A DNA stretch of 64,000 nucleotides from Microbacteriaceae bacterium (GCA_014377425.1 JACMPQ010000018.1:1-64000), one strand, 5' to 3'; shown: positions 1-64,000, counted from the first letter of the stretch. The notes: generated by a model not told the origin, from the letters alone. Numbers and translations are program-made.

Positions 1-586
1 CACCGATTCGTGTCACCTCCGTTACGCGAGCATTGCCATAAACTCGGGCATTATCGAATATGCGAGCGTGCCCGGATACCTGGGCGTTGTCGAACACATG
101 AGCGTGATCGGAAATTGAGGCAACTCCCCGCACATCGGCACCGCCCGAAATCTCCGAGTCGTTGTTGACCAACGCATGACCGGAAACACCGGCGTCGTCG
201 GAAATGATGGCGTTGCCGGAAACCCGAGTGCCACCGGCGACCAAAGCGTTGTGGCAGAGCCGGGCATTGCCAAACACCTCCGCGTTGTCGGAGACCCAAG
301 CACTGTCGGCAAGTCGCGGTCGACCCGTCGAAAGGGTCTGTCCCTCCACCCAGCCACCGATGTCCCCCCGAGCGACATTCTGGGAGGGAATATCTTTCGT
401 TGCCCGAATTCTTCCTAGAGTCGCGCCCTGAAAATTTGTCCGAAACTCACCCACGAGTTCGTAACTGACCGAGGCGCCGGTGGTGTGCAGCCGGAGCTCC
501 TCCAGAAGTTCACGGAGCCGAAAATCGGCTGCCGCTGTCGCCTCTGGATTATCTGGAATTGCGGTGAAGTCAAAAAAGTTTGTCAT
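1..586 (-). CDS. Partial gene for a hexapeptide-like beta-helix repeat protein (3' end outside window)
   Basis: An open frame starts at ATG 586 and stays open to the window edge (195 codons seen, no stop). The first ~75 residues are a non-repetitive head beginning MTNFFDFTAIPDN and ending near GDIGGWVEG. From about residue 85 the protein is a run of imperfect six-residue units of the type DNAxVxGNARV (for example DNAEVFGNARL, DNARVYGNARV), with small residues and Asn/Asp at fixed spacing. Such repeats are known to form left-handed or similar beta-helices in acyltransferase-like, phage-associated and surface proteins. No catalytic motif is visible in the part seen. It diverges from the iron importer. 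No clear ribosome-binding site precedes ATG 586, and the frame is open further upstream, so the start is tentative. Function unknown. Confidence 0.7.
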   Translation of the reverse strand, partial: MTNFFDFTAIPDNPEATAAADFRLRELLEELRLHTTGASVSYELVGEFRTNFQGATLGRIRATKDIPSQNVARGDIGGWVEGQTLSTGRPRLADSAWVSDNAEVFGNARLCHNALVAGGTRVSGNAIISDDAGVSGHALVNNDSEISGGADVRGVASISDHAHVFDNAQVSGHARIFDNARVYGNARVTEVTRIG

Positions 587-731
587 GGTTTCGAGGAACG
601 CGATCGACCCAGACGGATCGTCCCGTCTACCTTCTCCTCTTCGCAAGCTACACCCGTGCCGGAAGAACCAGGAGGAATTCACGGAAAACTATTCCGAGCG
701 TTGGGCACGATTACAACTCATCGTGCCCCAG

Positions 732-750
732 TTAGGTTAGGCTGGCCTTA
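732..750. promoter_or_regulatory. DtxR/IdeR-type iron box
   Basis: The sequence TTAGGTTAGGCTGGCCTTA matches the actinobacterial DtxR/IdeR consensus (TTAGGTTAGSCTAACCTAA) at 16 of 19 positions. It lies 36 bp upstream of the ATG of the iron importer operon, where a bound repressor would block transcription in iron-replete cells. The match is read directly; regulation is inferred from the family. Confidence 0.8.
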
Positions 751-786
751 TCAATCTGTTAGCACGCAATTTTGAGTGGGTATCGT

Positions 787-1839
787 ATGACGTTTCGAAA
801 GATCACCGGTCGCAATTTGACCGCAATTGGAGCAACCGCAATAGTTGTCCTGCTTGCCGGGTGCAGTTCAGCACCCGCGCCCGGTTCATCGTCATCCTCG
901 GCAAAGCCGTCGGGTGAAATCACCGTCTACAACGGCCAGCACGAATCTCTCACCCAGGCTTGGGCAGACGAATTCACCAAAGAGTCCAGCGTCAAGGTGA
1001 TTCTGCGCAACGGCGAGGATCCCGAACTCGGTAACCAGCTCGTTCAAGAAGCGAGTGCCTCACCGGCGGATGTCTTCCTTACCGAGAATTCTCCGGCCAT
1101 CAGCCTCGTCGAACGGGCCAAACTTCTCGCCCCGATCGATGCGGCTACCCTCGCTCAGGTTCCCGCCGGCTACCGGCCCAAATCGGGTGACTGGACTGGG
1201 ATCGCTGCGCGCTCCACCGTTTTCGTCTACAATCCTGCAATGCTTAGCGCCGCCCAGCTGCCGACATCTCTGCTCGATCTCGCAAATCCGAGTTGGAAGG
1301 GCAAGTGGGCAGCATCCCCCTCCGGGGCTGATTTTCAAGCCATCGTCAGTGCACTCTTGGAGCTGAAGGGTAAAGCGGCAACAGAGTCTTGGCTCAGTGC
1401 GATGAAACAAAACTTCGTCGCCTACAAGGGCAACAGCACGGTGATGAAGGCCGTGAACGCCGGAGAGATCCCCAGCGGAGTGATCTATCACTACTACTGG
1501 TTCGGCGATCAGGCTGGAACGGGCGAGAACAGCAAAAATACCAAGATGATGTACTTCAAAAATGCTGATCCGGGTGCCTTTGTTAGCGTATCCGGTGGCG
1601 GCGTTCTGAAGACCAGCAAGAATCCCGTCGCAGCTCAGGCCTTCCTCAAATTCATTACGGCCAAGCAGGGACAACTTATTCTGCAAACCGGCAACTCGTT
1701 CGAGTACCCGGTCGCGAGTGATGTCGCCGCCAATCCTGCCCTCGTGCCCTTGACGGAGCTCAATGCGCCCAGCATCGATCCCTCCACACTGAATAGCACC
1801 ACCGTTACCGATCTGATGACCCGCGCGGGAATCATTTAG
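787..1839 (+). CDS. Iron(III) ABC transporter substrate-binding lipoprotein
   Basis: This 350-residue protein belongs to the FbpA/SfuA/FutA family of extracellular ferric iron binding proteins. An N-terminal signal ends in a lipobox (LLAGC, Cys26), so it should be lipid-anchored on the outer face of the membrane. The mature part begins with the typical GEITVYNGQHESLTQA segment. A tyrosine cluster (YHYYWF, residues 234-239) sits where the family's iron-coordinating tyrosines lie. An in-frame TTG at 772 is possible, but ATG 787 has GAGTGGG six bases upstream and was chosen. The gene leads a three-gene operon with permease and ATPase and lies under an IdeR-type box, which supports iron as the substrate. 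Confidence 0.9.
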   Translation: MTFRKITGRNLTAIGATAIVVLLAGCSSAPAPGSSSSSAKPSGEITVYNGQHESLTQAWADEFTKESSVKVILRNGEDPELGNQLVQEASASPADVFLTENSPAISLVERAKLLAPIDAATLAQVPAGYRPKSGDWTGIAARSTVFVYNPAMLSAAQLPTSLLDLANPSWKGKWAASPSGADFQAIVSALLELKGKAATESWLSAMKQNFVAYKGNSTVMKAVNAGEIPSGVIYHYYWFGDQAGTGENSKNTKMMYFKNADPGAFVSVSGGGVLKTSKNPVAAQAFLKFITAKQGQLILQTGNSFEYPVASDVAANPALVPLTELNAPSIDPSTLNSTTVTDLMTRAGII

Positions 1840-1871
1840 GGCCGTCGGAACAGGAACCCCCGGAGTTTTTA

Positions 1872-3470
1872 GTGAGCACTAGCCGCATCGCCGGCACCGT
1901 GGATGCCACCGCCGCGGCGAGCCCCAATCGGGCTCGCCGCGGCGATGTGCGCTCCCGAGCACCCAAGCGATTGATGGCCGCCGCCGTTATCATCTCAGCG
2001 CTTTCCAGCGTGCCTCTGATCTACGTGGCGGTCACCGCCATCGTCACCGGCTGGCCCACCCTCTCCGCCCTCATCTTTCGCAATCGAGTCGGTGAGCTGC
2101 TGGTCAATACCGCTGGGCTGGTGATCATCACGGTTCCGCTCACCGCGGTTGTTGGGCTGGCCGCGGCCCTCCTGGTTGAGCGCACAACCCTTCCCGGCGC
2201 CAGGGTTTTCGCCCTGCTGCTCGCCGCACCGCTCGCAATCCCCGCCTTTGTACACAGCTACGGCTGGGTTACCGTTATCCCCTCGCTGCACGGCCTCGGC
2301 TCCGGGGTGCTCATCGGCACGCTCGCCTATTTTCCGCTGGTGTACTTGCCGTGCGCGGCGGCTCTTCGACGCCTCGACCCGGCGCTGGAGGAGGCAGCCT
2401 CGGGCCTCGGACTTCGACCGACGGCGATGTTTTTGCGCGTCATCTTTCCGCAATTGCGCTTGCCCCTTCTCGGCGGCTCCCTGCTGATAGCACTGCACCT
2501 GCTCGCCGAATACGGCGCGTTCGCACTGATTCGATTCGACACCTTTACAACCGCGATCATCGACCAGTATCGCTCCACCTTCAACGGTCCCGCGGCCAAC
2601 GCCCTGGCCAGCGTGCTGGTGTTTTGCTGCCTCTTCGTGTTGGTTACGGAGTCGGGGGCGCGCGGTCGGGCGCGGTTTGCCCGCGTTGGTGCCGGGGCGT
2701 CTCGGCCGGTCATCCGGCGTCGATTGCGGCGATCAACGCCTGCGGCCTACGGTTACCTCGTGGTTCTGGTCCTGCTCTCAACGGGTGTGCCGCTGATCAC
2801 GGTCGTGCGCTGGCTAACCGCCGGTGGTGCCCGCGTCTGGGGCGACGGTCAGATCGTTGCATCCCTCGCCCAAACCCTCGGGTATGGCCTCACCGGTGCC
2901 GCCATCACCACGGTGCTCGCCCTTCCGGTGGCGTTGCTGGCCGTGCGCTATCCGGGAAGACTCGCCCGAATCCTGGAATCGGTGGGCTACATCACGAGCT
3001 CCCTCCCGGGAATCGTGACTGCCCTTGCCCTGGTTACGGTGAGCATCCGGTATCTGCAGCCGCTTTACCAAAGCAGCATTTTGGTCGCCGTTGCCTACGC
3101 CCTCATGTTTCTCCCCCGAGCCCTCGTGTCGCTCTCCGCGGGGCTTGCTCAGGTGCCGCTGGGGCTCGAGGAAGCCGCGCGCTCCCTCGGAATCCACCCC
3201 ACCGTCGCGTTCATTCGCGTAACCCTCCGGTTCATTGCGCCGACCACCCTCGCCGGCGGAGCATTGGTGTTCCTCGGCGTTATCAACGAACTCACCGCGA
3301 CGCTGTTGCTTGCCCCAAGTGGTACCCGCACCCTCGCCATTCAGTTTTGGTCGCGGGTAAACGAGATCGATTACGCGGGAGCTGCGCCCTATGCGATGCT
3401 CATGATCGTGCTTTCTTTGCCCGTGACCTACCTGCTGTTCTCCCGCTCCCGATTGGTTGAGACCCGGTGA
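1872..3470 (+). CDS. Iron(III) ABC transporter permease, fused two-domain type
   Basis: A 532-residue integral membrane protein made of two homologous halves, as in FbpB/SfuB. Each half carries the cytoplasmic EAA loop that contacts the ATPase: EEAASGLGLRP in the first half and EEAARSLGIHP in the second. About twelve hydrophobic segments are visible, with a basic cytoplasmic N-terminus. It starts with GTG 32 bp after the binding-protein gene, and its last codons overlap the ATPase gene by 4 bp, so the three proteins are probably made from one transcript. The role is transport of ferric iron delivered by the upstream lipoprotein. Confidence 0.9.
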   Translation: MSTSRIAGTVDATAAASPNRARRGDVRSRAPKRLMAAAVIISALSSVPLIYVAVTAIVTGWPTLSALIFRNRVGELLVNTAGLVIITVPLTAVVGLAAALLVERTTLPGARVFALLLAAPLAIPAFVHSYGWVTVIPSLHGLGSGVLIGTLAYFPLVYLPCAAALRRLDPALEEAASGLGLRPTAMFLRVIFPQLRLPLLGGSLLIALHLLAEYGAFALIRFDTFTTAIIDQYRSTFNGPAANALASVLVFCCLFVLVTESGARGRARFARVGAGASRPVIRRRLRRSTPAAYGYLVVLVLLSTGVPLITVVRWLTAGGARVWGDGQIVASLAQTLGYGLTGAAITTVLALPVALLAVRYPGRLARILESVGYITSSLPGIVTALALVTVSIRYLQPLYQSSILVAVAYALMFLPRALVSLSAGLAQVPLGLEEAARSLGIHPTVAFIRVTLRFIAPTTLAGGALVFLGVINELTATLLLAPSGTRTLAIQFWSRVNEIDYAGAAPYAMLMIVLSLPVTYLLFSRSRLVETR

Positions 3471-4570
3471 GCGCCGTTGAACTCGATCGAGTGTCCAAGG
3501 GTTTTGGGCAGATTGCCGTTCTCAACGCGGTAAACCTCTCGATTCTGGCGGGAAGCACCACCGTCATCGTCGGTGCCTCCGGATCAGGCAAGACCACGCT
3601 GCTGCGGCTGATCAGCGGCTTTGAAATGCCCGACAGCGGCACCATCAGCCTGTCGGGTGAGCGCGTCGCCGGCTCCGGAAAAAACGTTCCCGCGCACCGC
3701 CGCGGAATCGGGCTGGTGTCGCAGGAGGGGTCGCTGTTTCCGCACCTATCGGTAGAGGAAAACATCGCTTTCGGAATGGGAGATCTCCCCCGCCGCAACC
3801 GGCAACGCGCCGTGGAGGAGCTCCTCGACATGGTTTCCCTCGAGCGCAGCTACCGCACACGACGTCCGGATGAACTCTCCGGAGGTCAGCAACAGCGCGT
3901 CGCCCTGGCGCGCGCCCTCGCCCGCAAACCGTCGGTGATGCTGCTGGATGAGCCGTTCTCGGCGCTAGACACCGGGCTGCGGGCCGCAACCCGCGACGCC
4001 ATCTCCGCAACTCTTCGCCAGCAGTCGATCACCACCGTGTTAGTCACCCACGACCAATCCGAGGCGCTTTCCTTCGGAGATCAACTCGCCGTTCTGCGCA
4101 AGGGTCGACTCGTGCAGGTGGGATCACCCCGGGAGCTGTACTTCGCACCTCGAGAGGTGTCCACGGCGAAGTTTCTCGGTGACGCCATCGTTCTGCCGGC
4201 TACCGTAGGCGCGGGCACGGCATCCTGCGCGTTCGGCATTGTTGTCGTTGCCCCGACCGCGGTGCGCGGAGCAGCCTTCGTGATGTTCCGACCGGAACAC
4301 CTCGTGGTCAAAAAAAGCGATTCAGGCGGTTCTGCCGTGGTGGAGTTGGTGGAGTTTGGCGGTGCCGAAGTCAACATCACTGTGCGCCTCGACGGGCTGC
4401 ATTCCGGTCGCGGAGCCGTGGTCAAGATTCGCCAAAACAACGACCTGAACGTAGCGCGCGGCGACCGGGTGGTGGTGTCGACCCGTCAACCCGGGGTCGT
4501 GGTCTCCCCTGACCAAGACAACGAAAATGACCAGGGCAGCGAGAACGAGCCTGAACTGGCCACTGGCTGA
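3467..4570 (+). CDS. Iron(III) ABC transporter ATP-binding protein
   Basis: A 367-residue ABC ATPase of the FbpC/PotA type. The Walker A motif GASGSGKTT is at residues 36-44, the signature LSGGQQQR at 137-144, and the Walker B segment MLLDEP at about 158-163, followed by the D-loop SALD and the switch histidine in THDQSEAL. A C-terminal domain of about 130 residues resembles the TOBE-like regulatory domain of this subfamily, and the tail is acidic. The GTG start overlaps the permease stop (GTGA), so translation is probably coupled. It powers the importer encoded by the two preceding genes. Confidence 0.9.
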   Translation: MSAVELDRVSKGFGQIAVLNAVNLSILAGSTTVIVGASGSGKTTLLRLISGFEMPDSGTISLSGERVAGSGKNVPAHRRGIGLVSQEGSLFPHLSVEENIAFGMGDLPRRNRQRAVEELLDMVSLERSYRTRRPDELSGGQQQRVALARALARKPSVMLLDEPFSALDTGLRAATRDAISATLRQQSITTVLVTHDQSEALSFGDQLAVLRKGRLVQVGSPRELYFAPREVSTAKFLGDAIVLPATVGAGTASCAFGIVVVAPTAVRGAAFVMFRPEHLVVKKSDSGGSAVVELVEFGGAEVNITVRLDGLHSGRGAVVKIRQNNDLNVARGDRVVVSTRQPGVVVSPDQDNENDQGSENEPELATG

Positions 4571-4575
4571 CCGGC

Positions 4576-5397
4576 TTAGTGCAACAGGCTTCCGCTGGCA
4601 TCCATCGCGTTCTTCTCGCCGGCTTCGATTGGCACGGTGAAGCGGTTCTGCGCCGGCGGTAGTGGGCAGTTGAAGTTGTAGTTGAAGGCACAGGGCGGTA
4701 GGTAGGCCCGGTTGAAGTCGAGGGTGATCGAATCGTCGACATTCGGCGCGATCAACAGAAAACGACCGACGCTGTAGCTGGAAACTCCATTGGTCGAATC
4801 GGCGAAAACGAGAAGCAACGCCCGACCCTCCTTGAATGCGGCCAGGTGGTAGTCCACACCGTCTTTGCTGAAGCGAATCTCCCCCGGCATCACCCTGTCG
4901 CGCGGCTTACCATCGTCTTTGAGGTGCTCGATGCCAACGGTTGTACCGCCCGGGATTTCGATCCATTCAGCGGTGATCACCCATTCCGGGTTGTACGCGA
5001 ACGCGTCTATGCCTCCGAAATTTTTGATTGCTTCCGACTCGGAATCCCAGACCCGCAGCGCATAGAGACCCTCCTCACTGGCGACCACGAAGCCGCTCAG
5101 AGTCGACGAGAAGATAACCTCGCCGGGAGTCGCCGCATCTTTACCGGCTACAATCGCTGATCCGTCGACCAGCGTTCCATTGACCAGAATATTGTCGGAT
5201 GCCACAGCCGTGACCATCAGCCCCGACTCTCCAACCGGCAACGGCGCCCACATTCCCGGAACCCCGTAAATCGGTTGCTCAGCGTTTACCCACTGGGTGC
5301 CGACAAGGGCGAGGTTACCCCGAGGCTGCACCACGGACTGCTCCCGGCGGCTGCGGTAGAGGGCAAGTTGGTCTTCCGGCGTTGCAACAGTTGTCAT
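4576..5397 (-). CDS. DUF1684 family protein
   Basis: A 273-residue soluble protein whose C-terminal third carries the DUF1684 hallmarks: SYSVGRFLLIAP, then DFNRAYLPPCAFN and CPLPPAQNR. The family is widespread in bacteria and its biochemical function is not established. An in-frame start 39 bp upstream exists, but ATG 5397 follows AGAAGGAAAG at normal spacing and gives the usual N-terminus. The gene is convergent with the iron ATPase gene, with only 5 bp between stops and no obvious terminator. No signal peptide or membrane segment is visible. Family assignment is confident; no function is proposed. Confidence 0.8.
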   Translation of the reverse strand: MTTVATPEDQLALYRSRREQSVVQPRGNLALVGTQWVNAEQPIYGVPGMWAPLPVGESGLMVTAVASDNILVNGTLVDGSAIVAGKDAATPGEVIFSSTLSGFVVASEEGLYALRVWDSESEAIKNFGGIDAFAYNPEWVITAEWIEIPGGTTVGIEHLKDDGKPRDRVMPGEIRFSKDGVDYHLAAFKEGRALLLVFADSTNGVSSYSVGRFLLIAPNVDDSITLDFNRAYLPPCAFNYNFNCPLPPAQNRFTVPIEAGEKNAMDASGSLLH

Positions 5398-5569
5398 GGT
5401 TACATCTTTCCTTCTCGCGCTGAGGCAGACGAACACTCCGCGGCATTTCGTCGAGAGCGGTGACGCATAGACAGAGTCGACACCAGTCGAAGCAGTGGGT
5501 ACCGGAGCCGATTCCTGGGGACGATCTCCGCCGCCGTCGCCCGTGGGGTAACGGTAGGCTCATTCCGAC

Positions 5570-5643
5570 GCTCCCTTAGCTCAGCTGGTTAGAGCCCCGA
5601 ACTCATAATTCGGTCGTCGTCGGTTCAAGTCCGACAGGGAGCA
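5570..5643 (+). tRNA. tRNA with CAT anticodon (Met elongator or Ile2)
   Basis: A 74-nt cloverleaf with acceptor stem GCTCCCT/AGGGAGC, D-arm TAGCTCAGCTGGTTAGAGC, anticodon loop CTCATAA, T-arm GTCGGTTCAAGTCCGAC and discriminator A. CCA is not encoded. The CAT anticodon fits elongator tRNA-Met or tRNA-Ile2, whose C34 becomes lysidine. The C4-G69 and C5-G68 pairs are those reported as identity elements for the modifying enzyme TilS in E. coli, which favours Ile2. The sequence alone does not settle this. It is not an initiator tRNA by its first base pair and anticodon stem. Confidence 0.9.
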
Positions 5644-5698
5644 CTTGATGCCCGCCCCGCCCGCCCCGGCATCCGTGCATAGGTTCAGGTGCAGGGGT

Positions 5699-6985
5699 TC
5701 AGCTCGCCGGGTTATCGAGCGAAACCTCGGTCACCGGGTCAACGACCGGCTCGCCCCGGTACAGGCTCTCGAAGGTGCTCAGGGTTCGCTCGATGTCGTG
5801 CGGCGCGATGTAGGCCAAACTGGTGCGGCCGAGCCGGGTGAGCTCGTCTGCGTTTGCGGCAAACACCGTGGTGAGTTTTGCGGCGAGATCCCGCACGTTT
5901 CCCGGCTCGAACAGGTAACCGTTTTCGCCGTCATGCACCAGGTGCGGAAGAGCCATGGCGTTGGCGGCCACCACCGGAAGCCCGGAAGCCATTGCCTCCA
6001 GGGTGGCGATGCTTTGCAGTTCCGCGATAGAGGGCATGGCGAACACGGTGGCCCGGCGGTAGGCGGCTCGCAACTCCTCCTCGGTCACGTAGCCGGTGAA
6101 GGTCACCTGAGACCGAATTCCGAGCCCGAGGGTGAGCTGCTGCAGGTGTCCGAGCAGATCGCCGCCACCGACGATATCGAGCTTCACATCGAGGGATTCA
6201 TCGAGCATGGCCACCGCGTTCAGGAGAACGTCAATGCTTTTTTCTCCCGTCACCCGACCCACGAAAAGAATCCGATTTTCGGTGCGCGGAGCGAAGTTCG
6301 GGGTGTAATTTGCCGCGTTGATGCCGCAGGAGATTGCGTGAACATCCTTCAATCCCACGGCCGCCTCGAGAAAATCGGCGGCCTTTCGGGTGGGGCTGGT
6401 GACCGCCGAAACGAGAGAGAACGTGCGCGCGGCATCTTGCCACGCCCAACGGATGGCCGTGCGCCGGAAGAATTTAGGGAGCAGCGTGTGCTCAATCATG
6501 TTCTCGGGCATGAAATGGTTGGTTGCAACGATGCGGATGCCGCGCTTCGCCGCCTCCTTCGCTAGCCCTCGTCCGACCAACAAATGCGACTGAATGTGAA
6601 CCACGTCGGGCCGCACCTCGTCGAGGATACGCGCGGACTCCTTCTCTACGCGCCACGGCACCGAATAGCGCAACCAGTCGTGCGGGTACCACCGCCACGA
6701 CTTGAGTCGGTGCACGGTGATTTTTTGGCCGTCGTGAACCTCGGTGCTCGTGCCGTAGCGCGCTGACGCGGAGGGGGCCAACACGTGAACTTCGTGACCC
6801 CGGCCGACGAGCCCGGCCGCCAATCGCGCGGCAAAATTAGCCGCGCCGTTGACGTTGGGCGGGAAGGTATCGGCCCCAATCAGCACGCGTAGTGCCGCCG
6901 GTTCTGAGCCCGATGCGGTGGCTGGAGCCGCGCGTGATTCAGGTTCTGAAGCGGCATGTGAGTCAGTGCTACGGAAATCTCTCAT
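5699..6985 (-). CDS. GT4 family glycosyltransferase
   Basis: A 428-residue GT-B fold glycosyltransferase of family GT4, in the group of nucleotide-sugar-dependent mannosyl/glucosyl transferases such as PimB and MgtA. The N-terminal acceptor domain starts after a ~40-residue disordered head with GADTFPPNVNGAANF. The donor domain begins at ILFVGRVTGEKSID, and the E-x7-E nucleotide-sugar motif is seen in ELQSIATLEAMASG. ATG 6985 was chosen because TAGGGTGA precedes it at suitable spacing. The upstream DMT transporter gene ends 13 bp before it on the same strand, so the two are probably cotranscribed. A role in membrane glycolipid or cell-envelope glycan synthesis is likely; donor and acceptor cannot be read from sequence. 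Confidence 0.85.
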   Translation of the reverse strand: MRDFRSTDSHAASEPESRAAPATASGSEPAALRVLIGADTFPPNVNGAANFAARLAAGLVGRGHEVHVLAPSASARYGTSTEVHDGQKITVHRLKSWRWYPHDWLRYSVPWRVEKESARILDEVRPDVVHIQSHLLVGRGLAKEAAKRGIRIVATNHFMPENMIEHTLLPKFFRRTAIRWAWQDAARTFSLVSAVTSPTRKAADFLEAAVGLKDVHAISCGINAANYTPNFAPRTENRILFVGRVTGEKSIDVLLNAVAMLDESLDVKLDIVGGGDLLGHLQQLTLGLGIRSQVTFTGYVTEEELRAAYRRATVFAMPSIAELQSIATLEAMASGLPVVAANAMALPHLVHDGENGYLFEPGNVRDLAAKLTTVFAANADELTRLGRTSLAYIAPHDIERTLSTFESLYRGEPVVDPVTEVSLDNPAS

Positions 6986-6998
6986 CGGCAAATTCACC

Positions 6999-7919
6999 CT
7001 AGCGTTGGTTTTGTGGATGATGTTTGGAGAGCTCGAAAACCCCGTAAATTGCCAAGCATCCGGCAATAATGAACGCCAAGATGGCAAACAACGGTGCCCC
7101 GGCAGCCTCGCCGAGCACCACAATGCCGATGCCGACGGCCACGAGCGGGTCGATAACGGTGAGGCCCGCGATCACCAGATCCGGCGGTCCGGAGACATAG
7201 GCGGTTTGCACAAAATAGGCTCCGATGACCGTCGCCGAAACAAGCGCCACAATGCACAAGACGGTCAACCATTCGAAGTCACCGGTCACAATTCGGTTGA
7301 TCACCACCTTGGCGAGGGTTGCAACGAATCCGTACAGCACCCCGGCCCCGACAATGTAGACGATTGCGGTGAGGCGGCTGCGGAAGGTGAGGAAAGCGGC
7401 TCCTGCGAACACGAGAACCGTAGCGAGAATGAGCAGGATCGTGATCAACTGCGTGTCGCTGATCGGGCGCTCCGTGCCGACGAAGGCCGCAACTGTTACG
7501 AAGATTCCGACTCCCCCGATACACAGGGCTATCGCGCGAATGGTGAGTCGATCCAGTCGCGTTTTGGTAACCCGAGCGTTGACCAGAGCGGTTATTACCA
7601 AGGCCACCGCACCCAGGGGCTGCACCACGATGAGCGGCGCGAGACGCAGCGCAATCAGCTGCAGAATCACGGCGAGGCCCAGCATTAAGGTGCCGGTGAT
7701 CCACGAGGGACGCCCCAACAGGGCAAAAAGCTGCACTTTGCTGAGTCCCTTGGCTTTGCCACCGAGGGATGCCTCGACCTTGGTGACGCCGCGATGCTGA
7801 AACTGTGCCCCGAGCGCGAGAAAGACCGCACCGATCAGCGCTACCGGAATGCCGAGCCCCTGCATGGGAGTGAGCGTGAGGGCCTGGGTGGCGAAAATGC
7901 TGAGTTCGTCAATAGGCAC
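6999..7919 (-). CDS. DMT superfamily membrane transporter
   Basis: A 306-residue membrane protein with about nine or ten hydrophobic helices, arranged as in EamA-like members of the drug/metabolite transporter superfamily. A conserved-looking stretch, APLIVVQPLGAVALV, follows the second or third helix, and a matching segment, VSGPPDLVIAGLTVIDPLV, appears in the second half. The substrate is unknown. It starts with GTG 7919, with an alternative ATG about 17 codons in. It lies immediately upstream of the GT4 glycosyltransferase and divergent from def, whose start is 40 bp away, so the short spacer must hold both promoters. Confidence 0.75.
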   Translation of the reverse strand: MPIDELSIFATQALTLTPMQGLGIPVALIGAVFLALGAQFQHRGVTKVEASLGGKAKGLSKVQLFALLGRPSWITGTLMLGLAVILQLIALRLAPLIVVQPLGAVALVITALVNARVTKTRLDRLTIRAIALCIGGVGIFVTVAAFVGTERPISDTQLITILLILATVLVFAGAAFLTFRSRLTAIVYIVGAGVLYGFVATLAKVVINRIVTGDFEWLTVLCIVALVSATVIGAYFVQTAYVSGPPDLVIAGLTVIDPLVAVGIGIVVLGEAAGAPLFAILAFIIAGCLAIYGVFELSKHHPQNQR

Positions 7920-7959
7920 GCCTCGACCCTAACGTCTGGCGGCCCGTTATTCTTGGCGA

Positions 7960-8526
7960 ATGGCCGTACTTCCGATTCTCATCACGGGTGAACCCGTGCT
8001 TCACTCACGTGCTCTTCCGGTGACCGATTTCACCGAAGACCTCAAAAATCTGGTCGACGACATGTTCGAGACCATGGAGGCGGCCCCCGGTGTCGGGCTC
8101 GCCGGGCCACAGATTGGCGTGGCGCTGCAGTTATTCGTCTACAACTGGGTCGACGACGACAACCGGCTGTGGCGCGGTGCGGCGATCAACCCAGAGTTGT
8201 GGCTTTCCTCGCCTGTGCTCGGGGAGGCCGACGAGGACGAAGATTCCGAGGGCTGCCTATCGGTACCCGGCGAGCGTTTTCCGCTGCTGCGCGCCGAGCG
8301 GGTCATTCTTCGGGCGGTTGATCTAAACCAGGTGCCGTTTGAAATCGTGGCCGAGGGATGGCTGGCGCGGATTTTCCAGCACGAATTCGACCACTTGAAC
8401 GGCGTGCTGTACGTCGACCGCCTCGAGCAGACCTGGCACAAACCCGCAGCGAAGGCGATCAAGTCCGGGGGCTGGGGAATGCCCGGCAAGAGTTGGCTTC
8501 CCGGAGTGGATGATCTCGACGCGTAA
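7960..8526 (+). CDS. def: Peptide deformylase
   Basis: A 188-residue metallohydrolase that removes the N-formyl group from nascent proteins. All three family motifs are present: GVGLAGPQIG (residues 44-53), EGCLSVPGE (Cys99, a metal ligand), and QHEFDHLNG (140-148, giving the two metal-ligand histidines and catalytic Glu). The length is normal for an actinobacterial enzyme. It is transcribed alone, divergent from the DMT transporter gene and convergent with a histidine-kinase-like gene. Confidence 0.97.
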   Translation: MAVLPILITGEPVLHSRALPVTDFTEDLKNLVDDMFETMEAAPGVGLAGPQIGVALQLFVYNWVDDDNRLWRGAAINPELWLSSPVLGEADEDEDSEGCLSVPGERFPLLRAERVILRAVDLNQVPFEIVAEGWLARIFQHEFDHLNGVLYVDRLEQTWHKPAAKAIKSGGWGMPGKSWLPGVDDLDA

Positions 8527-8559
8527 CAGGCGGCGTAAGCCAGACGCAGCGGGTCGGCT

Positions 8560-9465
8560 TTAGCGCTGCAGATTGACCGAATGAACACCGTTGTCATGGC
8601 GCAGCACCGGGAACACCGCCGAGACCGAAAACCCCACTCCGGGCACCGGATAGGCGTGAAAGATCCCGCCGAAAGCATCCGTGCGGATACGCATCTCCGT
8701 CACTCCACCGCCGACAACAGGGTCGACAAGGGCCGACGGGACTTCCTCAAAGATGTAACTACGCTGTTGTGCGACCGGCCCGGTGGTCGCGCTGAGCCCC
8801 GGTGGCTGAGCCCTCGACTGCACACCGTTGTCATCGATTAGAACCTGCAGGCCCTCCTCGGTCCAGACGAATGAGACGTGAACTACGGTGCCGGGCCCGC
8901 CGAACTTGAGCGCGTTCGAAAGTGCTTCTTCAACGATGCGATTGATCGCCGCATTCGCGCCCGGTTGCGGCTCAAAACTGTTGCCGGATTCGCTGAAGGT
9001 GATGGTGAGCCCGGCGCGGCGTCGTTCATCCAACAGCGTTGCCAATCGCTGAAGGCGTGGCTGGGCCTGAACCGCACTTTGCCCGTCCCCGGCGATCGTG
9101 ACGATCCTGCGCAGCTCGGCGAGCGTTTCGCGGGCGAGCGCGGCTACGAGTTTTGCCGATCGCTCCGCGGCGCCGGGAGCGGCGTCGAGCAAGTAGCCTG
9201 CGGCATCCGCCTGGCGCACGATCTGCGAGACCGACAGCACCACCCCATCGAAGAGCTCCCGGATGATGCGCAACCGGGCTCCCTGCTCGACCGCGGCATT
9301 CGTGCCGGCTGAAATTTCGCGGTCGGCGGCGTTGAGCTCGCGCGAAAGCACGTGGGTGTTTCGGATGCTGCAAATCCAGAATGCGCTCAGCACGACTGTA
9401 ATCACGATCAGGGCGCCAACCAGCCACTCCAGTACCGGCACATTGTGCAGGATCCACGCATTCAT
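8560..9465 (-). CDS. Histidine-kinase-like membrane protein lacking the phospho-acceptor His
   Basis: A 301-residue protein with one N-terminal membrane helix (about residues 13-34), a HisKA_3-like helical pair, and a HATPase_c domain with an N-box (EEALSNALKFGG, residues 179-190) and a DDNG box (211-214). In the NarL/DesK-type kinases the first helix reads RELHDxV. Here it reads RELFDGV, with Phe72 encoded by TTC at 9250-9252, so the normal phosphorylated histidine is missing. The ATG at 9465 follows GGGGGG. No response regulator gene is adjacent. It may be an atypical sensor, an ATP-binding partner of another kinase, or a degenerate kinase. Confidence 0.75.
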   Translation of the reverse strand: MNAWILHNVPVLEWLVGALIVITVVLSAFWICSIRNTHVLSRELNAADREISAGTNAAVEQGARLRIIRELFDGVVLSVSQIVRQADAAGYLLDAAPGAAERSAKLVAALARETLAELRRIVTIAGDGQSAVQAQPRLQRLATLLDERRRAGLTITFSESGNSFEPQPGANAAINRIVEEALSNALKFGGPGTVVHVSFVWTEEGLQVLIDDNGVQSRAQPPGLSATTGPVAQQRSYIFEEVPSALVDPVVGGGVTEMRIRTDAFGGIFHAYPVPGVGFSVSAVFPVLRHDNGVHSVNLQR

Positions 9466-9620
9466 GATGCCCCCCGTTGCGGTCATCCTGACATGCCGGT
9501 ATGCGAGCCGGGCACGGGTGACCCGCGTTGAGACTAGGCGACACTGCGTGACGGTTGCATTCCGAGACGCTGACCGGCGCGTACTGGGCCACACGAGGAA
9601 TCAGAGTCATCACCGGGGCG

Positions 9621-9663
9621 TTAAAACAAACAACGCCCGGAGGGGTGGAGCCCCCACGGGCGT
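9621..9663 (-). terminator. Rho-independent terminator of tRNA-Asn
   Basis: Reading the minus strand, the GC-rich stem ACGCCCG/CGGGCGT encloses a smaller GGGGG/CCCC-type inner stem and is followed by the T-rich tail TGTTTGTTTT. It begins five bases past the 3' end of tRNA-Asn. Confidence 0.8.
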
Positions 9664-9667
9664 CGAG

Positions 9668-9740
9668 CTCCTCGACTTGGACTCGAACCAAGAACCTGCC
9701 GATTAACAGTCGGCTGCTCTGCCAATTGAGCTATCGAGGA
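9668..9740 (-). tRNA. tRNA-Asn(GTT)
   Basis: A 73-nt cloverleaf on the minus strand: acceptor TCCTCGA/TCGAGGA, D-arm TAGCTCAATTGGCAGAGCA, anticodon stem GCCGA/TCGGC with loop CTGTTAA (anticodon GTT), T-arm CTTGGTTCGAGTCCAAG, and discriminator G. CCA is not encoded. A strong terminator follows. Confidence 0.97.
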
Positions 9741-9911
9741 TTGCTGAAACAGCGTGTTTACCTTACCAAAGGACAGAGCGGTGAAATAACCGTTCACCCC
9801 AAACGAGGGCTATCGCTGTGGTCAAATCCGCCCTATTCGCCGTGGGAACGTGGGGTTGAGGGCAATCAAGAAAAATTTTCGTGAATTAGAAGGCGCTGCT
9901 TTCTCGCCCCT

Positions 9912-10778
9912 TTAACTCTGTTCCGCCACGACCTCAGCCAGTGATTTGAGGTAGGGATGATCGGGTGCCAAAAAGAGCGCGTCAAGGGTGTCAAGGGCAA
10001 CTATCATCCCGTCACTAAGAACCGCAATTCGGTCGGAGACTTCGGTGACCACCGCCAAATCGTGGCTCACGACGATGGCCGAGAAGCTTCGAACGGCCTG
10101 CAATTCGGGAATTATCCTCAAAATGTCTCGCCGCATTGTGAGATCCACCCCGATGGTCGGCTCGTCGGCCACCAGAAGTTCCGGCTCGAGAATCAGGGCA
10201 CGCGCCAACGCGACCCGTTGACGCTGACCGCTGCTGAGCTCCCAGGGCCGACGCTCCAAAACCGCCAGCGGAAGATGAACGGCATCGATCAGGGTCGCCA
10301 CCCTCTGTCCAACCATCCGGCGATCGGTTTGTCGGCCGAGTGAAAGCATTGGCTCTGCTACGTTCTCCTCCACCGTGAACGAGGCAGTCAGCCGCTGTGC
10401 GCCATCCTGCGGCAGATAACCGACCCGTTTGACAAACTCCGTGCGCTGGGCGGCGCGGAGGTACCGTAGCGAGGTGCCGAGCACGGTGAGGGAGCCACCA
10501 CAGATGCCAGGGGACCCAGCTACAGGCGAAGCAGCCGAAGGCGGCTCCCAGCCGAATGCACCATCCGCTTGAGAACGATGCGCGCGTCCGGCGAGAATTT
10601 GGGCGAGGGTGGATTTACCCGAACCCGATGCGCCGATGATGCCCAAAGTTTCACCGAACGCAAGGTCGAAGCTGACCCCGTGCACGGCGACGATCCGGGA
10701 GTGCACGTCCAGCGGTGAATACTCGATCGAAAGATCGCGAGCGGAAATCGCACGGTCTGCGATGGGCTGCTGAATCAC
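9912..10778 (-). CDS. Orphan ABC ATPase of the oligopeptide/nickel (OppD/DppF) type
   Basis: A 288-residue ATPase with Walker A GASGSGKST, signature LSSGQRQR, Walker B LLVADEP and switch THDL-like VSHDLAVV. The C-terminal segment APDHPYLKSLAE is the tail typical of peptide/nickel transporter ATPases. An inserted loop of about 35 residues, rich in Gly/Pro/Ser (around WEPPSAASPVAGSPG), separates Walker A from the Q-loop. GTG 10778 is preceded by AGGAG. No permease or binding protein lies nearby. It is the last gene of the dusB-dgt-dnaG run, 47 bp after dnaG. It may energise permeases encoded elsewhere. Confidence 0.8.
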   Translation of the reverse strand: MIQQPIADRAISARDLSIEYSPLDVHSRIVAVHGVSFDLAFGETLGIIGASGSGKSTLAQILAGRAHRSQADGAFGWEPPSAASPVAGSPGICGGSLTVLGTSLRYLRAAQRTEFVKRVGYLPQDGAQRLTASFTVEENVAEPMLSLGRQTDRRMVGQRVATLIDAVHLPLAVLERRPWELSSGQRQRVALARALILEPELLVADEPTIGVDLTMRRDILRIIPELQAVRSFSAIVVSHDLAVVTEVSDRIAVLSDGMIVALDTLDALFLAPDHPYLKSLAEVVAEQS

Positions 10779-10825
10779 CGGGATTTGCTCCTATCGAGGT
10801 GGAGAATGCGGGTTCCTGTTATGGA

Positions 10826-12739
10826 TTAGTCGCCGCGCAGCGCTCGACGCTCCTGCTCGATTCGCAAGAGCTCGCGTTGCAACTCCCGCGAGCGTTCCGG
10901 CTCGGCCACGCCATCCACCCGCTGCAGCTGGCCGAGCAATTCCGCCTTGCGCCGGGAAAGGTCACGATCAACCAGCGCCGAAGTGACGCCCGTGCAATAT
11001 AGCTCGAGCTCCTGACCCTCCTTGACCGGCATGGGGGCAACCCCCAACTCCTTCACGAGCCCGGCGAACGGAAGCGGAACCTCCGCAATGACCCGGTCGA
11101 GCCAGCTGCTCGTGGCCCAGGCATCCATACTCCCGACAATCCCGTCACGAACGACCGCAAGCGAAGGGTTGGCGTAGAGCACCTGCGCGGCCCGGTGGGC
11201 CAGCTCAACGCTCACCGCCTCGGGATGCTGCAGCAACGCCATCAGCGCGTCGCGCTCCAACCGCGTGGCCAGGTCGTTGGGCAGATCGGTGATGGATGCC
11301 CCGCGCTCACGGGCAACTCCGGCCGCCTCGGGTATCCCGGAACCCTGAGCGGGACCCTGAGCGAGGCCCTGAACGGTGCCCTGCGCGAAACTCTGCGCGG
11401 GCGTGCCCGTGCGCGCCGCAGCCACAGCACGGCTCACCTCGGTGGGGTCGAGCCCGAGCCAGCGGGCGAGAGTGCGAATGTAACCCACGTTAAGTGACTG
11501 GTCACGAATGCCGGCGACGACAGGGGCGGCGGCACGCAGTGCCGCAACCCGACCCTCCACCGTGTCGAGGTTGTGGGCATCGAGAACGCGCCTGATCATG
11601 AACTCGAACATCGGTTTTTTGGTATCGATGAGGCGCCGCACGGCATCATCACCGCGATTGAGTCGCAGGTCACAGGGATCAAGGCCGTCGGGGGCGACGG
11701 CAACGTAAGTCTGGGCGGCAAAGCGTTGCTCCTCGCCAAAAGCGCGGCTGGCCGCCTTCTGCCCGGCGTCATCCGGGTCGAAGGTGAAGACCACCTCACC
11801 GAGACCGCGGGTGTCGGCGTTGTCGACGTCGCCCAGCATCCGTCGGATCACCTTGATGTGATCGACGCCGAAGGAGGTGCCGCAGGTGGCGACCGCGGTG
11901 GTGATGCCCGCCAGATGGCAGGCCATGACGTCGGTGTAGCCCTCAACCACCACCACCTGACGCCCGCGGGAGATGTCCCGTTTGGCCAGATCGAGCCCGT
12001 ACAGCACAGATGATTTGTGATACACCGGCGTCTCCGGGGTATTGAGATACTTCGGGCCCTTGTCGTCTTCGAGCAATCGACGCGCCCCAAAGCCCAGAGT
12101 CTGCCCGGTAACATCGCGAATCGGCCACACCAGTCGACCGCGAAATCGATCGTAAACTCCACGATCGCCCTGGCTCAGCAGCCCCGCGGTTACCAATTCC
12201 AGCTCCGTGAACCCCCGAGACTTCAGGTGGGTTCCGAGAGCGCTAAACGATTTTGGGGCGAATCCGAGACCGAAACGCTGGGCGGCGACGGCATCGAATG
12301 CGCGTTCGCCCAAAAAGATGCGGGCGAGCTCCGCATCGGGCGCTCCGAGCTGGGCGACAAAGAATTCCGCTGCTGCTTGGTTTGCGGCGAGAATTCGGGC
12401 ACGGTTTCCGTGGTCGGAGTTGGCTTGACCACCATCCTCGTAGTGCAGTTCGAACCCGATGCGTGCCGCCATCCGCTCGACCGCCTCGGTGAAGGTGGCG
12501 TGATCCATCTGCTGAATGAAGGAAAAAACGTCGCCGTCTTCACCGCAACCGAAGCAGTGGTAGCGGCCCACCTGGGGGCGCACATGAAAGCTCGGGCTGC
12601 GTTCGTCATGAAACGGGCAGAGTCCCTTGAGCGACCCGACACCGGCGCCTTTGAGGGTGACGTAGTCACCCACGATGTCGGCAATGTTGACGCGCGAACG
12701 AACCTCGTCGATGTCGTTTCTTCGAATGAGGCCTGCCAC
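10826..12739 (-). CDS. dnaG: DNA primase
   Basis: A 637-residue replicative primase that makes RNA primers at the fork. The CHC2 zinc-binding domain is visible at the N-terminus (Cys41, His44, Cys62, Cys65 in CPFHDERSPSF...YHCFGCGED). The catalytic core has the TOPRIM segments VVVVEGYTDVMA and FTFDPDDAG. A helicase-interacting C-terminal domain follows. Between them lies a low-complexity Gln/Gly stretch (FAQGTVQGLAQGPAQG) encoded by an imperfect short tandem repeat at about 11339-11400. The GTG start has no strong ribosome-binding site. The gene follows dgt at a distance of 171 bp that is filled by a tandem repeat. Confidence 0.97.
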   Translation of the reverse strand: MAGLIRRNDIDEVRSRVNIADIVGDYVTLKGAGVGSLKGLCPFHDERSPSFHVRPQVGRYHCFGCGEDGDVFSFIQQMDHATFTEAVERMAARIGFELHYEDGGQANSDHGNRARILAANQAAAEFFVAQLGAPDAELARIFLGERAFDAVAAQRFGLGFAPKSFSALGTHLKSRGFTELELVTAGLLSQGDRGVYDRFRGRLVWPIRDVTGQTLGFGARRLLEDDKGPKYLNTPETPVYHKSSVLYGLDLAKRDISRGRQVVVVEGYTDVMACHLAGITTAVATCGTSFGVDHIKVIRRMLGDVDNADTRGLGEVVFTFDPDDAGQKAASRAFGEEQRFAAQTYVAVAPDGLDPCDLRLNRGDDAVRRLIDTKKPMFEFMIRRVLDAHNLDTVEGRVAALRAAAPVVAGIRDQSLNVGYIRTLARWLGLDPTEVSRAVAAARTGTPAQSFAQGTVQGLAQGPAQGSGIPEAAGVARERGASITDLPNDLATRLERDALMALLQHPEAVSVELAHRAAQVLYANPSLAVVRDGIVGSMDAWATSSWLDRVIAEVPLPFAGLVKELGVAPMPVKEGQELELYCTGVTSALVDRDLSRRKAELLGQLQRVDGVAEPERSRELQRELLRIEQERRALRGD

Positions 12740-12770
12740 GGGTGGATTCTACTTTCGGTCGGGGATGCGG

Positions 12771-12847
12771 TGCGGTTCGGGAATGCGGTGCGGTGCGGTT
12801 CGGGAATGCGGTGCGGTTCGGGAATGCGGTGCTGTTCGGGAATGCGG
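12771..12847. repeat. Tandem 18-bp repeat between dgt and dnaG
   Basis: Four near-identical copies of TGCGGTTCGGGAATGCGG are present, the second preceded by an extra TGCGG and the last carrying a G-to-T change. Flanking DNA decays into shorter GTGCTGTGC pieces. Copies are contiguous, with no spacers, so this is not a CRISPR. It occupies most of the 171-bp gap and may lie in the dnaG leader. Confidence 0.9.
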
Positions 12848-12910
12848 TGCTGTGCTGTGCAGGAACGGGGTGCGGGATGTCGGCTGGCCAGAGCGTTGAG
12901 GATGACAGCG

Positions 12911-14200
12911 TTAGCGGCGCGCGCCAATCAGTCGTTCGTGCCAGGAAAACGCAGACTGGTCGGTGAGCGAAGCCACCTGATCTACGATTGCTCGCCGCCG
13001 ACCGGATTCTGATAAGGCGGCCACGAAGTCTTCGGCGAACCCGGGGTCGAGTTCATCCGATCCGCGCTCCCAAAGCACCTCGGCAAGCTCGAGGAGCACT
13101 TCGCGCTGATGCACGTAGAGCGGCTGGCGGGTGTTTTTCGACATCACAAACGCGGCGACAATACCCTTGAGCACGGCAATCTCCGCCGCAACCGAGCGCG
13201 GCACGATGACGCTGGCGCCGAAGCGAATCAGCCGGGTCACGCTGTCCGCTGAGGCGAGGGTGGCCCGAGTGGCGGCGGCGGCGAAGCGACCAATGAGCGT
13301 GCTGGTGAGATTCTTGAGCTTGGCATGATCCACCCGGCTGCCGTCCCAGGTTTCGATCCACTGGTCGAGCGAGTCGAGGCGGTCAAAGGCGGCAATGAGC
13401 TCGGCGTGATCGAACTCCCCGCCGATCCAGGCAAACATTGAGTCGACGAGATCGTCGTGAGCCACACGCGCACCGAGGGCGGCCACGTCGATGTAGCCAC
13501 CAACCACGGCATCCTCGAAGTCGTGCACGGAGTAGGCAATGTCATCGGAAAGATCCATGACTTCGGCTTCGATGCAGCGGCGGCGGTCGGGAGCACCCGC
13601 ACGCAACCAGCGAAACGCTGAAATATCGTCTTCGTAAAATCCGAACTTGGCCCGACCGCTCGGGTCGGCGACCGACGCATTGGCCGGCCACGGATATTTG
13701 CAACTCGCGTCGAGACTGGCCCTGGTGAGGTTGAGACCGTAAGACCAACCGTCTGGCCCGAAGATCTTCGGCTCAATTCGGGTGAGCAGACGCAGGGTCT
13801 GCGCGTTACCCTCAAAGCCGCCGAAATCAAGCGCCCATTCGTTGAGGGCTCGCTCACCATTGTGGCCGAATGGCGGATGACCGAGGTCGTGGGCAAGGCA
13901 CGCCGTGTCGACGACATCCGGGTCTAAGCCGAGGCTGGTGGCAAGCTCCCGACCGACCTGCGCCACCTCAAGGGAGTGCGTGAGCCGGTTGCGCGCAAAA
14001 TCGAGCCCAGCGGTGGGGCTGAGCACCTGAGTCTTGGCGGCCAAGCGCCTGAGAGCACTGGAATGCAGCAGGCGAGCGCGGTCCCGGGCGAAATCGCTGC
14101 GTCGACTGGAGTGCTCCTCGGCGAACCACCGCGCGGTGTCTTCGGGCGCGTAGCCGCTGTTGCGTGCCGTTGCCGCAATCTTCAGATTTACTTCAGACAT
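12911..14200 (-). CDS. dgt: Deoxyguanosinetriphosphate triphosphohydrolase-like protein
   Basis: A 429-residue HD-domain protein of the dNTPase family that converts dNTPs to nucleosides and tripolyphosphate. The metal-binding HD signature is complete: RNRLTHSLEVAQ (His75) and CLAHDLGHPPFGHNGE (His104-Asp105, His108), with a further Asp in DLSDDIAYSVHD. The preceding SSALRRLAAKTQV segment is a family hallmark. ATG 14200 lies 2 bp after the dusB stop, so the genes are almost certainly one transcript. Coupling of dgt and dnaG is common in actinobacteria and links nucleotide pools with replication. Confidence 0.93.
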   Translation of the reverse strand: MSEVNLKIAATARNSGYAPEDTARWFAEEHSSRRSDFARDRARLLHSSALRRLAAKTQVLSPTAGLDFARNRLTHSLEVAQVGRELATSLGLDPDVVDTACLAHDLGHPPFGHNGERALNEWALDFGGFEGNAQTLRLLTRIEPKIFGPDGWSYGLNLTRASLDASCKYPWPANASVADPSGRAKFGFYEDDISAFRWLRAGAPDRRRCIEAEVMDLSDDIAYSVHDFEDAVVGGYIDVAALGARVAHDDLVDSMFAWIGGEFDHAELIAAFDRLDSLDQWIETWDGSRVDHAKLKNLTSTLIGRFAAAATRATLASADSVTRLIRFGASVIVPRSVAAEIAVLKGIVAAFVMSKNTRQPLYVHQREVLLELAEVLWERGSDELDPGFAEDFVAALSESGRRRAIVDQVASLTDQSAFSWHERLIGARR

Positions 14201-14202
14201 TG

Positions 14203-15393
14203 TTATCCCCCACTGTGGCTGAGCTCGGCGCCGGCGAGGTCCGCGCGGTGGGCGTCGCCGATTTCGCGGGTGTCCAGCCAGCGGTCCGGAAGCGACGGGC
14301 GTTTCGGTGTTCCGGCGCGACCACGCGGGCCCTCGGCGTCGACCCCGGGATAGGGAAGGGTGCCGTCGAGCTGGCCGAGGAGATCATCCATTTGTTGCAG
14401 GCTTTCCACGAGCCCGAGCGCCGCACGAATTTCATGACCCACCGGGTAGCCCTTGAAGTACCACGTGATGTGCTTACGGATGTCGCGGCAGGCCCACTCC
14501 TCGCTGTCGAGAAACTCGGTGAGCAGTTCGGTGTGGCGGCGCAGGGCCGCGGCGACCGTGCCGAGGGAGGGCTGGGCCACGTCGAATCCGGCGCTGCCTG
14601 TGCCGGTGTCTGCGCCGGTTGCACGTGCGCGAAAAGCGCTTACGAGGTCGCCGAACAACCATGGCCGACCGAGGCAGCCCCGTCCGACAACGACACCGTC
14701 GCAGCCGGTCTCTTCCATCATGCGAATGGCATCTGCCGCCGACCAAATATCGCCATTACCGAGCACCGGAACACTCGTAATCGTTTCTTTGAGGGTGGCG
14801 ATAGCCGCCCAATCAGCGTGGCCGCTGTAAAACTCGGCCGCAGTGCGTGCATGAAGTGCAATGCTGGCAACCCCCGCGCCCTCGGCGACCTTGCCCGCCT
14901 CAAGAAAGGTGAGGTGGGTGGAGTCAATTCCCTTGCGCATTTTGACCGTTAGCGGGATGTCACCGGCGGCGGTCACCGCGCCCTCCACGATTTCGCGAAA
15001 AAGTCCGAGCTTCCACGGCAAAGCCGCGCCCCCACCCTTTCGGGTCACTTTCGGCACCGGGCAACCGAAGTTGAGATCGATGTGATCGGCACGATCCTCG
15101 GCCACTAACAGTGTCACGGCCTCAGCGACGGTTTTCGGGTCCACGCCGTAGAGCTGAATACTTCGGATCGTCTCTGACTCATGATGCTGAATCAGCCGCA
15201 TGCTCGCCGGGGTGCGTTCGACCAGCGCGCGGCTGGTGATCATTTCGCTCACGTAAAGCCCGGCGCCGAATTCACGGCAGAGCCTACGAAACGCGGTATT
15301 GGTGATGCCTGCCATCGGCGCAAGGACCACCGGCACGTCGAGGGCAATCGGTCCGATCATGAGTGCGGGTGGGGCGGAAGCGAGAACTGTCAC
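14203..15393 (-). CDS. dusB: tRNA-dihydrouridine synthase
   Basis: A 396-residue FMN-dependent enzyme that reduces uridines in tRNA D-loops. The TIM-barrel start VVLAPMAGITNTAFRR, the catalytic cysteine in NFGCPVPKVTRKGGG and the FMN-phosphate site GNGDIWS are present. VVGRGCLGRPWLFGD is the family's late motif. GTG 15393, with GGGAG upstream, was chosen over the longer frame because it puts the barrel at the expected distance from the N-terminus. It heads the dusB-dgt-dnaG-ATPase run. The last ~50 residues are a variable Arg/Pro-rich tail. Confidence 0.93.
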   Translation of the reverse strand: MTVLASAPPALMIGPIALDVPVVLAPMAGITNTAFRRLCREFGAGLYVSEMITSRALVERTPASMRLIQHHESETIRSIQLYGVDPKTVAEAVTLLVAEDRADHIDLNFGCPVPKVTRKGGGAALPWKLGLFREIVEGAVTAAGDIPLTVKMRKGIDSTHLTFLEAGKVAEGAGVASIALHARTAAEFYSGHADWAAIATLKETITSVPVLGNGDIWSAADAIRMMEETGCDGVVVGRGCLGRPWLFGDLVSAFRARATGADTGTGSAGFDVAQPSLGTVAAALRRHTELLTEFLDSEEWACRDIRKHITWYFKGYPVGHEIRAALGLVESLQQMDDLLGQLDGTLPYPGVDAEGPRGRAGTPKRPSLPDRWLDTREIGDAHRADLAGAELSHSGG

Positions 15394-15466
15394 CCCTTGA
15401 TTCTCCCAGATGCTGCCATCTAACCCGCCCAGCGAAGGGTTTGGTGGAGGACCGCGCCAACCGAAG

Positions 15467-16627
15467 TTAGTTTGCCGAGCACCGCACGTTGGTTTTCCCT
15501 TGACCCGCGGAGAGCGCCACATTGCTGCAGGTCACAACGTTTGCGAGGACCGGGGTCAACGCATAGCCAAACCCGCTGCCGTTGACCGTGGCCGAGTTGT
15601 CTCGGAACACGTTACGCGTGCCCCAGCCTTTGAGAATCTCGTGGGTCTGAAAGCCGTCTTTCGGTGAATTCACCCCGGTGTTGTTCGAAATGATCCAGTC
15701 GTTGCCCTTCACGTTCATCCACGCAGAGGCGCCGGCCGGGTCAATTTTGCTGCCGTCGAAGACGTTGCCGGTTACGATCCCGGAAGTTGTTCCTTCCTTG
15801 ATATCGATACTCTCGGCAGTCGTCGCATAGATCGTATTGTCGCTGATGGTGTTCCGGTCGCTTTTATCCGGTTCGCAATTGCTCAGCGCGCACCAGTTTT
15901 TTTGCGCTGTTCCAATGTAAATACCTTCACCAAATTTCGGTTTCAACAGCCCGGTGTCGTGAACAATGTTGTGGTTCACCAAATTGTCGGTACTGAAGGT
16001 TCGCAGGTGAATGGCTTCATCACCAATTTGATAGACCTGCAGATTACGGATGATGCTTCCGACCGTTGCGTCGGCAACGATCCCCTTCTGCCCGTTGGTC
16101 ACGCTGAAGCCGACGAGGTTCCAGTAGCTCGCGCGGGACAGGTGAAACACGTAGCCAGCACTATTGTCGGCGCCGTCTAAGACGCTCTCTGAACTGCCGC
16201 AAAGAAAAATTGGCTTACTGGCGGTACCGGAGGTTTCCGCTACGAAATTTCCGGTGAAGGTGCCTATCCCGAGCGAAATCACGTCTCCCGGCTTGGCGTT
16301 TCCAAGCGCTGTGGTCAATTCAGCTGCGGAATTGGCTTGCACCGTGGCTGCGGGGCAGTCCGCGGCGATCGGTGCCGGAACGACTACGTTCGGTGTCTCC
16401 CCAGATGGGTGCGGTGTGTTTTTCGGCTCCTTGGTCCGGCTCCGCACCGGGCTTGGGCTTGGGCTTGGTCTTGGGCTGACAAGCGTTTGCGCGCTTTGCT
16501 GCCCTTGGTTAGCTGAGGTTCTCCCTAAAAACTGCGCGACGACGGTAATCCCACCAAAAATGGCCGCCCCAACCAGCATCGCCACCAGCATGGCTGCTAT
16601 CGGACGCCGAACAATCAGCTTTTTCAA
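15467..16627 (-). CDS. Membrane-anchored right-handed beta-helix protein (polysaccharide-lyase-like fold)
   Basis: A 386-residue protein with a basic N-terminus, one membrane anchor (about residues 11-34) and a Pro/Ser linker with an SPSPSP run, followed by an extracellular parallel beta-helix domain. Visible helix turns include GDVISLGIGTFTGNF, NLVGFSVTNGQKGI, NHNIVHDTGLLKPKFGEG and SIDIKEGTTSGIVTGN. Cysteines in WCALSNCEPD suggest a disulphide. This is the pectin-lyase fold used by pectate lyases, chondroitinase B-like enzymes and epimerases, but catalytic residues cannot be assigned. It is 36 bp downstream of a second, larger beta-helix gene and part of the GT2 locus, so it may cut, modify or bind the polymer made there. 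Confidence 0.7.
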   Translation of the reverse strand: MKKLIVRRPIAAMLVAMLVGAAIFGGITVVAQFLGRTSANQGQQSAQTLVSPRPSPSPSPVRSRTKEPKNTPHPSGETPNVVVPAPIAADCPAATVQANSAAELTTALGNAKPGDVISLGIGTFTGNFVAETSGTASKPIFLCGSSESVLDGADNSAGYVFHLSRASYWNLVGFSVTNGQKGIVADATVGSIIRNLQVYQIGDEAIHLRTFSTDNLVNHNIVHDTGLLKPKFGEGIYIGTAQKNWCALSNCEPDKSDRNTISDNTIYATTAESIDIKEGTTSGIVTGNVFDGSKIDPAGASAWMNVKGNDWIISNNTGVNSPKDGFQTHEILKGWGTRNVFRDNSATVNGSGFGYALTPVLANVVTCSNVALSAGQGKTNVRCSAN

Positions 16628-16663
16628 TCCCGTAAACCCCCCTTGACGCCGACCGGTGGCCGA

Positions 16664-18877
16664 CTATGCGTGCTGTGCCTGCCGGGCATCCGATTCTGCT
16701 CGAAGCAGGTCGCTAACGGTTACCACGCCCTTCGAAAGCGAACTCAGCGGCGCGAGCTCTGAGTATGGATCAACTATGCCGATATTGCGGCGCCGCACAC
16801 TGGAAATAGCAGAAATCAGCACGAGAAGACCCAACAGCGTCCACATGATCGTCAGGGGCTGAAAAATGGTCCCCAGAATCACGAAGAATGATTTCGTTGA
16901 CTCCCACCGAGTGAGATCGTTCAGCGACACGTAAACTCCGGGAGCGCGTTTCACGTCCAGCCCACTCGGCCCGGACCCCGAAATTGTGTTGTTACTGACA
17001 CGAGACCCTTTGGCATCGCCAATCAATGTGATTGCGTGATTGGTTACGTGCTCGATTTTGTTGCGCTCCACGTCTGATCTACTCGTTCCGCGGAGATAAA
17101 TGCCGATTTGCCCACCGTCGACGATGTTGCTTGTCACCGTCGCATCCGTGACGCCGTCCCTCAAGGCAATTCCCTGGGTTACCGAGCCGGTGACAGTGTT
17201 TCCCACCACCGCAACCGTTCTGGTTCCCCCGGTGACCACAATTCCCCCGCGGTTATTCGCGATCGTGTTGCCCGAGATTGTCACGTTGATACCGTTGTTG
17301 ATCATGATGCCGTAGCGACCGTTGCTGGATGATCGTGAGTTGGAGATTCGGTTGTTGCCGAAGACATCGATCGAGGTCCCGACTGCACTTGGCCCGGTGG
17401 CGAGCGGCCGACCGTCTACCGCTATCCCGTTCCGCCCGTTTCCTGTAGCGGTCAACTGGTCAAAGACCACACCGCTTGTCGCCCGCGCCAGAGAGAACCC
17501 GTCTACACCGTTTTTAATTGCCGAGCTGTCGCTCACCTTGCTGTTGGTCACGTTGCGATGAAAGGTCATTCCGTTCACCAAGCTATTGCTCACTATGGAA
17601 TTTCGTACTTCCACCCCATTGGCGTTGGTAATGAACAAGCCGTAGGCATTCTTATCGAAAATCACGTTACTGATCAGAGCAGACACGTAGCTAAAACCGT
17701 TGAGGTCTGGCTCAAGCGACAGCGACCCAGCGCCGTCGCCGGCCGGGTAAATTTCACTCCCGTAAATCTTGGGGTTTATCGTCGCCGGGTCGTTGTCGGT
17801 CACAGCTCCCGGCGCCAACGCTGCCGGGGTCGCTGCGATCGCCCCGACAACGACTTTTCCATCTTTGCCCGTGGTCACAGTGCTTTTGGTTTCGCCGGGA
17901 AGAACCGTCCCGGTGAGGGAGACCCCGCCGGTGACGCCGGACCAAAATCCGAGATCGTGAAATTTGACGTTGGACAGGGCCGCATGGCCTCCAATTATCC
18001 GCACATACGCGCGACCGTCTGCTGTTTTGACATCGGGCGCGCCGGTACCGCGGTCCCAACTGGAAACCTCGACCGGCCTCTCTTTCGTACCCTCGATGGT
18101 GAGAGAACCGCCGATGGTAATAATCGACACAAAAGCGCGGGGCTCGCTGAGCAGCCGTATCACCAATCCAACGCCACTGCGCAGACTCAGGGTCGCTCCG
18201 CGCTCAATGATGATGCTCTCGGAGAGGATGTAGGAACCGTCGGGTTGACGAACGAAGGTGCGCGGTGACAGCAGGGTGAGATCACCGACGGTGTATTCCG
18301 CTGCCCGCGGCACGAGGACCAGGGTGTAAAAGTTGCCGGTAGCCATTCGATACGGAACGTGGTGACTTACCCCCGTCCATTCAGCGGCCTTGGCGACGGA
18401 TCGAACGCTGATCAGCCGTCGCTGCTCCGTGGCGACAAGGAGCGCCTCACTATGACCGTCTCCCGGATATTTGAGTCCCTCGGGCGAAGTCGTTGCTGGA
18501 GCGCTTGCCCGAACTGAAGGGGTGGGAGTGGGGCTAGCTGTCATCGGGAGCGGACTGGCCTTTTCACCCGGAGCCGGGGTCGCCGAAGTGCTGGGACTCG
18601 CTGCAGTGCTGGGACTCGCTGCGGTGCTGGGACTCGCTGCGGTGCTGGGATTTGCTGGGTCAGTGGGACCTGCTGGGTCAGTGGGATTTGCTGGGTCAGT
18701 GGGACCTGCTGGGCTCGGGGTCGCCGACGCGTCTGGGGTCGTGTTTGGCTCCACCGCCTCCGCAGCAAGCGGAATTCCAAAACCCAAGGAGACCACGATC
18801 AAAGCAGCGGCAGCCGCACGAAAAAGAGCGCCTCGATCGCGTCTTTCACGCCGACGACGGGGTTCGCAGGAAATCAC
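16664..18877 (-). CDS. Large secreted, C-terminally membrane-anchored parallel beta-helix protein
   Basis: A 737-residue protein. It has an N-terminal signal segment (about residues 19-41) and a 90-residue Pro/Ala/Thr/Ser linker built of TDPANP and PSTAAS repeats. Then come a domain containing GGSLTIEGTKERPVEVSSW and FHDLGFWSG, a long run of PbH1 beta-helix turns (NGIAVDG, YGIMINNGINVTISGN, RGGIVVTGG, IGIYLRGTS), a membrane helix near residue 680 and a cytoplasmic tail. The layout recalls AlgG-type mannuronan C5-epimerases and NosD-like proteins, but the DPHD catalytic motif of AlgG is not seen. GTG 18877 overlaps the GT2 stop (GTGA), so translation is coupled; an ATG 25 codons upstream is less likely. 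Probable partner of the GT2 synthase. Confidence 0.7.
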   Translation of the reverse strand: MISCEPRRRRERRDRGALFRAAAAALIVVSLGFGIPLAAEAVEPNTTPDASATPSPAGPTDPANPTDPAGPTDPANPSTAASPSTAASPSTAASPSTSATPAPGEKASPLPMTASPTPTPSVRASAPATTSPEGLKYPGDGHSEALLVATEQRRLISVRSVAKAAEWTGVSHHVPYRMATGNFYTLVLVPRAAEYTVGDLTLLSPRTFVRQPDGSYILSESIIIERGATLSLRSGVGLVIRLLSEPRAFVSIITIGGSLTIEGTKERPVEVSSWDRGTGAPDVKTADGRAYVRIIGGHAALSNVKFHDLGFWSGVTGGVSLTGTVLPGETKSTVTTGKDGKVVVGAIAATPAALAPGAVTDNDPATINPKIYGSEIYPAGDGAGSLSLEPDLNGFSYVSALISNVIFDKNAYGLFITNANGVEVRNSIVSNSLVNGMTFHRNVTNSKVSDSSAIKNGVDGFSLARATSGVVFDQLTATGNGRNGIAVDGRPLATGPSAVGTSIDVFGNNRISNSRSSSNGRYGIMINNGINVTISGNTIANNRGGIVVTGGTRTVAVVGNTVTGSVTQGIALRDGVTDATVTSNIVDGGQIGIYLRGTSRSDVERNKIEHVTNHAITLIGDAKGSRVSNNTISGSGPSGLDVKRAPGVYVSLNDLTRWESTKSFFVILGTIFQPLTIMWTLLGLLVLISAISSVRRRNIGIVDPYSELAPLSSLSKGVVTVSDLLRAESDARQAQHA
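18588..18713. repeat. In-frame 18-bp tandem repeats encoding the Pro-rich linker
   Basis: Seven contiguous 18-bp units of two related types (GTGCTGGGACTCGCTGCG and TCAGTGGGACCTGCTGGG on the plus strand) encode the six-residue units PSTAAS and TDPANP in the beta-helix protein. The unit length preserves frame, so copy number can change linker length without breaking the gene. Confidence 0.9.
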
Positions 18878-20211
18878 GACGCCTCTTCTACCGAAAGCGT
18901 TCTCGCCGTCTGTCCGTCGCCGCCGATGGAATCGTCTCGCCGAGTTAGCCAACCCTGTCGGTTCATCGTGAAGAACGCATAAACCTTGATCGGAAGCGCG
19001 ATCAGAATCACAGTGAAGGCCACGACGGGAAGCAAAAATATTTCTAGGGGATAGCGACGAAGATGCGAAAAACCGCGGATTCCGCGAGCGATCAACAACC
19101 AGGCAATTGCCACAAAAAAACCCAGCCCCGAAATCTGAAGTCGACTAAAGATGAGATATCCTAGTGTCAGGGTCATTGTCACCGGCGTCAGCAGGATCTG
19201 GAGGACAGTGATCTTGGTGACGAACGGGACTCGCCACAACCAGCCGCGCGCAATAGCCGTGATGTAGCAGCGGTACGAATTTCGGCTCCAGCGGATTCGT
19301 TGCATGACAAACGCACGGAACGTCGCGGGAAACATCGATATGGCATGGGCCGATGACTGGTGCACTGTTTTGTACCCAGAAGCAAGCACCAACCAGGTGA
19401 GTCGCCCATCGTCTCCGGCAATGCAGCGGCGTCCGAAGAAGAACTCGTTTTCGAGGTGTTCCAACACCGGCAGCACAGCCAACCTGCGATAAACCGCAGT
19501 GCGACCGGAAATACAGGGCACGGCCCCCGCCCGACCCATTGCTGGAACGTAATCGTAGTAGCGAAGATTGACGAGCCAATCAGCGATGCGGCGCCAAATA
19601 CTGCTCTCACGTTGATAGACATTCTGTTGGGTGCTGACGCCACCCACCATCGGGTCAATAAACGGCATCTGCACGTTAGTGAGCAGTTCTGAATCCCACG
19701 CGGTGTCAGAGTCAACCAGAATCAAAAGTTCATACTTGGCCGCGCGGATGCCAACCCCAAGAGCCGAACGTTTGCCCGCGTGGTGGAAGAGGATGGGCGT
19801 GATCCGAGAATCACCCAGCGCTTGAATTCGCAGATAGCTTTCTAGATCGGCTACGTCGAGCACGATGATGATTTCGTCGGGATTTTGATTGCGCCACGTC
19901 TCCAGGCAACGCATCAAAATATCCGGGTCCTCGTGAAAGGAAGGCACAACGACGGAGGTGGTGGTGCGGAAATCACTTCGAATCGGGCGGGCTAGACGGG
20001 AGAGAATCACACGGTAAAGCCACAGCGACCAAACAATGGTTCCGGCGATTGCCAAGGGGAAAAACGCGACCATCGCCGAAAGAAAGTCGCCGACAAATGA
20101 CCAACTAAATGGTGTATTCACGGGATCGGCCAAATACACGAGGGAAACCATAGGAATCGAACGGGTCCTTGTCTTGGCGATACGGGAGGCAGTTCGAATG
20201 ATCCCCCTCAT
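18874..20211 (-). CDS. Membrane GT2 polysaccharide synthase (hyaluronan synthase/NodC type)
   Basis: A processive family-2 glycosyltransferase of about 445 residues. There is an N-terminal membrane helix pair, then the cytoplasmic GT-A domain with VVVPSFHEDPDILMRCLE, VDSDTAWD (the DxD metal site), CISGRTAVYRR, GDDGRLTWLVLASGY (catalytic base region) and QRIRWSRNSYR (the QxxRW acceptor motif). Four C-terminal membrane helices follow. QxxRW plus GDD is diagnostic for synthases that polymerise and extrude a glycan. The start is uncertain: ATG 20211 is given, 20304 and 20151 are in frame, and none has a good ribosome-binding site. Its stop overlaps the next gene's GTG. No PilZ domain is seen. The polymer made is unknown. 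Confidence 0.85.
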   Translation of the reverse strand: MRGIIRTASRIAKTRTRSIPMVSLVYLADPVNTPFSWSFVGDFLSAMVAFFPLAIAGTIVWSLWLYRVILSRLARPIRSDFRTTTSVVVPSFHEDPDILMRCLETWRNQNPDEIIIVLDVADLESYLRIQALGDSRITPILFHHAGKRSALGVGIRAAKYELLILVDSDTAWDSELLTNVQMPFIDPMVGGVSTQQNVYQRESSIWRRIADWLVNLRYYDYVPAMGRAGAVPCISGRTAVYRRLAVLPVLEHLENEFFFGRRCIAGDDGRLTWLVLASGYKTVHQSSAHAISMFPATFRAFVMQRIRWSRNSYRCYITAIARGWLWRVPFVTKITVLQILLTPVTMTLTLGYLIFSRLQISGLGFFVAIAWLLIARGIRGFSHLRRYPLEIFLLPVVAFTVILIALPIKVYAFFTMNRQGWLTRRDDSIGGDGQTARTLSVEEAS

Positions 20212-20460
20212 TCGTTTGAACCGAGTAGCTCCGCAAAGTACCCCTAAATTGGGCCCATTCACGTCAACCCCACGGCTCTGGCACGAGTATATGTACCCCG
20301 ACATGGCACCGTCAATTAGCTGAATTTCGATCAATTCATTATTGAAAAATAGGGAAATTATCAGCAAATTATCTAACTTTGCCTAAGCACCTCCCAGCAA
20401 AGATCAGCTATTTTCTTCGACCCCGAAGTCCTCGCATAAAGGAACGGCCCAAACAGAGAA

Positions 20461-20511
20461 AGGCCCACACTAAGGCAAGGTCCGCGCTAAGGCATGGCCC
20501 GCGCTGAGAAA
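20461..20511. repeat. Degenerate 17-bp tandem repeat
   Basis: Three contiguous 17-bp units of the form AGGTCCGCGCTAAGGCA with substitutions, and a weaker fourth unit just upstream. They are non-coding and have no spacers. They lie next to the tRNA-Ala remnant. Confidence 0.6.
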
Positions 20512-20521
20512 TAGCCAGGGC

Positions 20522-20600
20522 AAAAAATCCCCGTAATCATGATGATCCCGGAGGTTACTTATGGATACAAGGGGATTCAAATCCCTGACCCTCTGTCTGA
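20522..20600 (-). pseudogene. Diverged duplicate of the tRNA-Ala(GGC) 3' end and its terminator
   Basis: This stretch aligns without gaps to 28963-29041, the 3' half of the intact tRNA-Ala gene plus its downstream terminator, with about 17 differences over the best 75 bases. The T-arm (AGGGATTTGAATCCCCT on the minus strand) and acceptor strand are recognisable, and a hairpin followed by TTTTTT remains. The D-arm and anticodon arm are absent. It has the same orientation as the intact tRNA and lies 8,441 bp away on its 3' side, as expected for the distal attachment site of an element that integrated into the tRNA 3' end. Confidence 0.75.
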
Positions 20601-21194
20601 CGTTAGTGAAAATGCGAGACTGCTTTTGGCGCGAGTTTTCCATATTTTTGCTGGTGAGTAGGCCCCATAGGAACAGTCCTCCGCTATTCGAAATTCGCGT
20701 TTTTTTGCATCACTTGATGCTCAAAGCGTGACTAAATCGTTAACGGCTGGCCCCCGAAGTAGCATCAGCCCTGCCGCACACATTGTGTGTCCCGCCGTGC
20801 AGCCGATCGTCGCATCAAAGACATCCGTGCCGTCGCGAACACTGCTGTCGGGGACGGATGCCTGATCAAGCCGATGCTGTTGCCTCGCGATGGTTGACGA
20901 AGGTAACGGCTCCGAAAACGCCACAAACGGCTACCCGCTTCATTGCATTCTGCCGCGCTAGATAACTGAACACTAGGTACGGCACGTGGCCCTCGGCAAA
21001 CCCAAGGGGGGAAAGTTTCACAGCGGAAACAGTCGTAATGGATTATGGCGTTTCATCAGGAAATCTTGCGCAGGAACGCCTACGCGCACAAAAATCCTGC
21101 AAATCATCCGGAGTATAAGAAATAAAGCGTCGCTCCCATGGCAAGTGACGCAACCGGCCAGACTGTCGCACCGCTCGCAGTCGCCCAGCGCCGA

Positions 21195-21752
21195 TCAGAC
21201 TCCGAACAGCACCTCGACGGCGACCGCGACGACGAGCACAGCGCCGAGTGCGAGCGGAAGCGTGTCCCATCGGCTCACTACCTGATCTGTGGTCGGAGCG
21301 GCGGCCACCCGCACGCTCTCCAGAAGCTCGGCGCTCGCGTTGAAGTGATTTGTCGGGCGAGTACGTCGATCGAAGTTGCTCGCCACGTTACCGACCGGGC
21401 GAGGCGCCGGTACCCCGACTGCTGTGACGATGCGGCCCGCGTCGAGCTCGAAGGCGAGCCCGATCCGTTGACGGACACTGTCTACCCGCGCCCAGGGCAG
21501 AACATGGGTGCGCCCAATGTTGACCACGACGGCTCGGTGTTCGTCGTAGTGAATCGACGGACGATACAGCGCAATCCACAGGACCCACACAATCAGGAGA
21601 GCTGGAACGAATTCGAATGCGAACACCCGCCAGTCCCCACCCGCGACAGAAGCGGCAACAACAATCACCATGATCACTGCGCCGATCCAGAACACAAAAA
21701 CGGACGAGCCAGAACGCAGCGTGTACTCGCCCGCGCGTTGCTTACGCGGCAT
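21195..21752 (-). CDS. Bacterial PH-domain membrane protein
   Basis: A 185-residue protein starting [17 protein letters not shown], with two membrane helices (about residues 18-60) followed by a small beta-rich domain ([33 protein letters not shown]) of the bacterial PH (bPH_6) type. A further hydrophobic helix lies at the extreme C-terminus. Such proteins are common in actinobacteria and their function is unknown. ATG 21752 overlaps the end of the upstream ATPase gene by 11 bp, so it is the last gene of the peptide transporter operon. Whether it acts with the transporter is not known. Confidence 0.75.
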
Positions 21753-22773
21753 CCCTGGTTGCGTTCTCCGGGTTGGTGTTTTCAGGGTTGGTGTTTTCAG
21801 GGAAGTGGCAGGCCGCGAGTCCGGCACCACCCTTCTTCTCAAGGGGCGGCGGCATCGTGGCGCAAATGTCTTGGGCCTTCCAGCACCGAGTACGGAAGGG
21901 ACAGCCCGACGGCGGGTTGATCGGGGACGGCACATCACCGGTCAGCCTGATCCGCTCGCGACGACCGCCGGCTATCACCTGTCCGATATCAGGAACCGCC
22001 GACAAAAGAGCCTTCGTATATGGGTGTTTTGGAGACATGTACAGCTGTTCACGGGGAGCCTTCTCGACGATCTTGCCCAGATACATAACCGCGATTTCGG
22101 GACAGAAGTGCCTGACGATCGCAAGGTCGTGTGCGATGAACAAAAAGGCGATATTGAATTCTTTTTGCAGATCCTGCATGAGGTTAATGACCTGCGCCTG
22201 GATAGACACGTCGAGAGCCGACACCGGCTCATCCGCGACGAGCAGCTTCGGCTGGAGGGTGAGCGCACGGGCAATCCCGATTCGCTGCCGTTGGCCTCCC
22301 GAGAACTCGTGTGGGTAACGGTTGTAGTGCTCAGGGCTGAGCCCGACAATCTCGAGTAGCTCCTGCACCCGAGCGAGCCGCTTATTCTTCGGCACCAGGT
22401 TGTGGATCTCGAGTGGAGCACCGATGATCGAACCGACCGTATGGCGCGGGTTTAGCGAGGTGTATGGGTCCTGAAAAATCATCTGAATATCGCGGCGCAG
22501 TGGCCGCAGTTCGCGAGGACTTGCATTCGCGATGTCCTGGCCCTCGAATAAAATCTGTCCACTGGTCGGCCGCTGTAGTCGGGTGACGAGACGTCCGGTT
22601 GTCGTCTTGCCACAGCCGGATTCCCCAACCAGACCGAGGGACTGGCCAGCCTCAAGGGTGAACGAGATGTTATCCACTGCCTTGACGTGGCCGAGCGTAC
22701 GAGAAACGATGCCTCGCGACCTGACGGGAAAGTGCATGACCAGGTCACGCACATCGAGCAGCGGAGCCGCCAT
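21742..22773 (-). CDS. Peptide ABC transporter ATPase, DppF/OppF type
   Basis: A 343-residue ATPase with Walker [10 protein letters not shown], signature [15 protein letters not shown], Walker [13 protein letters not shown] and the C-terminal iron-sulphur-type cysteine cluster of this family ([16 protein letters not shown]). The last residues are a short repeat ([13 protein letters not shown]) encoded by a 15-bp tandem repeat at 21770-21799. ATG 22773 overlaps the stop of the partner ATPase (ATGA), so the two are translationally coupled. Together they drive peptide uptake through the permeases encoded upstream. Confidence 0.93.
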
Positions 22774-23804
22774 CAGAGCACTCCTGCTTCGGCAGAGTCT
22801 GAATACATAATTGACGTGTCCTCTAAGTGGCATCGTTTGGAATGACCGAGCTCAATCGGCAGTAACTTGGGCAATTCATGGGCACAGCGATTACCGGCGA
22901 CGCGCTCGGAGAACTCGCAACGACCGAAGAATGCGCATCCGCTCGGCGGGTTGACGAGGCTCGGAGGGCTACCAGGGATCGGCCGAAGTGGCTTATCAAC
23001 CGATGCCGTGACGTCAGGCACAGACTGGATGAGGCCCCAAGTGTAGGGCATCGACGGCTTGGTCAGTAGAGCTCGCGCCGTGCCGTACTCGACCGCGCGG
23101 CCGGCGTACATAACTAAAACGTCATCCGCGACTTCGGCAATCACGCCGAGATCGTGGGTGATCATGATGAGGGCAGTGTCGAACTCCCGTTGCAGGTCTT
23201 GCAGGAGATCGAGAATCTGGGCCTGCACCGTCACATCGAGTGCTGTCGTCGGCTCGTCGGCGATGAGCAGTGTCGGGTCGTTGATCAGGGCCATAGCAAT
23301 CATGACCCGCTGGCGCATGCCACCCGAAAACTGGTGTGGGTAGTCATCCACCCGGCGGTCTGGTTGAGGGATGCCGACCCTCGCCAGCATTTCGATCGTG
23401 CGAGCCCGCGCTGCCCGCTTGGTCACCCGGTTGTGCGCTCGATACGCCTCGGCGATCTGGTCACCGACCCGGTAGTACGGGTGCAGAGCAGAGAGCGGAT
23501 CCTGAAAGATCATTGCGACGTCTTTGCCGCGTTTCAGCCGCATTTCTTTGTCTGAAAGCTGGAGCAAGTCGATGCCGTCCAGCCAGATCTGGCCGCTGAC
23601 AACAGCATTGTTGTAGTGGTGCAGTCCGAGGATTGCCGACGACGAGACTGATTTGCCCGACCCGGATTCGCCCACGATACCGAGCGTCTTGCCCCGTTCG
23701 AGGGTGTAGGTCAAGTTCTCGGTGGCGTGCACAATGCCATCAGAAGTGGGGAAGTTGACTGTCAGTGCCTCAACCGAAAGGAAGGGTTTGCTGTTCTGGG
23801 TCAC
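22773..23804 (-). CDS. Peptide ABC transporter ATPase, DppD/OppD type
   Basis: A 343-residue ATPase with Walker [10 protein letters not shown], signature [15 protein letters not shown], Walker [13 protein letters not shown], the switch [13 protein letters not shown], and the C-terminal peptide-transporter domain containing [15 protein letters not shown], a cysteine-bearing segment typical of DppD. The start is 10 bp after the stop of the upstream permease. It is one of two ATPases of the importer and pairs with the downstream DppF-type subunit. Confidence 0.93.
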
Positions 23805-23814
23805 TGGATAAATC

Positions 23815-24840
23815 CTAACGAAGCCGCACGCGTGGATCGACGTATGCGTAAAGCACGTCGACGATGATGTTCATTGCGATAACGGCGGCACCGGCCACGA
23901 TCACCAGGCCGATGAGCACCGGGAGGTCGGAATTTCGAGCAGAGGTTACCGCTAGAAGCCCAAGTCCCTGATAGTTGAAGACCGACTCGGTGATGACCGC
24001 TCCACCCAGCAGCGCCGCAAAATCGAGGCCGGCGAGCGAAATCAGTGGGGTGAGCGCTGCGCGCAGCCCGTGCCTGAACAACACAACTCGAGTTCGCAGC
24101 CCCTTCGCGCGTGCCGTTCGGATGTAGTCCTCCGAGAGCGATTCCAGAACAAATGCTCGCGTGATCCGCACATAGGCGGCCATATAGAAAAGCGCGAGCG
24201 TAAGCGATGGCAAGAGCAGGCTACTGAACCAGCCCGCCACTCCCCCGTCGGCAATCGACACATAGGTTGGGTACGGCACCAGGCGCCACTTGATTGCCAC
24301 AAATTGGAGCAGGAATGTTCCGATGAAAAAAGTAGGCAACGCATAGACCACGAGCGTCACCCCGACAGTAATTCGATCGAGCAGTTTGCCCTTGAATACC
24401 GCCGCGATCACCCCGAACAGCACTCCGAAGAAAATCCACAGTATGAACGAGTAGAGGGCAAGAGAAATTGTCACGGGGGCGTACTTGACTATGTCGGCAT
24501 TGACGGTCGACGCATCGTGCTGTGAATACCCGAGGCAGGGGGCAGCACAGTGGATGACGAGGTCAGGATTACTTTTCTCCAAAGCCGCACGATACGCGTC
24601 GTTGACCGGGTAGTCGCGTCCGACAACAAGGCCCTTCATGAACAGCCCGAACTGCTGGGAAATCGGCTGGTCGTAGCCGTAGACCTTCGTGACCTGCTTG
24701 AGCTTCTCTGGCGTGCAGAACTTGCCACAGACATCTTTTGCTGGATTGCCGGCCGCAAAAAATAGCACGAACACGACAAGGACCATTGCCAGCAGCATGA
24801 CGATGCCGATGAGTGTTCGGCGGACAGCGAATGCGATCAC
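23815..24840 (-). CDS. Peptide ABC transporter permease, DppB/OppB type
   Basis: A 341-residue permease with six predicted membrane helices. A large extracytoplasmic loop after helix 1 contains four cysteines (KDVCGKFCTPEKLK and VIHCAAPCLG), and there is a cytoplasmic EAA-like segment (SEDYIRTARAKGLR), which is the hallmark of the OppB/DppB family. A longer first loop than usual is a mild peculiarity. It is cotranscribed with the binding protein, 98 bp upstream, and the ATPases downstream. Confidence 0.92.
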   Translation of the reverse strand: MIAFAVRRTLIGIVMLLAMVLVVFVLFFAAGNPAKDVCGKFCTPEKLKQVTKVYGYDQPISQQFGLFMKGLVVGRDYPVNDAYRAALEKSNPDLVIHCAAPCLGYSQHDASTVNADIVKYAPVTISLALYSFILWIFFGVLFGVIAAVFKGKLLDRITVGVTLVVYALPTFFIGTFLLQFVAIKWRLVPYPTYVSIADGGVAGWFSSLLLPSLTLALFYMAAYVRITRAFVLESLSEDYIRTARAKGLRTRVVLFRHGLRAALTPLISLAGLDFAALLGGAVITESVFNYQGLGLLAVTSARNSDLPVLIGLVIVAGAAVIAMNIIVDVLYAYVDPRVRLR

Positions 24841-24938
24841 GTAAAAATTCTTCTCTGTTACAAGGAGGGAAGGGGTGAGCCACCCGGAAGGGGCCCACCC
24901 CCGTTCAATTTGGAGCTGTTTTACCTAACTCGTGCTGG

Positions 24939-26705
24939 TTACTTCTTGACCCACATTGCGCCGAGGTCCGGGTAGTAGCTTGAGGCGACATCCGGGAGGA
25001 ATCCGCCGAGCTTTGACCCGTAGATGTAGTAGTTGTTCTGGTTGGCGAGGGGAACATACGCGCCATCCTTCGCCGCCATGTCATCTGCCTGGTTGAGCAG
25101 CTTCTCCTGGGTTGCAACATCGGTCGAGGCGTTAGCCTGCTTGATCAGCGAGTCAACTCCCGAGTTCTTGTAGAACCCGTAGTTGAAGCCGACGCCGAAG
25201 GTTGAACCGGCGGGGTTCGACTGGAGGATTGGCGGCACGACCGCGAACAGCGACGGCCAGTCAGCAGCCCATCCGGCGTAGAAAACGTCGAACGGCTTCG
25301 GGTCAGAACCGACCTGAGCGTAGTAGCCCGGCTTTGCGCTGGTGGCGATCGGAACGAGAGTGACCTTGAACCCAGCTTTCTCCCAGCCCTGCTGCAGTGT
25401 TGCTGCAACCTGTTCAATCACCGTTGATGAATCCGCGAACGCAAAGCGGATGGTCGGGGTTTTACCGTTAAGCAGCTTCTTTGCGGCGGCAGTGTCCCCG
25501 CCAGCTGGAAGCTTTGAAAGCGAGTTCTGCTGAAAGCCCGGGATAGCGCCAGCGACGATTGTCGACGTCGCGTCGCCCCACTTGCTGCCACCGTTTGCCT
25601 TGATCACGCCGGCCTTGTCGGTTGACGCGATGAGGGCATTCCTGACATTGGGATCAGTCAGAGTGTTCGAGTTGATCTCTAGGAATCGCGTATAGGGCGA
25701 CGTGCTCGTTTCGACGCGGGTCGGGTCAACTGCAGCGATCTCCGAGAACTTGTCCGACGGGATGTTGTTCGGCGTGAAGGCAGACTGATCTGCATTTCCG
25801 TCGGCGATCAAACGCGCGGTGACAGTCTCTGTGGTGTCAACGAACGAGAACTTGATCGTGTCTGGATACGCTCCGCGAACGGAGAGGCTGTCTGACGATG
25901 CCGAGTACTCAGGGTTGCGAACAAAAGTGCCGCCACTCTGGGCGTCGAAAGTCGCGCCCTCGAGCTTGTACGGTCCGTTTGAGTTCACCGTGAACAGGTT
26001 GGCGACGCCCTTATCGAAGGACTTCTGGTACGGGTCCGTCGTGAACAACGCCGCTGCTGCACTGGGGAAGTCCGCCCAGGACTTTTCGAAGTGATAGGTA
26101 ATGGTGTCACCCGAGCAGGACGCTGCCTTATCGAAGTGGTCCTGCGCCTCCGGCGTGCCGGTTAGTGGCCCGGCGTATTTGGTTGACAGGTCATAGGTCG
26201 GGGCGCTCGGGTCGATGAGGTTGTAGCCACCATCGCCGAAGTAGGTGAGGCCGACGCCGCCACCCGCTGCGACCAGAGAAGAGTCGAAGCTGCGAGACAG
26301 ACCGTACTGGAGGTCGGCGCAGGTGATCGCCTTGCCGTCCTGCCACTTAAGACCGCTTTTAAGCGTATACGTCCAGGTCTTACCCTTGTCCTTTGTGGTG
26401 CCAGTATCGGTGGCGAGGTCCGCAACCGGCTTCGGGCTCTTGTCCTTCGTGATCGGCAGCGCGGTGAGACCGCGGTACACGATGCGACGGAGTCCGGCGA
26501 TCTCGTTACCGAGGTATACGCCAACCGGGTCAGTACCCGCGAAGGCTCCTGATACGTCAAGCCAGGTGACGGTGCCACCCTTGACTGCGGTGCTCGAGGC
26601 TGAGCTCGCGGTGGTGGGACTGCTGCTGGTGCAGCCCGTGATAGCTACGGCAAAGACGCCAATTACGGCGACTACCGTTGTTCGTGACAACCACTTTCTT
26701 GTCAT
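24939..26705 (-). CDS. Peptide ABC transporter substrate-binding lipoprotein (SBP_bac_5)
   Basis: A 588-residue extracellular binding protein of the OppA/DppA family. The lipobox AITGC (Cys25) marks lipid anchoring. The mature protein begins with a ~20-residue Ser/Thr/Ala spacer followed by GGTVTWLDVSGAFAGTDP and the family segment KDKGKTWTYTLKSGLKWQDG. A pair of Trp residues near the C-terminal lobe (YAGWAADWPSLFAV) matches the usual ligand-binding region. Its place inside a complete dpp-like operon supports peptide uptake; ligand length cannot be judged. Confidence 0.93.
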   Translation of the reverse strand: MTRKWLSRTTVVAVIGVFAVAITGCTSSSPTTASSASSTAVKGGTVTWLDVSGAFAGTDPVGVYLGNEIAGLRRIVYRGLTALPITKDKSPKPVADLATDTGTTKDKGKTWTYTLKSGLKWQDGKAITCADLQYGLSRSFDSSLVAAGGGVGLTYFGDGGYNLIDPSAPTYDLSTKYAGPLTGTPEAQDHFDKAASCSGDTITYHFEKSWADFPSAAAALFTTDPYQKSFDKGVANLFTVNSNGPYKLEGATFDAQSGGTFVRNPEYSASSDSLSVRGAYPDTIKFSFVDTTETVTARLIADGNADQSAFTPNNIPSDKFSEIAAVDPTRVETSTSPYTRFLEINSNTLTDPNVRNALIASTDKAGVIKANGGSKWGDATSTIVAGAIPGFQQNSLSKLPAGGDTAAAKKLLNGKTPTIRFAFADSSTVIEQVAATLQQGWEKAGFKVTLVPIATSAKPGYYAQVGSDPKPFDVFYAGWAADWPSLFAVVPPILQSNPAGSTFGVGFNYGFYKNSGVDSLIKQANASTDVATQEKLLNQADDMAAKDGAYVPLANQNNYYIYGSKLGGFLPDVASSYYPDLGAMWVKK

Positions 26706-26802
26706 TGCCCGGTTCTCCTTGGTGTTGAGATAAGACGCCGGATGGCGCCTCTATTCCGCGACGGGTCGTCGCGGAAATTGTGTTCGACCGAAGTCGATTC
26801 GC

Positions 26803-27831
26803 TCATCGATTTGTCTTCGGATCCAGTGCGTCGCGCAGTCCGTCACCCAATAAATTGAATGAAACCACGATCAGCACGAGCAAAAATGCGGGAACGATGA
26901 AGTAAAGAAAATCGCCTTGCGCGTACTGGAGGGACGACTTGAGAATGTTGCCCAGGGTCGGAGTGGGCGGATTGATCGACACTCCGAGGTAGGACAGCGC
27001 AGCCTCTGCCGAGACATAGGCGGGGAGGATGAGCGTAAATTGCACGAGGATCGGCGCCCAGAGATTGGGCAGCACCTCGGTGAAATACAGCCGAGTACGG
27101 CTCGCCCCGAGCAGCCGGGCCGCGTCGATGAACTCACGTTCGCGAAGGCTGAGCACCTGCCCGCGAACAACTCGGGTCACCGACGGCCAACCGAACACGG
27201 CCAGCACAACGATGACGTAGGTCGCCTGAGCCGGGTCGCCAGCAGGTATTTTCAACGTTCCGGTCAAGACCCCGACAACGACGCCAGACAGGGCGAGCAG
27301 CATCAGCGTCTGGGGGAAGCTCAACACGAGGTCGACAAGCCGACCGATGAGGGTGTCGGCCCAACTCCGGCTCATGCCCGCGATGATGCCGAGGATTACA
27401 CCAATGACAACCGTGAGTACGGCCGCGACGGACGAAATGAAGAGCGAGATTGCGAGACCGTATCCGACACGACTCAGGGTGTCGCGACCGATGCCAGGCT
27501 CGACGCCGAGTGGATGCGCCCAGCTCACACCGGTTCCGCCGGTCGGCAGGCTCTCACTGTCGATGAGGTCGCTGTGAGCCGTGTACGGGTCGAGCACATG
27601 AGCGGCGACCAATATCGGCGCGAGGATAGCGAGGATGACGTAGATGGCGACGATGATCGCGCCGATGAGAGTTTTGCGGTCAGCGCGAAAGCGAGCCCAG
27701 GCCAGGCTGGCCGGAGTCCGGCTGACAATCGCACCGGAACGAGAGGGTGCCGCTCCGCGATCCGAAGCTCCAAGCTCAATCTCATTCGCGGTGACCTCGG
27801 CCATGAAACCGCCGGGAGGAAGCGAAGACAT
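26803..27831 (-). CDS. Peptide ABC transporter permease, DppC/OppC type
   Basis: A 342-residue permease. A ~45-residue cytoplasmic N-terminus precedes the DppC-type domain, which starts ARFRADRKTLIGAIIVAIYV. The EAA loop is REFIDAARLLGASRTRLYF, and the C-terminal signature is NLLGDGLRDALDPK. ATG 27831 has GAAGGAAA upstream and is preferred to the longer open frame. It is the first gene of the operon, an unusual order (C, A, B, D, F) compared with the common A, B, C, D, F arrangement. Confidence 0.92.
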   Translation of the reverse strand: MSSLPPGGFMAEVTANEIELGASDRGAAPSRSGAIVSRTPASLAWARFRADRKTLIGAIIVAIYVILAILAPILVAAHVLDPYTAHSDLIDSESLPTGGTGVSWAHPLGVEPGIGRDTLSRVGYGLAISLFISSVAAVLTVVIGVILGIIAGMSRSWADTLIGRLVDLVLSFPQTLMLLALSGVVVGVLTGTLKIPAGDPAQATYVIVVLAVFGWPSVTRVVRGQVLSLREREFIDAARLLGASRTRLYFTEVLPNLWAPILVQFTLILPAYVSAEAALSYLGVSINPPTPTLGNILKSSLQYAQGDFLYFIVPAFLLVLIVVSFNLLGDGLRDALDPKTNR

Positions 27832-28168
27832 CCGATTTCCTTCGTGTTGCCCGACTACCCCAATGTCTGCTAGCGGACTGGGTTTCGGGAGTGATATCGG
27901 ACTGAAAACCAGACCCTGATGGGGTGACTCCGTTGCCGCTAACCAAACTCTAGGTAGATCTCGTGCCAGCGCCAAATTGCGGGCGAAAAAGGGTTACGGT
28001 TCAGAAACAGCACGAGGGAATTGCTGCGAGGCTCGAAGAATTCAAGCGTCACAATGTACAGATTCAAAATTATCTTGCGTGGACGAGTAACTTTGCTGGC
28101 ACAAGCGCCCATCTCGTGGGGAACCGTCGCATATCTTTGCCGCTCACAGTGTCGTCGTGGTCGGTCGA
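27832..28168. other. Intergenic region upstream of peptide transporter operon
   Basis: About 340 bp between the GNAT gene stop and the operon's first start. No tRNA, riboswitch or recognisable operator was seen, and only short weak open frames are present. It presumably contains the operon promoter. Confidence 0.5.
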
Positions 28169-28663
28169 TTACGTCGAGAGCAGCTTGCACATTTGGATGC
28201 TTTGAGCTGTGTAGCCGAGCGACTCATAGAGCCCACGCGCCACTGCATTTGAACCGAAAACGTTGAGGCCGATCTCAGAATGGCCATCTTCGCGAGCGAT
28301 CCGTTCCGCCTCCCCCATGAGCAAACGACCCCACCCTTCACCGCGCCGCGGTTCTATCACCTCGATGTTGTAGACCCAGGCGGGCCCGACGCCATCTGGA
28401 TTCGGGCCAAGCCACAGGACCCCAACCGTCTCCCCATTGCGGTCTTCTCCGACGACGAGATGCACACCGGGCGTTTCCATTCCCACCGGCAGCAAACGTT
28501 GATGCGATTGTTCAGCAATCTGTTGCGCGAGATCGAGGGTGATCCTTCTGGCGTGGGCAACCTCACTGGCATAGTGCTGGATTGCGCTCCACTGCCAGGC
28601 GTCGAACTCTGCCTGGCTCATCGGCCGTACATGAACGACACCGTGGGATTTCGCGTTGCTCAT
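28169..28663 (-). CDS. GNAT family N-acetyltransferase
   Basis: A 164-residue GNAT-fold protein. Motif A, the acetyl-CoA pyrophosphate site, appears as VIEPRRGEGWGRLLMGEAE (R/Q-x-x-G-x-G/A pattern). It is preceded by the beta-strand segment PAWVYNIEV and followed by motif B, LNVFGSNAVARGLYESLGY, typical of acetyltransferases acting on amino groups. The substrate is unknown. It is on the same strand as the peptide transporter operon but 337 bp upstream, so it is probably a separate unit. It lies next to the tRNA-Ala end of the putative island. Confidence 0.88.
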   Translation of the reverse strand: MSNAKSHGVVHVRPMSQAEFDAWQWSAIQHYASEVAHARRITLDLAQQIAEQSHQRLLPVGMETPGVHLVVGEDRNGETVGVLWLGPNPDGVGPAWVYNIEVIEPRRGEGWGRLLMGEAERIAREDGHSEIGLNVFGSNAVARGLYESLGYTAQSIQMCKLLST

Positions 28664-28827
28664 CTGCGCCCTCCCTCTGATTACGAGTCTCGCCCTCTTC
28701 AGTGCGGGCTGATGATCAAACGTACGGCACCGGTTATCTGGAAGGGTCTTCCCAGACTTCAGTTGTCACTGACCTGCCCCATGGTTTGGTTACCTGTTTT
28801 GGTGTGAGAATCAGGCGCAAATACATC

Positions 28828-28859
28828 AGGGCAGTCGCCTTGTAGCGACTGCCCTTTTT
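28828..28859 (+). terminator. Strong orphan rho-independent terminator
   Basis: A perfect 11-bp stem AGGGCAGTCGC/GCGACTGCCCT with loop CTTGTA is followed by TTTTT on the plus strand. All neighbouring genes are on the minus strand. It therefore ends an unrecognised plus-strand transcript, perhaps a small RNA starting between about 28660 and 28800, or it is the relic of a lost gene. Confidence 0.8.
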
Positions 28860-28963
28860 CCTGCCCACAGGAGCTACGGAACACACCGCGGTTTCCGCGT
28901 TGCTTGACATGGTTTGAATGAAAACGTGACATCAAAGCGTGAATCCCGCGCAGTTCAGGAACG

Positions 28964-28997
28964 AAAAACCCCCGCAATCTCAATGATCACGGGGGTT
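28964..28997 (-). terminator. Terminator of tRNA-Ala
   Basis: On the minus strand the stem CCCCCG/CGGGGG, extended by AA/TT pairs, surrounds a 15-nt loop and is followed by TTTTT. It sits six bases past the tRNA 3' end. A diverged copy of this terminator exists at 20522-20560. Confidence 0.85.
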
Positions 28998-29002
28998 AGC
29001 TG

Positions 29003-29076
29003 TGGATCCAAGGGGATTCGAACCCCTGACCCCCTGCATGCCATGCAGGTGCGCTACCGGGCTGCGCCATGGACCC
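29003..29076 (-). tRNA. tRNA-Ala(GGC)
   Basis: A 74-nt cloverleaf: acceptor GGGTCCA/TGGATCC with one G-T pair, D-arm TGGCGCAGCCCGGTAGCGCA, anticodon stem CCTGC/GCAGG with loop ATGGCAT (anticodon GGC), T-arm CAGGGGTTCGAATCCCCT, and discriminator A. CCA is not encoded. The 3' half is duplicated 8.4 kb away, suggesting use as an integration target. Confidence 0.97.
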
Positions 29077-29187
29077 ATGCGGCCCTCTTGAATAGAAGCT
29101 CCAAGAAGGCAACTCCGCTAGATTACTACAGATTCGCCGACCGCGTTTACCGTCTTTGGATTTGAAGGCTCCAATTGTGGGTAACCA

Positions 29188-29646
29188 CTATTCGGATGAG
29201 TGCTGGGGTGCGGCTTCGTTTTCAGCCTCGGCGGCATCTTCATCGCCGGTGGCATCTGACTCGGCGAAGCTGGACACCAGCGGATAATTCGGCAGATTGA
29301 TCGGAATTGTCGGGCAGTCTTTCCAAAGACGCTCGAGCGAGTAGTACGCGCGATCCTCTTCGTGGAAAACATGGACGATCAGGTCGCCGAAGTCAAGCAA
29401 AATCCAGCGACCCTCCGCACGACCCTCACGACGCAGCGGCTTGAAGCCCGCCTCGATCAGCTGATCCTCAATCTCGCCGGCGATGGCCACGACGTTGCGC
29501 TCGTTGCGTCCGGTAGCAATGAGGAAGATGTCGGTCAGTGGGAGTGGGCCGGAAACATCCAGTGCCACCATTTCTTCCGCTTGCTTAGAATCGGCGGCCG
29601 AAGCGGCGCGCTGCAAGAGCGTGATGGCGTGCGAGGAGGCAGTCAT
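29188..29646 (-). CDS. rsfS: Ribosomal silencing factor RsfS
   Basis: A 152-residue protein of the RsfS/Iojap family that binds ribosomal protein L14 and blocks subunit joining in slow growth. Family motifs are present: MVALDVSGPLPLTDIFLIATG, the GRAEGRWILLDFGDLIVHVFHE core, and YYSLERLWKD. The C-terminal ~30 residues are an acidic tail (ESDATGDEDAAEAENEA). Its neighbours nadD and a membrane protein gene are upstream on the same strand, the usual actinobacterial setting. Confidence 0.96.
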   Translation of the reverse strand: MTASSHAITLLQRAASAADSKQAEEMVALDVSGPLPLTDIFLIATGRNERNVVAIAGEIEDQLIEAGFKPLRREGRAEGRWILLDFGDLIVHVFHEEDRAYYSLERLWKDCPTIPINLPNYPLVSSFAESDATGDEDAAEAENEAAPQHSSE

Positions 29647-29691
29647 GTGGGTCCTAACGGGAGTAATGAGTGAGTGCGCAATGCCACGTGG

Positions 29692-31482
29692 CTAGCGCAC
29701 CTGAAAAACAACGCTGGCGATAGCAACGCCAAGCGCTACGAGCGCGACACAACCGAACACGATGCTAAGAATGAGCGGTAGTCGAGACTTCTGTGGGCCG
29801 GGAGCTTCAATTACCCCGCGGGTGGAATTGTGACTGCTCACGGCCCGAATGGCACGCACCGGGGCTGAGCCCGAGGCGAAGTCATCCCGATCTGCGTCGT
29901 CAATCAGCGCATCGACGTTGGGATGATCAAAAAGTACCGGATGCGCCCCGGTTGACCCAAAGGAACGGGGAAGGTCAATCGAGCCTGTGAACATAACCTC
30001 GCCGGTGTTGGTCAGCGACGAGGCCAGTAGCTGATCTCCCGATTCGGGTATCGAGGGTAAAACCAGGGCGTGGGTCGTGATTACCCCGGTCGACACCCCG
30101 ACGCTGCGTGCCACGATCATTTCGAGCCCCTGGTTCGCGTCTTCCAGCGCGGCCATCGTGGTCCAGTGAACGTAGGGGTTACTGCGGACCGCCGGTTCCG
30201 TCGTGCTCTCCGGGGTTGATCCCGACGCCTCGCCCGGTAGCACGAAGATAGGTTCTTCCCCCGCATCGCGGGGTTCAGACTCGAGGTCAGTCTCGGGCAG
30301 AGTCTCGGGCTCTTGCTCCGTCTCTGGCTCTTGCTCTTGCTCCGGCTCTTGCTCCGCCTCCGGCTCTTGCTGCGGCTCTTGCTCTTGCTCCGGCTCTGGC
30401 TCTGGCTCTTGCTCCGGCTCCGGCTCGAGCTCGACCAGCTCCGCAACGATTAACTCTGTGGCCCCGTCATCCGATTGCGGATCAATGGTGATGATCAGCT
30501 CGTGACCGGGGGCGCTATCAGACCCGACGTGGAGCTCCCCATCAGGTTCGGATAGCAAGGCCGAATTCGCACCCTCTGAGCCAACATTTTCTAAGTCTGC
30601 TAGCGCTGCAGCTGCAGCTGCAGCTGCAGTACGGGAGGCTCGCGACCCCTTTCGCTGACGAACTTTGGGCTCGATCAGGGCCGGAATAGTTTCAGCGGAG
30701 TCCAGGAGTTCGGAAGACGAGTCGGTCGCCGTCAAACCGTCGTCGACCGCCCCGGTCCCACTTCCTGCTGACACCGGGTCAATAATCTGATCGGTGCCGT
30801 CCGACAGAAAATCCATAGACCTAACGACCGGCTGAACGGTGCCGTCGACCGTCTCGGCTTGGGCCAACTCCCGCAGCCGACGAAGTTCTCGCCGGGTGGG
30901 CGCAACAGCATCGGGCCCTGCCGCGGCTGAGGTCAGCGGCATTGCCTCAAGTGGCGCTTCAGCTTGATCTTGAGGTGACGAAACGGCCTCGTGGAAAAGA
31001 GCCACTTGAGGCGACCCCGGCGAAGGGGCGTCGTCAAGCTGGCCGAAACTGTTGGTCACCGCAACGTTCTCGGGAGGGATAAACGACTCGGGGGGGGTGA
31101 ACGATGAGCGGCGCCGGCCAGTCACGTGCTGTTCGCGACCGGCAAGGGGCTCGGTGCCTGACGATTCCGTCATCGATGGCGAGGAACCTGAGGGACCGGT
31201 AGCTGATGGTTGAGCGACTAGAGGTTCAGTGCCTGAGGGTGCGGTGCCATCAACAGGGGCCGCGGCACGACGGCGTCCGCGCGACGGCAAAACTTTGGGC
31301 TCCAGGGAACTGTCGCCGGTGGTGGCTAGTAATGCTTCGAGTGTGGCGGGTACCGCGAGCGAAGGTTCAGTGTCGGTGAGCAGGTCGACATCCGCCTCGT
31401 CTGAGCGCACGGCATAGCCGCTACGGGCGTTGAGGCGAGCCTGTCGTCGGCTGATGGCTGGCTGATCGGGCCAAACTGTCAT
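29692..31482 (-). CDS. Large acidic, repeat-rich protein with one C-terminal membrane helix
   Basis: A 596-residue protein that I do not recognise as an enzyme. The N-terminus [20 protein letters not shown] is basic, the bulk is low-complexity, and a single membrane helix lies at the C-terminus ([19 protein letters not shown]). Central segments include an (E-P/E-Q)n run encoded at about 30295-30430 and an eight-alanine run encoded by repeated GCTGCA at about 30604-30630. A more ordered segment before the helix ([25 protein letters not shown]) may be the conserved part. ATG 31482 overlaps the nadD stop (ATGA). An N-out or tail-anchored topology with a large cytoplasmic domain is likely. Function unknown. 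Confidence 0.7.
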
Positions 31483-32090
31483 GTCGTACTCCGATACAGG
31501 TGGTGTTTGGAGATGTACTGAACAACACCGTCTGGGACCAAATACCACACTGGAAATCCCCGGCTGACGCGGCTTCGGCAATCGGTAGACGAGATCGCCA
31601 GCGCAGGAACCTCGAGCAAGCTTACGTCGTGCCGGGGTAATCCGGAAACAGAGAGCGGGTGGCCGGGTCGCGAAACGGCGACAAAGTGGGCCAACTGAAA
31701 GAGCTCGCGAGCTTCCTTCCAGTTGAGGATTTGCGCGACCGCGTCGGCCCCGGAGATGAAGAACAGCTCAGCATCCGGTCGGATTCTTCTGAGATCGCGC
31801 AGGGTATCAATCGTGTAGGTCGGACCGTTTCGGTCGATATCGACCCGACTCACCGTAAACATAGGGTTCGCTGCCGTTGCAATGACCGTCATGAGATAGC
31901 GGTGCTCACTGTTGGTTACATCTTGCTTTTGGTACGGCTGACCGGTGGGAACGAAAATGACCTCGTCCAGGCCGAGTGAACTTGCGACCTCGCTCGCGGC
32001 GACAAGGTGGCCGTTGTGAATCGGGTCAAAGGTGCCACCCATCACCCCGACGCGATGACGCGGCAGGGCTGAGTCGACCATCGGTCCCAA
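31479..32090 (-). CDS. nadD: Nicotinate-nucleotide adenylyltransferase
   Basis: A 203-residue nucleotidyltransferase that forms deamido-NAD from nicotinate mononucleotide and ATP. The HxGH-type motif is in [17 protein letters not shown], the substrate segment in [10 protein letters not shown], and the late motif [10 protein letters not shown] matches the family's ISSTxIR. The start may be 32090 or the internal ATG four codons later. The gene overlaps the downstream acidic membrane protein gene by 4 bp and follows a small membrane protein gene by 6 bp. Confidence 0.95.
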
Positions 32091-32096
32091 CGGTAT

Positions 32097-32300
32097 TTAG
32101 TGGTGGTCGGTGCCGGATGCGGTGTCGTGCCCCGACGACCCAGAGGTCTTATGACTGTGGCGGTTGGCAACATCCCGAAAGCTCCAGATAACGAAGCCAA
32201 GCGCCACAAAAATCGACGCCGCGATCAACGCAAAGACGATCGGGGGAAACGGGAGCAACGGAGCCGCTGCCTCGGCAAAAATAATCGTCTGAACTAGCAA
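32097..32300 (-). CDS. Small single-pass membrane protein
   Basis: A 67-residue protein with one hydrophobic helix (about residues 12-40, including FPPIVFALIAASIFVALGF) and a His/Ser/Asp-rich cytoplasmic tail (HSHKTSGSSGHD... ending TDHH). It is not recognised beyond this. It lies between proA and nadD on the same strand, 6 bp before nadD, suggesting cotranscription. The His-rich tail could bind metal, but this is speculative. Confidence 0.65.
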   Translation of the reverse strand: MLVQTIIFAEAAAPLLPFPPIVFALIAASIFVALGFVIWSFRDVANRHSHKTSGSSGHDTASGTDHH

Positions 32301-32404
32301 TGTAACTCTCCGTTCGGTGACCGTGGGGCCGCACAGATCAGCGTACCCGTCAGAGCGGTCACTTCAGGGCAGCACGGCCCTGCCACCGGTAACCGGGCGG
32401 GGCT

Positions 32405-33673
32405 TTAGGCGCGAACCTGACCAGAACCGCGCACAATCCATTTGGTGCTGGTGAGTTCATTGAGTCCCATCGGACCACGCGCATGCAGTTTTTGAGTAGA
32501 AATACCCACCTCGGCGCCGAAACCAAACTCGCCACCGTCGGTGAACCGCGGTGAAGCGTTCACCATCACCACGGCAGAATCAACCTGAGCAAGAAAACGC
32601 TCGGCCTGCGTCACGCTGTTGGTAATGATCGACTCCGTGTGATGGGTGGAGTAAGTGCGAATGTGTTCGATTGCGGTATCCAGGTCATCGACCACGCGAA
32701 CCGCAAGATCGAGCGACATGTACTCGGTCTGCCAATCTAATTCGGTGGCCGCTACGGCAGCCGGGAACAGTGCGCGGGTGCGTTCGTCTCCATGGATTAC
32801 GACTCCGGATGCCTGCAGCGCCGCCAACACCTTAGGCAGCAGTCTCTCCGCGGCAGCGACATGCACCAACAGTGTCTCAAGCGCGTTGCAGACACTCGGT
32901 CGCTGAACCTTCGCGTTGTGAACGATGTCGACTGCCCAGTGCAGATCGGCCGTTTCATCCAGGTAAATATGAACGATTCCGGCACCGGTCTCAATAACCG
33001 GCACCGTCGATTGAGCCACGACGGTGTTGATAAGTTCGGCACTCCCACGAGGTATTAGCACGTCGACATAGCCGCGAGCCCGCATCAACTCGCCGGCGCC
33101 GGATCGCCCAAACTCGTCGATGGTCTGCACCGCAAGCTGCGGTAGGCCGGCCGAGGAAACGGCGTCCTGCAGAAGCTCTACAAGAACGCGGTTGGTGTTG
33201 GCGGCCGCCGAGCCACCCCGGAGAATAACCGAGTTGCCGCTTTTGAGCGCGAGGGCGGCAATATCTACCGTGACATTCGGTCGTGCCTCGTAAATAACCC
33301 CGATCACGCCGAAGGGCACACGCACCTGGCTGAGCGCCAGACCGTTGGGCAGGGTTTGACCACGGATGACCGCGCCCACCGGGTCGGTGAGGGCCGCAAT
33401 CTCTCGCACGGCCGCCGCGAGTCCGGCAAGCCGGTGGTCATCGAGCCGCAGGCGATCCTGCAGAGCAACACTGACCCCATCGGCCACCGCTGCGGCGAGG
33501 TCACGGTCGTTGGCGGGAAGGATGCGATCGGCCCCGCCGGCGATTGCATCGGCGATTGTCAACAGCGCCCGGTTCTTCTGGTCGGCAGTGACGGTCGCAA
33601 GAAGCACGGCAGCGGAACGCGCGGCCGTAAATTTATCGATCAGGGTAGGAATGGTAACGGTGGCCTCAAGCAT
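32405..33673 (-). CDS. proA: Glutamate-5-semialdehyde dehydrogenase (gamma-glutamyl phosphate reductase)
   Basis: A 422-residue NADPH-dependent enzyme of the second step of proline synthesis. The ALDH-like fold is evident from the cofactor segment FGVIGVIYEARPNVTVD, the catalytic cysteine in KVQRPSVCNALETLLVH and the late segment GADVGISTQKLHARGPMGL-like EVGISTQKLHARGPMGL. ATG 33673 begins MLEATVTIPTLIDKF and gives the usual length. It follows proB after 90 bp and shares strand and pathway with it. Confidence 0.96.
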   Translation of the reverse strand: MLEATVTIPTLIDKFTAARSAAVLLATVTADQKNRALLTIADAIAGGADRILPANDRDLAAAVADGVSVALQDRLRLDDHRLAGLAAAVREIAALTDPVGAVIRGQTLPNGLALSQVRVPFGVIGVIYEARPNVTVDIAALALKSGNSVILRGGSAAANTNRVLVELLQDAVSSAGLPQLAVQTIDEFGRSGAGELMRARGYVDVLIPRGSAELINTVVAQSTVPVIETGAGIVHIYLDETADLHWAVDIVHNAKVQRPSVCNALETLLVHVAAAERLLPKVLAALQASGVVIHGDERTRALFPAAVAATELDWQTEYMSLDLAVRVVDDLDTAIEHIRTYSTHHTESIITNSVTQAERFLAQVDSAVVMVNASPRFTDGGEFGFGAEVGISTQKLHARGPMGLNELTSTKWIVRGSGQVRA

Positions 33674-33763
33674 GACTCCAATCGTATTCCGCGTGGGCCT
33701 GCCATTCGGCGCAGGAAGCGCACTCGCCGCGGGCCTGTCACGCCGCACAGGGAAGGACGAGCC

Positions 33764-34615
33764 TCAGAGGGTGCGGGGTGCCGCGTCGAACCAGGTGCCG
33801 AGCGTTTCCCCGGCCAGTGCCGCCGAAACCTCTGTGGTGGCGGCAAGCAGCACCGGGATCCCGGACTGCGCGGCGAAGGTTGCTGCGGCAACTTTGGTCG
33901 CGGCTCCCCCGGTGCCCACACCGGCAGCCGGCGTGGGCCCAAAGGCGATACCGCCCAGGTCGTGACCGTAGGGAACATGGCTGATCAACTCGGCCCCGGG
34001 GGACCCGGGATCCTTGGTGTAGAGCGCGTCGACATCCGACAACAGAATGAGAAGGTCGGCTTGCACCAACTCTGCTACCAGAGACGCCAGCCGGTCGTTG
34101 TCGCCGAAGCGAATCTCCTGGGTCGCCACGGTGTCGTTTTCGTTCACAATCGGAAGGATCCGCAGGGTGAGCAAGCGCTCCATGGCACGCTGCGCGTTTG
34201 CCCGCGGGACCGCATTCTCGAGGTCACCGGCCGTGAGAAGAACCTGGCCGGCCACGATCTCGAAGCGGTCGAGGCTGTCTTGATAGCGATAGATCAGCAG
34301 GTTTTGACCGACCGCCGCAGCCGCCTGCTGGGTGGCGAGATCGGTGGGGCGGGTTTCTAGCTTCAGGAAGGGCATGCCGGTTGCGATGGCGCCGGATGAG
34401 ACCAGCACCACCTCGCAGCCGCGCGCGTGAGCGGTTGCTAAGGCGTCAACCAGCATGCTGATGTGGCCCGCATTAGCGCCACTGATCGACGACGATCCGA
34501 CCTTGACCACGATCCGACGCGCCAGTGGAATCTGATCCCGAGCGGTGAGCCGATCCCCCGCTGTTCGAGATGTCTGCTCGCCGGCGAGTCGGGCAAGCTG
34601 AGGCGCGACGGTCAC
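33764..34615 (-). CDS. proB: Glutamate 5-kinase, short form without PUA domain
   Basis: A 283-residue amino acid kinase that phosphorylates glutamate for proline synthesis. Motifs include VVKVGSSSI, VLVSSGAIATG, NENDTVATQEIRFGDND and VGTGGAATKVAAA. The E. coli enzyme is about 367 residues because of a C-terminal PUA domain; here the protein ends right after the kinase domain. The PUA domain is dispensable for catalysis in related enzymes but affects proline feedback and oligomerisation. The gene begins 8 bp after the obgE stop and is followed by proA. Confidence 0.95.
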   Translation of the reverse strand: MTVAPQLARLAGEQTSRTAGDRLTARDQIPLARRIVVKVGSSSISGANAGHISMLVDALATAHARGCEVVLVSSGAIATGMPFLKLETRPTDLATQQAAAAVGQNLLIYRYQDSLDRFEIVAGQVLLTAGDLENAVPRANAQRAMERLLTLRILPIVNENDTVATQEIRFGDNDRLASLVAELVQADLLILLSDVDALYTKDPGSPGAELISHVPYGHDLGGIAFGPTPAAGVGTGGAATKVAAATFAAQSGIPVLLAATTEVSAALAGETLGTWFDAAPRTL

Positions 34616-34623
34616 TCTATTAG

Positions 34624-36207
34624 TCAGTCGTTTTCGGAGTTGACGGTGGCGTTGGCGCTCGCATCGGCATCGGCGCTCACATCGGCATCGGAGACGGTGC
34701 GGTCAATCGCGAAGCCCTCGTCGTCACGCCACATACCAGCGTTGCGCTCACGCATGAGCTCTTCACGGGCTGCCGTCTTGGCATCCATTCGCTCCAGGTA
34801 ACTTTCGCGACGGCGACCGTGGGTGGGGCGCAAGTTGTCGTCGAGACGCGGGTCGGTACCGCGCGGGGCGGTAGCCAGCTCGGCCGCTGAGGTGAGGGTC
34901 GGCTCCCAGTCGAAGACGATGGTGCCAATAACCACGGTGGAACCGGCAACCGCCCCGGACTTGAAGAGTTGGTTTTCGACGCCCGCCTTGGCTAGGCGAT
35001 CGGCGAGGTATCCCACCGCTTCCTCGTTGGCGAAGTCGGTCTGCGCAACCCAGCGTTCGGGCTTCGCGCCAACCACGTGATACACGTTTCCGCCGGAACC
35101 GCCGTCGACGCGAATCTTAAAGCCGGTATCGTCAACGGCGCGGGGACGGATAACGATGCGCTGGTTCGCCGGATTGGCCGACTTTTCGGCGCGACCGGCA
35201 CCCACGAGCTCGCCGAGCGCGAACGAGAGCGGACGCAGGCCCTCGTGGCTCACGGTGGAGATGTCGAACACGCGATAGCCGCGTGCCTCAAGCTCGGGGC
35301 GCACCAGCTCAGCCAGTTCCCGGCCCTCGTGGACGTCAATTTTATTCAGCGCAACGAGCTGCGGTCGCTCTAGGAGCGGCAGCTGTCCCTCGGGAACCGG
35401 GTAGGCGGCTAATTCCTGCAAAATGATGTCCAGATCCGACAGCGGGTCGCGACCCGGGTCGAGGGTCGCGCAGTCGAGCACGTGCAGGAGCGCGGTGCAT
35501 CGTTCCACGTGACGGAGAAATTCGAGGCCGAGACCTTTGCCTTCGCTCGCGCCCTCGATGAGACCGGGAACATCCGCAACCGTGTAGCGGACCTCACCAG
35601 CCTGGACGACGCCGAGGTTGGGATGCAGGGTGGTGAACGGGTAGTCGGCGATCTTCGGTTTGGCAGCGGAGATGGCAGCCACCAGGCTGGACTTACCGGC
35701 CGAGGGGTAGCCGACGAGCGCGACATCCGCCACGACCTTGAGTTCTAGCTGAGCGTCGCCCTCAAAGCCGGGTGTTCCGAGCAGCGCGAAGCCGGGAGCC
35801 TTGCGCTTGGTGGAGGCGAGGGCAGCGTTGCCGAGCCCGCCCTGGCCAGCGGGGGCCACGATGAATCGCATTCCCGGCTCGGCCATGTCGATGAGTTCGA
35901 CACCTTCGGAGTTTTTGACAACCGTTCCAACCGGAACGTGCAGGACCATCTCTTCGCCCTGGAAGCCGCTGCGGTGGTCTCCCATTCCGGGCCCGCCGGC
36001 CTGAGACGAGCGATGCGGTGAGTGGTGAAAGCCGAGAAGAGTGGTCGTGTCGGTGTCGCTGAGCAACACGATGTCGCCACCACTGCCGCCGTTACCGCCG
36101 TCGGGGCCGGCCAGCGGCTTGAACTTCTCGCGCTTTACCGACACGCAGCCGTTGCCACCGTGTCCAGCTTTGAGGTGCAGGGTCACTCTGTCTACGAAGG
36201 TAGCCAT
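34624..36207 (-). CDS. obgE: GTPase Obg/CgtA
   Basis: A 527-residue ribosome-assembly GTPase. The glycine-rich Obg fold is at the N-terminus ([30 protein letters not shown]). The G domain follows with P-loop [13 protein letters not shown]3 [18 protein letters not shown] and G4 [10 protein letters not shown]. The C-terminal OCT domain is then seen. A ~90-residue tail ends in an Asp/Ala-rich stretch ([15 protein letters not shown]) encoded by short repeats. The order rplU-rpmA-obgE-proB-proA is the classic one, with obgE 155 bp after rpmA. Confidence 0.96.
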
Positions 36208-36301
36208 GGCGCGCTCCCTTCGTGCCGTTGGTCACGGCGGTTGCCTGCTCATTCGGCCACAGGGCCTAATGCAGGATTTACAAAATGATGGTGTTAAACA
36301 G

Positions 36302-36325
36302 GGAAGGCGAGCCGAAGCCCGCCCT
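36302..36325 (-). terminator. Stem-loop between rpmA and obgE
   Basis: On the minus strand a 10-bp stem (with G-T pairs) capped by a TTCG tetraloop, GAGGGCGGGC-TTCG-GCTCGCCTTC, is followed by CCTGTTTAAC. The T-run is weak, so it may attenuate or protect the rplU-rpmA mRNA end rather than terminate fully. Confidence 0.55.
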
Positions 36326-36362
36326 CACTGGGTGCTGCACGTTGTATGTCGTTGGGGCAGCG

Positions 36363-36620
36363 TTACGCTGCGGCAACCACGATGTTGATGACCTTGCGAC
36401 GGCCCTTAGCGCCGAACTCGACCGAGCCCGCAGCGAGCGCGAAGAGGGTGTCGTCTTTTCCGCGACCCACGTTTACGCCGGGGTGGAAGTGTGTGCCGCG
36501 CTGGCGGACGATGATTTCGCCGCTCTTCACGACCTGGCCACCGAAGCGCTTAACGCCGAGGTACTGCGCGTTGGAATCGCGCCCGTTGCGAGTGGAACTC
36601 GCGCCCTTTTTATGTGCCAT
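36363..36620 (-). CDS. rpmA: 50S ribosomal protein L27
   Basis: An 85-residue protein of the large subunit near the peptidyl-transferase centre. It begins [19 protein letters not shown], the universal L27 start without a cleavable leader, and contains [26 protein letters not shown] and [13 protein letters not shown]. It lies 20 bp after rplU and is cotranscribed with it. Confidence 0.98.
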
Positions 36621-36640
36621 GAGTGTTCAGCCCCTACCGG

Positions 36641-36949
36641 TTACTTGATGCTGGTGATTTTGACGCGGGTGAGCTCTGAGCGGTGGCCCTGACGCTTCTT
36701 GTACCCGGTCTTGTTCTTGAACTTCTGGATGACGATCTTGGGCCCGCGAAGGTCGGTGATGACCTCAGCAGTTACCGTGATCTTGGCGAGCGACTCGGCG
36801 TCGTGGGTGATTGACTCACCGTCGACGAGGAGCACTGGCGCCAACTCAATGTTGCCATTCTCATCGGCTTTGATGCGGTCGAGAACGACGATGGTGCCGA
36901 CCTCAACCTTTTCCTGCCGGCCACCGGCGCGCACAACTGCGTAAACCAC
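36641..36949 (-). CDS. rplU: 50S ribosomal protein L21
   Basis: A 102-residue protein beginning [18 protein letters not shown] and ending [21 protein letters not shown]-like [12 protein letters not shown], as in other actinobacterial L21 proteins. The start is GTG 36949 with TAGGG six bases upstream; the longer open frame upstream is the untranslated leader. It is the first gene of the rplU-rpmA transcript. Confidence 0.97.
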
Positions 36950-37001
36950 TTGGAACCCTAACTCGTTGGACCTAAAAAACTTCGAACCGAAAACCCCTTG
37001 A

Positions 37002-37030
37002 CTAAACTTCTTCGTGAAGAAAAGGTTTAG
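37002..37030 (-). promoter_or_regulatory. Stem-loop in the rplU leader
   Basis: On the minus strand CTAAACCTTTTCTTC-ACG-AAGAAGTTTAG can fold with paired ends CTAAAC/GTTTAG and an inner CTTC/GAAG stem. It lies about 50 bases upstream of the L21 start. Ribosomal protein leaders often bind their product, but no known L21 leader motif could be confirmed by eye. Confidence 0.4.
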
Positions 37031-37160
37031 CGAGAAGATCATTGGCGTGACTCGCGGGCTTTGCCCAGCGCATACCAAAGGTTTACGATACCGGGTTGGC
37101 TGGCCTCCGGTCAAACTCAACGGTGCCGTGTCGCACAGCAGGTCTGCTGTGTCGCCTTGC

Positions 37161-37260
37161 GTGCCTCATGCGTCAGCCCGTCAGCTCGCATGCCAGCCCG
37201 CCGCCTCGTTTGCCAGCCCGATGACTCGTTTGTCAGCCCATCGCCTCGTTTGTCAGCCCG
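37161..37260. repeat. Tandem 20-bp repeat upstream of DUF4031 gene
   Basis: Five contiguous 20-bp units resembling TCGCCTCGTTTGTCAGCCCG, becoming more similar to each other toward the DUF4031 gene. There are no spacers. The last unit ends 18 bp before the ATG, so the array overlaps the likely promoter or leader of that gene. Confidence 0.9.
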
Positions 37261-37278
37261 GGATTTTAGACTCGGAGA

Positions 37279-37551
37279 ATGACCGTGCTCATCGACCAGC
37301 CCCGCTGGCCCGCGCACAGTACATTTTTCTCTCACCTGGTCAGTGACGCCTCGCTTGAGGAACTTCACGCCTTTGCAAAGCGGCATTCGATTCCCCGGCG
37401 CGCGTTTGATCGGGATCACTACGACCTGCCGGCTGCCCGCTTTGCAGACGTTGTCGCCGCGGGAGCGGTACCAGTGAGTAATCGTGAACTGGTGCTTGCC
37501 CTGAACCGCAGCGGCTTGCGAGTCTCTCTGCGCGTGCGGCGCGGGCTCTAG
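37279..37551 (+). CDS. DUF4031 domain protein
   Basis: A 90-residue protein typical of actinobacteria, beginning MTVLIDQPRWPAHSTFFSHLVSD-like TVLIDQPRWPAH and continuing LEELHAFAKRHSIPRRAFD, HYDLPAARF and VSNRELVLALNRSGLRV. These are the DUF4031 hallmarks. The function is not established. It is a single gene downstream of a tandem repeat array and convergent with the next gene, with 33 bp between stops. Confidence 0.85.
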   Translation: MTVLIDQPRWPAHSTFFSHLVSDASLEELHAFAKRHSIPRRAFDRDHYDLPAARFADVVAAGAVPVSNRELVLALNRSGLRVSLRVRRGL

Positions 37552-37584
37552 CCCGTCGAGGCGATCGCGGTCTACCCGGTTCCG

Positions 37585-39072
37585 CTACCAGTTAGGGTCG
37601 AAACCCGCCACGGTTCGTACCACGCGTGCCGTAGCTACCTCCACCACCATTGTGGCGACCGAGGTGGATTCGGGCGCGCTGGCATAGTGGTCAGAAACAC
37701 TGGCCGCGACATCCGGAACCACGGTTACGGCCACGTATTGCCCGTTTGGCGACACCCGGAACGTCTCGATATTGCCGAGCTGATCCGCATTTTGGTAGAT
37801 GATTTTCGAGGAGAGACCCCGGTTAAGGACGACGTAGCCGGTAAAGGATCCGGTGACGGAATCCAGAATCACGACTTCCTGAATGCGGGTTTGGTTCTTA
37901 CCCACCAGCACAACGTCTCCCCCGTAGGGCGTCACCCCACGAAGGCTATTTGGCGGCAACCGCGTGGTCTGGCGGGTGGCAATGTCGAGGGCGAGCGGCC
38001 CGAACGGGTCACTCACCACCAGCCGGCTGCCGTCGAGAGCTGCGCTCATCAAACCGGAAAATTGCCCGAGCGGTGTTGCCGGGGTGGTGCTGCCGAGGTT
38101 TGCGACGAACAAGGAATTGTCGCCGCTGAGGACCGCCGCGGCGGCTCCCCCGGGAATGAACAACCAAGTCAGGGTTTGAAACGGATGATTTCCCAACCCG
38201 AGCACCGGTTGCGGCTGATGCGAACCGGCAAGATTTAGCGCCAGAAGGGTCTTGTCTAAGCGAGAAGTGGCATCCTGTTCCTCCCCTGCCGCTGGCAGAA
38301 CGCTCGAATAGACAAATCCGAGAACACCCGTGTCGCTGACCGCGAGCGAGTTGAGCTGCCCCTTCCCCGGCAGTACGACGTTTTCAATGGCTTTGTCGGA
38401 GAGCGCGACCAGCCTTAGCGCGCTGCTGTGATCGTCGTTGATCAGCGCGACTGCCAGCACGTTGCCAAAGCGCACGAAAGACTGAATATGGCGAGCCGAG
38501 TACACCACCCGACGATCGGCTGAGCCGGTCCCGGTGGCTGCGGTGATGCCGGTTTCAATGATTGAATCCTCGCCGTCGGCCCCGGTACCGGCACCCGGGT
38601 CTCTGCGGTCGAGATAGAACAGTTGGGCGGCATCCGTTGTGAACGAATAGTTGAACGTGCTCTGCTGCTGTTCGTAGGCGCTGGTTACCCCGCGTACGAC
38701 CACCGAATAGCGCACGCCGCTCAAGAGTCGTGTTTGAAATTGAACGGAAATCGCACCCGCATTCACGCGTGACACGAATGGTGTAGCCGGGGTGATCGTG
38801 ACTTGCCGATCGCGGATGGGCGCAATCAGCTCGTTAGCGAAGAGCCGCAGTTGTTGATTGGGCTGGCTGACCGCGCGCACCGTATCGATTTGCGCCGCCT
38901 GAAGTTTGGGGCCCTGCAGGTGGTCAAGTACCACGAGGGTCGCGCAAATCAGGGCAAGTATCACCACGGTGACGCCCAAGCGCCGACGGAACGAGCGCAG
39001 CCCGCGACGCCGCGACCGGGAGACCGGTGACGGTCGGGATGCAATCGAACCGCTGTAATCAGCGTCACTCAT
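37585..39072 (-). CDS. Membrane-anchored extracytoplasmic protein, probable beta-propeller
   Basis: A 495-residue protein with an Arg-rich cytoplasmic N-terminus, one membrane helix (about residues 33-50, VTVVILALICATLVVL), an Ig-like domain (NAGAISVQFQTRLLSGVRYSV) and a long beta-rich region. Segments such as LNSLAVSDTGVLGFV, FVANLGSTTPATPLGQF and ETFRVSPNGQYVAVTVV have the spacing of WD40/YncE-like propeller blades. No catalytic motif was seen. It starts 42 bp after the YcgQ-like gene, the gap being filled by a 15-bp repeat. It is probably cotranscribed with the metal-related pair upstream. Function unknown. Confidence 0.65.
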   Translation of the reverse strand: MSDADYSGSIASRPSPVSRSRRRGLRSFRRRLGVTVVILALICATLVVLDHLQGPKLQAAQIDTVRAVSQPNQQLRLFANELIAPIRDRQVTITPATPFVSRVNAGAISVQFQTRLLSGVRYSVVVRGVTSAYEQQQSTFNYSFTTDAAQLFYLDRRDPGAGTGADGEDSIIETGITAATGTGSADRRVVYSARHIQSFVRFGNVLAVALINDDHSSALRLVALSDKAIENVVLPGKGQLNSLAVSDTGVLGFVYSSVLPAAGEEQDATSRLDKTLLALNLAGSHQPQPVLGLGNHPFQTLTWLFIPGGAAAAVLSGDNSLFVANLGSTTPATPLGQFSGLMSAALDGSRLVVSDPFGPLALDIATRQTTRLPPNSLRGVTPYGGDVVLVGKNQTRIQEVVILDSVTGSFTGYVVLNRGLSSKIIYQNADQLGNIETFRVSPNGQYVAVTVVPDVAASVSDHYASAPESTSVATMVVEVATARVVRTVAGFDPNW

Positions 39073-39080
39073 CAGCGTTA

Positions 39081-39120
39081 CTCATCAGTACGCCGCTCAT
39101 CAGTACGCCGCTCATCAGTA
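39081..39120. repeat. 15-bp tandem repeat at the end of the YcgQ-like gene
   Basis: CTCATCAGTACGCCG occurs two and two-thirds times in tandem, with a related partial unit just to its left. It spans the last codons of the YcgQ-like gene and the gap to the next gene. Confidence 0.8.
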
Positions 39121-39930
39121 CAGGTACGGTTCGTTGGGCTCGACGACTTTGATAATCGCTGCGGGCAACAACACAATCGACTCCGAGCTTTTCTGGCTCG
39201 GATTGGACCCGAAACCTCCGGTAACGCGCAGCCACTGCCCAATCACGAAGCGGGACTTCCAGTTGTCAAGACTCACGGGTACTCCGAGCGGCTGCGCATC
39301 AACGGCGCAGCAGGTGATCACGAAACGCGAAAGATAAAACGAGTTCGCCGGATCGTTCGGGTTGGCGCTGATAAAACCGGTGACGTCGACCGGTTTACCG
39401 CTGTAAAAGCTCGGGTCGGTGCTCTCCCGCAACAATGACGACCAGTCCTGCACGGTAAAACGCGCAAACGATGCCGTCGACGCGGTAGCTGCTTTCGCCG
39501 CCGCGCTTCCACTGATCGGCAGGAAAGCTCCTGCGCCGACGGGCGCCACGTTCACGGCACGCTGCTGGGCAGTGGCCGCCGAGAGAGTAGTTGCCGGAAG
39601 GAGGAGCAGGGCAAGTCCGGCAGTGACGGCGACAGCGCTTACCAGCGCCGAGAGTAACCGTGGTGTGACGCTGCGCTGATCACCGTGCCTGTCGTGCTCA
39701 TGCTCATGCTCATGCTCATGCTCATGCTCGTCGGACCCGGGATGCCGCACCCGGTCTGCGATCGCGGCAATCACGAGGAGCAATCCGACCGACGCCATCA
39801 CCACCGTGAACACCACGTAGCGCGGATGAATAAACAGGGTCAGTCGCCCGGTGGCTGCAAACCAGAGGGTGGCAACGAGGGAGACGGCAATGAGCCCCAA
39901 CCCCTGCCAGCCGCGATAGCTACGCCACAT
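39115..39930 (-). CDS. YcgQ-like membrane protein (TIGR03943/DUF1980 family)
   Basis: A 271-residue protein with two N-terminal helices (GLIAVSLVATLWFAATG and VMASVGLLLVIAAIAD) and a cytoplasmic His/Glu repeat loop (EHEHEHEHEHEHD). A third helix is followed by an extracytoplasmic domain with FYSGKPVDVTGFISANP, SRFVITCCAVDAQPLGV and RFVIGQWLRVTGGF. These are the hallmarks of the DUF1980/YcgQ family, nearly always paired with a YraQ-type permease, as here. The YraQ gene stop overlaps this start by 11 bp. Links to zinc regulation are known for the B. subtilis pair. The His loop could bind metal. Confidence 0.85.
   Translation of the reverse strand: MWRSYRGWQGLGLIAVSLVATLWFAATGRLTLFIHPRYVVFTVVMASVGLLLVIAAIADRVRHPGSDEHEHEHEHEHEHDRHGDQRSVTPRLLSALVSAVAVTAGLALLLLPATTLSAATAQQRAVNVAPVGAGAFLPISGSAAAKAATASTASFARFTVQDWSSLLRESTDPSFYSGKPVDVTGFISANPNDPANSFYLSRFVITCCAVDAQPLGVPVSLDNWKSRFVIGQWLRVTGGFGSNPSQKSSESIVLLPAAIIKVVEPNEPYLY
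39695..39732. repeat. 6-bp in-frame repeat encoding a His-Glu run
   Basis: TGCTCA is repeated about six times on the plus strand. Read on the minus strand it encodes alternating His and Glu in the cytoplasmic loop of the YcgQ-like protein. It is a candidate site of copy-number variation with a possible effect on metal binding. Confidence 0.85.
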
Positions 39931-40996
39931 AGTTCACCAGCAGTCCAATAATTGCCGAAACCAGCGCCACAACGACACTCAATTGCACGATGGTCGATCC
40001 GCGGAAGGTGGTGCGCATCATGGTGAGCATCTTGATGTCCACGATGGGCCCAAAAATGAGAAAAGCAACAATCGATCCGGGCAGAAAAGTGCTGGCAAAC
40101 GGCAAAATGAAGAAGGCATCGACGTTCGAACACACCGAGATAACAAACGCCAGAATCATCATGGCGAGAATGCCGTAGAGCGGGTTACTTCCCAAACTGA
40201 CCAAAACTGATCGCGGTACAGCCACCTGCACGAGGGCTGCCACAAGGGCACCGACAAACAGCACGGGCATTATGACGCTGGCTTCGCGGGCGAACAGGCG
40301 AGTGCTTTGTCGCAGGCGAGCGGTGCTGGTGTGGTGGGCATCCGGAATTCGACAGGAGGCGGCGAAGTCGGAGGTCAAAAGATTTTCCTGCTGGGGATGA
40401 CGGCTGAATAGCCAGCCCACGAGGTTGGCAACAAAGAATCCGCCCGCAATGCGCGCAACGAGAATTCCGTTACTGAAGCCGAAGGCCTGGTAGGTGGTGA
40501 GGATCGTGATCGGGTTCACGATTGGGGCAGCCAGCAAGAACGTCATCGACTCCGAGACCGTGAGACCTTTTGCGATGAGCCCGCGCGTGAGCGGCAGATT
40601 TCCGCATTCGCACACCGGCAGTAAAACACCGAGCAGTGAAATGGCAATCCGGCGCAGAATCAGATTTTTGGGCAGCGCACGGGCGATAAAGCGGTCCGGA
40701 ATCCACACCTGGACCAGGATCGACAGGGCGATACCCAACACCACAAAGGGCAGCGATTCGATGATCACGCTGTAGGCGAGAGTCAGCAGATCCTGAGCTA
40801 CCGCCGGAAGGAGGCCGCCGAGGGAGGTCGGGCTGAGCGCCCTCACCGCGAAGATTGTCCCGACGCCGATCACCCCGATGGCGAGAGCCCAACTCCTCTT
40901 CCGAGTGAGGCGGGAGGACGCCTCCAACGACGATCGGGCAGCAGACAACGGTTTCCCCTTGCCTGCCGCCCGATCCTGCTCTAACTGAAAAGACAT
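39920..40996 (-). CDS. YraQ-type permease (PF03773)
   Basis: A 358-residue membrane protein with about eight to ten helices. It has the family's cysteine motif VLLPVCECGNLPLTRGLIAKG-like PVCECGNLPLTRGL in the first half and a partly matching second half (VISVCSNVDAFFILPFASTF). YraQ/YcgR proteins are linked to metal or metalloid transport; the substrate here is unknown. ATG 40996 was chosen over an upstream in-frame start because the preceding residues are not hydrophobic or family-like. No ribosome-binding site is visible, so the mRNA may be leaderless. The partner YcgQ-like gene overlaps its end. Confidence 0.85.
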   Translation of the reverse strand: MSFQLEQDRAAGKGKPLSAARSSLEASSRLTRKRSWALAIGVIGVGTIFAVRALSPTSLGGLLPAVAQDLLTLAYSVIIESLPFVVLGIALSILVQVWIPDRFIARALPKNLILRRIAISLLGVLLPVCECGNLPLTRGLIAKGLTVSESMTFLLAAPIVNPITILTTYQAFGFSNGILVARIAGGFFVANLVGWLFSRHPQQENLLTSDFAASCRIPDAHHTSTARLRQSTRLFAREASVIMPVLFVGALVAALVQVAVPRSVLVSLGSNPLYGILAMMILAFVISVCSNVDAFFILPFASTFLPGSIVAFLIFGPIVDIKMLTMMRTTFRGSTIVQLSVVVALVSAIIGLLVNYVA

Positions 40997-41062
40997 TAGG
41001 TCAAGACTAGAGTCGTACTGCGGAGCTGCTCGCCACACCCCGCAATCAGCCCCTTACGCGTG

Positions 41063-43633
41063 CTATTCGCTGACGCCCTCAACTGCTACCACGGTAACGG
41101 TTCCCGCCGATGAGGCGCGGCGTGACACTCGAGCCCGGCCCTGCCCGGGTAGGCGAGGCTCCGGCAGCGCATCGAGCACCGAGTCAAGAATTTGCTCGGC
41201 GTCTTTTGTGGAGATTTTGCGCGGCGCCCGCACGGGCTGGCCGAGCGGAATATCCAGAATTGCGATGGCAGCCTCGGCCACGGTAGCAACGACTTCCTCA
41301 ACAGACATCGGCAACTTAGCGACGGATGCCGCAGTGTCCGTTCGCTTCTCAAAGCCACGGCCGGTGGCATCCGAGGTCGTAATAGCCGGCTGCGACTCAC
41401 CCGAATCGCTCGAGCCGAGAAGTGTTGCGTCGTCGGTGGCGGCGGCTCCGTTAGCAGCACGCTGCTCTGCACGAGCACGCTGCTGTGAACCACCGCGACC
41501 ACGCTGCTGGCGACCGGAGTTCGAGCCAGAAGCCGAGTTCACGACGGCCACTGGGCTCTCTGCGTCAGCGGCGGCGACAACCACGATCTCCGGCGAATGT
41601 GCAATGGTTGAGGTCGCGATCTTGGCCAGAGCATTTCGGGCGTCGTCGGTGATCGCGTGCGTTCCAACGCTGGCCTTCGAGGCCGGCACACCGTTGGGGA
41701 CCACCGACGCGTTTGGCGCCGACCCGCTATTGGCGGGTTTGCGACCGCGGCGTGGCGTCTCCGGCTGGGGAGTCTGGCGATGCTTGGTGAGCGAATCGTG
41801 CTGGATGATGATTCCGCGCCCAGCGCAGGCCTCACAATTTTCGCTGAACGACTCGATGAGGCCCAGCCCTAGCTTCTTGCGCGTCATCTGGATGAGCCCG
41901 AGCGAGGTGACCTCAGCCACCTGGTGCTTGGTGCGATCCCGGCTGAGGCACTCAACCAGACGGCGAAGCACGAGATCGCGGTTGCTCTCCAGCACCATGT
42001 CGATGAAGTCCACAACGATGATCCCGCCGATATCGCGCAGGCGCAGTTGGCGCACAATTTCTTCGGCCGCTTCGAGGTTGTTCTTGGTCACGGTCTCCTC
42101 GAGGTTGCCCCCGGAGCCCACGAACTTTCCGGTGTTGACGTCAACCACCGTCATCGCTTCAGTGCGGTCAATCACCAGCGACCCACCAGAGGGCAGCCAC
42201 ACCTTGCGGTCGAGGGCTTTCTCGATCTGCTCAGAAACGCGGTACTCGTCGAACGAGTCGGCCGCGCCCGTGTAGGTTTCGATCCGATCAATCAGATCTG
42301 GCGCCACCTGGCCGAGGTAGGTAGAAATGGTGCTTTCGGCATCCTCACCCTCGATGACGAGCTTCTGAAAGTCTTCGTTGAACACGTCGCGCACGATTTT
42401 GACGAGAAGGTCGGGTTCGCTGTGCAGCAGGGCGGGGCCCTGAACCTTGGCGATGGTTTCGCTGATCGCAGCCCACTGACTGGTGAGTCGGTTCACGTCG
42501 AGCGTGAGTTGCTCATCGGTCGCCCCCTCGGCCGCGGTTCGCACGATCACGCCCACGTTTTCGGGAAGAACCTCTTTCAGAATTTTCTTCAGGCGCGCCC
42601 GTTCGGTATCGGGAAGCTTACGGCTGATGCCGTTCATGGTGCCGTTGGGCACGTAAACCAGGTAACGGCCCGGCAGCGATACCTGACTGGTCAGTCGAGC
42701 ACCCTTGTGTCCGATCGGATCCTTGGTGACCTGAACGAGTACGGTGTCGCCGGGCTTGAGCGCGAGTTCGATGCGTCGGGCCTGGTTGTTGCCGCTGCCA
42801 CCGCCGCTTCCTGTGCTGCCGTTTGAGGACTCCGCCGCAGCATCCCAGTCAACCTCGCCGGAATACAGCACCGCATTACGGCCACGGCCGATATCGACAA
42901 ACGCTGCCTCCATGCTGGGCAACACGTTTTGAACACGACCGAGGTAAACGTTGCCGATGAGGCTCGCCTCCGCGGCCTTGGCAACGTAATGCTCAACCAA
43001 CACACCGTCCTCGATGACGCCGATCTGGGTGCGCCCAAACTTGGAGCGCACCACCATCATGCGATCAACACTCTCGCGACGGGCTAAGAACTCGGCCTCG
43101 GTGATGACCGGCCGACGACGGCCCGCATCGCGACCATCGCGGCGGCGCTGCTTTTTCGCTTCGAGGCGCGTAGAACCTTTGATGCGCTGGGGTTCGGTGA
43201 TGAGCTCTGCCTGCGGGCGCGGCGTGCGCACCTTGACCACGGTGTTGGGCGGGTTGGCCCCGGATGCTTCACTGTCTTCCTCCCCGGAACGGCGACGGGA
43301 CCGGCGGCGAACGGTGGTGCTGTCGTCGTCGCGATCTTCCCGCTGGCTACCGTCGTGCTGTGATGTGCTGTTCTGTGAGGTGCGCGCCTGATAGACCGGC
43401 AGGTCGGGTGCCTGAAAAAGCACACTCGTGACGGAACGGAACGGCGTCCGCTGCTCTTCCGAGACCTCGACCGGTTCCTCCTCGACATATTGAGCCGCGG
43501 TGTCTACCAACGACTCCACGTCGACGCTTGGTTGAGCCGCAACACTGACTTCGATGATTTTGCTTCGGCGGGCTCCGAAGAGTCCCATGCGCTTACGCGG
43601 GGCGGGTTCATTATTTTCGGTTTTATCCACCAT
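41063..43633 (-). CDS. rne: Ribonuclease E/G
   Basis: An 856-residue endoribonuclease central to mRNA decay and rRNA processing. A ~220-residue charged, disordered N-terminal region precedes the catalytic half, the actinobacterial layout. The S1-like domain (NVYLGRVQNVLPSMEAAFVD) contains an insertion rich in Gly/Ser (SSNGSTGSGGGSGNN). The DNase I-like subdomain has the metal site TVVDVNTGKFVGSGG and IIVVDFIDM, and the Zn-link is CEACAGRG. A second disordered Ala/Thr-rich region follows. The leader of about 350 bases upstream is structured, recalling autoregulated rne leaders. Confidence 0.95.
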   Translation of the reverse strand: MVDKTENNEPAPRKRMGLFGARRSKIIEVSVAAQPSVDVESLVDTAAQYVEEEPVEVSEEQRTPFRSVTSVLFQAPDLPVYQARTSQNSTSQHDGSQREDRDDDSTTVRRRSRRRSGEEDSEASGANPPNTVVKVRTPRPQAELITEPQRIKGSTRLEAKKQRRRDGRDAGRRRPVITEAEFLARRESVDRMMVVRSKFGRTQIGVIEDGVLVEHYVAKAAEASLIGNVYLGRVQNVLPSMEAAFVDIGRGRNAVLYSGEVDWDAAAESSNGSTGSGGGSGNNQARRIELALKPGDTVLVQVTKDPIGHKGARLTSQVSLPGRYLVYVPNGTMNGISRKLPDTERARLKKILKEVLPENVGVIVRTAAEGATDEQLTLDVNRLTSQWAAISETIAKVQGPALLHSEPDLLVKIVRDVFNEDFQKLVIEGEDAESTISTYLGQVAPDLIDRIETYTGAADSFDEYRVSEQIEKALDRKVWLPSGGSLVIDRTEAMTVVDVNTGKFVGSGGNLEETVTKNNLEAAEEIVRQLRLRDIGGIIVVDFIDMVLESNRDLVLRRLVECLSRDRTKHQVAEVTSLGLIQMTRKKLGLGLIESFSENCEACAGRGIIIQHDSLTKHRQTPQPETPRRGRKPANSGSAPNASVVPNGVPASKASVGTHAITDDARNALAKIATSTIAHSPEIVVVAAADAESPVAVVNSASGSNSGRQQRGRGGSQQRARAEQRAANGAAATDDATLLGSSDSGESQPAITTSDATGRGFEKRTDTAASVAKLPMSVEEVVATVAEAAIAILDIPLGQPVRAPRKISTKDAEQILDSVLDALPEPRLPGQGRARVSRRASSAGTVTVVAVEGVSE

Positions 43634-43681
43634 TACTGGCGTACTCCTTGCCCGTCACGGCCAGCCGCACTTGCCGTTCGG

Positions 43682-43726
43682 GTACTCTCTCGCGCGGAGT
43701 ACGGGCCCAGTGCCTTCGGCTTGGGC
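43682..43726 (-). promoter_or_regulatory. Two adjacent stem-loops in the putative rne leader
   Basis: GTACTC/GAGTAC (43682-43702) forms a perfect 6-bp stem, and GCCCA..GC/GC..TGGGC (43705-43726) forms a second stem with a GAAG-type loop on the minus strand. They lie about 50-90 bases upstream of the rne start. Autoregulation through leader structure is known for E. coli rne; here it is only a possibility. Confidence 0.4.
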
Positions 43727-43978
43727 CGTCTTCCGCTAATTCTCACGTTGCGCTGCCGGCCGTGTACGCGGAGCCGCAGCATCTCTGAGCGGCGCTCACG
43801 CTGTCAGAGCTCTGGCTGCGATCGTGCTGGGTCGTTTTCGTTCGGAACTTGCTATCCGACGCTTGGTGCGGCCCGGTTCAGTGCCCGGTAAGAGTTCTTT
43901 GGCGTCGGTCCGAGCGCGGCTCGGTCAACTGCAATCAATTGTGACACGCATTCCGCATTTCCCCGTATTGGAGGACTG

Positions 43979-43985
43979 CGATAAT
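43979..43985 (+). promoter_or_regulatory. -10-like element suggesting a leaderless VKOR mRNA
   Basis: GATAAT ends about seven bases before ATG 43992, the distance from a -10 box to a transcription start. No ribosome-binding site lies at normal spacing (GGAGG is 17 bases away). Leaderless mRNAs are common in actinobacteria. Confidence 0.45.
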
Positions 43986-43991
43986 TTAGCT

Positions 43992-44591
43992 ATGACCGCT
44001 CTTGCTCCACCAAAACGATCACTCGGCCTCGGATTGTTCTTCGTCATCGCCGGTGTGGTGGGCTTCGCGGCCGCGTTCGCGTTGACCCTCGACAAATTCG
44101 AGATCTTGAAAAATCCGAAGGCAGCGCTCGGCTGTAACTTCAGCGTTCTGGTGCAGTGCGGCGCCAACCTGAACTCCCCGCAGGGCGCGGTGTTCGGGTT
44201 TCCAAACCCGCTGCTGGGGGTCGCCGGTTTTATGGCCATCATCGTCATCGGCGCCGCAATCCTTTCCGGCGCGAGATTCGATCGCTGGTTTTGGCTCGTG
44301 TTGAACGCCGGAATGCTGGGTGCGCTGATCTTCGTGATCTGGTTGATCGGACAGAGCATTTTCGTTCTGGGAACGCTGTGCCCTTGGTGCATGGTGGTGT
44401 GGTCGGCAACAATTCCATTATTTCTTGTGGTGACCCTTGGAAACATTCGGTCGGGGGCGTTTGGCCTCCCGCAACGGGTGCTGCGTGGCGCGGGAGCGGT
44501 CTTCACGTGGATACCGTTCATCACCCTGCTCTGTTACCTCATTGTGGCAACAATCGCTCAGCTCAGACTCGACGTATTGCGCCACCTATGA
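43992..44591 (+). CDS. Vitamin K epoxide reductase (VKOR) family protein
   Basis: A 199-residue membrane protein with about five helices. The four functional cysteines of the VKOR family are present: Cys48 and Cys56 in the loop (LGCNFSVLVQCGANL) and the redox pair CPWC (130-133). The conserved Ser/Asn region NSPQGAVFGFPNPLLG follows the first pair. Bacterial VKOR proteins reoxidise DsbA-like thiol oxidases with quinones to make disulphides outside the cell. ATG 43992 was chosen because the upstream part of the open frame is not membrane-like. It stands alone, divergent from rne. Confidence 0.92.
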   Translation: MTALAPPKRSLGLGLFFVIAGVVGFAAAFALTLDKFEILKNPKAALGCNFSVLVQCGANLNSPQGAVFGFPNPLLGVAGFMAIIVIGAAILSGARFDRWFWLVLNAGMLGALIFVIWLIGQSIFVLGTLCPWCMVVWSATIPLFLVVTLGNIRSGAFGLPQRVLRGAGAVFTWIPFITLLCYLIVATIAQLRLDVLRHL

Positions 44592-44682
44592 TCACCGGCG
44601 AAGAACTGTGCTCAAGCTGAGAAGCCGATAGGAACCATAGGTCTCACCCGGCTCTGGCAAGTTCGCAACATACGCTCACTGA

Positions 44683-44937
44683 ATGGCCTCAATACCCCCG
44701 AACTCGTCCTTCTCCCCCGTCAAGTCGCTGTCTGAAAACGGACTCAAGAGCGAGTGGGCGTACACCGCCGCGTTCGCCTCCATCATTATTTCGCTCATCG
44801 TCTGGATTGTCGGTCGTTCCCGCGCTACGGTCGATCATGGCGGTTCCGATCGTGCCGGGATTTTCATCGGTCACTGGGCATCGACATTTTTTGGTCTCGG
44901 CATCGCAATGCGCCTCTACGAGGATTCTCGTAAATAG
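44683..44937 (+). CDS. Small two-helix membrane protein of unknown function
   Basis: An 84-residue protein with two hydrophobic helices (YTAAFASIIISLIVWIVG and GIFIGHWASTFFGLGIAM) joined by a short polar loop. It does not match a family I know. A TACGCT element seven bases upstream and the lack of a ribosome-binding site would fit a leaderless transcript. It follows the VKOR-like gene by 91 bp on the same strand and is convergent with the ndk operon. It appears real from its amphipathic layout, but could be spurious. Confidence 0.5.
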   Translation: MASIPPNSSFSPVKSLSENGLKSEWAYTAAFASIIISLIVWIVGRSRATVDHGGSDRAGIFIGHWASTFFGLGIAMRLYEDSRK

Positions 44938-44972
44938 ATTTCCCCCCGCCGCATGTCGGCTGCTACAGCAAA

Positions 44973-45019
44973 CGCCCCCAATACCGCACCGTCGATCCAG
45001 GCGGGTGGCATCGGGGGCG
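44973..45019 (-). terminator. Terminator downstream of ndk
   Basis: On the minus strand a long stem CGCCCCCGATGCC.../...GGTATTGGGGGCG closes over a TGGATCGAC-type loop and is followed by TTTG. It lies about 45 bp past the ndk stop and would end the folC-DUF4233-ndk transcript. Confidence 0.7.
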
Positions 45020-45062
45020 ATTTGTCGCGGTCGTGCGCCAGGGCCCAGCCTCTAGGCCAGAA

Positions 45063-45482
45063 TCAGTCGAACCAGAGTGTGAGCTCGCGATCGGCGGACT
45101 CAGCGGAATCTGAGCCGTGTACGAGGTTCTGCTGCACGGCGAGCCCCCAGTCGCGGCCAAGGTCACCCCGAATGGTCCCCGGTGCGGCAGTTGTCGGATC
45201 GGTCGTCCCCGCGAGCGCGCGGAATCCCTCAATCACCCGATTACCGGCCAAGCGAATGGCCACAATCGGCCCGCTTTCCATGAACTCGATGAGCGGTTCG
45301 TAAAACGCTTTGCCCTCGTGCTCGGCGTAGTGCTGGCTCAGAAGCTCGCGGTCGGCGTCGACGAGCTTGATGTCGACCAGCTTGTAACCCTTCGCCTCGA
45401 TGCGCTTCAAAATGTCGCCGGTGAGGTTTCGCACTACACCGTCGGGCTTGATCAGTACCAGGGTCTCTTCGAGAACGCTCAT
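45063..45482 (-). CDS. ndk: Nucleoside diphosphate kinase
   Basis: A 139-residue enzyme that phosphorylates NDPs through a phosphohistidine. The active-site His122 lies in NLVHGSDS, the phosphate-binding region in RGDLGRDWG, and the start LVLIKPDGVVRN is canonical. The ATG overlaps the DUF4233 stop by 4 bp. It is the last gene of the ileS-folC-DUF4233-ndk run. Confidence 0.98.
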   Translation of the reverse strand: MSVLEETLVLIKPDGVVRNLTGDILKRIEAKGYKLVDIKLVDADRELLSQHYAEHEGKAFYEPLIEFMESGPIVAIRLAGNRVIEGFRALAGTTDPTTAAPGTIRGDLGRDWGLAVQQNLVHGSDSAESADRELTLWFD

Positions 45483-45979
45483 GGGGTTTCTTTCGGGTTG
45501 GGAACAGGCGGGTTGGGATCAGGCGGGTTGGGATCAGGCGGGTTGGGATCAGTGCGGGATGCTTCCTCTTCCGCCGCGGTAAAGCGTGCGTTTCGCCGGT
45601 CGAGGCGACGTCCGGTAACAAAGCAGTAGCTGTATAGCGCCACAAAACCCGTGCCGATGATGAACATCAACGGCAACAGAACGCCGCTTGCGATCAGAAT
45701 GGCCTGAACGGTCCAGGCAACCCAGCGCGCCCAACGGGAGCGCAGTGATCGGCTTACTCCGAGGATCACCACGAAGAGTGCTCCCCCTGCGACCAGCGTC
45801 GGTAGCGCAGGCAGCAGGCTCAGGGCATAGACGGTGAGGGTGACAAAGAACACCAGCAGCGATTCGAGCACGAGAACAATGGACAGCAGGGATTCGCTGA
45901 CCGAGCGTTCGCGTCGCATCCGGATGCGCGGGCTCTTCGTTTTTGCCGAATCATCAGGCTCGTCGCCGACAACGCTCAT
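45479..45979 (-). CDS. DUF4233 membrane protein
   Basis: A 166-residue actinobacterial membrane protein with about four helices. The family start is visible as SESLLSIVLVLESLLVFFVTLTVYAL, followed by two further helix pairs. Genes of this family usually lie between folC and ndk, as here, overlapping both by 4 bp. Function unknown. The C-terminal tail is a repeat PDPNPPDPNPPVPNP, encoded by four 15-bp units, and is probably flexible. Confidence 0.9.
   Translation of the reverse strand: MSVVGDEPDDSAKTKSPRIRMRRERSVSESLLSIVLVLESLLVFFVTLTVYALSLLPALPTLVAGGALFVVILGVSRSLRSRWARWVAWTVQAILIASGVLLPLMFIIGTGFVALYSYCFVTGRRLDRRNARFTAAEEEASRTDPNPPDPNPPDPNPPVPNPKETP
45494..45553. repeat. In-frame 15-bp repeat in the 3' end of the DUF4233 gene
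   Basis: Four contiguous units of CGGGTTGGGATCAGG (plus strand) encode the five-residue unit P-D-P-N-P. Units are almost identical, indicating recent expansion. Confidence 0.95.
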
Positions 45980-47385
45980 CGTCTCCAGCCCTGCTCTGAA
46001 GCGAGCGCCATGACGTCCCCTACGAGGGTGATGGAGCCCGCGACGAGCACCGCGCGTTTGTCTTTTTCGTTCGCCCAGTCGCGGGCTGCCTCGATGGCCT
46101 CGGCAAGCGAGTCGAAACGCACAATGGCGTCATCCCCCGAGATCTCCGCTGCCACATCGGCGAGTTCATCGACACCAATCGCTCGGGGCGAGGTTGAGCG
46201 GGTCACCATTATGCGACGGGCAATCGGGGCGAGGTGCGCCAAGATTCCCGCGCCATCCTTCTCATCCAGCACCCCGACGACGAGACAGATTTCGTCAAAG
46301 GTGAAATAGCTGCCCATCGCAACGGCAAGTGCGCGAGCACCATCCGGGTTGTGGGCGGCATCAACGATGACGGTCGGCTCGATGCCGATGACCTGCAGCC
46401 GACCGGGGGAGGTTGCGGTGGCGAGACCCTCGGCGAGCACATCCCCGACCAGCATCTGAGTGCCGCCACCCAGGAAGGACTCAACGGCCGCGATTGCTAC
46501 CGCGGCGTTGTGTGCCTGATGGTCGCCGAAAAGCGGCAAAAAGAGATCTTCGTAGCGCCCGGCCACCCCGGCGACGGTAATGACCTGACCGCCCACGGCA
46601 ACAGTGTTGCTCACCAGCGAGAATTGGTCGCCGGAAACAGCGATCGTTGATTCGGTGAGCTCGGCCGCGCGGGTGAGTTCCGCCAGGACATCCGATGACT
46701 GACCGGCGGTAACCACGGCGGCCAGCGGCTTGATGATTCCCGATTTGGTGCGGGCGATCTCCGCCACGGTGTTTCCGAGTCGCGCGGTGTGATCCAGCGA
46801 AATGGAGGTAAACACCGCCACCTGGCCGTCGCCGACGTTGGTGGAATCCCATTCGCCGCCCATACCGACCTCGATGACCGCCACGTCAACCGGGGCATCG
46901 GCAAAACAGGCAAAGGCCAGCACGGTGAGTGCCTCAAAGTAGCTAAGCGGTTCCTCGCCGGCGGCGGAAAGCTCCACATCGACCATCGCGATGTACGGGG
47001 TGATGTCGTCCCAATTGGCCACGAGATCGGCGTTGGAGATCGACTGGCCGTCGATCATGATCCGTTCGTTCAACCGCACGAGGTGCGGGCTGGTCATCAT
47101 GCCGGTGCGGAGGCCATAGGCGCGCAGAATGCTCTCGATGATGCGCGTCGTCGAGGTTTTACCGTTGGTTCCGGTGACGTGGATGATCGGATAGGCCCGT
47201 TGCGGGTCGCCCAGAAGTTCGACGACTCGCCGGGTGGCCCCGAGCCGTGGCTGCGGTGCCTGCTCCCCTACGCGGGACATCAGCGCCGCGTAAACCCGGT
47301 CGGCCTGCTTCTGAAAGAGTGCGTCGTCACTCAGTTCAGGGTCGTCGAAGTTGAGCTCGCCATTCGAGCCGTCTTTTTTAGACAT
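45976..47385 (-). CDS. folC: Folylpolyglutamate synthase / dihydrofolate synthase
   Basis: A 469-residue Mur-ligase-like enzyme that adds glutamate to folates. The P-loop is [13 protein letters not shown], and the folate-binding and omega-loop region is [14 protein letters not shown]. The catalytic Glu and metal site lie in [12 protein letters not shown], followed by HTARLG and the Mur-type DAAHNPDGA. The start overlaps the end of ileS by 8 bp. It probably serves both folate steps, as in most bacteria. Confidence 0.96.
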
Positions 47386-50300
47386 CGAGGGCCTTTCCGT
47401 GCACCGAAAGCTCGATGACGATGTGTTCGGTATTGGAGTATTTGCCTGCGGGAATGGTGGACCGGAACGAACCGGCGTCTGCGGTGAGGACGATCACGGT
47501 GTCGAGTTCGGTGGCCATAAACCATTCGGTGGTCAGCGCGACGGCCAAGGTCTCGTCGCCGATCATGTTCTCATAGGCGGCTACCCCGGCCCACTCAGCT
47601 TCGGAGCCAAAGCTCAGTCGCAGCTCGATGCGGTCGCTCACATCAAGGTCGGCCGACTTTCGGGCATCCTGCACGGCACGGATGATGTCGCGGGCGAGCC
47701 CCTCGGCCTCAAGCTCTGGCGTGGTCTTCGTATCGAGCAGCACGAAGCCACCGCCGGGCAGGAAGGTGATTGCCTTGCCCGGGTCTGAACTCTGCAGCTC
47801 AAGCTCGAACTCGCCGGAAATAAGTTCCACCCCACCCACGATGACGTTCTCCCCGGCCGCCGCCCAGTCGCCGCGTTTCGCGGCCCCGATCACGGTTTGC
47901 ACCGTCTTGCCAATGCGCGGTCCGGCAGCGCGGGCGTTCACCGACAGCTTTCGCTCGATGCCAAACTCGGCGAGGCTGTTCTCGTCCAAGCTGCGCAGGC
48001 TTACCTTTTTCACGTTCAACTCTTCGCGGATGATGTCGGCGAATGCCGCAAGACTGCCAGTTTCGGCGGTCACCACCGTGAGTTCCGGTAGCGGCAGGCG
48101 CACCCGGTTACCGGTAATTTTGCGCAAAGCCAGCCCGGAGGACGCGATGTCGCGCACCCGATCCATGGTGGCCACGAGTTCATCGTCTGCGGGGAAGAGC
48201 GCGGCATCCGGCCAATCGGTCAGGTGCACACTGCGCCCGCCGGTGAGACCCTGCCAAATCTCCTCGCTGATCAGTGGCATCAGCGGCGCGCTCACCCGGG
48301 TGAGGGTTTCGAGCACCGTGTAGAGGGTGTCGAAGGCTGCGGTGTCGGTGCCCGCCCAGAAACGACCGCGGCTGCGGCGCACGTACCAATTGGTAAGGGC
48401 GTCGGCGAAGTCCCGCAGAAGCGCCGTGGCGTTGGGGCTGTCGAGCGCATCGAACTCACTCTGGACCGCGAGGATCACGGTGCGGGTCTTGGCCAGGATG
48501 TAGCGGTCTAGTACGTCGGTCGAGGCCGTGCTCCAGCTCGCCTCGTAACCACTGTCTCCGGCGGTACTGTCTTCGGCGGTACTGTCTCGGGCGGCATTGG
48601 CGTAGAGCGCGAAGAAGTAATAGCTGTTCCAGATCGGCAGCAAAAACTGGCGCACCGACTCGCGAATGCCCTCCTCGGTGACCACGAGGTTGCCTCCGCG
48701 AATCACCGAGGACGACATGAGGAACCACCGCATTGCGTCGGCACCGTCGCGATCAAAGACTTCGCGAACATCCGGATAATTTCTGAGACTCTTAGACATC
48801 TTCTGGCCGTCGGAGCCGAGCACGATTCCGTGGCTGATCACGTTCTTATAGGCCGGGCGATCGAATAACGCGGTCGACAGCGCGTGGAGCGTATAGAACC
48901 AGCCGCGGGTTTGCCCGATGTACTCCACGATGAAGTCGGCCGGGTTGTGATTCTCGAACCACTCGGCGTTCTCGAACGGGTAGTGCACCTGGGCGAACGG
49001 CATGGACCCGGAGTCGAACCACACGTCAAGCACGTCTTCGATGCGGCGCATTGTCGAAAGTCCAGTTGGGTCATCCGGATTCGGGCGGGTCAGCTCATCA
49101 ATGAACGGCCGGTGCAGGTCGGTCGGGCGCACACCGAAGTCGACTTCAAGCTCGTCGAGGGAGCCGTAGACGTCGATGCGGGGGTAATCCGGGTTGTCGC
49201 TCTTCCAGACCGGAATCGGGCTGCCCCAGTAGCGATTGCGCGAGATCGACCAGTCGCGGGCGTTGCCGATCCACTTGCCGAACTGGCCGTCTTTGACATT
49301 GCTCGGCACCCAGTTGATGTCTTCGTTCAGCTCGCCCATACGGTCGCGAAACTCGGTTACCCGCACGAACCAGCTCGACACGGCCTTATAGATCAGCGGG
49401 CTGCGGCAGCGCCAGCAGTGCGGGTAGCTGTGCTCGTAGCTGGCTACGCGAAGAAGACGCCCCTCGGCGCGCAGCAACTGCGTCAGTGGCTTGTTGGCCT
49501 CGAACACCTGCTGCCCGGCAACAGGTTCAACCTCGGCGAGAAACCGCGCGCCGTCGTCGACCGAAATGATCACCGGGATGCCCGCGGCGGCACACACCAC
49601 CTGGTCGTCTTCGCCATAGGCGGGCGCCTGATGCACGATGCCGGTGCCCTCACCGGTGGCGACGTAGTCCGCGACCAGAATCTGCCAGGCGTCCTGTGTG
49701 CCCCAAAGCTCGGTGTCGGCGTAAAAATCCCAGATGCGGTCGTAGCGGATGCCGGCGAGCTCGCTGCCCAGCACCGTGCGGCTGACTGCGGCGGTAGCGG
49801 CATCCGCGCTCTCGTAGCCCAAATCGCGGAAGTAGGCGGCGACCGTGTCTGCGGCGAGCAGAAACTCCGCCACGCCCTCGGCCGAGCCATCGCCGGCGCC
49901 GAGCGGACCGCTCGGCAGCACCGCATAACGAATGGTGGGGCCAACCGCGAGCGCGAGGTTGGTGGGCAGGGTCCACGGGGTCGTGGTCCAGGCCAGCGCT
50001 TTCACACCGGTGAGTCCGAGCGCCCCGGCCTTCGCGCCATCGAGTGGGAAGGTCACGGTGACGGCCTGATCCTGGCGCATCTTATAAACGTCGTCATCCA
50101 TGCGCAGCTCATGGTTCGACAACGGCGTCTGGTCGTGCCAGCAATAGGGCAGCACCCGAAAACCCTCGTATGCGAGACCCTTGGTGTGCAGTTCTTTGAA
50201 CGCCCAGATCACCGATTCCATGAACGGCAGATCGAGGGTCTTGTAGTCGTTCTCGAAGTCGACCCAACGCGCCTGGCGGGTAACGTATTGCTCCCAGTCG

Positions 50301-50728
50301 CCGGTGTATTTGAGCACCGAGTCGCGGGCAACGGCGTTGAAGGCCGCGATTCCCATGTCGTCGATCTCGTGCTTCTCGGTGATGCCGAGCTGGCGCATTG
50401 CCTCAAGCTCAGCGGGCAAACCGTGGGTGTCCCAGCCGAAGCGGCGATGCACCTGCTTGCCGCGCATGCTCTGGTAGCGCGGAAACAGGTCTTTGGCGTA
50501 GCCGGTGAGCAGGTGCCCGTAGTGCGGCTGGCCATTGGCGAACGGCGGGCCGTCGTAAAAGGTCCACTCCTGGCAGCCCTCGCGCTGGTCGATCGACGCT
50601 TGGAAGGTTTTGTCGCCCTTCCAGAACGCCAGGATGCCGGTCTCGATGGCCGGGAAGTTTGGCGACGGCGAGAGGGTCTTGGCGTTCTCGCCTGGCATTT
50701 CCGAGCCTGAGGCTTTGGGGTAGGTCAT
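47378..50728 (-). CDS. ileS: Isoleucyl-tRNA synthetase
   Basis: A class I synthetase of 1,116 residues, long as in the eukaryote-like IleRS2 group found in actinobacteria. The HIGH-type motif is PHYGHLLTG, and the KMSKS motif is [13 protein letters not shown]. The editing (CP1) domain lies between them ([33 protein letters not shown]). A ~250-residue C-terminal extension follows the anticodon-binding domain. ATG 50728 is preceded by AGGAG inside the T-box sequester hairpin. A short insert ([13 protein letters not shown]) is encoded by a 15-bp repeat at about 48556-48600. Confidence 0.97.
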
Positions 50729-50945
50729 TTCGCTCCTGAGCAGACTGCGTGCTGCACGAGGACGAAACGCGGCCGGATCAGCCGTTTCTCGCGGTACCAC
50801 CCCGCTTATCGCACCCTATTTTCAGGGGCGACCGCTTATTCATTGGCGATGACGGGCCAGCCCCGTTCGGTTCTACCGGGCCGGAACTCTAATCAAAATC
50901 CGGCCGTTCTTCCGAAGACTCCCCGGTGATAGCCGGATCGGTGTC
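50729..50945 (-). promoter_or_regulatory. Isoleucine T-box riboswitch, translational type
   Basis: On the minus strand an ultrashort specifier stem CCGG-CTATCA-CCGG (50923-50936) exposes ATC, an isoleucine codon (50928-50930). The conserved T-box GGGTGGTACCGCG follows (about 50790-50804). Then TTTCGTCCT (50759-50767) can pair with AGGAGCGAAA, which includes the ileS ribosome-binding site. Uncharged tRNA-Ile would stabilise the alternative fold and free the site. Short-stem, translation-controlling ileS T-boxes are known in actinobacteria; no terminator is seen. Confidence 0.9.
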
Positions 50946-50997
50946 GTTATCGGCAAGTGTAACGCAGGGGTGCCGAGTGGGTCGGCTGGGCCGGGTT

Positions 50998-52395
50998 TTA
51001 GCGCTGTCGCCGCTTCGGCAGGATGTTGTCGCCCGCGACCGCGGTCAATCGCGCCGCCTCCACGGTCGCAAGCACCGTCAGCACCGCGATCACCGCGAAA
51101 GCCAATTGAAATGGCACGACGCTTCGTTCTCCGCCCCCCAGAGCCAGATCTCCCGCACGGAGAGCGAGGGCAGCGACGGTGACCCCGAAGCCTGCCGCGA
51201 GTTGTTGCAGCGTGGAGGCGAGGGTATTAGCATCCGTCATGGCAACGGGTTCCACATCAGCGAAAGCGATCGTGTTGTAAGCGGTGAACCCGGTCGATCG
51301 GGCGGCGCCGCTGAAGATCAACAGCACGGCAATGAGCCAGACCGGCGTTGCGGCAGTGATATATGCCGCTAGGAGCATGCTGATCGCGGCGCACAGCGTT
51401 GCCCCGATTAGAACCGCCCGGAACCCGAAACGGGTCAGGAGGGGGGTGGTTACGGGCTTGATGGCGAGATTTCCGACGAAGACGAAGAGCACGAGCGTGC
51501 CGGAGACGATCGGCGACCAGCCAAACGCATCCTGGAACAACAGCGGCAGCAAAAAGGGCACGGCACTCACCGAAATCCGAAACAGCGACCCTCCGGCATG
51601 CGCAACCCGAAAGGTTTCGCTTCTCAGCGCCCGAAGATCGAGCAGCGGATGCCGCTCCCGTAACAAATGGCGAATGGCGAGGCCGATGAGAACACATCCG
51701 CCGGCACCCCACGCCATCACCTCCACAAGCTGCGGATGCCCGCCGCTGAGCAGCGTTCCGAGGTAGACGAGTGCGGCCACCCCCGAGCCAGTGAGCAAGA
51801 GTCCGACCCCGTCGAGTCGCTGCGGAGTTTCGCGTGCCTCGCGGGGAATTAGCCGCCAGGCGGCAATAAACGCCACCGCCCCGAGAGGAACGTTGATTAG
51901 GAAGATCCACTCCCAGCTCGCATAGGTGACGAGCAGTCCCCCCACAAACGGGGCAATGATCGGCGCAACCAGCGCGGGCCAGGTGATGAGCGCAATGGCC
52001 CGCACCAGGTCGGCGCGATCGGTGACCCGCAGCACCGCGAGGCGTCCGACCGGCACCATCATCGCCCCGCCGATTCCTTGTAACACGCGCATCACCACGA
52101 GTTCGGGCAGGCTGGTGCTTAGGGCGCACAGCAGCGACGCCGCCGAGAAAATGGCTATCGCGGCCAAAAACACACGGCGCGATCCGAAGCGGCGGGTGAT
52201 CCAGCCGCCAAGCGAGATGAGCACCGCAAGCGTCAGCAGGTACGCCGTGATCGTGAGCCCGACCGCCACCGACGCCACCCCAAAGGCCCGCCCGATGCTG
52301 GGAGCCGCGGTGGCGACGATCGTGCCATCGAGAATCTCCATGAAGTAGGTTCCCGCCACGAGCCACGCGATATTGCGCTGCCGGGAGGAGGTCAT
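50998..52395 (-). CDS. MFS transporter of the DHA2 (EmrB/QacA) drug-efflux type
   Basis: A 465-residue membrane protein with 12-14 helices. The N-terminal motif FMEILDGTIVATAAPSIGRAFG is typical of DHA2 proton antiporters (motif D1, LDGTIVxxALP-like). Motif A appears as GGWITRRFGSRRVFL, and motif C-like glycines follow. The substrate is unknown. It ends just before the ileS T-box and is divergent from valS, whose start is 142 bp away. Confidence 0.88.
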   Translation of the reverse strand: MTSSRQRNIAWLVAGTYFMEILDGTIVATAAPSIGRAFGVASVAVGLTITAYLLTLAVLISLGGWITRRFGSRRVFLAAIAIFSAASLLCALSTSLPELVVMRVLQGIGGAMMVPVGRLAVLRVTDRADLVRAIALITWPALVAPIIAPFVGGLLVTYASWEWIFLINVPLGAVAFIAAWRLIPREARETPQRLDGVGLLLTGSGVAALVYLGTLLSGGHPQLVEVMAWGAGGCVLIGLAIRHLLRERHPLLDLRALRSETFRVAHAGGSLFRISVSAVPFLLPLLFQDAFGWSPIVSGTLVLFVFVGNLAIKPVTTPLLTRFGFRAVLIGATLCAAISMLLAAYITAATPVWLIAVLLIFSGAARSTGFTAYNTIAFADVEPVAMTDANTLASTLQQLAAGFGVTVAALALRAGDLALGGGERSVVPFQLAFAVIAVLTVLATVEAARLTAVAGDNILPKRRQR

Positions 52396-52536
52396 GAGTG
52401 AAAAACCTAGCGCGCTCGGGCACGCGAGCGGGCCGGGATGCCGAGGAGCGCGCGATTGCTAGCATTGGAGCACATCCCACACTCAGGCACCTCACCGACC
52501 GACTCGGTGCCGCACATATCGAACCGGAGACCTTCC

Positions 52537-55194
52537 ATGGCGCCGTCAGCCGTTCCAGAAAAGCCCGCCCTCGAGGGACTCGAGGCCAAGTGGGGTCCGC
52601 GCTGGGAAACCGACGGCACCTACCGCTTCGATCGCGCCGCGGCAGTCACGGCGGGTCGCGAAAGCATTTTCTCCATCGACACCCCGCCGCCAACGGCATC
52701 CGGAAGCCTACATATCGGTCATGTGTTCAGCTACACCCACATGGACCTCAGTGCGCGCTATCAGCGCATGCAGGGCAAGAACATTTTTTACCCGATGGGC
52801 TGGGACGACAACGGTCTACCCACCGAGCGCCGGGTGCAGAACTACTACGGGGTGCGCTGCGACCCGACCCTGCCCTATGTGGAGGGCTATGTGCCGCCGC
52901 TCGAGGGTGGCGAAAACGCCTCGTCGAAGGCCGCCGACCAGCAACCGATCTCCCGCCGCAACTTCATCGAACTGTGCGAGAAGCTCACCGTCGAAGACGA
53001 GAAGCAGTTTGAGGATGTCTGGCGCGCGCTCGGGCTGTCCGTCGACTGGACCCAGACCTACCGAACGATCGGCGACGACGCCCAGCGGGTGGCCCAGCGC
53101 GCCTTTTTGCGCAACCTCGCGCGCGGTGAGGCGTACCAGGCCGACGCCCCCACCCTCTGGGACATCACCTTCCGCACCGCGGTCGCCCAGGCCGAACTTG
53201 AAGACAAGGAACAGGCGGCCGCCTATCACCGCGTCGGCTTCAGCCGCGTCGGACACGACATAGCCGACGACGACCGCACGGTGTTCATCGAGACCACGCG
53301 GCCCGAACTGTTGCCGGCCTGCGTTGCCCTCGTGGCGCATCCGGATGACGAGCGCTACCAGCACCTCTTCGGCACCCTGGTCTCCACCCCGCTCTTTGGC
53401 GTCGAGGTTCCGGTGCTGGCACATCACCTCGCCCAGAAGGACAAGGGCTCGGGCATCGCCATGATCTGCACCTTCGGCGACGTGACTGACGTGATCTGGT
53501 GGCGGGAACTCGACCTCCCGAACCGCACCATCATCGGCGCCGACGGCCGCATCATCGCTGAGGCGCCGGATGTCATCGTGACCGAGAATGCCGTCGCCGC
53601 CTACGCGCAACTGGCCGGCAAGACCGTGTTCAGCGCGAAGGCCACCGTGGTGGCGCTTCTCAAGGAGAGCGGCGAGCTGATCGGTGAGCCGAAACCGATC
53701 ATGCACTCGGTCAAGTTCTTCGAAAAGGGCGACAAGCCACTTGAAATCATCTCCACCCTGCAGTGGTACATCGCCAACGGCGCCCGTGATCAGTCCCTTC
53801 GCGAAACGCTCCTGAACCGCGGACGCGAAATCACCTTCGCCCCCGACCACATGCGCGTGCGCTACGAGAACTGGGTGGGCGGCCTCACCGGCGACTGGTT
53901 GATCTCCCGCCAGCGCTTCTTCGGGGTGCCGATTCCGGTCTGGTACGCCCTCGACGCCGACGCCAACAAGAGTGCCGTGATTGTGCCGGCCGAGGCCTCG
54001 CTGCCGGTGGATCCGGCATCCGACACCGCCCCCGGCTATACCGAGGACCAGCGCGCCCAAGCCGGCGGCTTCGTCGGCGAGGTCGACATCATGGACACCT
54101 GGGCGACCTCCTCGCTGACCCCGCAGATCGCCGGCAAGTGGGAGACCGACAACGAGCTGTTCGGCTTGGTCTTCCCCTATTCGCTGCGTAGCCAGGGTCA
54201 GGACATCATTCGCACCTGGCTGTTCTCCACCGTGCTGCGGGCGCAGCTGGAGCACAACGAGCTGCCCTGGGCGGATGCCGGAATCTCCGGCTTCATCGTG
54301 GACCCCGACCGCAAGAAAATGTCGAAATCCAAGGGCAACGTGGTGACCCCGGCCGCGATGCTCGACGAGCACGGCTCCGACGCGGTGCGCTACTGGGCCG
54401 CCTCCAGTCGTCTCGGTACCGACGCCGCCTTCGACCCGCAGAACCCGAAGCAGATCAAGATCGGTCGACGCCTCGCCATCAAGGTGTTGAATGCGGCGAA
54501 GTTTGTCTATTCGTTCCCGGTCGCCGATGCCGATGCCGATGCCGATGCCGGTGCCGATGCCGGTGCCGGTGCCGGTGCCGGTGCCAACATCACTGTGCCC
54601 CTCGACCTAGACATGCTCGCCGAGCTCGGCCGCGTGGTCGAGATCGCGACCGCAGCGCTCGACACCCTCGACCACGCCCGCGCGCTGGAGGTTACCGAGA
54701 AGTTCTTCTGGACCTTCTGCGACGACTACCTCGAACTCGTCAAGGAACGCGCCTACGCTACCGATGACGCTACGGCGCAGGCATCCGCCGTGCTGGCGCT
54801 GCGCAGCGCCATCGACATCCAGCTGCGTTTGCTCGCACCATTTATGCCGTTCGCCACCGAGGAGGTGTGGTCGTGGACGCACGACACCTCGATTCATGGT
54901 GCCGAGTGGCCGGTGGCGCCGATAGCCATTGAGCCGGGCGGGATGCTCGCCGTGGTTGGTAAGGCGCTGATCGGCATCCGTCGGGCCAAAACCGATGCCA
55001 AGGCGTCGCAGAAGACCGAGGTGGTGTCGGCCACCATCAGCGCCCCGGCCGATCAGCTGGCACTGCTGCAGCTCGCCGAGCGCGATTTGAAAGATGTCGG
55101 ACGCATTGCCGAGCTGAGCTTCGCGACCGCCGCCGAGGGTTCGGAAATCACCGTCTCCGACGTCGTACTGGTCGAGGCCGAGGTCGTCGCCTAA
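52537..55194 (+). CDS. valS: Valyl-tRNA synthetase
   Basis: An 885-residue class I synthetase. HIGH is SGSLHIGHVF, KMSKS is DRKKMSKSKGN, and the ValRS-specific GWDDNGLPTERRVQNYYG, WISRQRFFG-like WLISRQRFFGVP and editing-domain motifs are present. ATG 52537 has GGAG upstream; the longer frame would add 33 non-conserved residues. Between the KMSKS region and the anticodon-binding domain there is an odd ADADADAD/GAGAGA stretch, encoded by ten 6-bp repeats. The downstream 82-codon gene starts at the valS stop (TAATG). Confidence 0.97.
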   Translation: MAPSAVPEKPALEGLEAKWGPRWETDGTYRFDRAAAVTAGRESIFSIDTPPPTASGSLHIGHVFSYTHMDLSARYQRMQGKNIFYPMGWDDNGLPTERRVQNYYGVRCDPTLPYVEGYVPPLEGGENASSKAADQQPISRRNFIELCEKLTVEDEKQFEDVWRALGLSVDWTQTYRTIGDDAQRVAQRAFLRNLARGEAYQADAPTLWDITFRTAVAQAELEDKEQAAAYHRVGFSRVGHDIADDDRTVFIETTRPELLPACVALVAHPDDERYQHLFGTLVSTPLFGVEVPVLAHHLAQKDKGSGIAMICTFGDVTDVIWWRELDLPNRTIIGADGRIIAEAPDVIVTENAVAAYAQLAGKTVFSAKATVVALLKESGELIGEPKPIMHSVKFFEKGDKPLEIISTLQWYIANGARDQSLRETLLNRGREITFAPDHMRVRYENWVGGLTGDWLISRQRFFGVPIPVWYALDADANKSAVIVPAEASLPVDPASDTAPGYTEDQRAQAGGFVGEVDIMDTWATSSLTPQIAGKWETDNELFGLVFPYSLRSQGQDIIRTWLFSTVLRAQLEHNELPWADAGISGFIVDPDRKKMSKSKGNVVTPAAMLDEHGSDAVRYWAASSRLGTDAAFDPQNPKQIKIGRRLAIKVLNAAKFVYSFPVADADADADAGADAGAGAGAGANITVPLDLDMLAELGRVVEIATAALDTLDHARALEVTEKFFWTFCDDYLELVKERAYATDDATAQASAVLALRSAIDIQLRLLAPFMPFATEEVWSWTHDTSIHGAEWPVAPIAIEPGGMLAVVGKALIGIRRAKTDAKASQKTEVVSATISAPADQLALLQLAERDLKDVGRIAELSFATAAEGSEITVSDVVLVEAEVVA
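54523..54582. repeat. In-frame 6-bp repeat in valS
   Basis: Ten contiguous units of GCCGAT or GCCGGT encode Ala-Asp and Ala-Gly pairs between the catalytic core and the anticodon-binding domain of ValRS. Such a run in an essential synthetase is unusual. Confidence 0.95.
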
Positions 55195-55442
55195 TGCAGC
55201 TCGGCACCCGTTGGGCGTTGGGCTCACCTCCCCCCGCCCGGCTCCCGGCTGCCGCGGCTCGCGCCGTGGGCGAGGTTGAAGCCGCGCTCACGGGGTCCGA
55301 TCGCGACACGAGCACCTGGCGGTGGACCCTAACCTGGCTGGAGGGCCGTGCGGTCGCGGAGCTCGACGACGGCACGGTCATTCGGGTCGGAGCCGACGGC
55401 TCGGTGACCGTGGCGAACCTTGACGATCCCGAGGACGACTAG
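55194..55442 (+). CDS. Small hypothetical protein coupled to valS
   Basis: An 82-residue protein, MQLGTRWALGSPPPARLP and onwards, with an N-terminal helix (AAARAVGEVEAALTG) and a C-terminal beta-rich segment (RWTLTWLEGRAVAELDDG, VIRVGADGSVTVANLDD). It is not recognised. Its ATG overlaps the valS TAA (TAATG), a strong sign of translational coupling and of a real gene. Similar small genes next to valS occur in related genomes as far as I recall, but this was not checked. Confidence 0.65.
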   Translation: MQLGTRWALGSPPPARLPAAAARAVGEVEAALTGSDRDTSTWRWTLTWLEGRAVAELDDGTVIRVGADGSVTVANLDDPEDD

Positions 55443-55528
55443 GAGTCTCAGGCACTGAGCCCGCTCAGACACTGAGCCCGCTCAAACATTGAAAATCGAC
55501 TTCAGCATGCCGCACCTAGGCTTGACCA

Positions 55529-57589
55529 ATGGCCGACCAGAACCCTTTCTTTAGCCGCAGCACGCTCCCCCACGGGCTCCCGCCGTTCGGACTGATTCGC
55601 GACGAGCATTTTCGTGAAGCGTTTGATCGGGGTATCGCCGAGCAATTGGCCGAAATCGCTTCCATCATCGCCGATCCGGATGCCGCGACGCCAGAAAATA
55701 CGCTGCTGCCACTGCAACGTTCCGGCCAGGTGCTTGCCCGAGTTTCCACGGTGTTCTCGAACCGCTGTTCCGCTGACAGCTCCGAATTCACCCGCACCCT
55801 TGAGGCGGAAATGGCACCGATTTTGGCGGCCCACGGCGATGCTATTCGGCTCGACCCGAAACTATTTCAGCGTATTTCCGCCATCGTGGAACAGCTGCCG
55901 CAACTCGATCTCGATGCCGAGACGCGGTATCTAGTCGAGCGTTACCGCTCCGGTTTTTTACGTTCCGGCGCCGCCCTGAACGACACGCAAAAGAATTCCC
56001 TGCGCACGCTCAACCAAACACTTTCGAGCCTCACCACCGAATTTGAACAGCGGCTCCTGGCCGACACCAACGCCAGCGCCGTGGTCGTCGATGACCCCGC
56101 CGAGCTTGACGGCCTCACCGCTGGCCAAATCGCGGCCGCGGCCCAGGCGGCCGCCGACCGGGGACTCGTGGGCAAGTATTTGCTGGCTCTCGTGCTCCCG
56201 ACCGGGCAACCGGTACTCGCGCAACTCACCAACCGAACTTTGCGAGAACGGCTCAGCGCGGCATCCCGAGCTCGCTCCAGCCACGGCGGCGAAAACGACA
56301 CCACCGCGCTCGTGGTGGAAATTTCGCAGTTACGGGCCGAACGCGCTTCCCTCCTGGGTTTTCAATCCCACGCCGCATACATCACCGCCGACGAGACCGC
56401 CGGCTCCCCCAACGCCGTCGCCGAACTGCTGGGTCGACTGGCACCGATCGCCGCCCGCAACGCGAGGACCGAGCAGTTCGTGCTGCAGGCGGAACTCGAT
56501 GCCGCTCTGTCCTCCGCCGGTCACGCACCCGACAAACTCACCGCAGCGGACTGGGCTTTCTACACCGAGCGTGCCCGCGTCGCCAAGTATGCCGTCGACT
56601 TCGCCGAGCTGCGTCCCTACTTTGAGGCGGAGAATGTGTTGCAGAATGGCGTCTTTTTTGCCGCCACCAAGCTCTACGGCGTGACCTTCACTGAGCGACC
56701 CGACCTCGTCGGCTACCATCCGGAAGCTCGGGTTTTTGAGGTCGCAAACGACGATGGCAGCCCGGTCGGCCTCTACCTGCTCGATCTCTACACCCGCGAT
56801 TCGAAGCGCGGTGGCGCCTGGATGAACGCGCTCTCTTCGCAGAGCTACCTGCTGGAGAAATCCGTGGTGGTGGTAAATAACCTCAACGTTTTGAAACCGC
56901 CCGTCGGTGAGCCGACCCTGTTGAGCTTCGACGAGGTGGTGACCCTCTTTCACGAGTTCGGACACGCCCTGCACGGCCTGTTCGCCCGGGTCATCTATCC
57001 GAAATTTGCCGGCACGAGCGTGCGACGCGACTTTGTGGAGTACCCGAGCCAGGTGAATGAGATGTGGATGCTTTGGCCCGAGGTTCTGAGTAACTACGCA
57101 GTGCACTACCAGACCGCGGAACGCATCCCCGAGATGGTGCTCGACCGGGTGCGCGCGGCATCCGCCTTCAATGAGGGATTTGCCACGAGCGAATACCTGG
57201 CGGCGGCTATTCTCGACCAGGCCTGGCACACGATCCCGGCAGGCACTCTGGTGTCGGACGTCGCGGCCTTCGAGCGCCAGGCCCTAGCCGCCGCCGGACT
57301 CAACAACCCGGCCGTACCACCGCGCTATTCGAGTGCCTACTTCGCCCACATTTTCTCCGGCGGCTACTCGGCGGGCTACTACTCCTACATTTGGAGCGAG
57401 GTGCTCGATGCCGACACCGGCGACTGGTTCGTCGAAAACGGCGGCCTCACCCGGGCGAATGGCGATCGCTTCCGCGCCAAACTGCTCGGCGTCGGCGGGT
57501 CCAAAGATCCACTTGAAGCCTTTCGCGATTTTCGGGGTCGGGATGCCGCCATCGAGCCACTCCTCGTGCGGCGCGGGCTTAGCGACTGA
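55529..57589 (+). CDS. M3 family zinc metallopeptidase (dipeptidyl carboxypeptidase/oligopeptidase A type)
   Basis: A 686-residue cytosolic oligopeptidase. The zinc site is [13 protein letters not shown] (HEFGH, residues 475-479), with the third ligand Glu in [11 protein letters not shown] about 25 residues later. The family start [20 protein letters not shown] and the late substrate-binding segment [21 protein letters not shown] are clear. The length matches Dcp/OpdA. Its last 11 bp overlap the convergent oxidoreductase gene. Confidence 0.95.
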
Positions 57590-58601
57590 GCTCGGCCAGC
57601 TCGCTCAGGGTACGCAGTCGCGCGAGCTGGTCGACACCCTGCGGCACGACCAGCACCTCGTTCACTCCGGTGACTGCCACCAAATCGCTGATGCGGCGGG
57701 TCACCGCCTCGATCGTGCCCACTGCCTGCTGCGCGTTCCGGTCGGCCGCAAAGGCACGTTCGGCATCCGTCCACGGGTGAGCCTCCGCCTCGGACTGCGA
57801 CGGCACGCGCCCGGGAGCCGCGCCCTGACGCAACTTAATAAACCACAGATTGTTCGAGAGAGACTGCCGGGCAGCGGTGGCCGAGTCGTCGGCGACGAGC
57901 GCTGCCACTGACACCATCGCCCACGGTTCGGTGAGCACACTCGACGGCCGGAAACTTTGCCGGTACAGCTCGAACACCGGCGCCGGGTCGGTTCCGCCGC
58001 CGAAGTGGTGGGCAAAGGCGAATGGGAGACCGAGAGCACCGGCAAGCCGGGCGCTGAACCCGCTCGAGCCGAGCAGCCAGATGAGCGGCGCATCCCCGTG
58101 CCCCGGCGAGGCGATGATCGCCGAGCCGACACCGTTTTCGAGCGGCGGGACGGTGCCAAAGAACGCCAAAAGTTCAAGAACCTGCCGTGGAAAGTCTTCC
58201 TCTGTCTCGCGGGCGAGATTACGACGCAATAGGGCCGCGGTGAGTCCATTGGTGCCGGGCGCGCGCCCGAGGCCGAGGTCGATGCGATCGCCGTGCAAGG
58301 CCACCAGCGTGCCAAACTGTTCGGCGATCACGAGCGTGGAATGGTTCGGCAACATCACCCCGCCCGAGCCGACCCGAATGGTGGTCGTGGCAGCGGCAAT
58401 CGCGGCAATGAGCACGGCCGGCGCGGAACTCGCTACCGCTGGCATTCCGTGATGCTCTGCGACCCAAAATCGCCGGTAGCCGAGCGTGTCGGCGTGCACG
58501 GCGGTTGCGATCGTGCGATGCAGGGCGTCGGCGTTGGACACCCCCTCCACGACGGTGGCGAGGTCAAGAACGGAGAGCGGCATGCCGGCGAGAGAAGTCA
58601 T
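57579..58601 (-). CDS. LLM-class (luciferase-like) flavin-dependent oxidoreductase
   Basis: A 340-residue protein with the bacterial luciferase-like TIM barrel. It starts [17 protein letters not shown] and contains [41 protein letters not shown] and [11 protein letters not shown], the signature of the group-1 LLM family that contains no luciferase but many monooxygenases and F420 or FMN enzymes. The substrate is unknown. ATG 58601 was chosen over 58631 because it gives the family-typical start. The gene is convergent with, and overlaps, the M3 peptidase gene. Confidence 0.92.
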
Positions 58602-58674
58602 CGACTTTTGAACCCCGGCGCGGCCAGGCAAATTCCCAGATCGCGAAGCTTCTGACCGGATGCCGATACGCGGC

Positions 58675-59904
58675 TCACTGCCGGTGCCGGCTCAGCAGCG
58701 AATGGCTCAGCACCGAATAGCTCAGCACCGAATAGCTCAGCACCGGCCAGCTCAGCCACGCCAACACCACGCCGCCCACCAGCAGACCCCAAAATGCGCT
58801 GCCCACCCCGCCGATCACAACCCCAGAGGCGACCACCACGAATGTCACGATGGCCGGCATCCGCTGCGCCGGATTCTCCAACGCGGCAGTGATCGCCCCG
58901 AGAAGCGCCCCAAGAAGCGCAAGACCCGCGATCGCGGTAATTAACACGGGCGGGGATGCTGCCACCAGAGCAGTCGCGGCAGCGGCTCCCACTCCGAGCA
59001 CGAGATAGAACACGCCGCCCGCAGTGGCAGCAATCCAGCGGCGGCCGGGGAGCGGGTGGGCATCCGGTCCGGCCATAAGCGCCGCCGAGAGGGCTGCGAG
59101 GTTGATCGCGTGGCCGCCAAAGAGGGCACCAATCGCCGAGAGCAGTCCCGAGCCAATCAGAATTGGCGCGGCCTTCGGCGGTGGGTAGCCAAAGGTGGCA
59201 AGCACGGCAAAACCGGGCACGTTTTGCCCGGCCATAGTCACGATATAGAGCGGTAACCCCAAACTCACAATCACAAACGGATCAAAGACCGGGAGAACCA
59301 CGCTCAGCTGCGGGGCGATTACGGCGTTGCCGAGCGCCGGAGCGGTGAGCACGATGATGGAAATGGTGACGACCATCGCCGCCGGCACCGCCCAGCGCGG
59401 CGCGATCCGATACAGCACCAGCCACACCCCGATGATCGGCAGCGCGTACAGCGGCTCGGTGGCAGCAGCCGTTACCGGTGCGATGCAGATCGGCAACAAA
59501 ATACCGGCCAGCATCGCACTGGCAATTGACTTTGGGATGCTCGTGATGGCGCGGGCGAGCCATGGCCACAGACCGGTCGCAGCGATCAACAATCCGCACA
59601 CGATGAACGCTCCCACCGCCGCGGCGAAGTTGGAAGTGGTGGAATGGGCGGCGATCAGTAGAGCGGCCCCCGGCGTCGACCAGGAGAACGACAGCGGCGT
59701 CCGGGTGCGCACCGAGAGAATCATCGCGATGAGGCCTTGGAAAACGCACAAGATCAGGAGTCCCGATGCCGCCTGCGTTTCGGTTGCGCCAACCGCTCGC
59801 AAACCGGCGATGACAATCGCAAAGGTGCTGGCAAAGCCGGTAATTGCACCCACCAGCCCCGCCGCGATTGGCTGGACGGGAACGCGATTTAGGGCCGTAC
59901 TCAG
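58675..59904 (-). CDS. BenE-like benzoate/H+ symporter family protein
   Basis: A membrane protein of about 409 residues with 11-12 helices, matching the BenE family: [57 protein letters not shown]-like [18 protein letters not shown] and [13 protein letters not shown]. Substrates other than benzoate are possible. The start is problematic. The frame contains a CTG at 59902-59904 overlapping the clpX TGA (CTGA), a GTG at 59970 inside clpX, and a GTG some 15 codons into the first helix region. The C-terminus is a serine/leucine repeat ([16 protein letters not shown]) encoded by a 15-bp array. Confidence 0.8.
58700..58759. repeat. In-frame 15-bp repeat at the 3' end of the BenE-like gene
   Basis: Four contiguous units of GAATAGCTCAGCACC (plus strand), with a weaker fifth to the left, encode the five-residue unit VLSYS at the C-terminus of the transporter. 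Confidence 0.9.
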
Positions 59905-61178
59905 GCTGATTTCTCGGCCCGGATGGCCTTGCGCAGGATAATCGTCGGAGCAGCGTTTTCGAGTACGCACTCCTTGGTCACTACCACCGTCGCAACGTCT
60001 TCGCGGGAGGGCACCTCGAACATGATCGGCCCGAGTACTTCTTCCATGATGGCGCGAAGCCCGCGGGCGCCGGTCTTGCGCAGTACCGCGAGGTCGGCAA
60101 TCGCCTCGAGCGCGTCGTGATCGAACTCGAGGGTGACGTTATCGATCTCGAACATGCGCTGATATTGACGCACCAGGGCATTTTTCGGCACGGTGAGAAT
60201 CGCCATCAACGCCACCTGATCGAGTTGGGTGACGGTGGTGACTACGGGCAGGCGACCGATGAACTCCGGGATGAGCCCGAATTTATGGAGGTCTTCCGGC
60301 AGCACTTCGCCGAACAGGTCTACGTCGTCGCCCTTGCTGTGCAGTGGGGCGCCGAAGCCGATGCCTTTTTTGCCGGCCCGGCTGGAGATAATCTCTTCCA
60401 GCCCCGAGAAAGCGCCAGCCACGATGAACAGCACGTTGGTGGTGTCGACCTGAATAAATTCTTGGTGCGGATGCTTGCGCCCGCCCTGCGGTGGAACCGA
60501 AGCTACCGTGCCCTCCAGAATTTTTAGGAGCGCCTGCTGCACGCCCTCGCCCGAGACGTCGCGGGTGATCGAAGGATTCTCAGCCTTGCGGGCGATTTTG
60601 TCGATTTCATCAATGTAGATGATGCCGGTTTCGGCGCGCTTCACGTCGTAATCGGCGGCCTGAATGAGCTTGAGCAGAATATTTTCCACGTCTTCGCCCA
60701 CGTAGCCAGCTTCGGTGAGGGCCGTGGCATCCGCCACCGCGAAGGGCACGTTGAGGCGCTTCGCGAGGGTCTGCGCCAGGTAGGTCTTGCCGCAACCGGT
60801 CGGACCAATCAGCAGAATGTTGGACTTCGCAATTTCGACGTCATCGATGATGGCGTCTGCCGAAGTCAGAGTGTTGCGGGCGCGGATGCGCTTGTAGTGG
60901 TTGTAGACCGCCACCGAGAGCGCCTTTTTAGCGGGTTCTTGACCGATTACGTATTCCTCGAGGAAGTCGAAGATTTCGCGTGGCTTGGGCAGGTCGAATT
61001 CGCTCGCAACCTCTTCGCCGGCCTCAGCCAACCGTTCCTCAATGATCTCGTTGCACAGTTCGACACATTCGTCACAGATGTATACCCCGGGGCCCGCGAT
61101 GAGCTGCTGCACTTGTTTTTGGCTTTTGCCACAAAAGGAGCACTTTAACAGGTCAGCGCTTTCGCCTATTCGAGCCAT
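59901..61178 (-). CDS. clpX: ATP-dependent Clp protease ATP-binding subunit ClpX
   Basis: A 425-residue AAA+ unfoldase that feeds substrates to ClpP. The N-terminal C4 zinc domain is CSFCGKSQ...[10 protein letters not shown], Walker A is [12 protein letters not shown], Walker B is [13 protein letters not shown], the pore loop is [11 protein letters not shown], and the ClpP-docking loop region lies in [11 protein letters not shown] and beyond. ATG 61178 ([17 protein letters not shown]) is the normal start. A copC-like gene separates it from clpP2. Confidence 0.97.
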
Positions 61179-61359
61179 TACCCGGCCTCTCTTGTGTGCG
61201 AACGCCACAGCGTCGTGGATTCACCGTCTGTCATCACTGTGCTTTGAGCCTAACCCGAACCACCGACACGGCTGCGCAGGACAAACGCCGTGCCGCATGG
61301 CACTGATAAAAAGAATCCTCATAGTATTTCATGCTTCCGGGCTCGCTTAGCCTTAACCC

Positions 61360-62103
61360 ATGCAAACCCATCGCACCACTCTTGTCGCTGCCAGTGTGTT
61401 TACGGGTCTAGCTCTGGTTGTGCTCCCGGCTGTTGCGGCCAACGCTCACAACTATGCGGTTTCGACCGTCCCGGCCGCAGGGTCCACCCTCGCCCAACTA
61501 CCGGCCGAATTTATCATCACCACCAATGAGGATCTCCTTGACCTCGGGGGTGCCAGCAAGGGGTTTGCCATCGAGATCATGGATGCGGCGGGCAAGTTCT
61601 ATGGAAACGGCTGCGTCTCGGTGCATGGCGCGAGCATGGCCACCGCCGCCGCGGTCGGTACGCCTGGGCCCTACACCGTCATTTGGCAGGGGGTCTCAAT
61701 CGACGGGCACATCGCCTCCGCGAAAATAACCTTCACCTGGCAGCCTTCGGCTCAAACGACACCCTCGGTCGGTTCAGCCACTCCCCCGGTCTGCGGCAAG
61801 GTCAACCCAGAGGCAACAACCGCATCCGCACCCGCAACGCCAACGGCGAGCACAACCGCAACAGGGCCCGCTGTGGTTGACCCCAGCGTGTCCACCGGTC
61901 CCCTGGACAGCTCGGCCGGGAGTGCGTCGGAGGATGCGGCGAAAAAGGAGGCCGCCCGCACCGCCGCCTCTGCCGACACGCTTCTCACCCTGACATCCAT
62001 CGCCGCAGCGGCCCTGGTAATAGCCAGCGCGATCATTGTGTCCCGCCGCCGCACCGCTCGCAAACGTCTACTGGGCGCGCCGGAGGGTCATGCCCAGCGT
62101 TGA
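61360..62103 (+). CDS. CopC-type copper-binding protein with C-terminal membrane anchor
   Basis: A 247-residue secreted protein. The signal peptide ends AANA, so the mature protein starts with His30, the N-terminal histidine that binds Cu(II) in CopC proteins, followed by NYAVSTVPAAGSTLAQLP. A second conserved region, YTVIWQGVSIDGHIASAKITF, carries another likely ligand His. Then come an Ala/Thr/Pro/Ser linker, a membrane helix (LLTLTSIAAAALVIASAIIV) and a basic tail. The role is copper binding at the cell surface. It sits on the opposite strand between clpP2 and clpX. No CopD or copper regulator gene is adjacent. Confidence 0.85.
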   Translation: MQTHRTTLVAASVFTGLALVVLPAVAANAHNYAVSTVPAAGSTLAQLPAEFIITTNEDLLDLGGASKGFAIEIMDAAGKFYGNGCVSVHGASMATAAAVGTPGPYTVIWQGVSIDGHIASAKITFTWQPSAQTTPSVGSATPPVCGKVNPEATTASAPATPTASTTATGPAVVDPSVSTGPLDSSAGSASEDAAKKEAARTAASADTLLTLTSIAAAALVIASAIIVSRRRTARKRLLGAPEGHAQR

Positions 62104-62108
62104 CTCAC

Positions 62109-62152
62109 GCAAAAAATGCCTGCCGAGTGAACTCGGCAGGCATTTTTTGCGA
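62109..62152. terminator. Bidirectional terminator between copC-like gene and clpP2
   Basis: A perfect 12-bp stem TGCCTGCCGAGT/ACTCGGCAGGCA with a GA turn is flanked by AAAAAA on the left and TTTTTT on the right. It can therefore terminate both the plus-strand copC-like gene and the minus-strand clpP operon. Confidence 0.92.
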
Positions 62153-62157
62153 TTTCG

Positions 62158-62817
62158 TTACTTGACCAACACCGGAAGGTTCTTGCGGGTCACCAGAACC
62201 TGGTCGATGAGACCGTACTCAACGGCTGTTGCCGCGCTCAAAATGTTGTCGCGGTCGATGTCCTTGTTCACCTGCTCCGGAGTGCGGTTCGAGTGCGCCG
62301 AAAGGGTTTCCTCCAGCCACGAGCGCATGCGTAAAATCTCGCGCGCCTGAATCTCAATGTCCGAGGCCTGGCCGCGACCGGCATCCCCGGTTGACGGCTG
62401 ATGAATCAGAATGCGGGCGTTAGGCAGGGCCAGACGCTTGCCCGGCGTGCCAGCCGCCAACAGCACGGCGGCGGCGGAGGCTGCCTGCCCGAGGCAGACG
62501 GTCTGAATCTGCGGCCGAATGTACTGCATCGTGTCGTAAATGGCCGTCATCGCGGTGAATGAGCCACCGGGCGAGTTGATGTACATCACGATGTCGCGGT
62601 CGGGGTCCTGGCTCTCCAAAACGAGAAGCTGCGCCATCACGTCGTCGGCCGAGGCGTCATCGATCTGCACACCGAGAAAGACGATGCGGTCTTCGAAAAG
62701 CTTCGCGTAGGGGTCTTGACGCTTATAGCCGTAGGCGGTGCGCTCTTCGAAGGTCGGGAGAATATAACGGGACTCGGCCGAGAGGCCAGAGGTACCGCCG
62801 AAGGATGAGATGTCCAT
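62158..62817 (-). CDS. clpP2: ATP-dependent Clp protease proteolytic subunit, ClpP2 type
   Basis: A 219-residue serine peptidase. The catalytic triad is Ser114 ([11 protein letters not shown]), His139 (ILIHQPS) and probably Asp190 (DIDRDN). The substrate-binding segment [13 protein letters not shown] is conserved. ATG 62817 starts MDISSFGG; the longer open frame runs into clpP1. It lies 10 bp after clpP1 on the same transcript. Actinobacterial ClpP1 and ClpP2 form a mixed tetradecamer that works with ClpX. Confidence 0.95.
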
Positions 62818-62827
62818 GAGGGGTGCC

Positions 62828-63505
62828 TTACTTCTTGGAGGGTGCGTCGGGGGTGGTGGATCCGGCATCCGGGACAACATTGTCGTTCTCAGTGTCCACG
62901 GAGACGTCTTTCTCGGTGACCGCATCATCGGTGCCGCCACCACCGATAACCTCGGAGGCATATTCGCGCAGGTGGTCAACGAAGCCGTACTCCAAAGCCG
63001 ACTTGGCATCAAACCAGTTATCGCGGTCGTTATCGATGAGGATCTGCTCCACCGACTTGCCAGTCTGCTCGGCCGTGAGCTCCGCCATCCGCTTCTTCAT
63101 ATCGAGGATGACGTGAGCCTGGGTTTGAATGTCGGCGCTGGTTCCGCCGAAGCCACCGGAGGGCTGATGCAACAGCACGCGAGCGTTCGGCGTGATGTAA
63201 CGCTTGCCCTTGGTACCGGAAGAAAGGAGGAACTGGCCCATCGAGGCGGCGAGGCCAATACCGACGGTCACGATGTCGTTCGGAACAAAACGCATCGTGT
63301 CGTAAATTGCCATGCCCGCGGTGATCGAGCCACCGGGAGAGTTGATGTACAGGAAGATGTCGCGCTCGGCGTCTTCCGCTGCCAGAAGCAGAATCTTCGC
63401 ACAAATCTCGTTGGCGTTGTCATCACGCACCTCTGATCCAAGCCAGATGATGCGGTCCTTGAGAAGTTGGTCGAAAATGCTGCTAACCAATGCCGGTTGG
63501 GCCAT
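62828..63505 (-). CDS. clpP1: ATP-dependent Clp protease proteolytic subunit, ClpP1 type
   Basis: A 225-residue serine peptidase with Ser88 ([11 protein letters not shown]), His113 (VLLHQPSGG) and probable Asp162 (NDRDNW). The C-terminus has an extension of about 30 residues, rich in Asp, Thr and Pro ([15 protein letters not shown]), not usual for ClpP. It is the first clp gene downstream of tig and cotranscribed with clpP2. Confidence 0.95.
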
Positions 63506-63611
63506 TGTCGCGCTCCGTTTCAGTTGTCGCTTGCTATGAACCTATCGGCAGTTTCCTGCAAGAACCGGGGTGTTCGCCCTCGGCAGATTGTGAGCGAAGC
63601 CACCCACAGAA

Positions 63612-63639
63612 ATGGCCCGGAGCCAAAGCCCCGGGCCAT
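63612..63639 (-). terminator. Terminator-like hairpin after tig
   Basis: On the minus strand ATGGCCCGGGGC-TTTG-GCTCCGGGCCAT forms a near-perfect 12-bp stem, followed by TTCTGTG, a weak T-tract. It lies 38 bp past the tig stop, before clpP1, and could reduce read-through into the clp genes. Confidence 0.65.
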
Positions 63640-63677
63640 CAGCCATCCAAAGAGAACTTCGGACGCTTGGCTGTCAG

Positions 63678-64000
63678 TTAGTGGTTATGACCTGCGTGGT
63701 CATCGTGGTCGTGACCTTCATGGTCGTCGCCCGCCGACGCTTCAACGAAGTCACCATCGCCGACGGTGGAGGCGGTGAAAGCGGAGATGTCCACGGCATT
63801 GCCGTCGGCATCAACAACGTTGGCCTTGCTCAGCACAACGGCCAATGCCTTGCCGCGCGCGACTTCACCGATCATTCCGGGGATCTGGCCGTTGGAGTCG
63901 AGCACCTTGACGAATTCGCCGGGCTCCATGTTGTACTGCGCGGCACCCTGGATCAGGTACTGGGTGAGCTCGTCCTGGCTGACTTTGATCTCTTCGACCT
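63678..64000 (-). CDS. tig: Trigger factor, C-terminal part (5' end outside window)
   Basis: The frame enters at the right edge and reads [20 protein letters not shown], then [40 protein letters not shown], the usual C-terminal arm of trigger factor, the ribosome-bound chaperone. The last ~40 residues are acidic and end in a His-rich tail ([16 protein letters not shown]). About 107 codons are in the window. The position directly upstream of clpP1 supports the call. Confidence 0.92.

Follow-up and report, generated by a model that had tools for sequence, protein, structure and literature searches.

An actinobacterial operon couples a GT2 synthase to an AlgG-fold protein and a PL31 lyase homologue, a candidate system for an acidic surface polysaccharide

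Gram-positives have few synthase-dependent matrix polysaccharides; PNAG is the only one that a 2020 survey describes as genetically and structurally characterised in them, and the alginate operons of that survey lie largely in Pseudomonas (PMC7112194). In the alginate epimerase AlgG, the histidine of a DPHD motif is the probable base that takes the proton, and neutralisation of the carboxylate falls to an arginine (PMC4444821). PsAly, a PL31 alginate lyase that prefers polymannuronate, has Lys221 and Tyr184 as its proposed base and acid, with the substrate carboxylate neutralised by a cation bound to Glu181, Glu216 and Asp219 (PMC6796002). In marine bacteria PL31 enzymes break alginate down (PMC13235733, which also cites one Cellulophaga enzyme of the family with glucuronan activity). 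For brown-algal alginate steps, a review reports an actinobacterial origin (PMC8307928), and the closest bacterial ManC5-E sequences are actinobacterial, at ~30% (PMC11468063); for the GDP-mannose dehydrogenase of the algae, such an origin is found to lack strong support. Streptomyces that carry PL41 homologues have no known alginate pathway (2024 paper, PMC11468063).

Here we describe an operon on the minus strand of a 64,000-nucleotide stretch of Microbacteriaceae DNA (the window), taken from a source genome of 2.42 Mb in 100 contigs that is 97% complete. On balance, we think that it directs the synthase-dependent production of an acidic surface polysaccharide, most likely one based on glucuronate and of the 1,4-linked glucuronan type. 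All three open reading frames are present, in the order GT2, BH1, BH2: a GT2 synthase (likely reading frame 18874–20151); BH1, an AlgG-fold right-handed beta-helix protein that is a putative uronan C5-epimerase or a derivative of one (16664–18877); and BH2, a homologue of PL31-family polysaccharide lyases that is predicted to be tethered at its N terminus (15467–16627). The stop codon of GT2 (TGA, 18876–18874) overlaps the start codon of BH1 (GTG, 18877–18875) in a GTGA at 18877–18874, and 36 bp (16628–16663) separate BH1 from BH2, both as first read from the window alone. Across 75 related loci a 4-bp overlap is the commonest spacing at both junctions, by far so at the first, and most relatives have it where the window has the 36-bp spacer. 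The earlier note gave the whole unit as 15467–20367; its upper limit, TTG 20367, is merely the start of the longest possible GT2 frame. Homology to orthologues starts ~70–100 codons downstream of that TTG, and ATG 20151 (425 amino acids) is the likely start because homology begins near there. The ~1 kb between this codon and the next minus-strand reading frame (20152–21194; 52% GC) is presumed to hold the promoter; no riboswitch or any other Rfam match was found in the ~1 kb upstream of GT2.

The GT2 carries the motifs of a processive synthase, DSD, GDD and Q(R)xRW, as DSDT (19713–19702), GDDGR (19416–19402) and QRIRW (19302–19288). Across 19 orthologues the residues D, S, D, T, then G, D, D, G, R, and finally Q, R, R, W are invariant, and the DxD, GDD and QxxRW motifs noticed earlier are thus both present and conserved. 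The protein matches Pfam Glyco_tranf_2_3 (1.8e-20) and the NodC model (9e-39, yet under that model's cut-off), and its best PDB match is hyaluronan synthase, which is distant (4e-27 with a GT2 profile). Alginate synthase and cellulose synthase were absent from the PDB matches of that profile, which leaves room for kinship with either. Chitin synthase (PF03142) was also considered; the match is weak, and hyaluronan synthase and NodC score higher. Hydropathy indicates ~4 hydrophobic segments, one N-terminal and three C-terminal. In a GT2 tree the window sequence is placed among Microbacteriaceae, 18 orthologues in a sample of its order share 49–72% identity, and no second close copy was found in the source genome.

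In that order sample (198 genomes; threshold 1e-30), GT2 matches occur in 22 genomes and in 14 of 73 genera. Four of these 22 are distant (31–33% identity), and no beta-helix partner was found beside those of the distant copies that were examined. In the closer loci with enough sequence BH1 and BH2 adjoin GT2; in L035 the lyase precedes GT2. A wider scan, with one genome per species for 84,980 species, detected relatives encoded in 240 stretches, and 79 of these loci were analysed; carriers include Microbacteriaceae, Micrococcaceae, Cellulomonadaceae, Demequinaceae, Kribbella, Streptomyces, Micromonosporaceae, Thermomonosporaceae and others. All Actinomycetota loci with sufficient sequence (75/75) show the order GT2–BH1–BH2, so the arrangement is not a matter of chance, and the survey of GT2/beta-helix co-occurrence that the earlier note called for shows conservation beyond the source genome. 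A nucleotide-sugar dehydrogenase gene comes next in 57 of the 75; among the remaining 18 are a few whose sequence stops before such a gene could be seen. The distribution of the operon in Actinobacteria is wide but patchy, since in a 396-genome sample of the phylum just three genomes besides the window's reach 1e-90 for GT2. Two loci labelled Stenotrophomonas maltophilia P13 (L048) and Vibrio cholerae 35D (L072) encode this GT2 at 75% identity, the latter with the whole operon; they are most likely contaminating contigs. At another locus (L130:7323-10723) a relative of the window GT2 (46%) adjoins a weakly matching nucleotide-sugar dehydrogenase, without beta-helix genes; this is possibly a minimal or different version of the system.

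BH2 comprises 386 residues from TTG 16627. Its single N-terminal hydrophobic segment, in whose place several homologues have a lipobox, would tether the protein if it is not cleaved. A phmmer search of all PDB chains gave one match, the alginate lyase PsAly (6kfn; 8.4e-47). An AlphaFold2 model (pLDDT ~98 over residues 90–386) superimposes on 6kfn with an r.m.s.d. of 1.8 and a TMt of 0.90 (Foldseek, 5.7e-20), and VIA ranks 6kfn at Z 42.1 with the next entry at 30.4. By sequence and by predicted structure, BH2 is a clear homologue of PsAly. In 53/53 sequences, that of the window included, PsAly Lys128, His154, Glu181, Tyr184, Glu216, Asp219, Lys221 and Lys252 all have identical equivalents; in the window the catalytic pair Tyr184 and Lys221 corresponds to Tyr237 and Lys277. 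The Arg156 position is Arg or Lys across the family. Because the catalytic residues and those of the carboxylate-neutralising cation site are kept, the substrate should be a uronan. The PsAly residues Asp188 and Lys191 are replaced family-wide, by Ala and Asn.

The window copy of BH2 also has Ser301 at the position of the cation ligand Asp246 and Asn305 at that of Asp250, where Asp is kept in 50/53 and 49/53 sequences, respectively. In PsAly, Asp250 is conserved among known members and its change to Asn leaves 0.25% of the activity (PMC6796002). This copy may therefore be nearly inactive, which leaves the homology unaffected. The two changes, of the D246S and D250N type, may be an assembly error, against which stands the intact reading frame. 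The source genome encodes two further PL31-like proteins, on contigs C47 and C89. The first (L134:6675-7709) is a stand-alone secreted PL31 lyase with ADSWVDVKG intact and the Asp246 and Asp250 residues kept, encoded between housekeeping genes. The second (L135:8024-9751) has changed active-site residues and lies in an apparent exopolysaccharide cluster with chain-length-type, glycosyltransferase and acyltransferase-like genes, a setting in which PL31-like proteins accompany glycan synthesis in another context too.

BH1 comprises 737 residues with hydrophobic segments at residues 21–39 and 676–694, in keeping with the secreted, C-terminally anchored protein that had been proposed. Searching the PDB with the window protein as a single sequence gave no match; AlgG surfaced only by way of a profile and a model. 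The profile (A3), built from 17 BH1 sequences, found AlgG (4ozy) first at 3e-22, then AlgE4 and AlgE6. For the predicted structure, AlgG ranks first both in Foldseek (2.4e-11) and in VIA (Z 36.5–36.7 over ~350 residues, r.m.s.d. 1.9–2.6; Z 36.7 goes with 351 residues and an r.m.s.d. of 2.3), and VIA ranks 1–7 are all AlgG, AlgE6 or AlgE4 (Z 32.7–36.7), with AlgE6 and AlgE4 at ~33. As judged from profile and model, BH1 is an AlgG-fold relative of C5-epimerases. NosD was considered as an identity for the beta-helix proteins and set aside, as the scores of 34.7 and 25.5 bits lie far below the curated cut-off (300); AlgG fits better. A search of plasmids for BH1 gave no match. Near the N terminus of BH1, window positions 18520–18750 encode a low-complexity Pro/Ser/Thr/Ala repeat linker with STAASP and TDPANP units. 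The earlier note had proposed structure prediction and fold searches for both beta-helix proteins; they returned an epimerase (AlgG, Z 36.7) and a lyase (6kfn, Z 42.1), and the two proteins no longer count as being of unknown kind.

The active-site region of BH1 is conserved in an altered form. By sequence alignment, His440 (17558–17560) and Arg465 (17483–17485) are the equivalents of the catalytic His319 and the neutralising Arg345 of AlgG; conservation is 52/54 for His440, 51/54 for Arg465, 48/54 for Arg441 (17555–17557) and 40/54 for Asp435. In the main clade the YG-x-DPHD of AlgG is replaced by a conserved DG-x-V-x-HR, mostly DG[LVI]V[LFM]HR, with the loss of Asp317, Pro318 and Asp320 (AlgG numbering). 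The window protein reads TFHR where most relatives have V[LFM]HR, so the earlier report that DPHD is absent from it stands. Four distant relatives (L037–L040) have YGFDPHD intact together with the downstream Arg, and the motif His is missing from BH1 of L035 and L120. One further protein (L128:5767-7707) reads SGFFLHD, seemingly intermediate between DPHD and HR, and four loci in Actinoallomurus, Actinomadura and a Streptosporangiaceae strain (L099, L100, L108 and L122) carry a tandem BH1 pair between GT2 and the lyase. Retention of the predicted base and neutraliser amid altered surroundings fits a changed substrate.

The main alternative for BH1 is that catalysis has been lost and the scaffold kept, so that the protein guides the polymer or shields it from the lyase within the same system. 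Such a role has also been proposed for AlgG, and most BH1 proteins have lost three residues of the AlgG motif, L035 and L120 the histidine as well. The remaining pattern of His, two Arg and Asp amounts to a new conserved motif that exceeds the apparent needs of a scaffold, and we regard the non-catalytic role as a serious possibility that falls short of being probable. It concerns BH1 only and is compatible with a glucuronan product, so our estimates for the different readings overlap.

The nature of that product is best approached through the donor sugar. At other loci a fourth gene, for a UDP-glucose-dehydrogenase-like protein, is usually part of the operon; in the source genome it is unlinked (contig C56). 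The protein encoded there is the only PF00984 protein of the genome, which holds no GDP-mannose-dehydrogenase candidate, and scores 317 bits with the UDP-glucose dehydrogenase 4a7p and 164 with AlgD 1mfz; for a linked dehydrogenase the two scores are 314 and 198, specificity being judged here by similarity. In L035 an unrelated dehydrogenase of the Klebsiella/HasB type (598 bits) occupies the same place. Two unrelated UDP-glucose dehydrogenase lineages thus adjoin the same synthase, the best sequence evidence that the donor is likely to be UDP-glucuronate and not GDP-mannuronate.

One alternative is a heteropolymer like hyaluronan or the type-3 capsule: a dual-specificity GT2 would add a second UDP-sugar besides GlcA, and the GlcA residues would be the target of BH1 and BH2. 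A UDP-glucose dehydrogenase beside the synthase is the hasA–hasB arrangement, with a HasB-like enzyme in L035, and hyaluronan synthases and NodC are closest to GT2. We nevertheless consider it unlikely: the likeness to hyaluronan synthase is distant, with ~4 hydrophobic segments in GT2, and AlgG and PsAly, the closest relatives of BH1 and BH2, have homopolymeric uronans with 1,4 linkages as their substrates. Mannuronan is the substrate of both these enzymes, and some relatives (L037–L040) preserve YGFDPHD; a truly alginate-like polymannuronate, with a dehydrogenase accepting GDP-mannose and BH1 and BH2 acting on mannuronan, is still quite improbable in view of the UDP-glucose-type dehydrogenases in two independent lineages and of a source genome with no second dehydrogenase candidate and no PilZ protein. 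That the operon serves the use of external uronans, with GT2 incidental, would agree with alginate breakdown by marine PL31 enzymes (PMC13235733) but is scarcely credible: GT2 heads the operon in 75/75 loci, in tight coupling with the rest, and the conserved neighbours found in the order sample include neither a transporter nor a gene of uronate catabolism.

Against the glucuronan reading, which we favour, stand the polymannuronate preference of PsAly, a precedent for PL31 glucuronan activity in one Cellulophaga enzyme only, the DPHD losses of BH1, the changes in the window BH2 and the few transmembrane segments of GT2. Sequences and models establish how the genes are ordered and coupled, to which families the four proteins belong, and that the lyase residues, like the epimerase His and Arg, are conserved; from these we infer the sugar, its linkage, extrusion and every enzyme activity, as follows. 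The UDP-glucose dehydrogenase would make UDP-GlcA in the cytosol, and the membrane GT2 would polymerise it and perhaps, with its ~4 hydrophobic segments, extrude it unaided. BH1, held outside by its C-terminal helix, would bind the nascent chain in an AlgG-type groove and probably turn some GlcA residues into IdoA by inversion at C5, or else shield the chain. Metal-assisted beta-elimination by tethered BH2 would cut the chain, to control its length, clear stalled chains or allow release. These steps would parallel AlgD, Alg8, AlgG and AlgL, with outer-membrane parts unneeded in a single-membrane cell. The minimal Gram-positive synthase-dependent module put forward earlier holds up in this form, with beta-helix proteins that are tethered and probably modify or cut the glycan; a fourth gene, which it lacked, is normally present.

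A compact operon that would build, edit and cut an acidic polymer in the manner of alginate seems to be undescribed in bacteria. The earlier note knew of no described system with this gene set, and our literature search, of incomplete coverage, likewise found no described GT2/epimerase/PL31 operon in actinobacteria. The locus is a candidate acidic-polymer machine for many environmental actinobacteria, including Streptomyces, Arthrobacter and Cellulomonas, and offers a new epimerase motif as well as candidate enzymes for making defined glucuronans. It is relevant, too, to the origin of alginate enzymes in brown algae, and it makes testable the question of alginate-type synthesis in Streptomyces with PL41 relatives. 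As a more tentative extension, and one that we would not call probable, this could be a bacterial glucuronan/iduronan pathway in which BH1 represents a new class of AlgG-fold, polymer-level C5-epimerase acting on glucuronan (DG-x-V-x-HR), with the DPHD-bearing actinobacterial branch near the source of the brown-algal enzymes.

Among known systems, the lyase RbmB of the Vibrio polysaccharide cluster is likewise a beta-helix lyase accompanying a matrix polysaccharide, but its match to BH2 is one of general fold (Z 27.7). The brown-algal enzymes ManC5-E and PL41 are of kinds related to BH1 (through its DPHD relatives) and, more distantly, to BH2, but are eukaryotic and GDP-mannose based. The hyaluronan capsule operon (hasA–hasB) also combines a synthase with a UDP-glucose dehydrogenase in a Gram-positive; it has no epimerase-like or lyase gene of the BH1 and BH2 families, and the present GT2 is only a distant relative, for which fewer membrane segments are predicted. 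BH2 resembles PsAly of Paenibacillus sp. FPU-7 (6KFN) in fold, catalytic Tyr/Lys and first cation site, and differs in the family-wide Ala/Asn at Asp188/Lys191, in the changed Asp246 and Asp250 of the window copy and in its setting in a synthase operon. BH1 resembles the mannuronan C5-epimerase AlgG (4NK6) in fold (~350 residues) and in the His319 and Arg345 equivalents, with DG-x-V-x-HR in place of YG-x-DPHD and an added C-terminal membrane anchor.

The alginate system of Pseudomonas and Azotobacter (AlgD, Alg8–Alg44, AlgG, AlgL) is the closest in plan. As the earlier note had argued, the locus is not simply one for alginate: by similarity the source genome has no AlgD-type GDP-mannose 6-dehydrogenase, the window BH1 has the epimerase fold without DPHD, which is replaced in most operon members, and PilZ (PF07238; Alg44), noted as missing before, has no match anywhere in the 97% complete genome (the control matched in 5/14). 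The operon is set apart from it by a UDP-glucose-type dehydrogenase, a HAS/NodC-like GT2 and a PL31-like lyase where alginate operons have the PL5 enzyme AlgL, and by single-membrane actinobacterial hosts in which outer-membrane parts are absent and the proteins are predicted to be membrane-tethered. What the two systems share is the set itself, gathered in one operon: a dehydrogenase for an NDP-sugar, a GT2 synthase, a protein of the AlgG C5-epimerase fold and a known or predicted uronan lyase.
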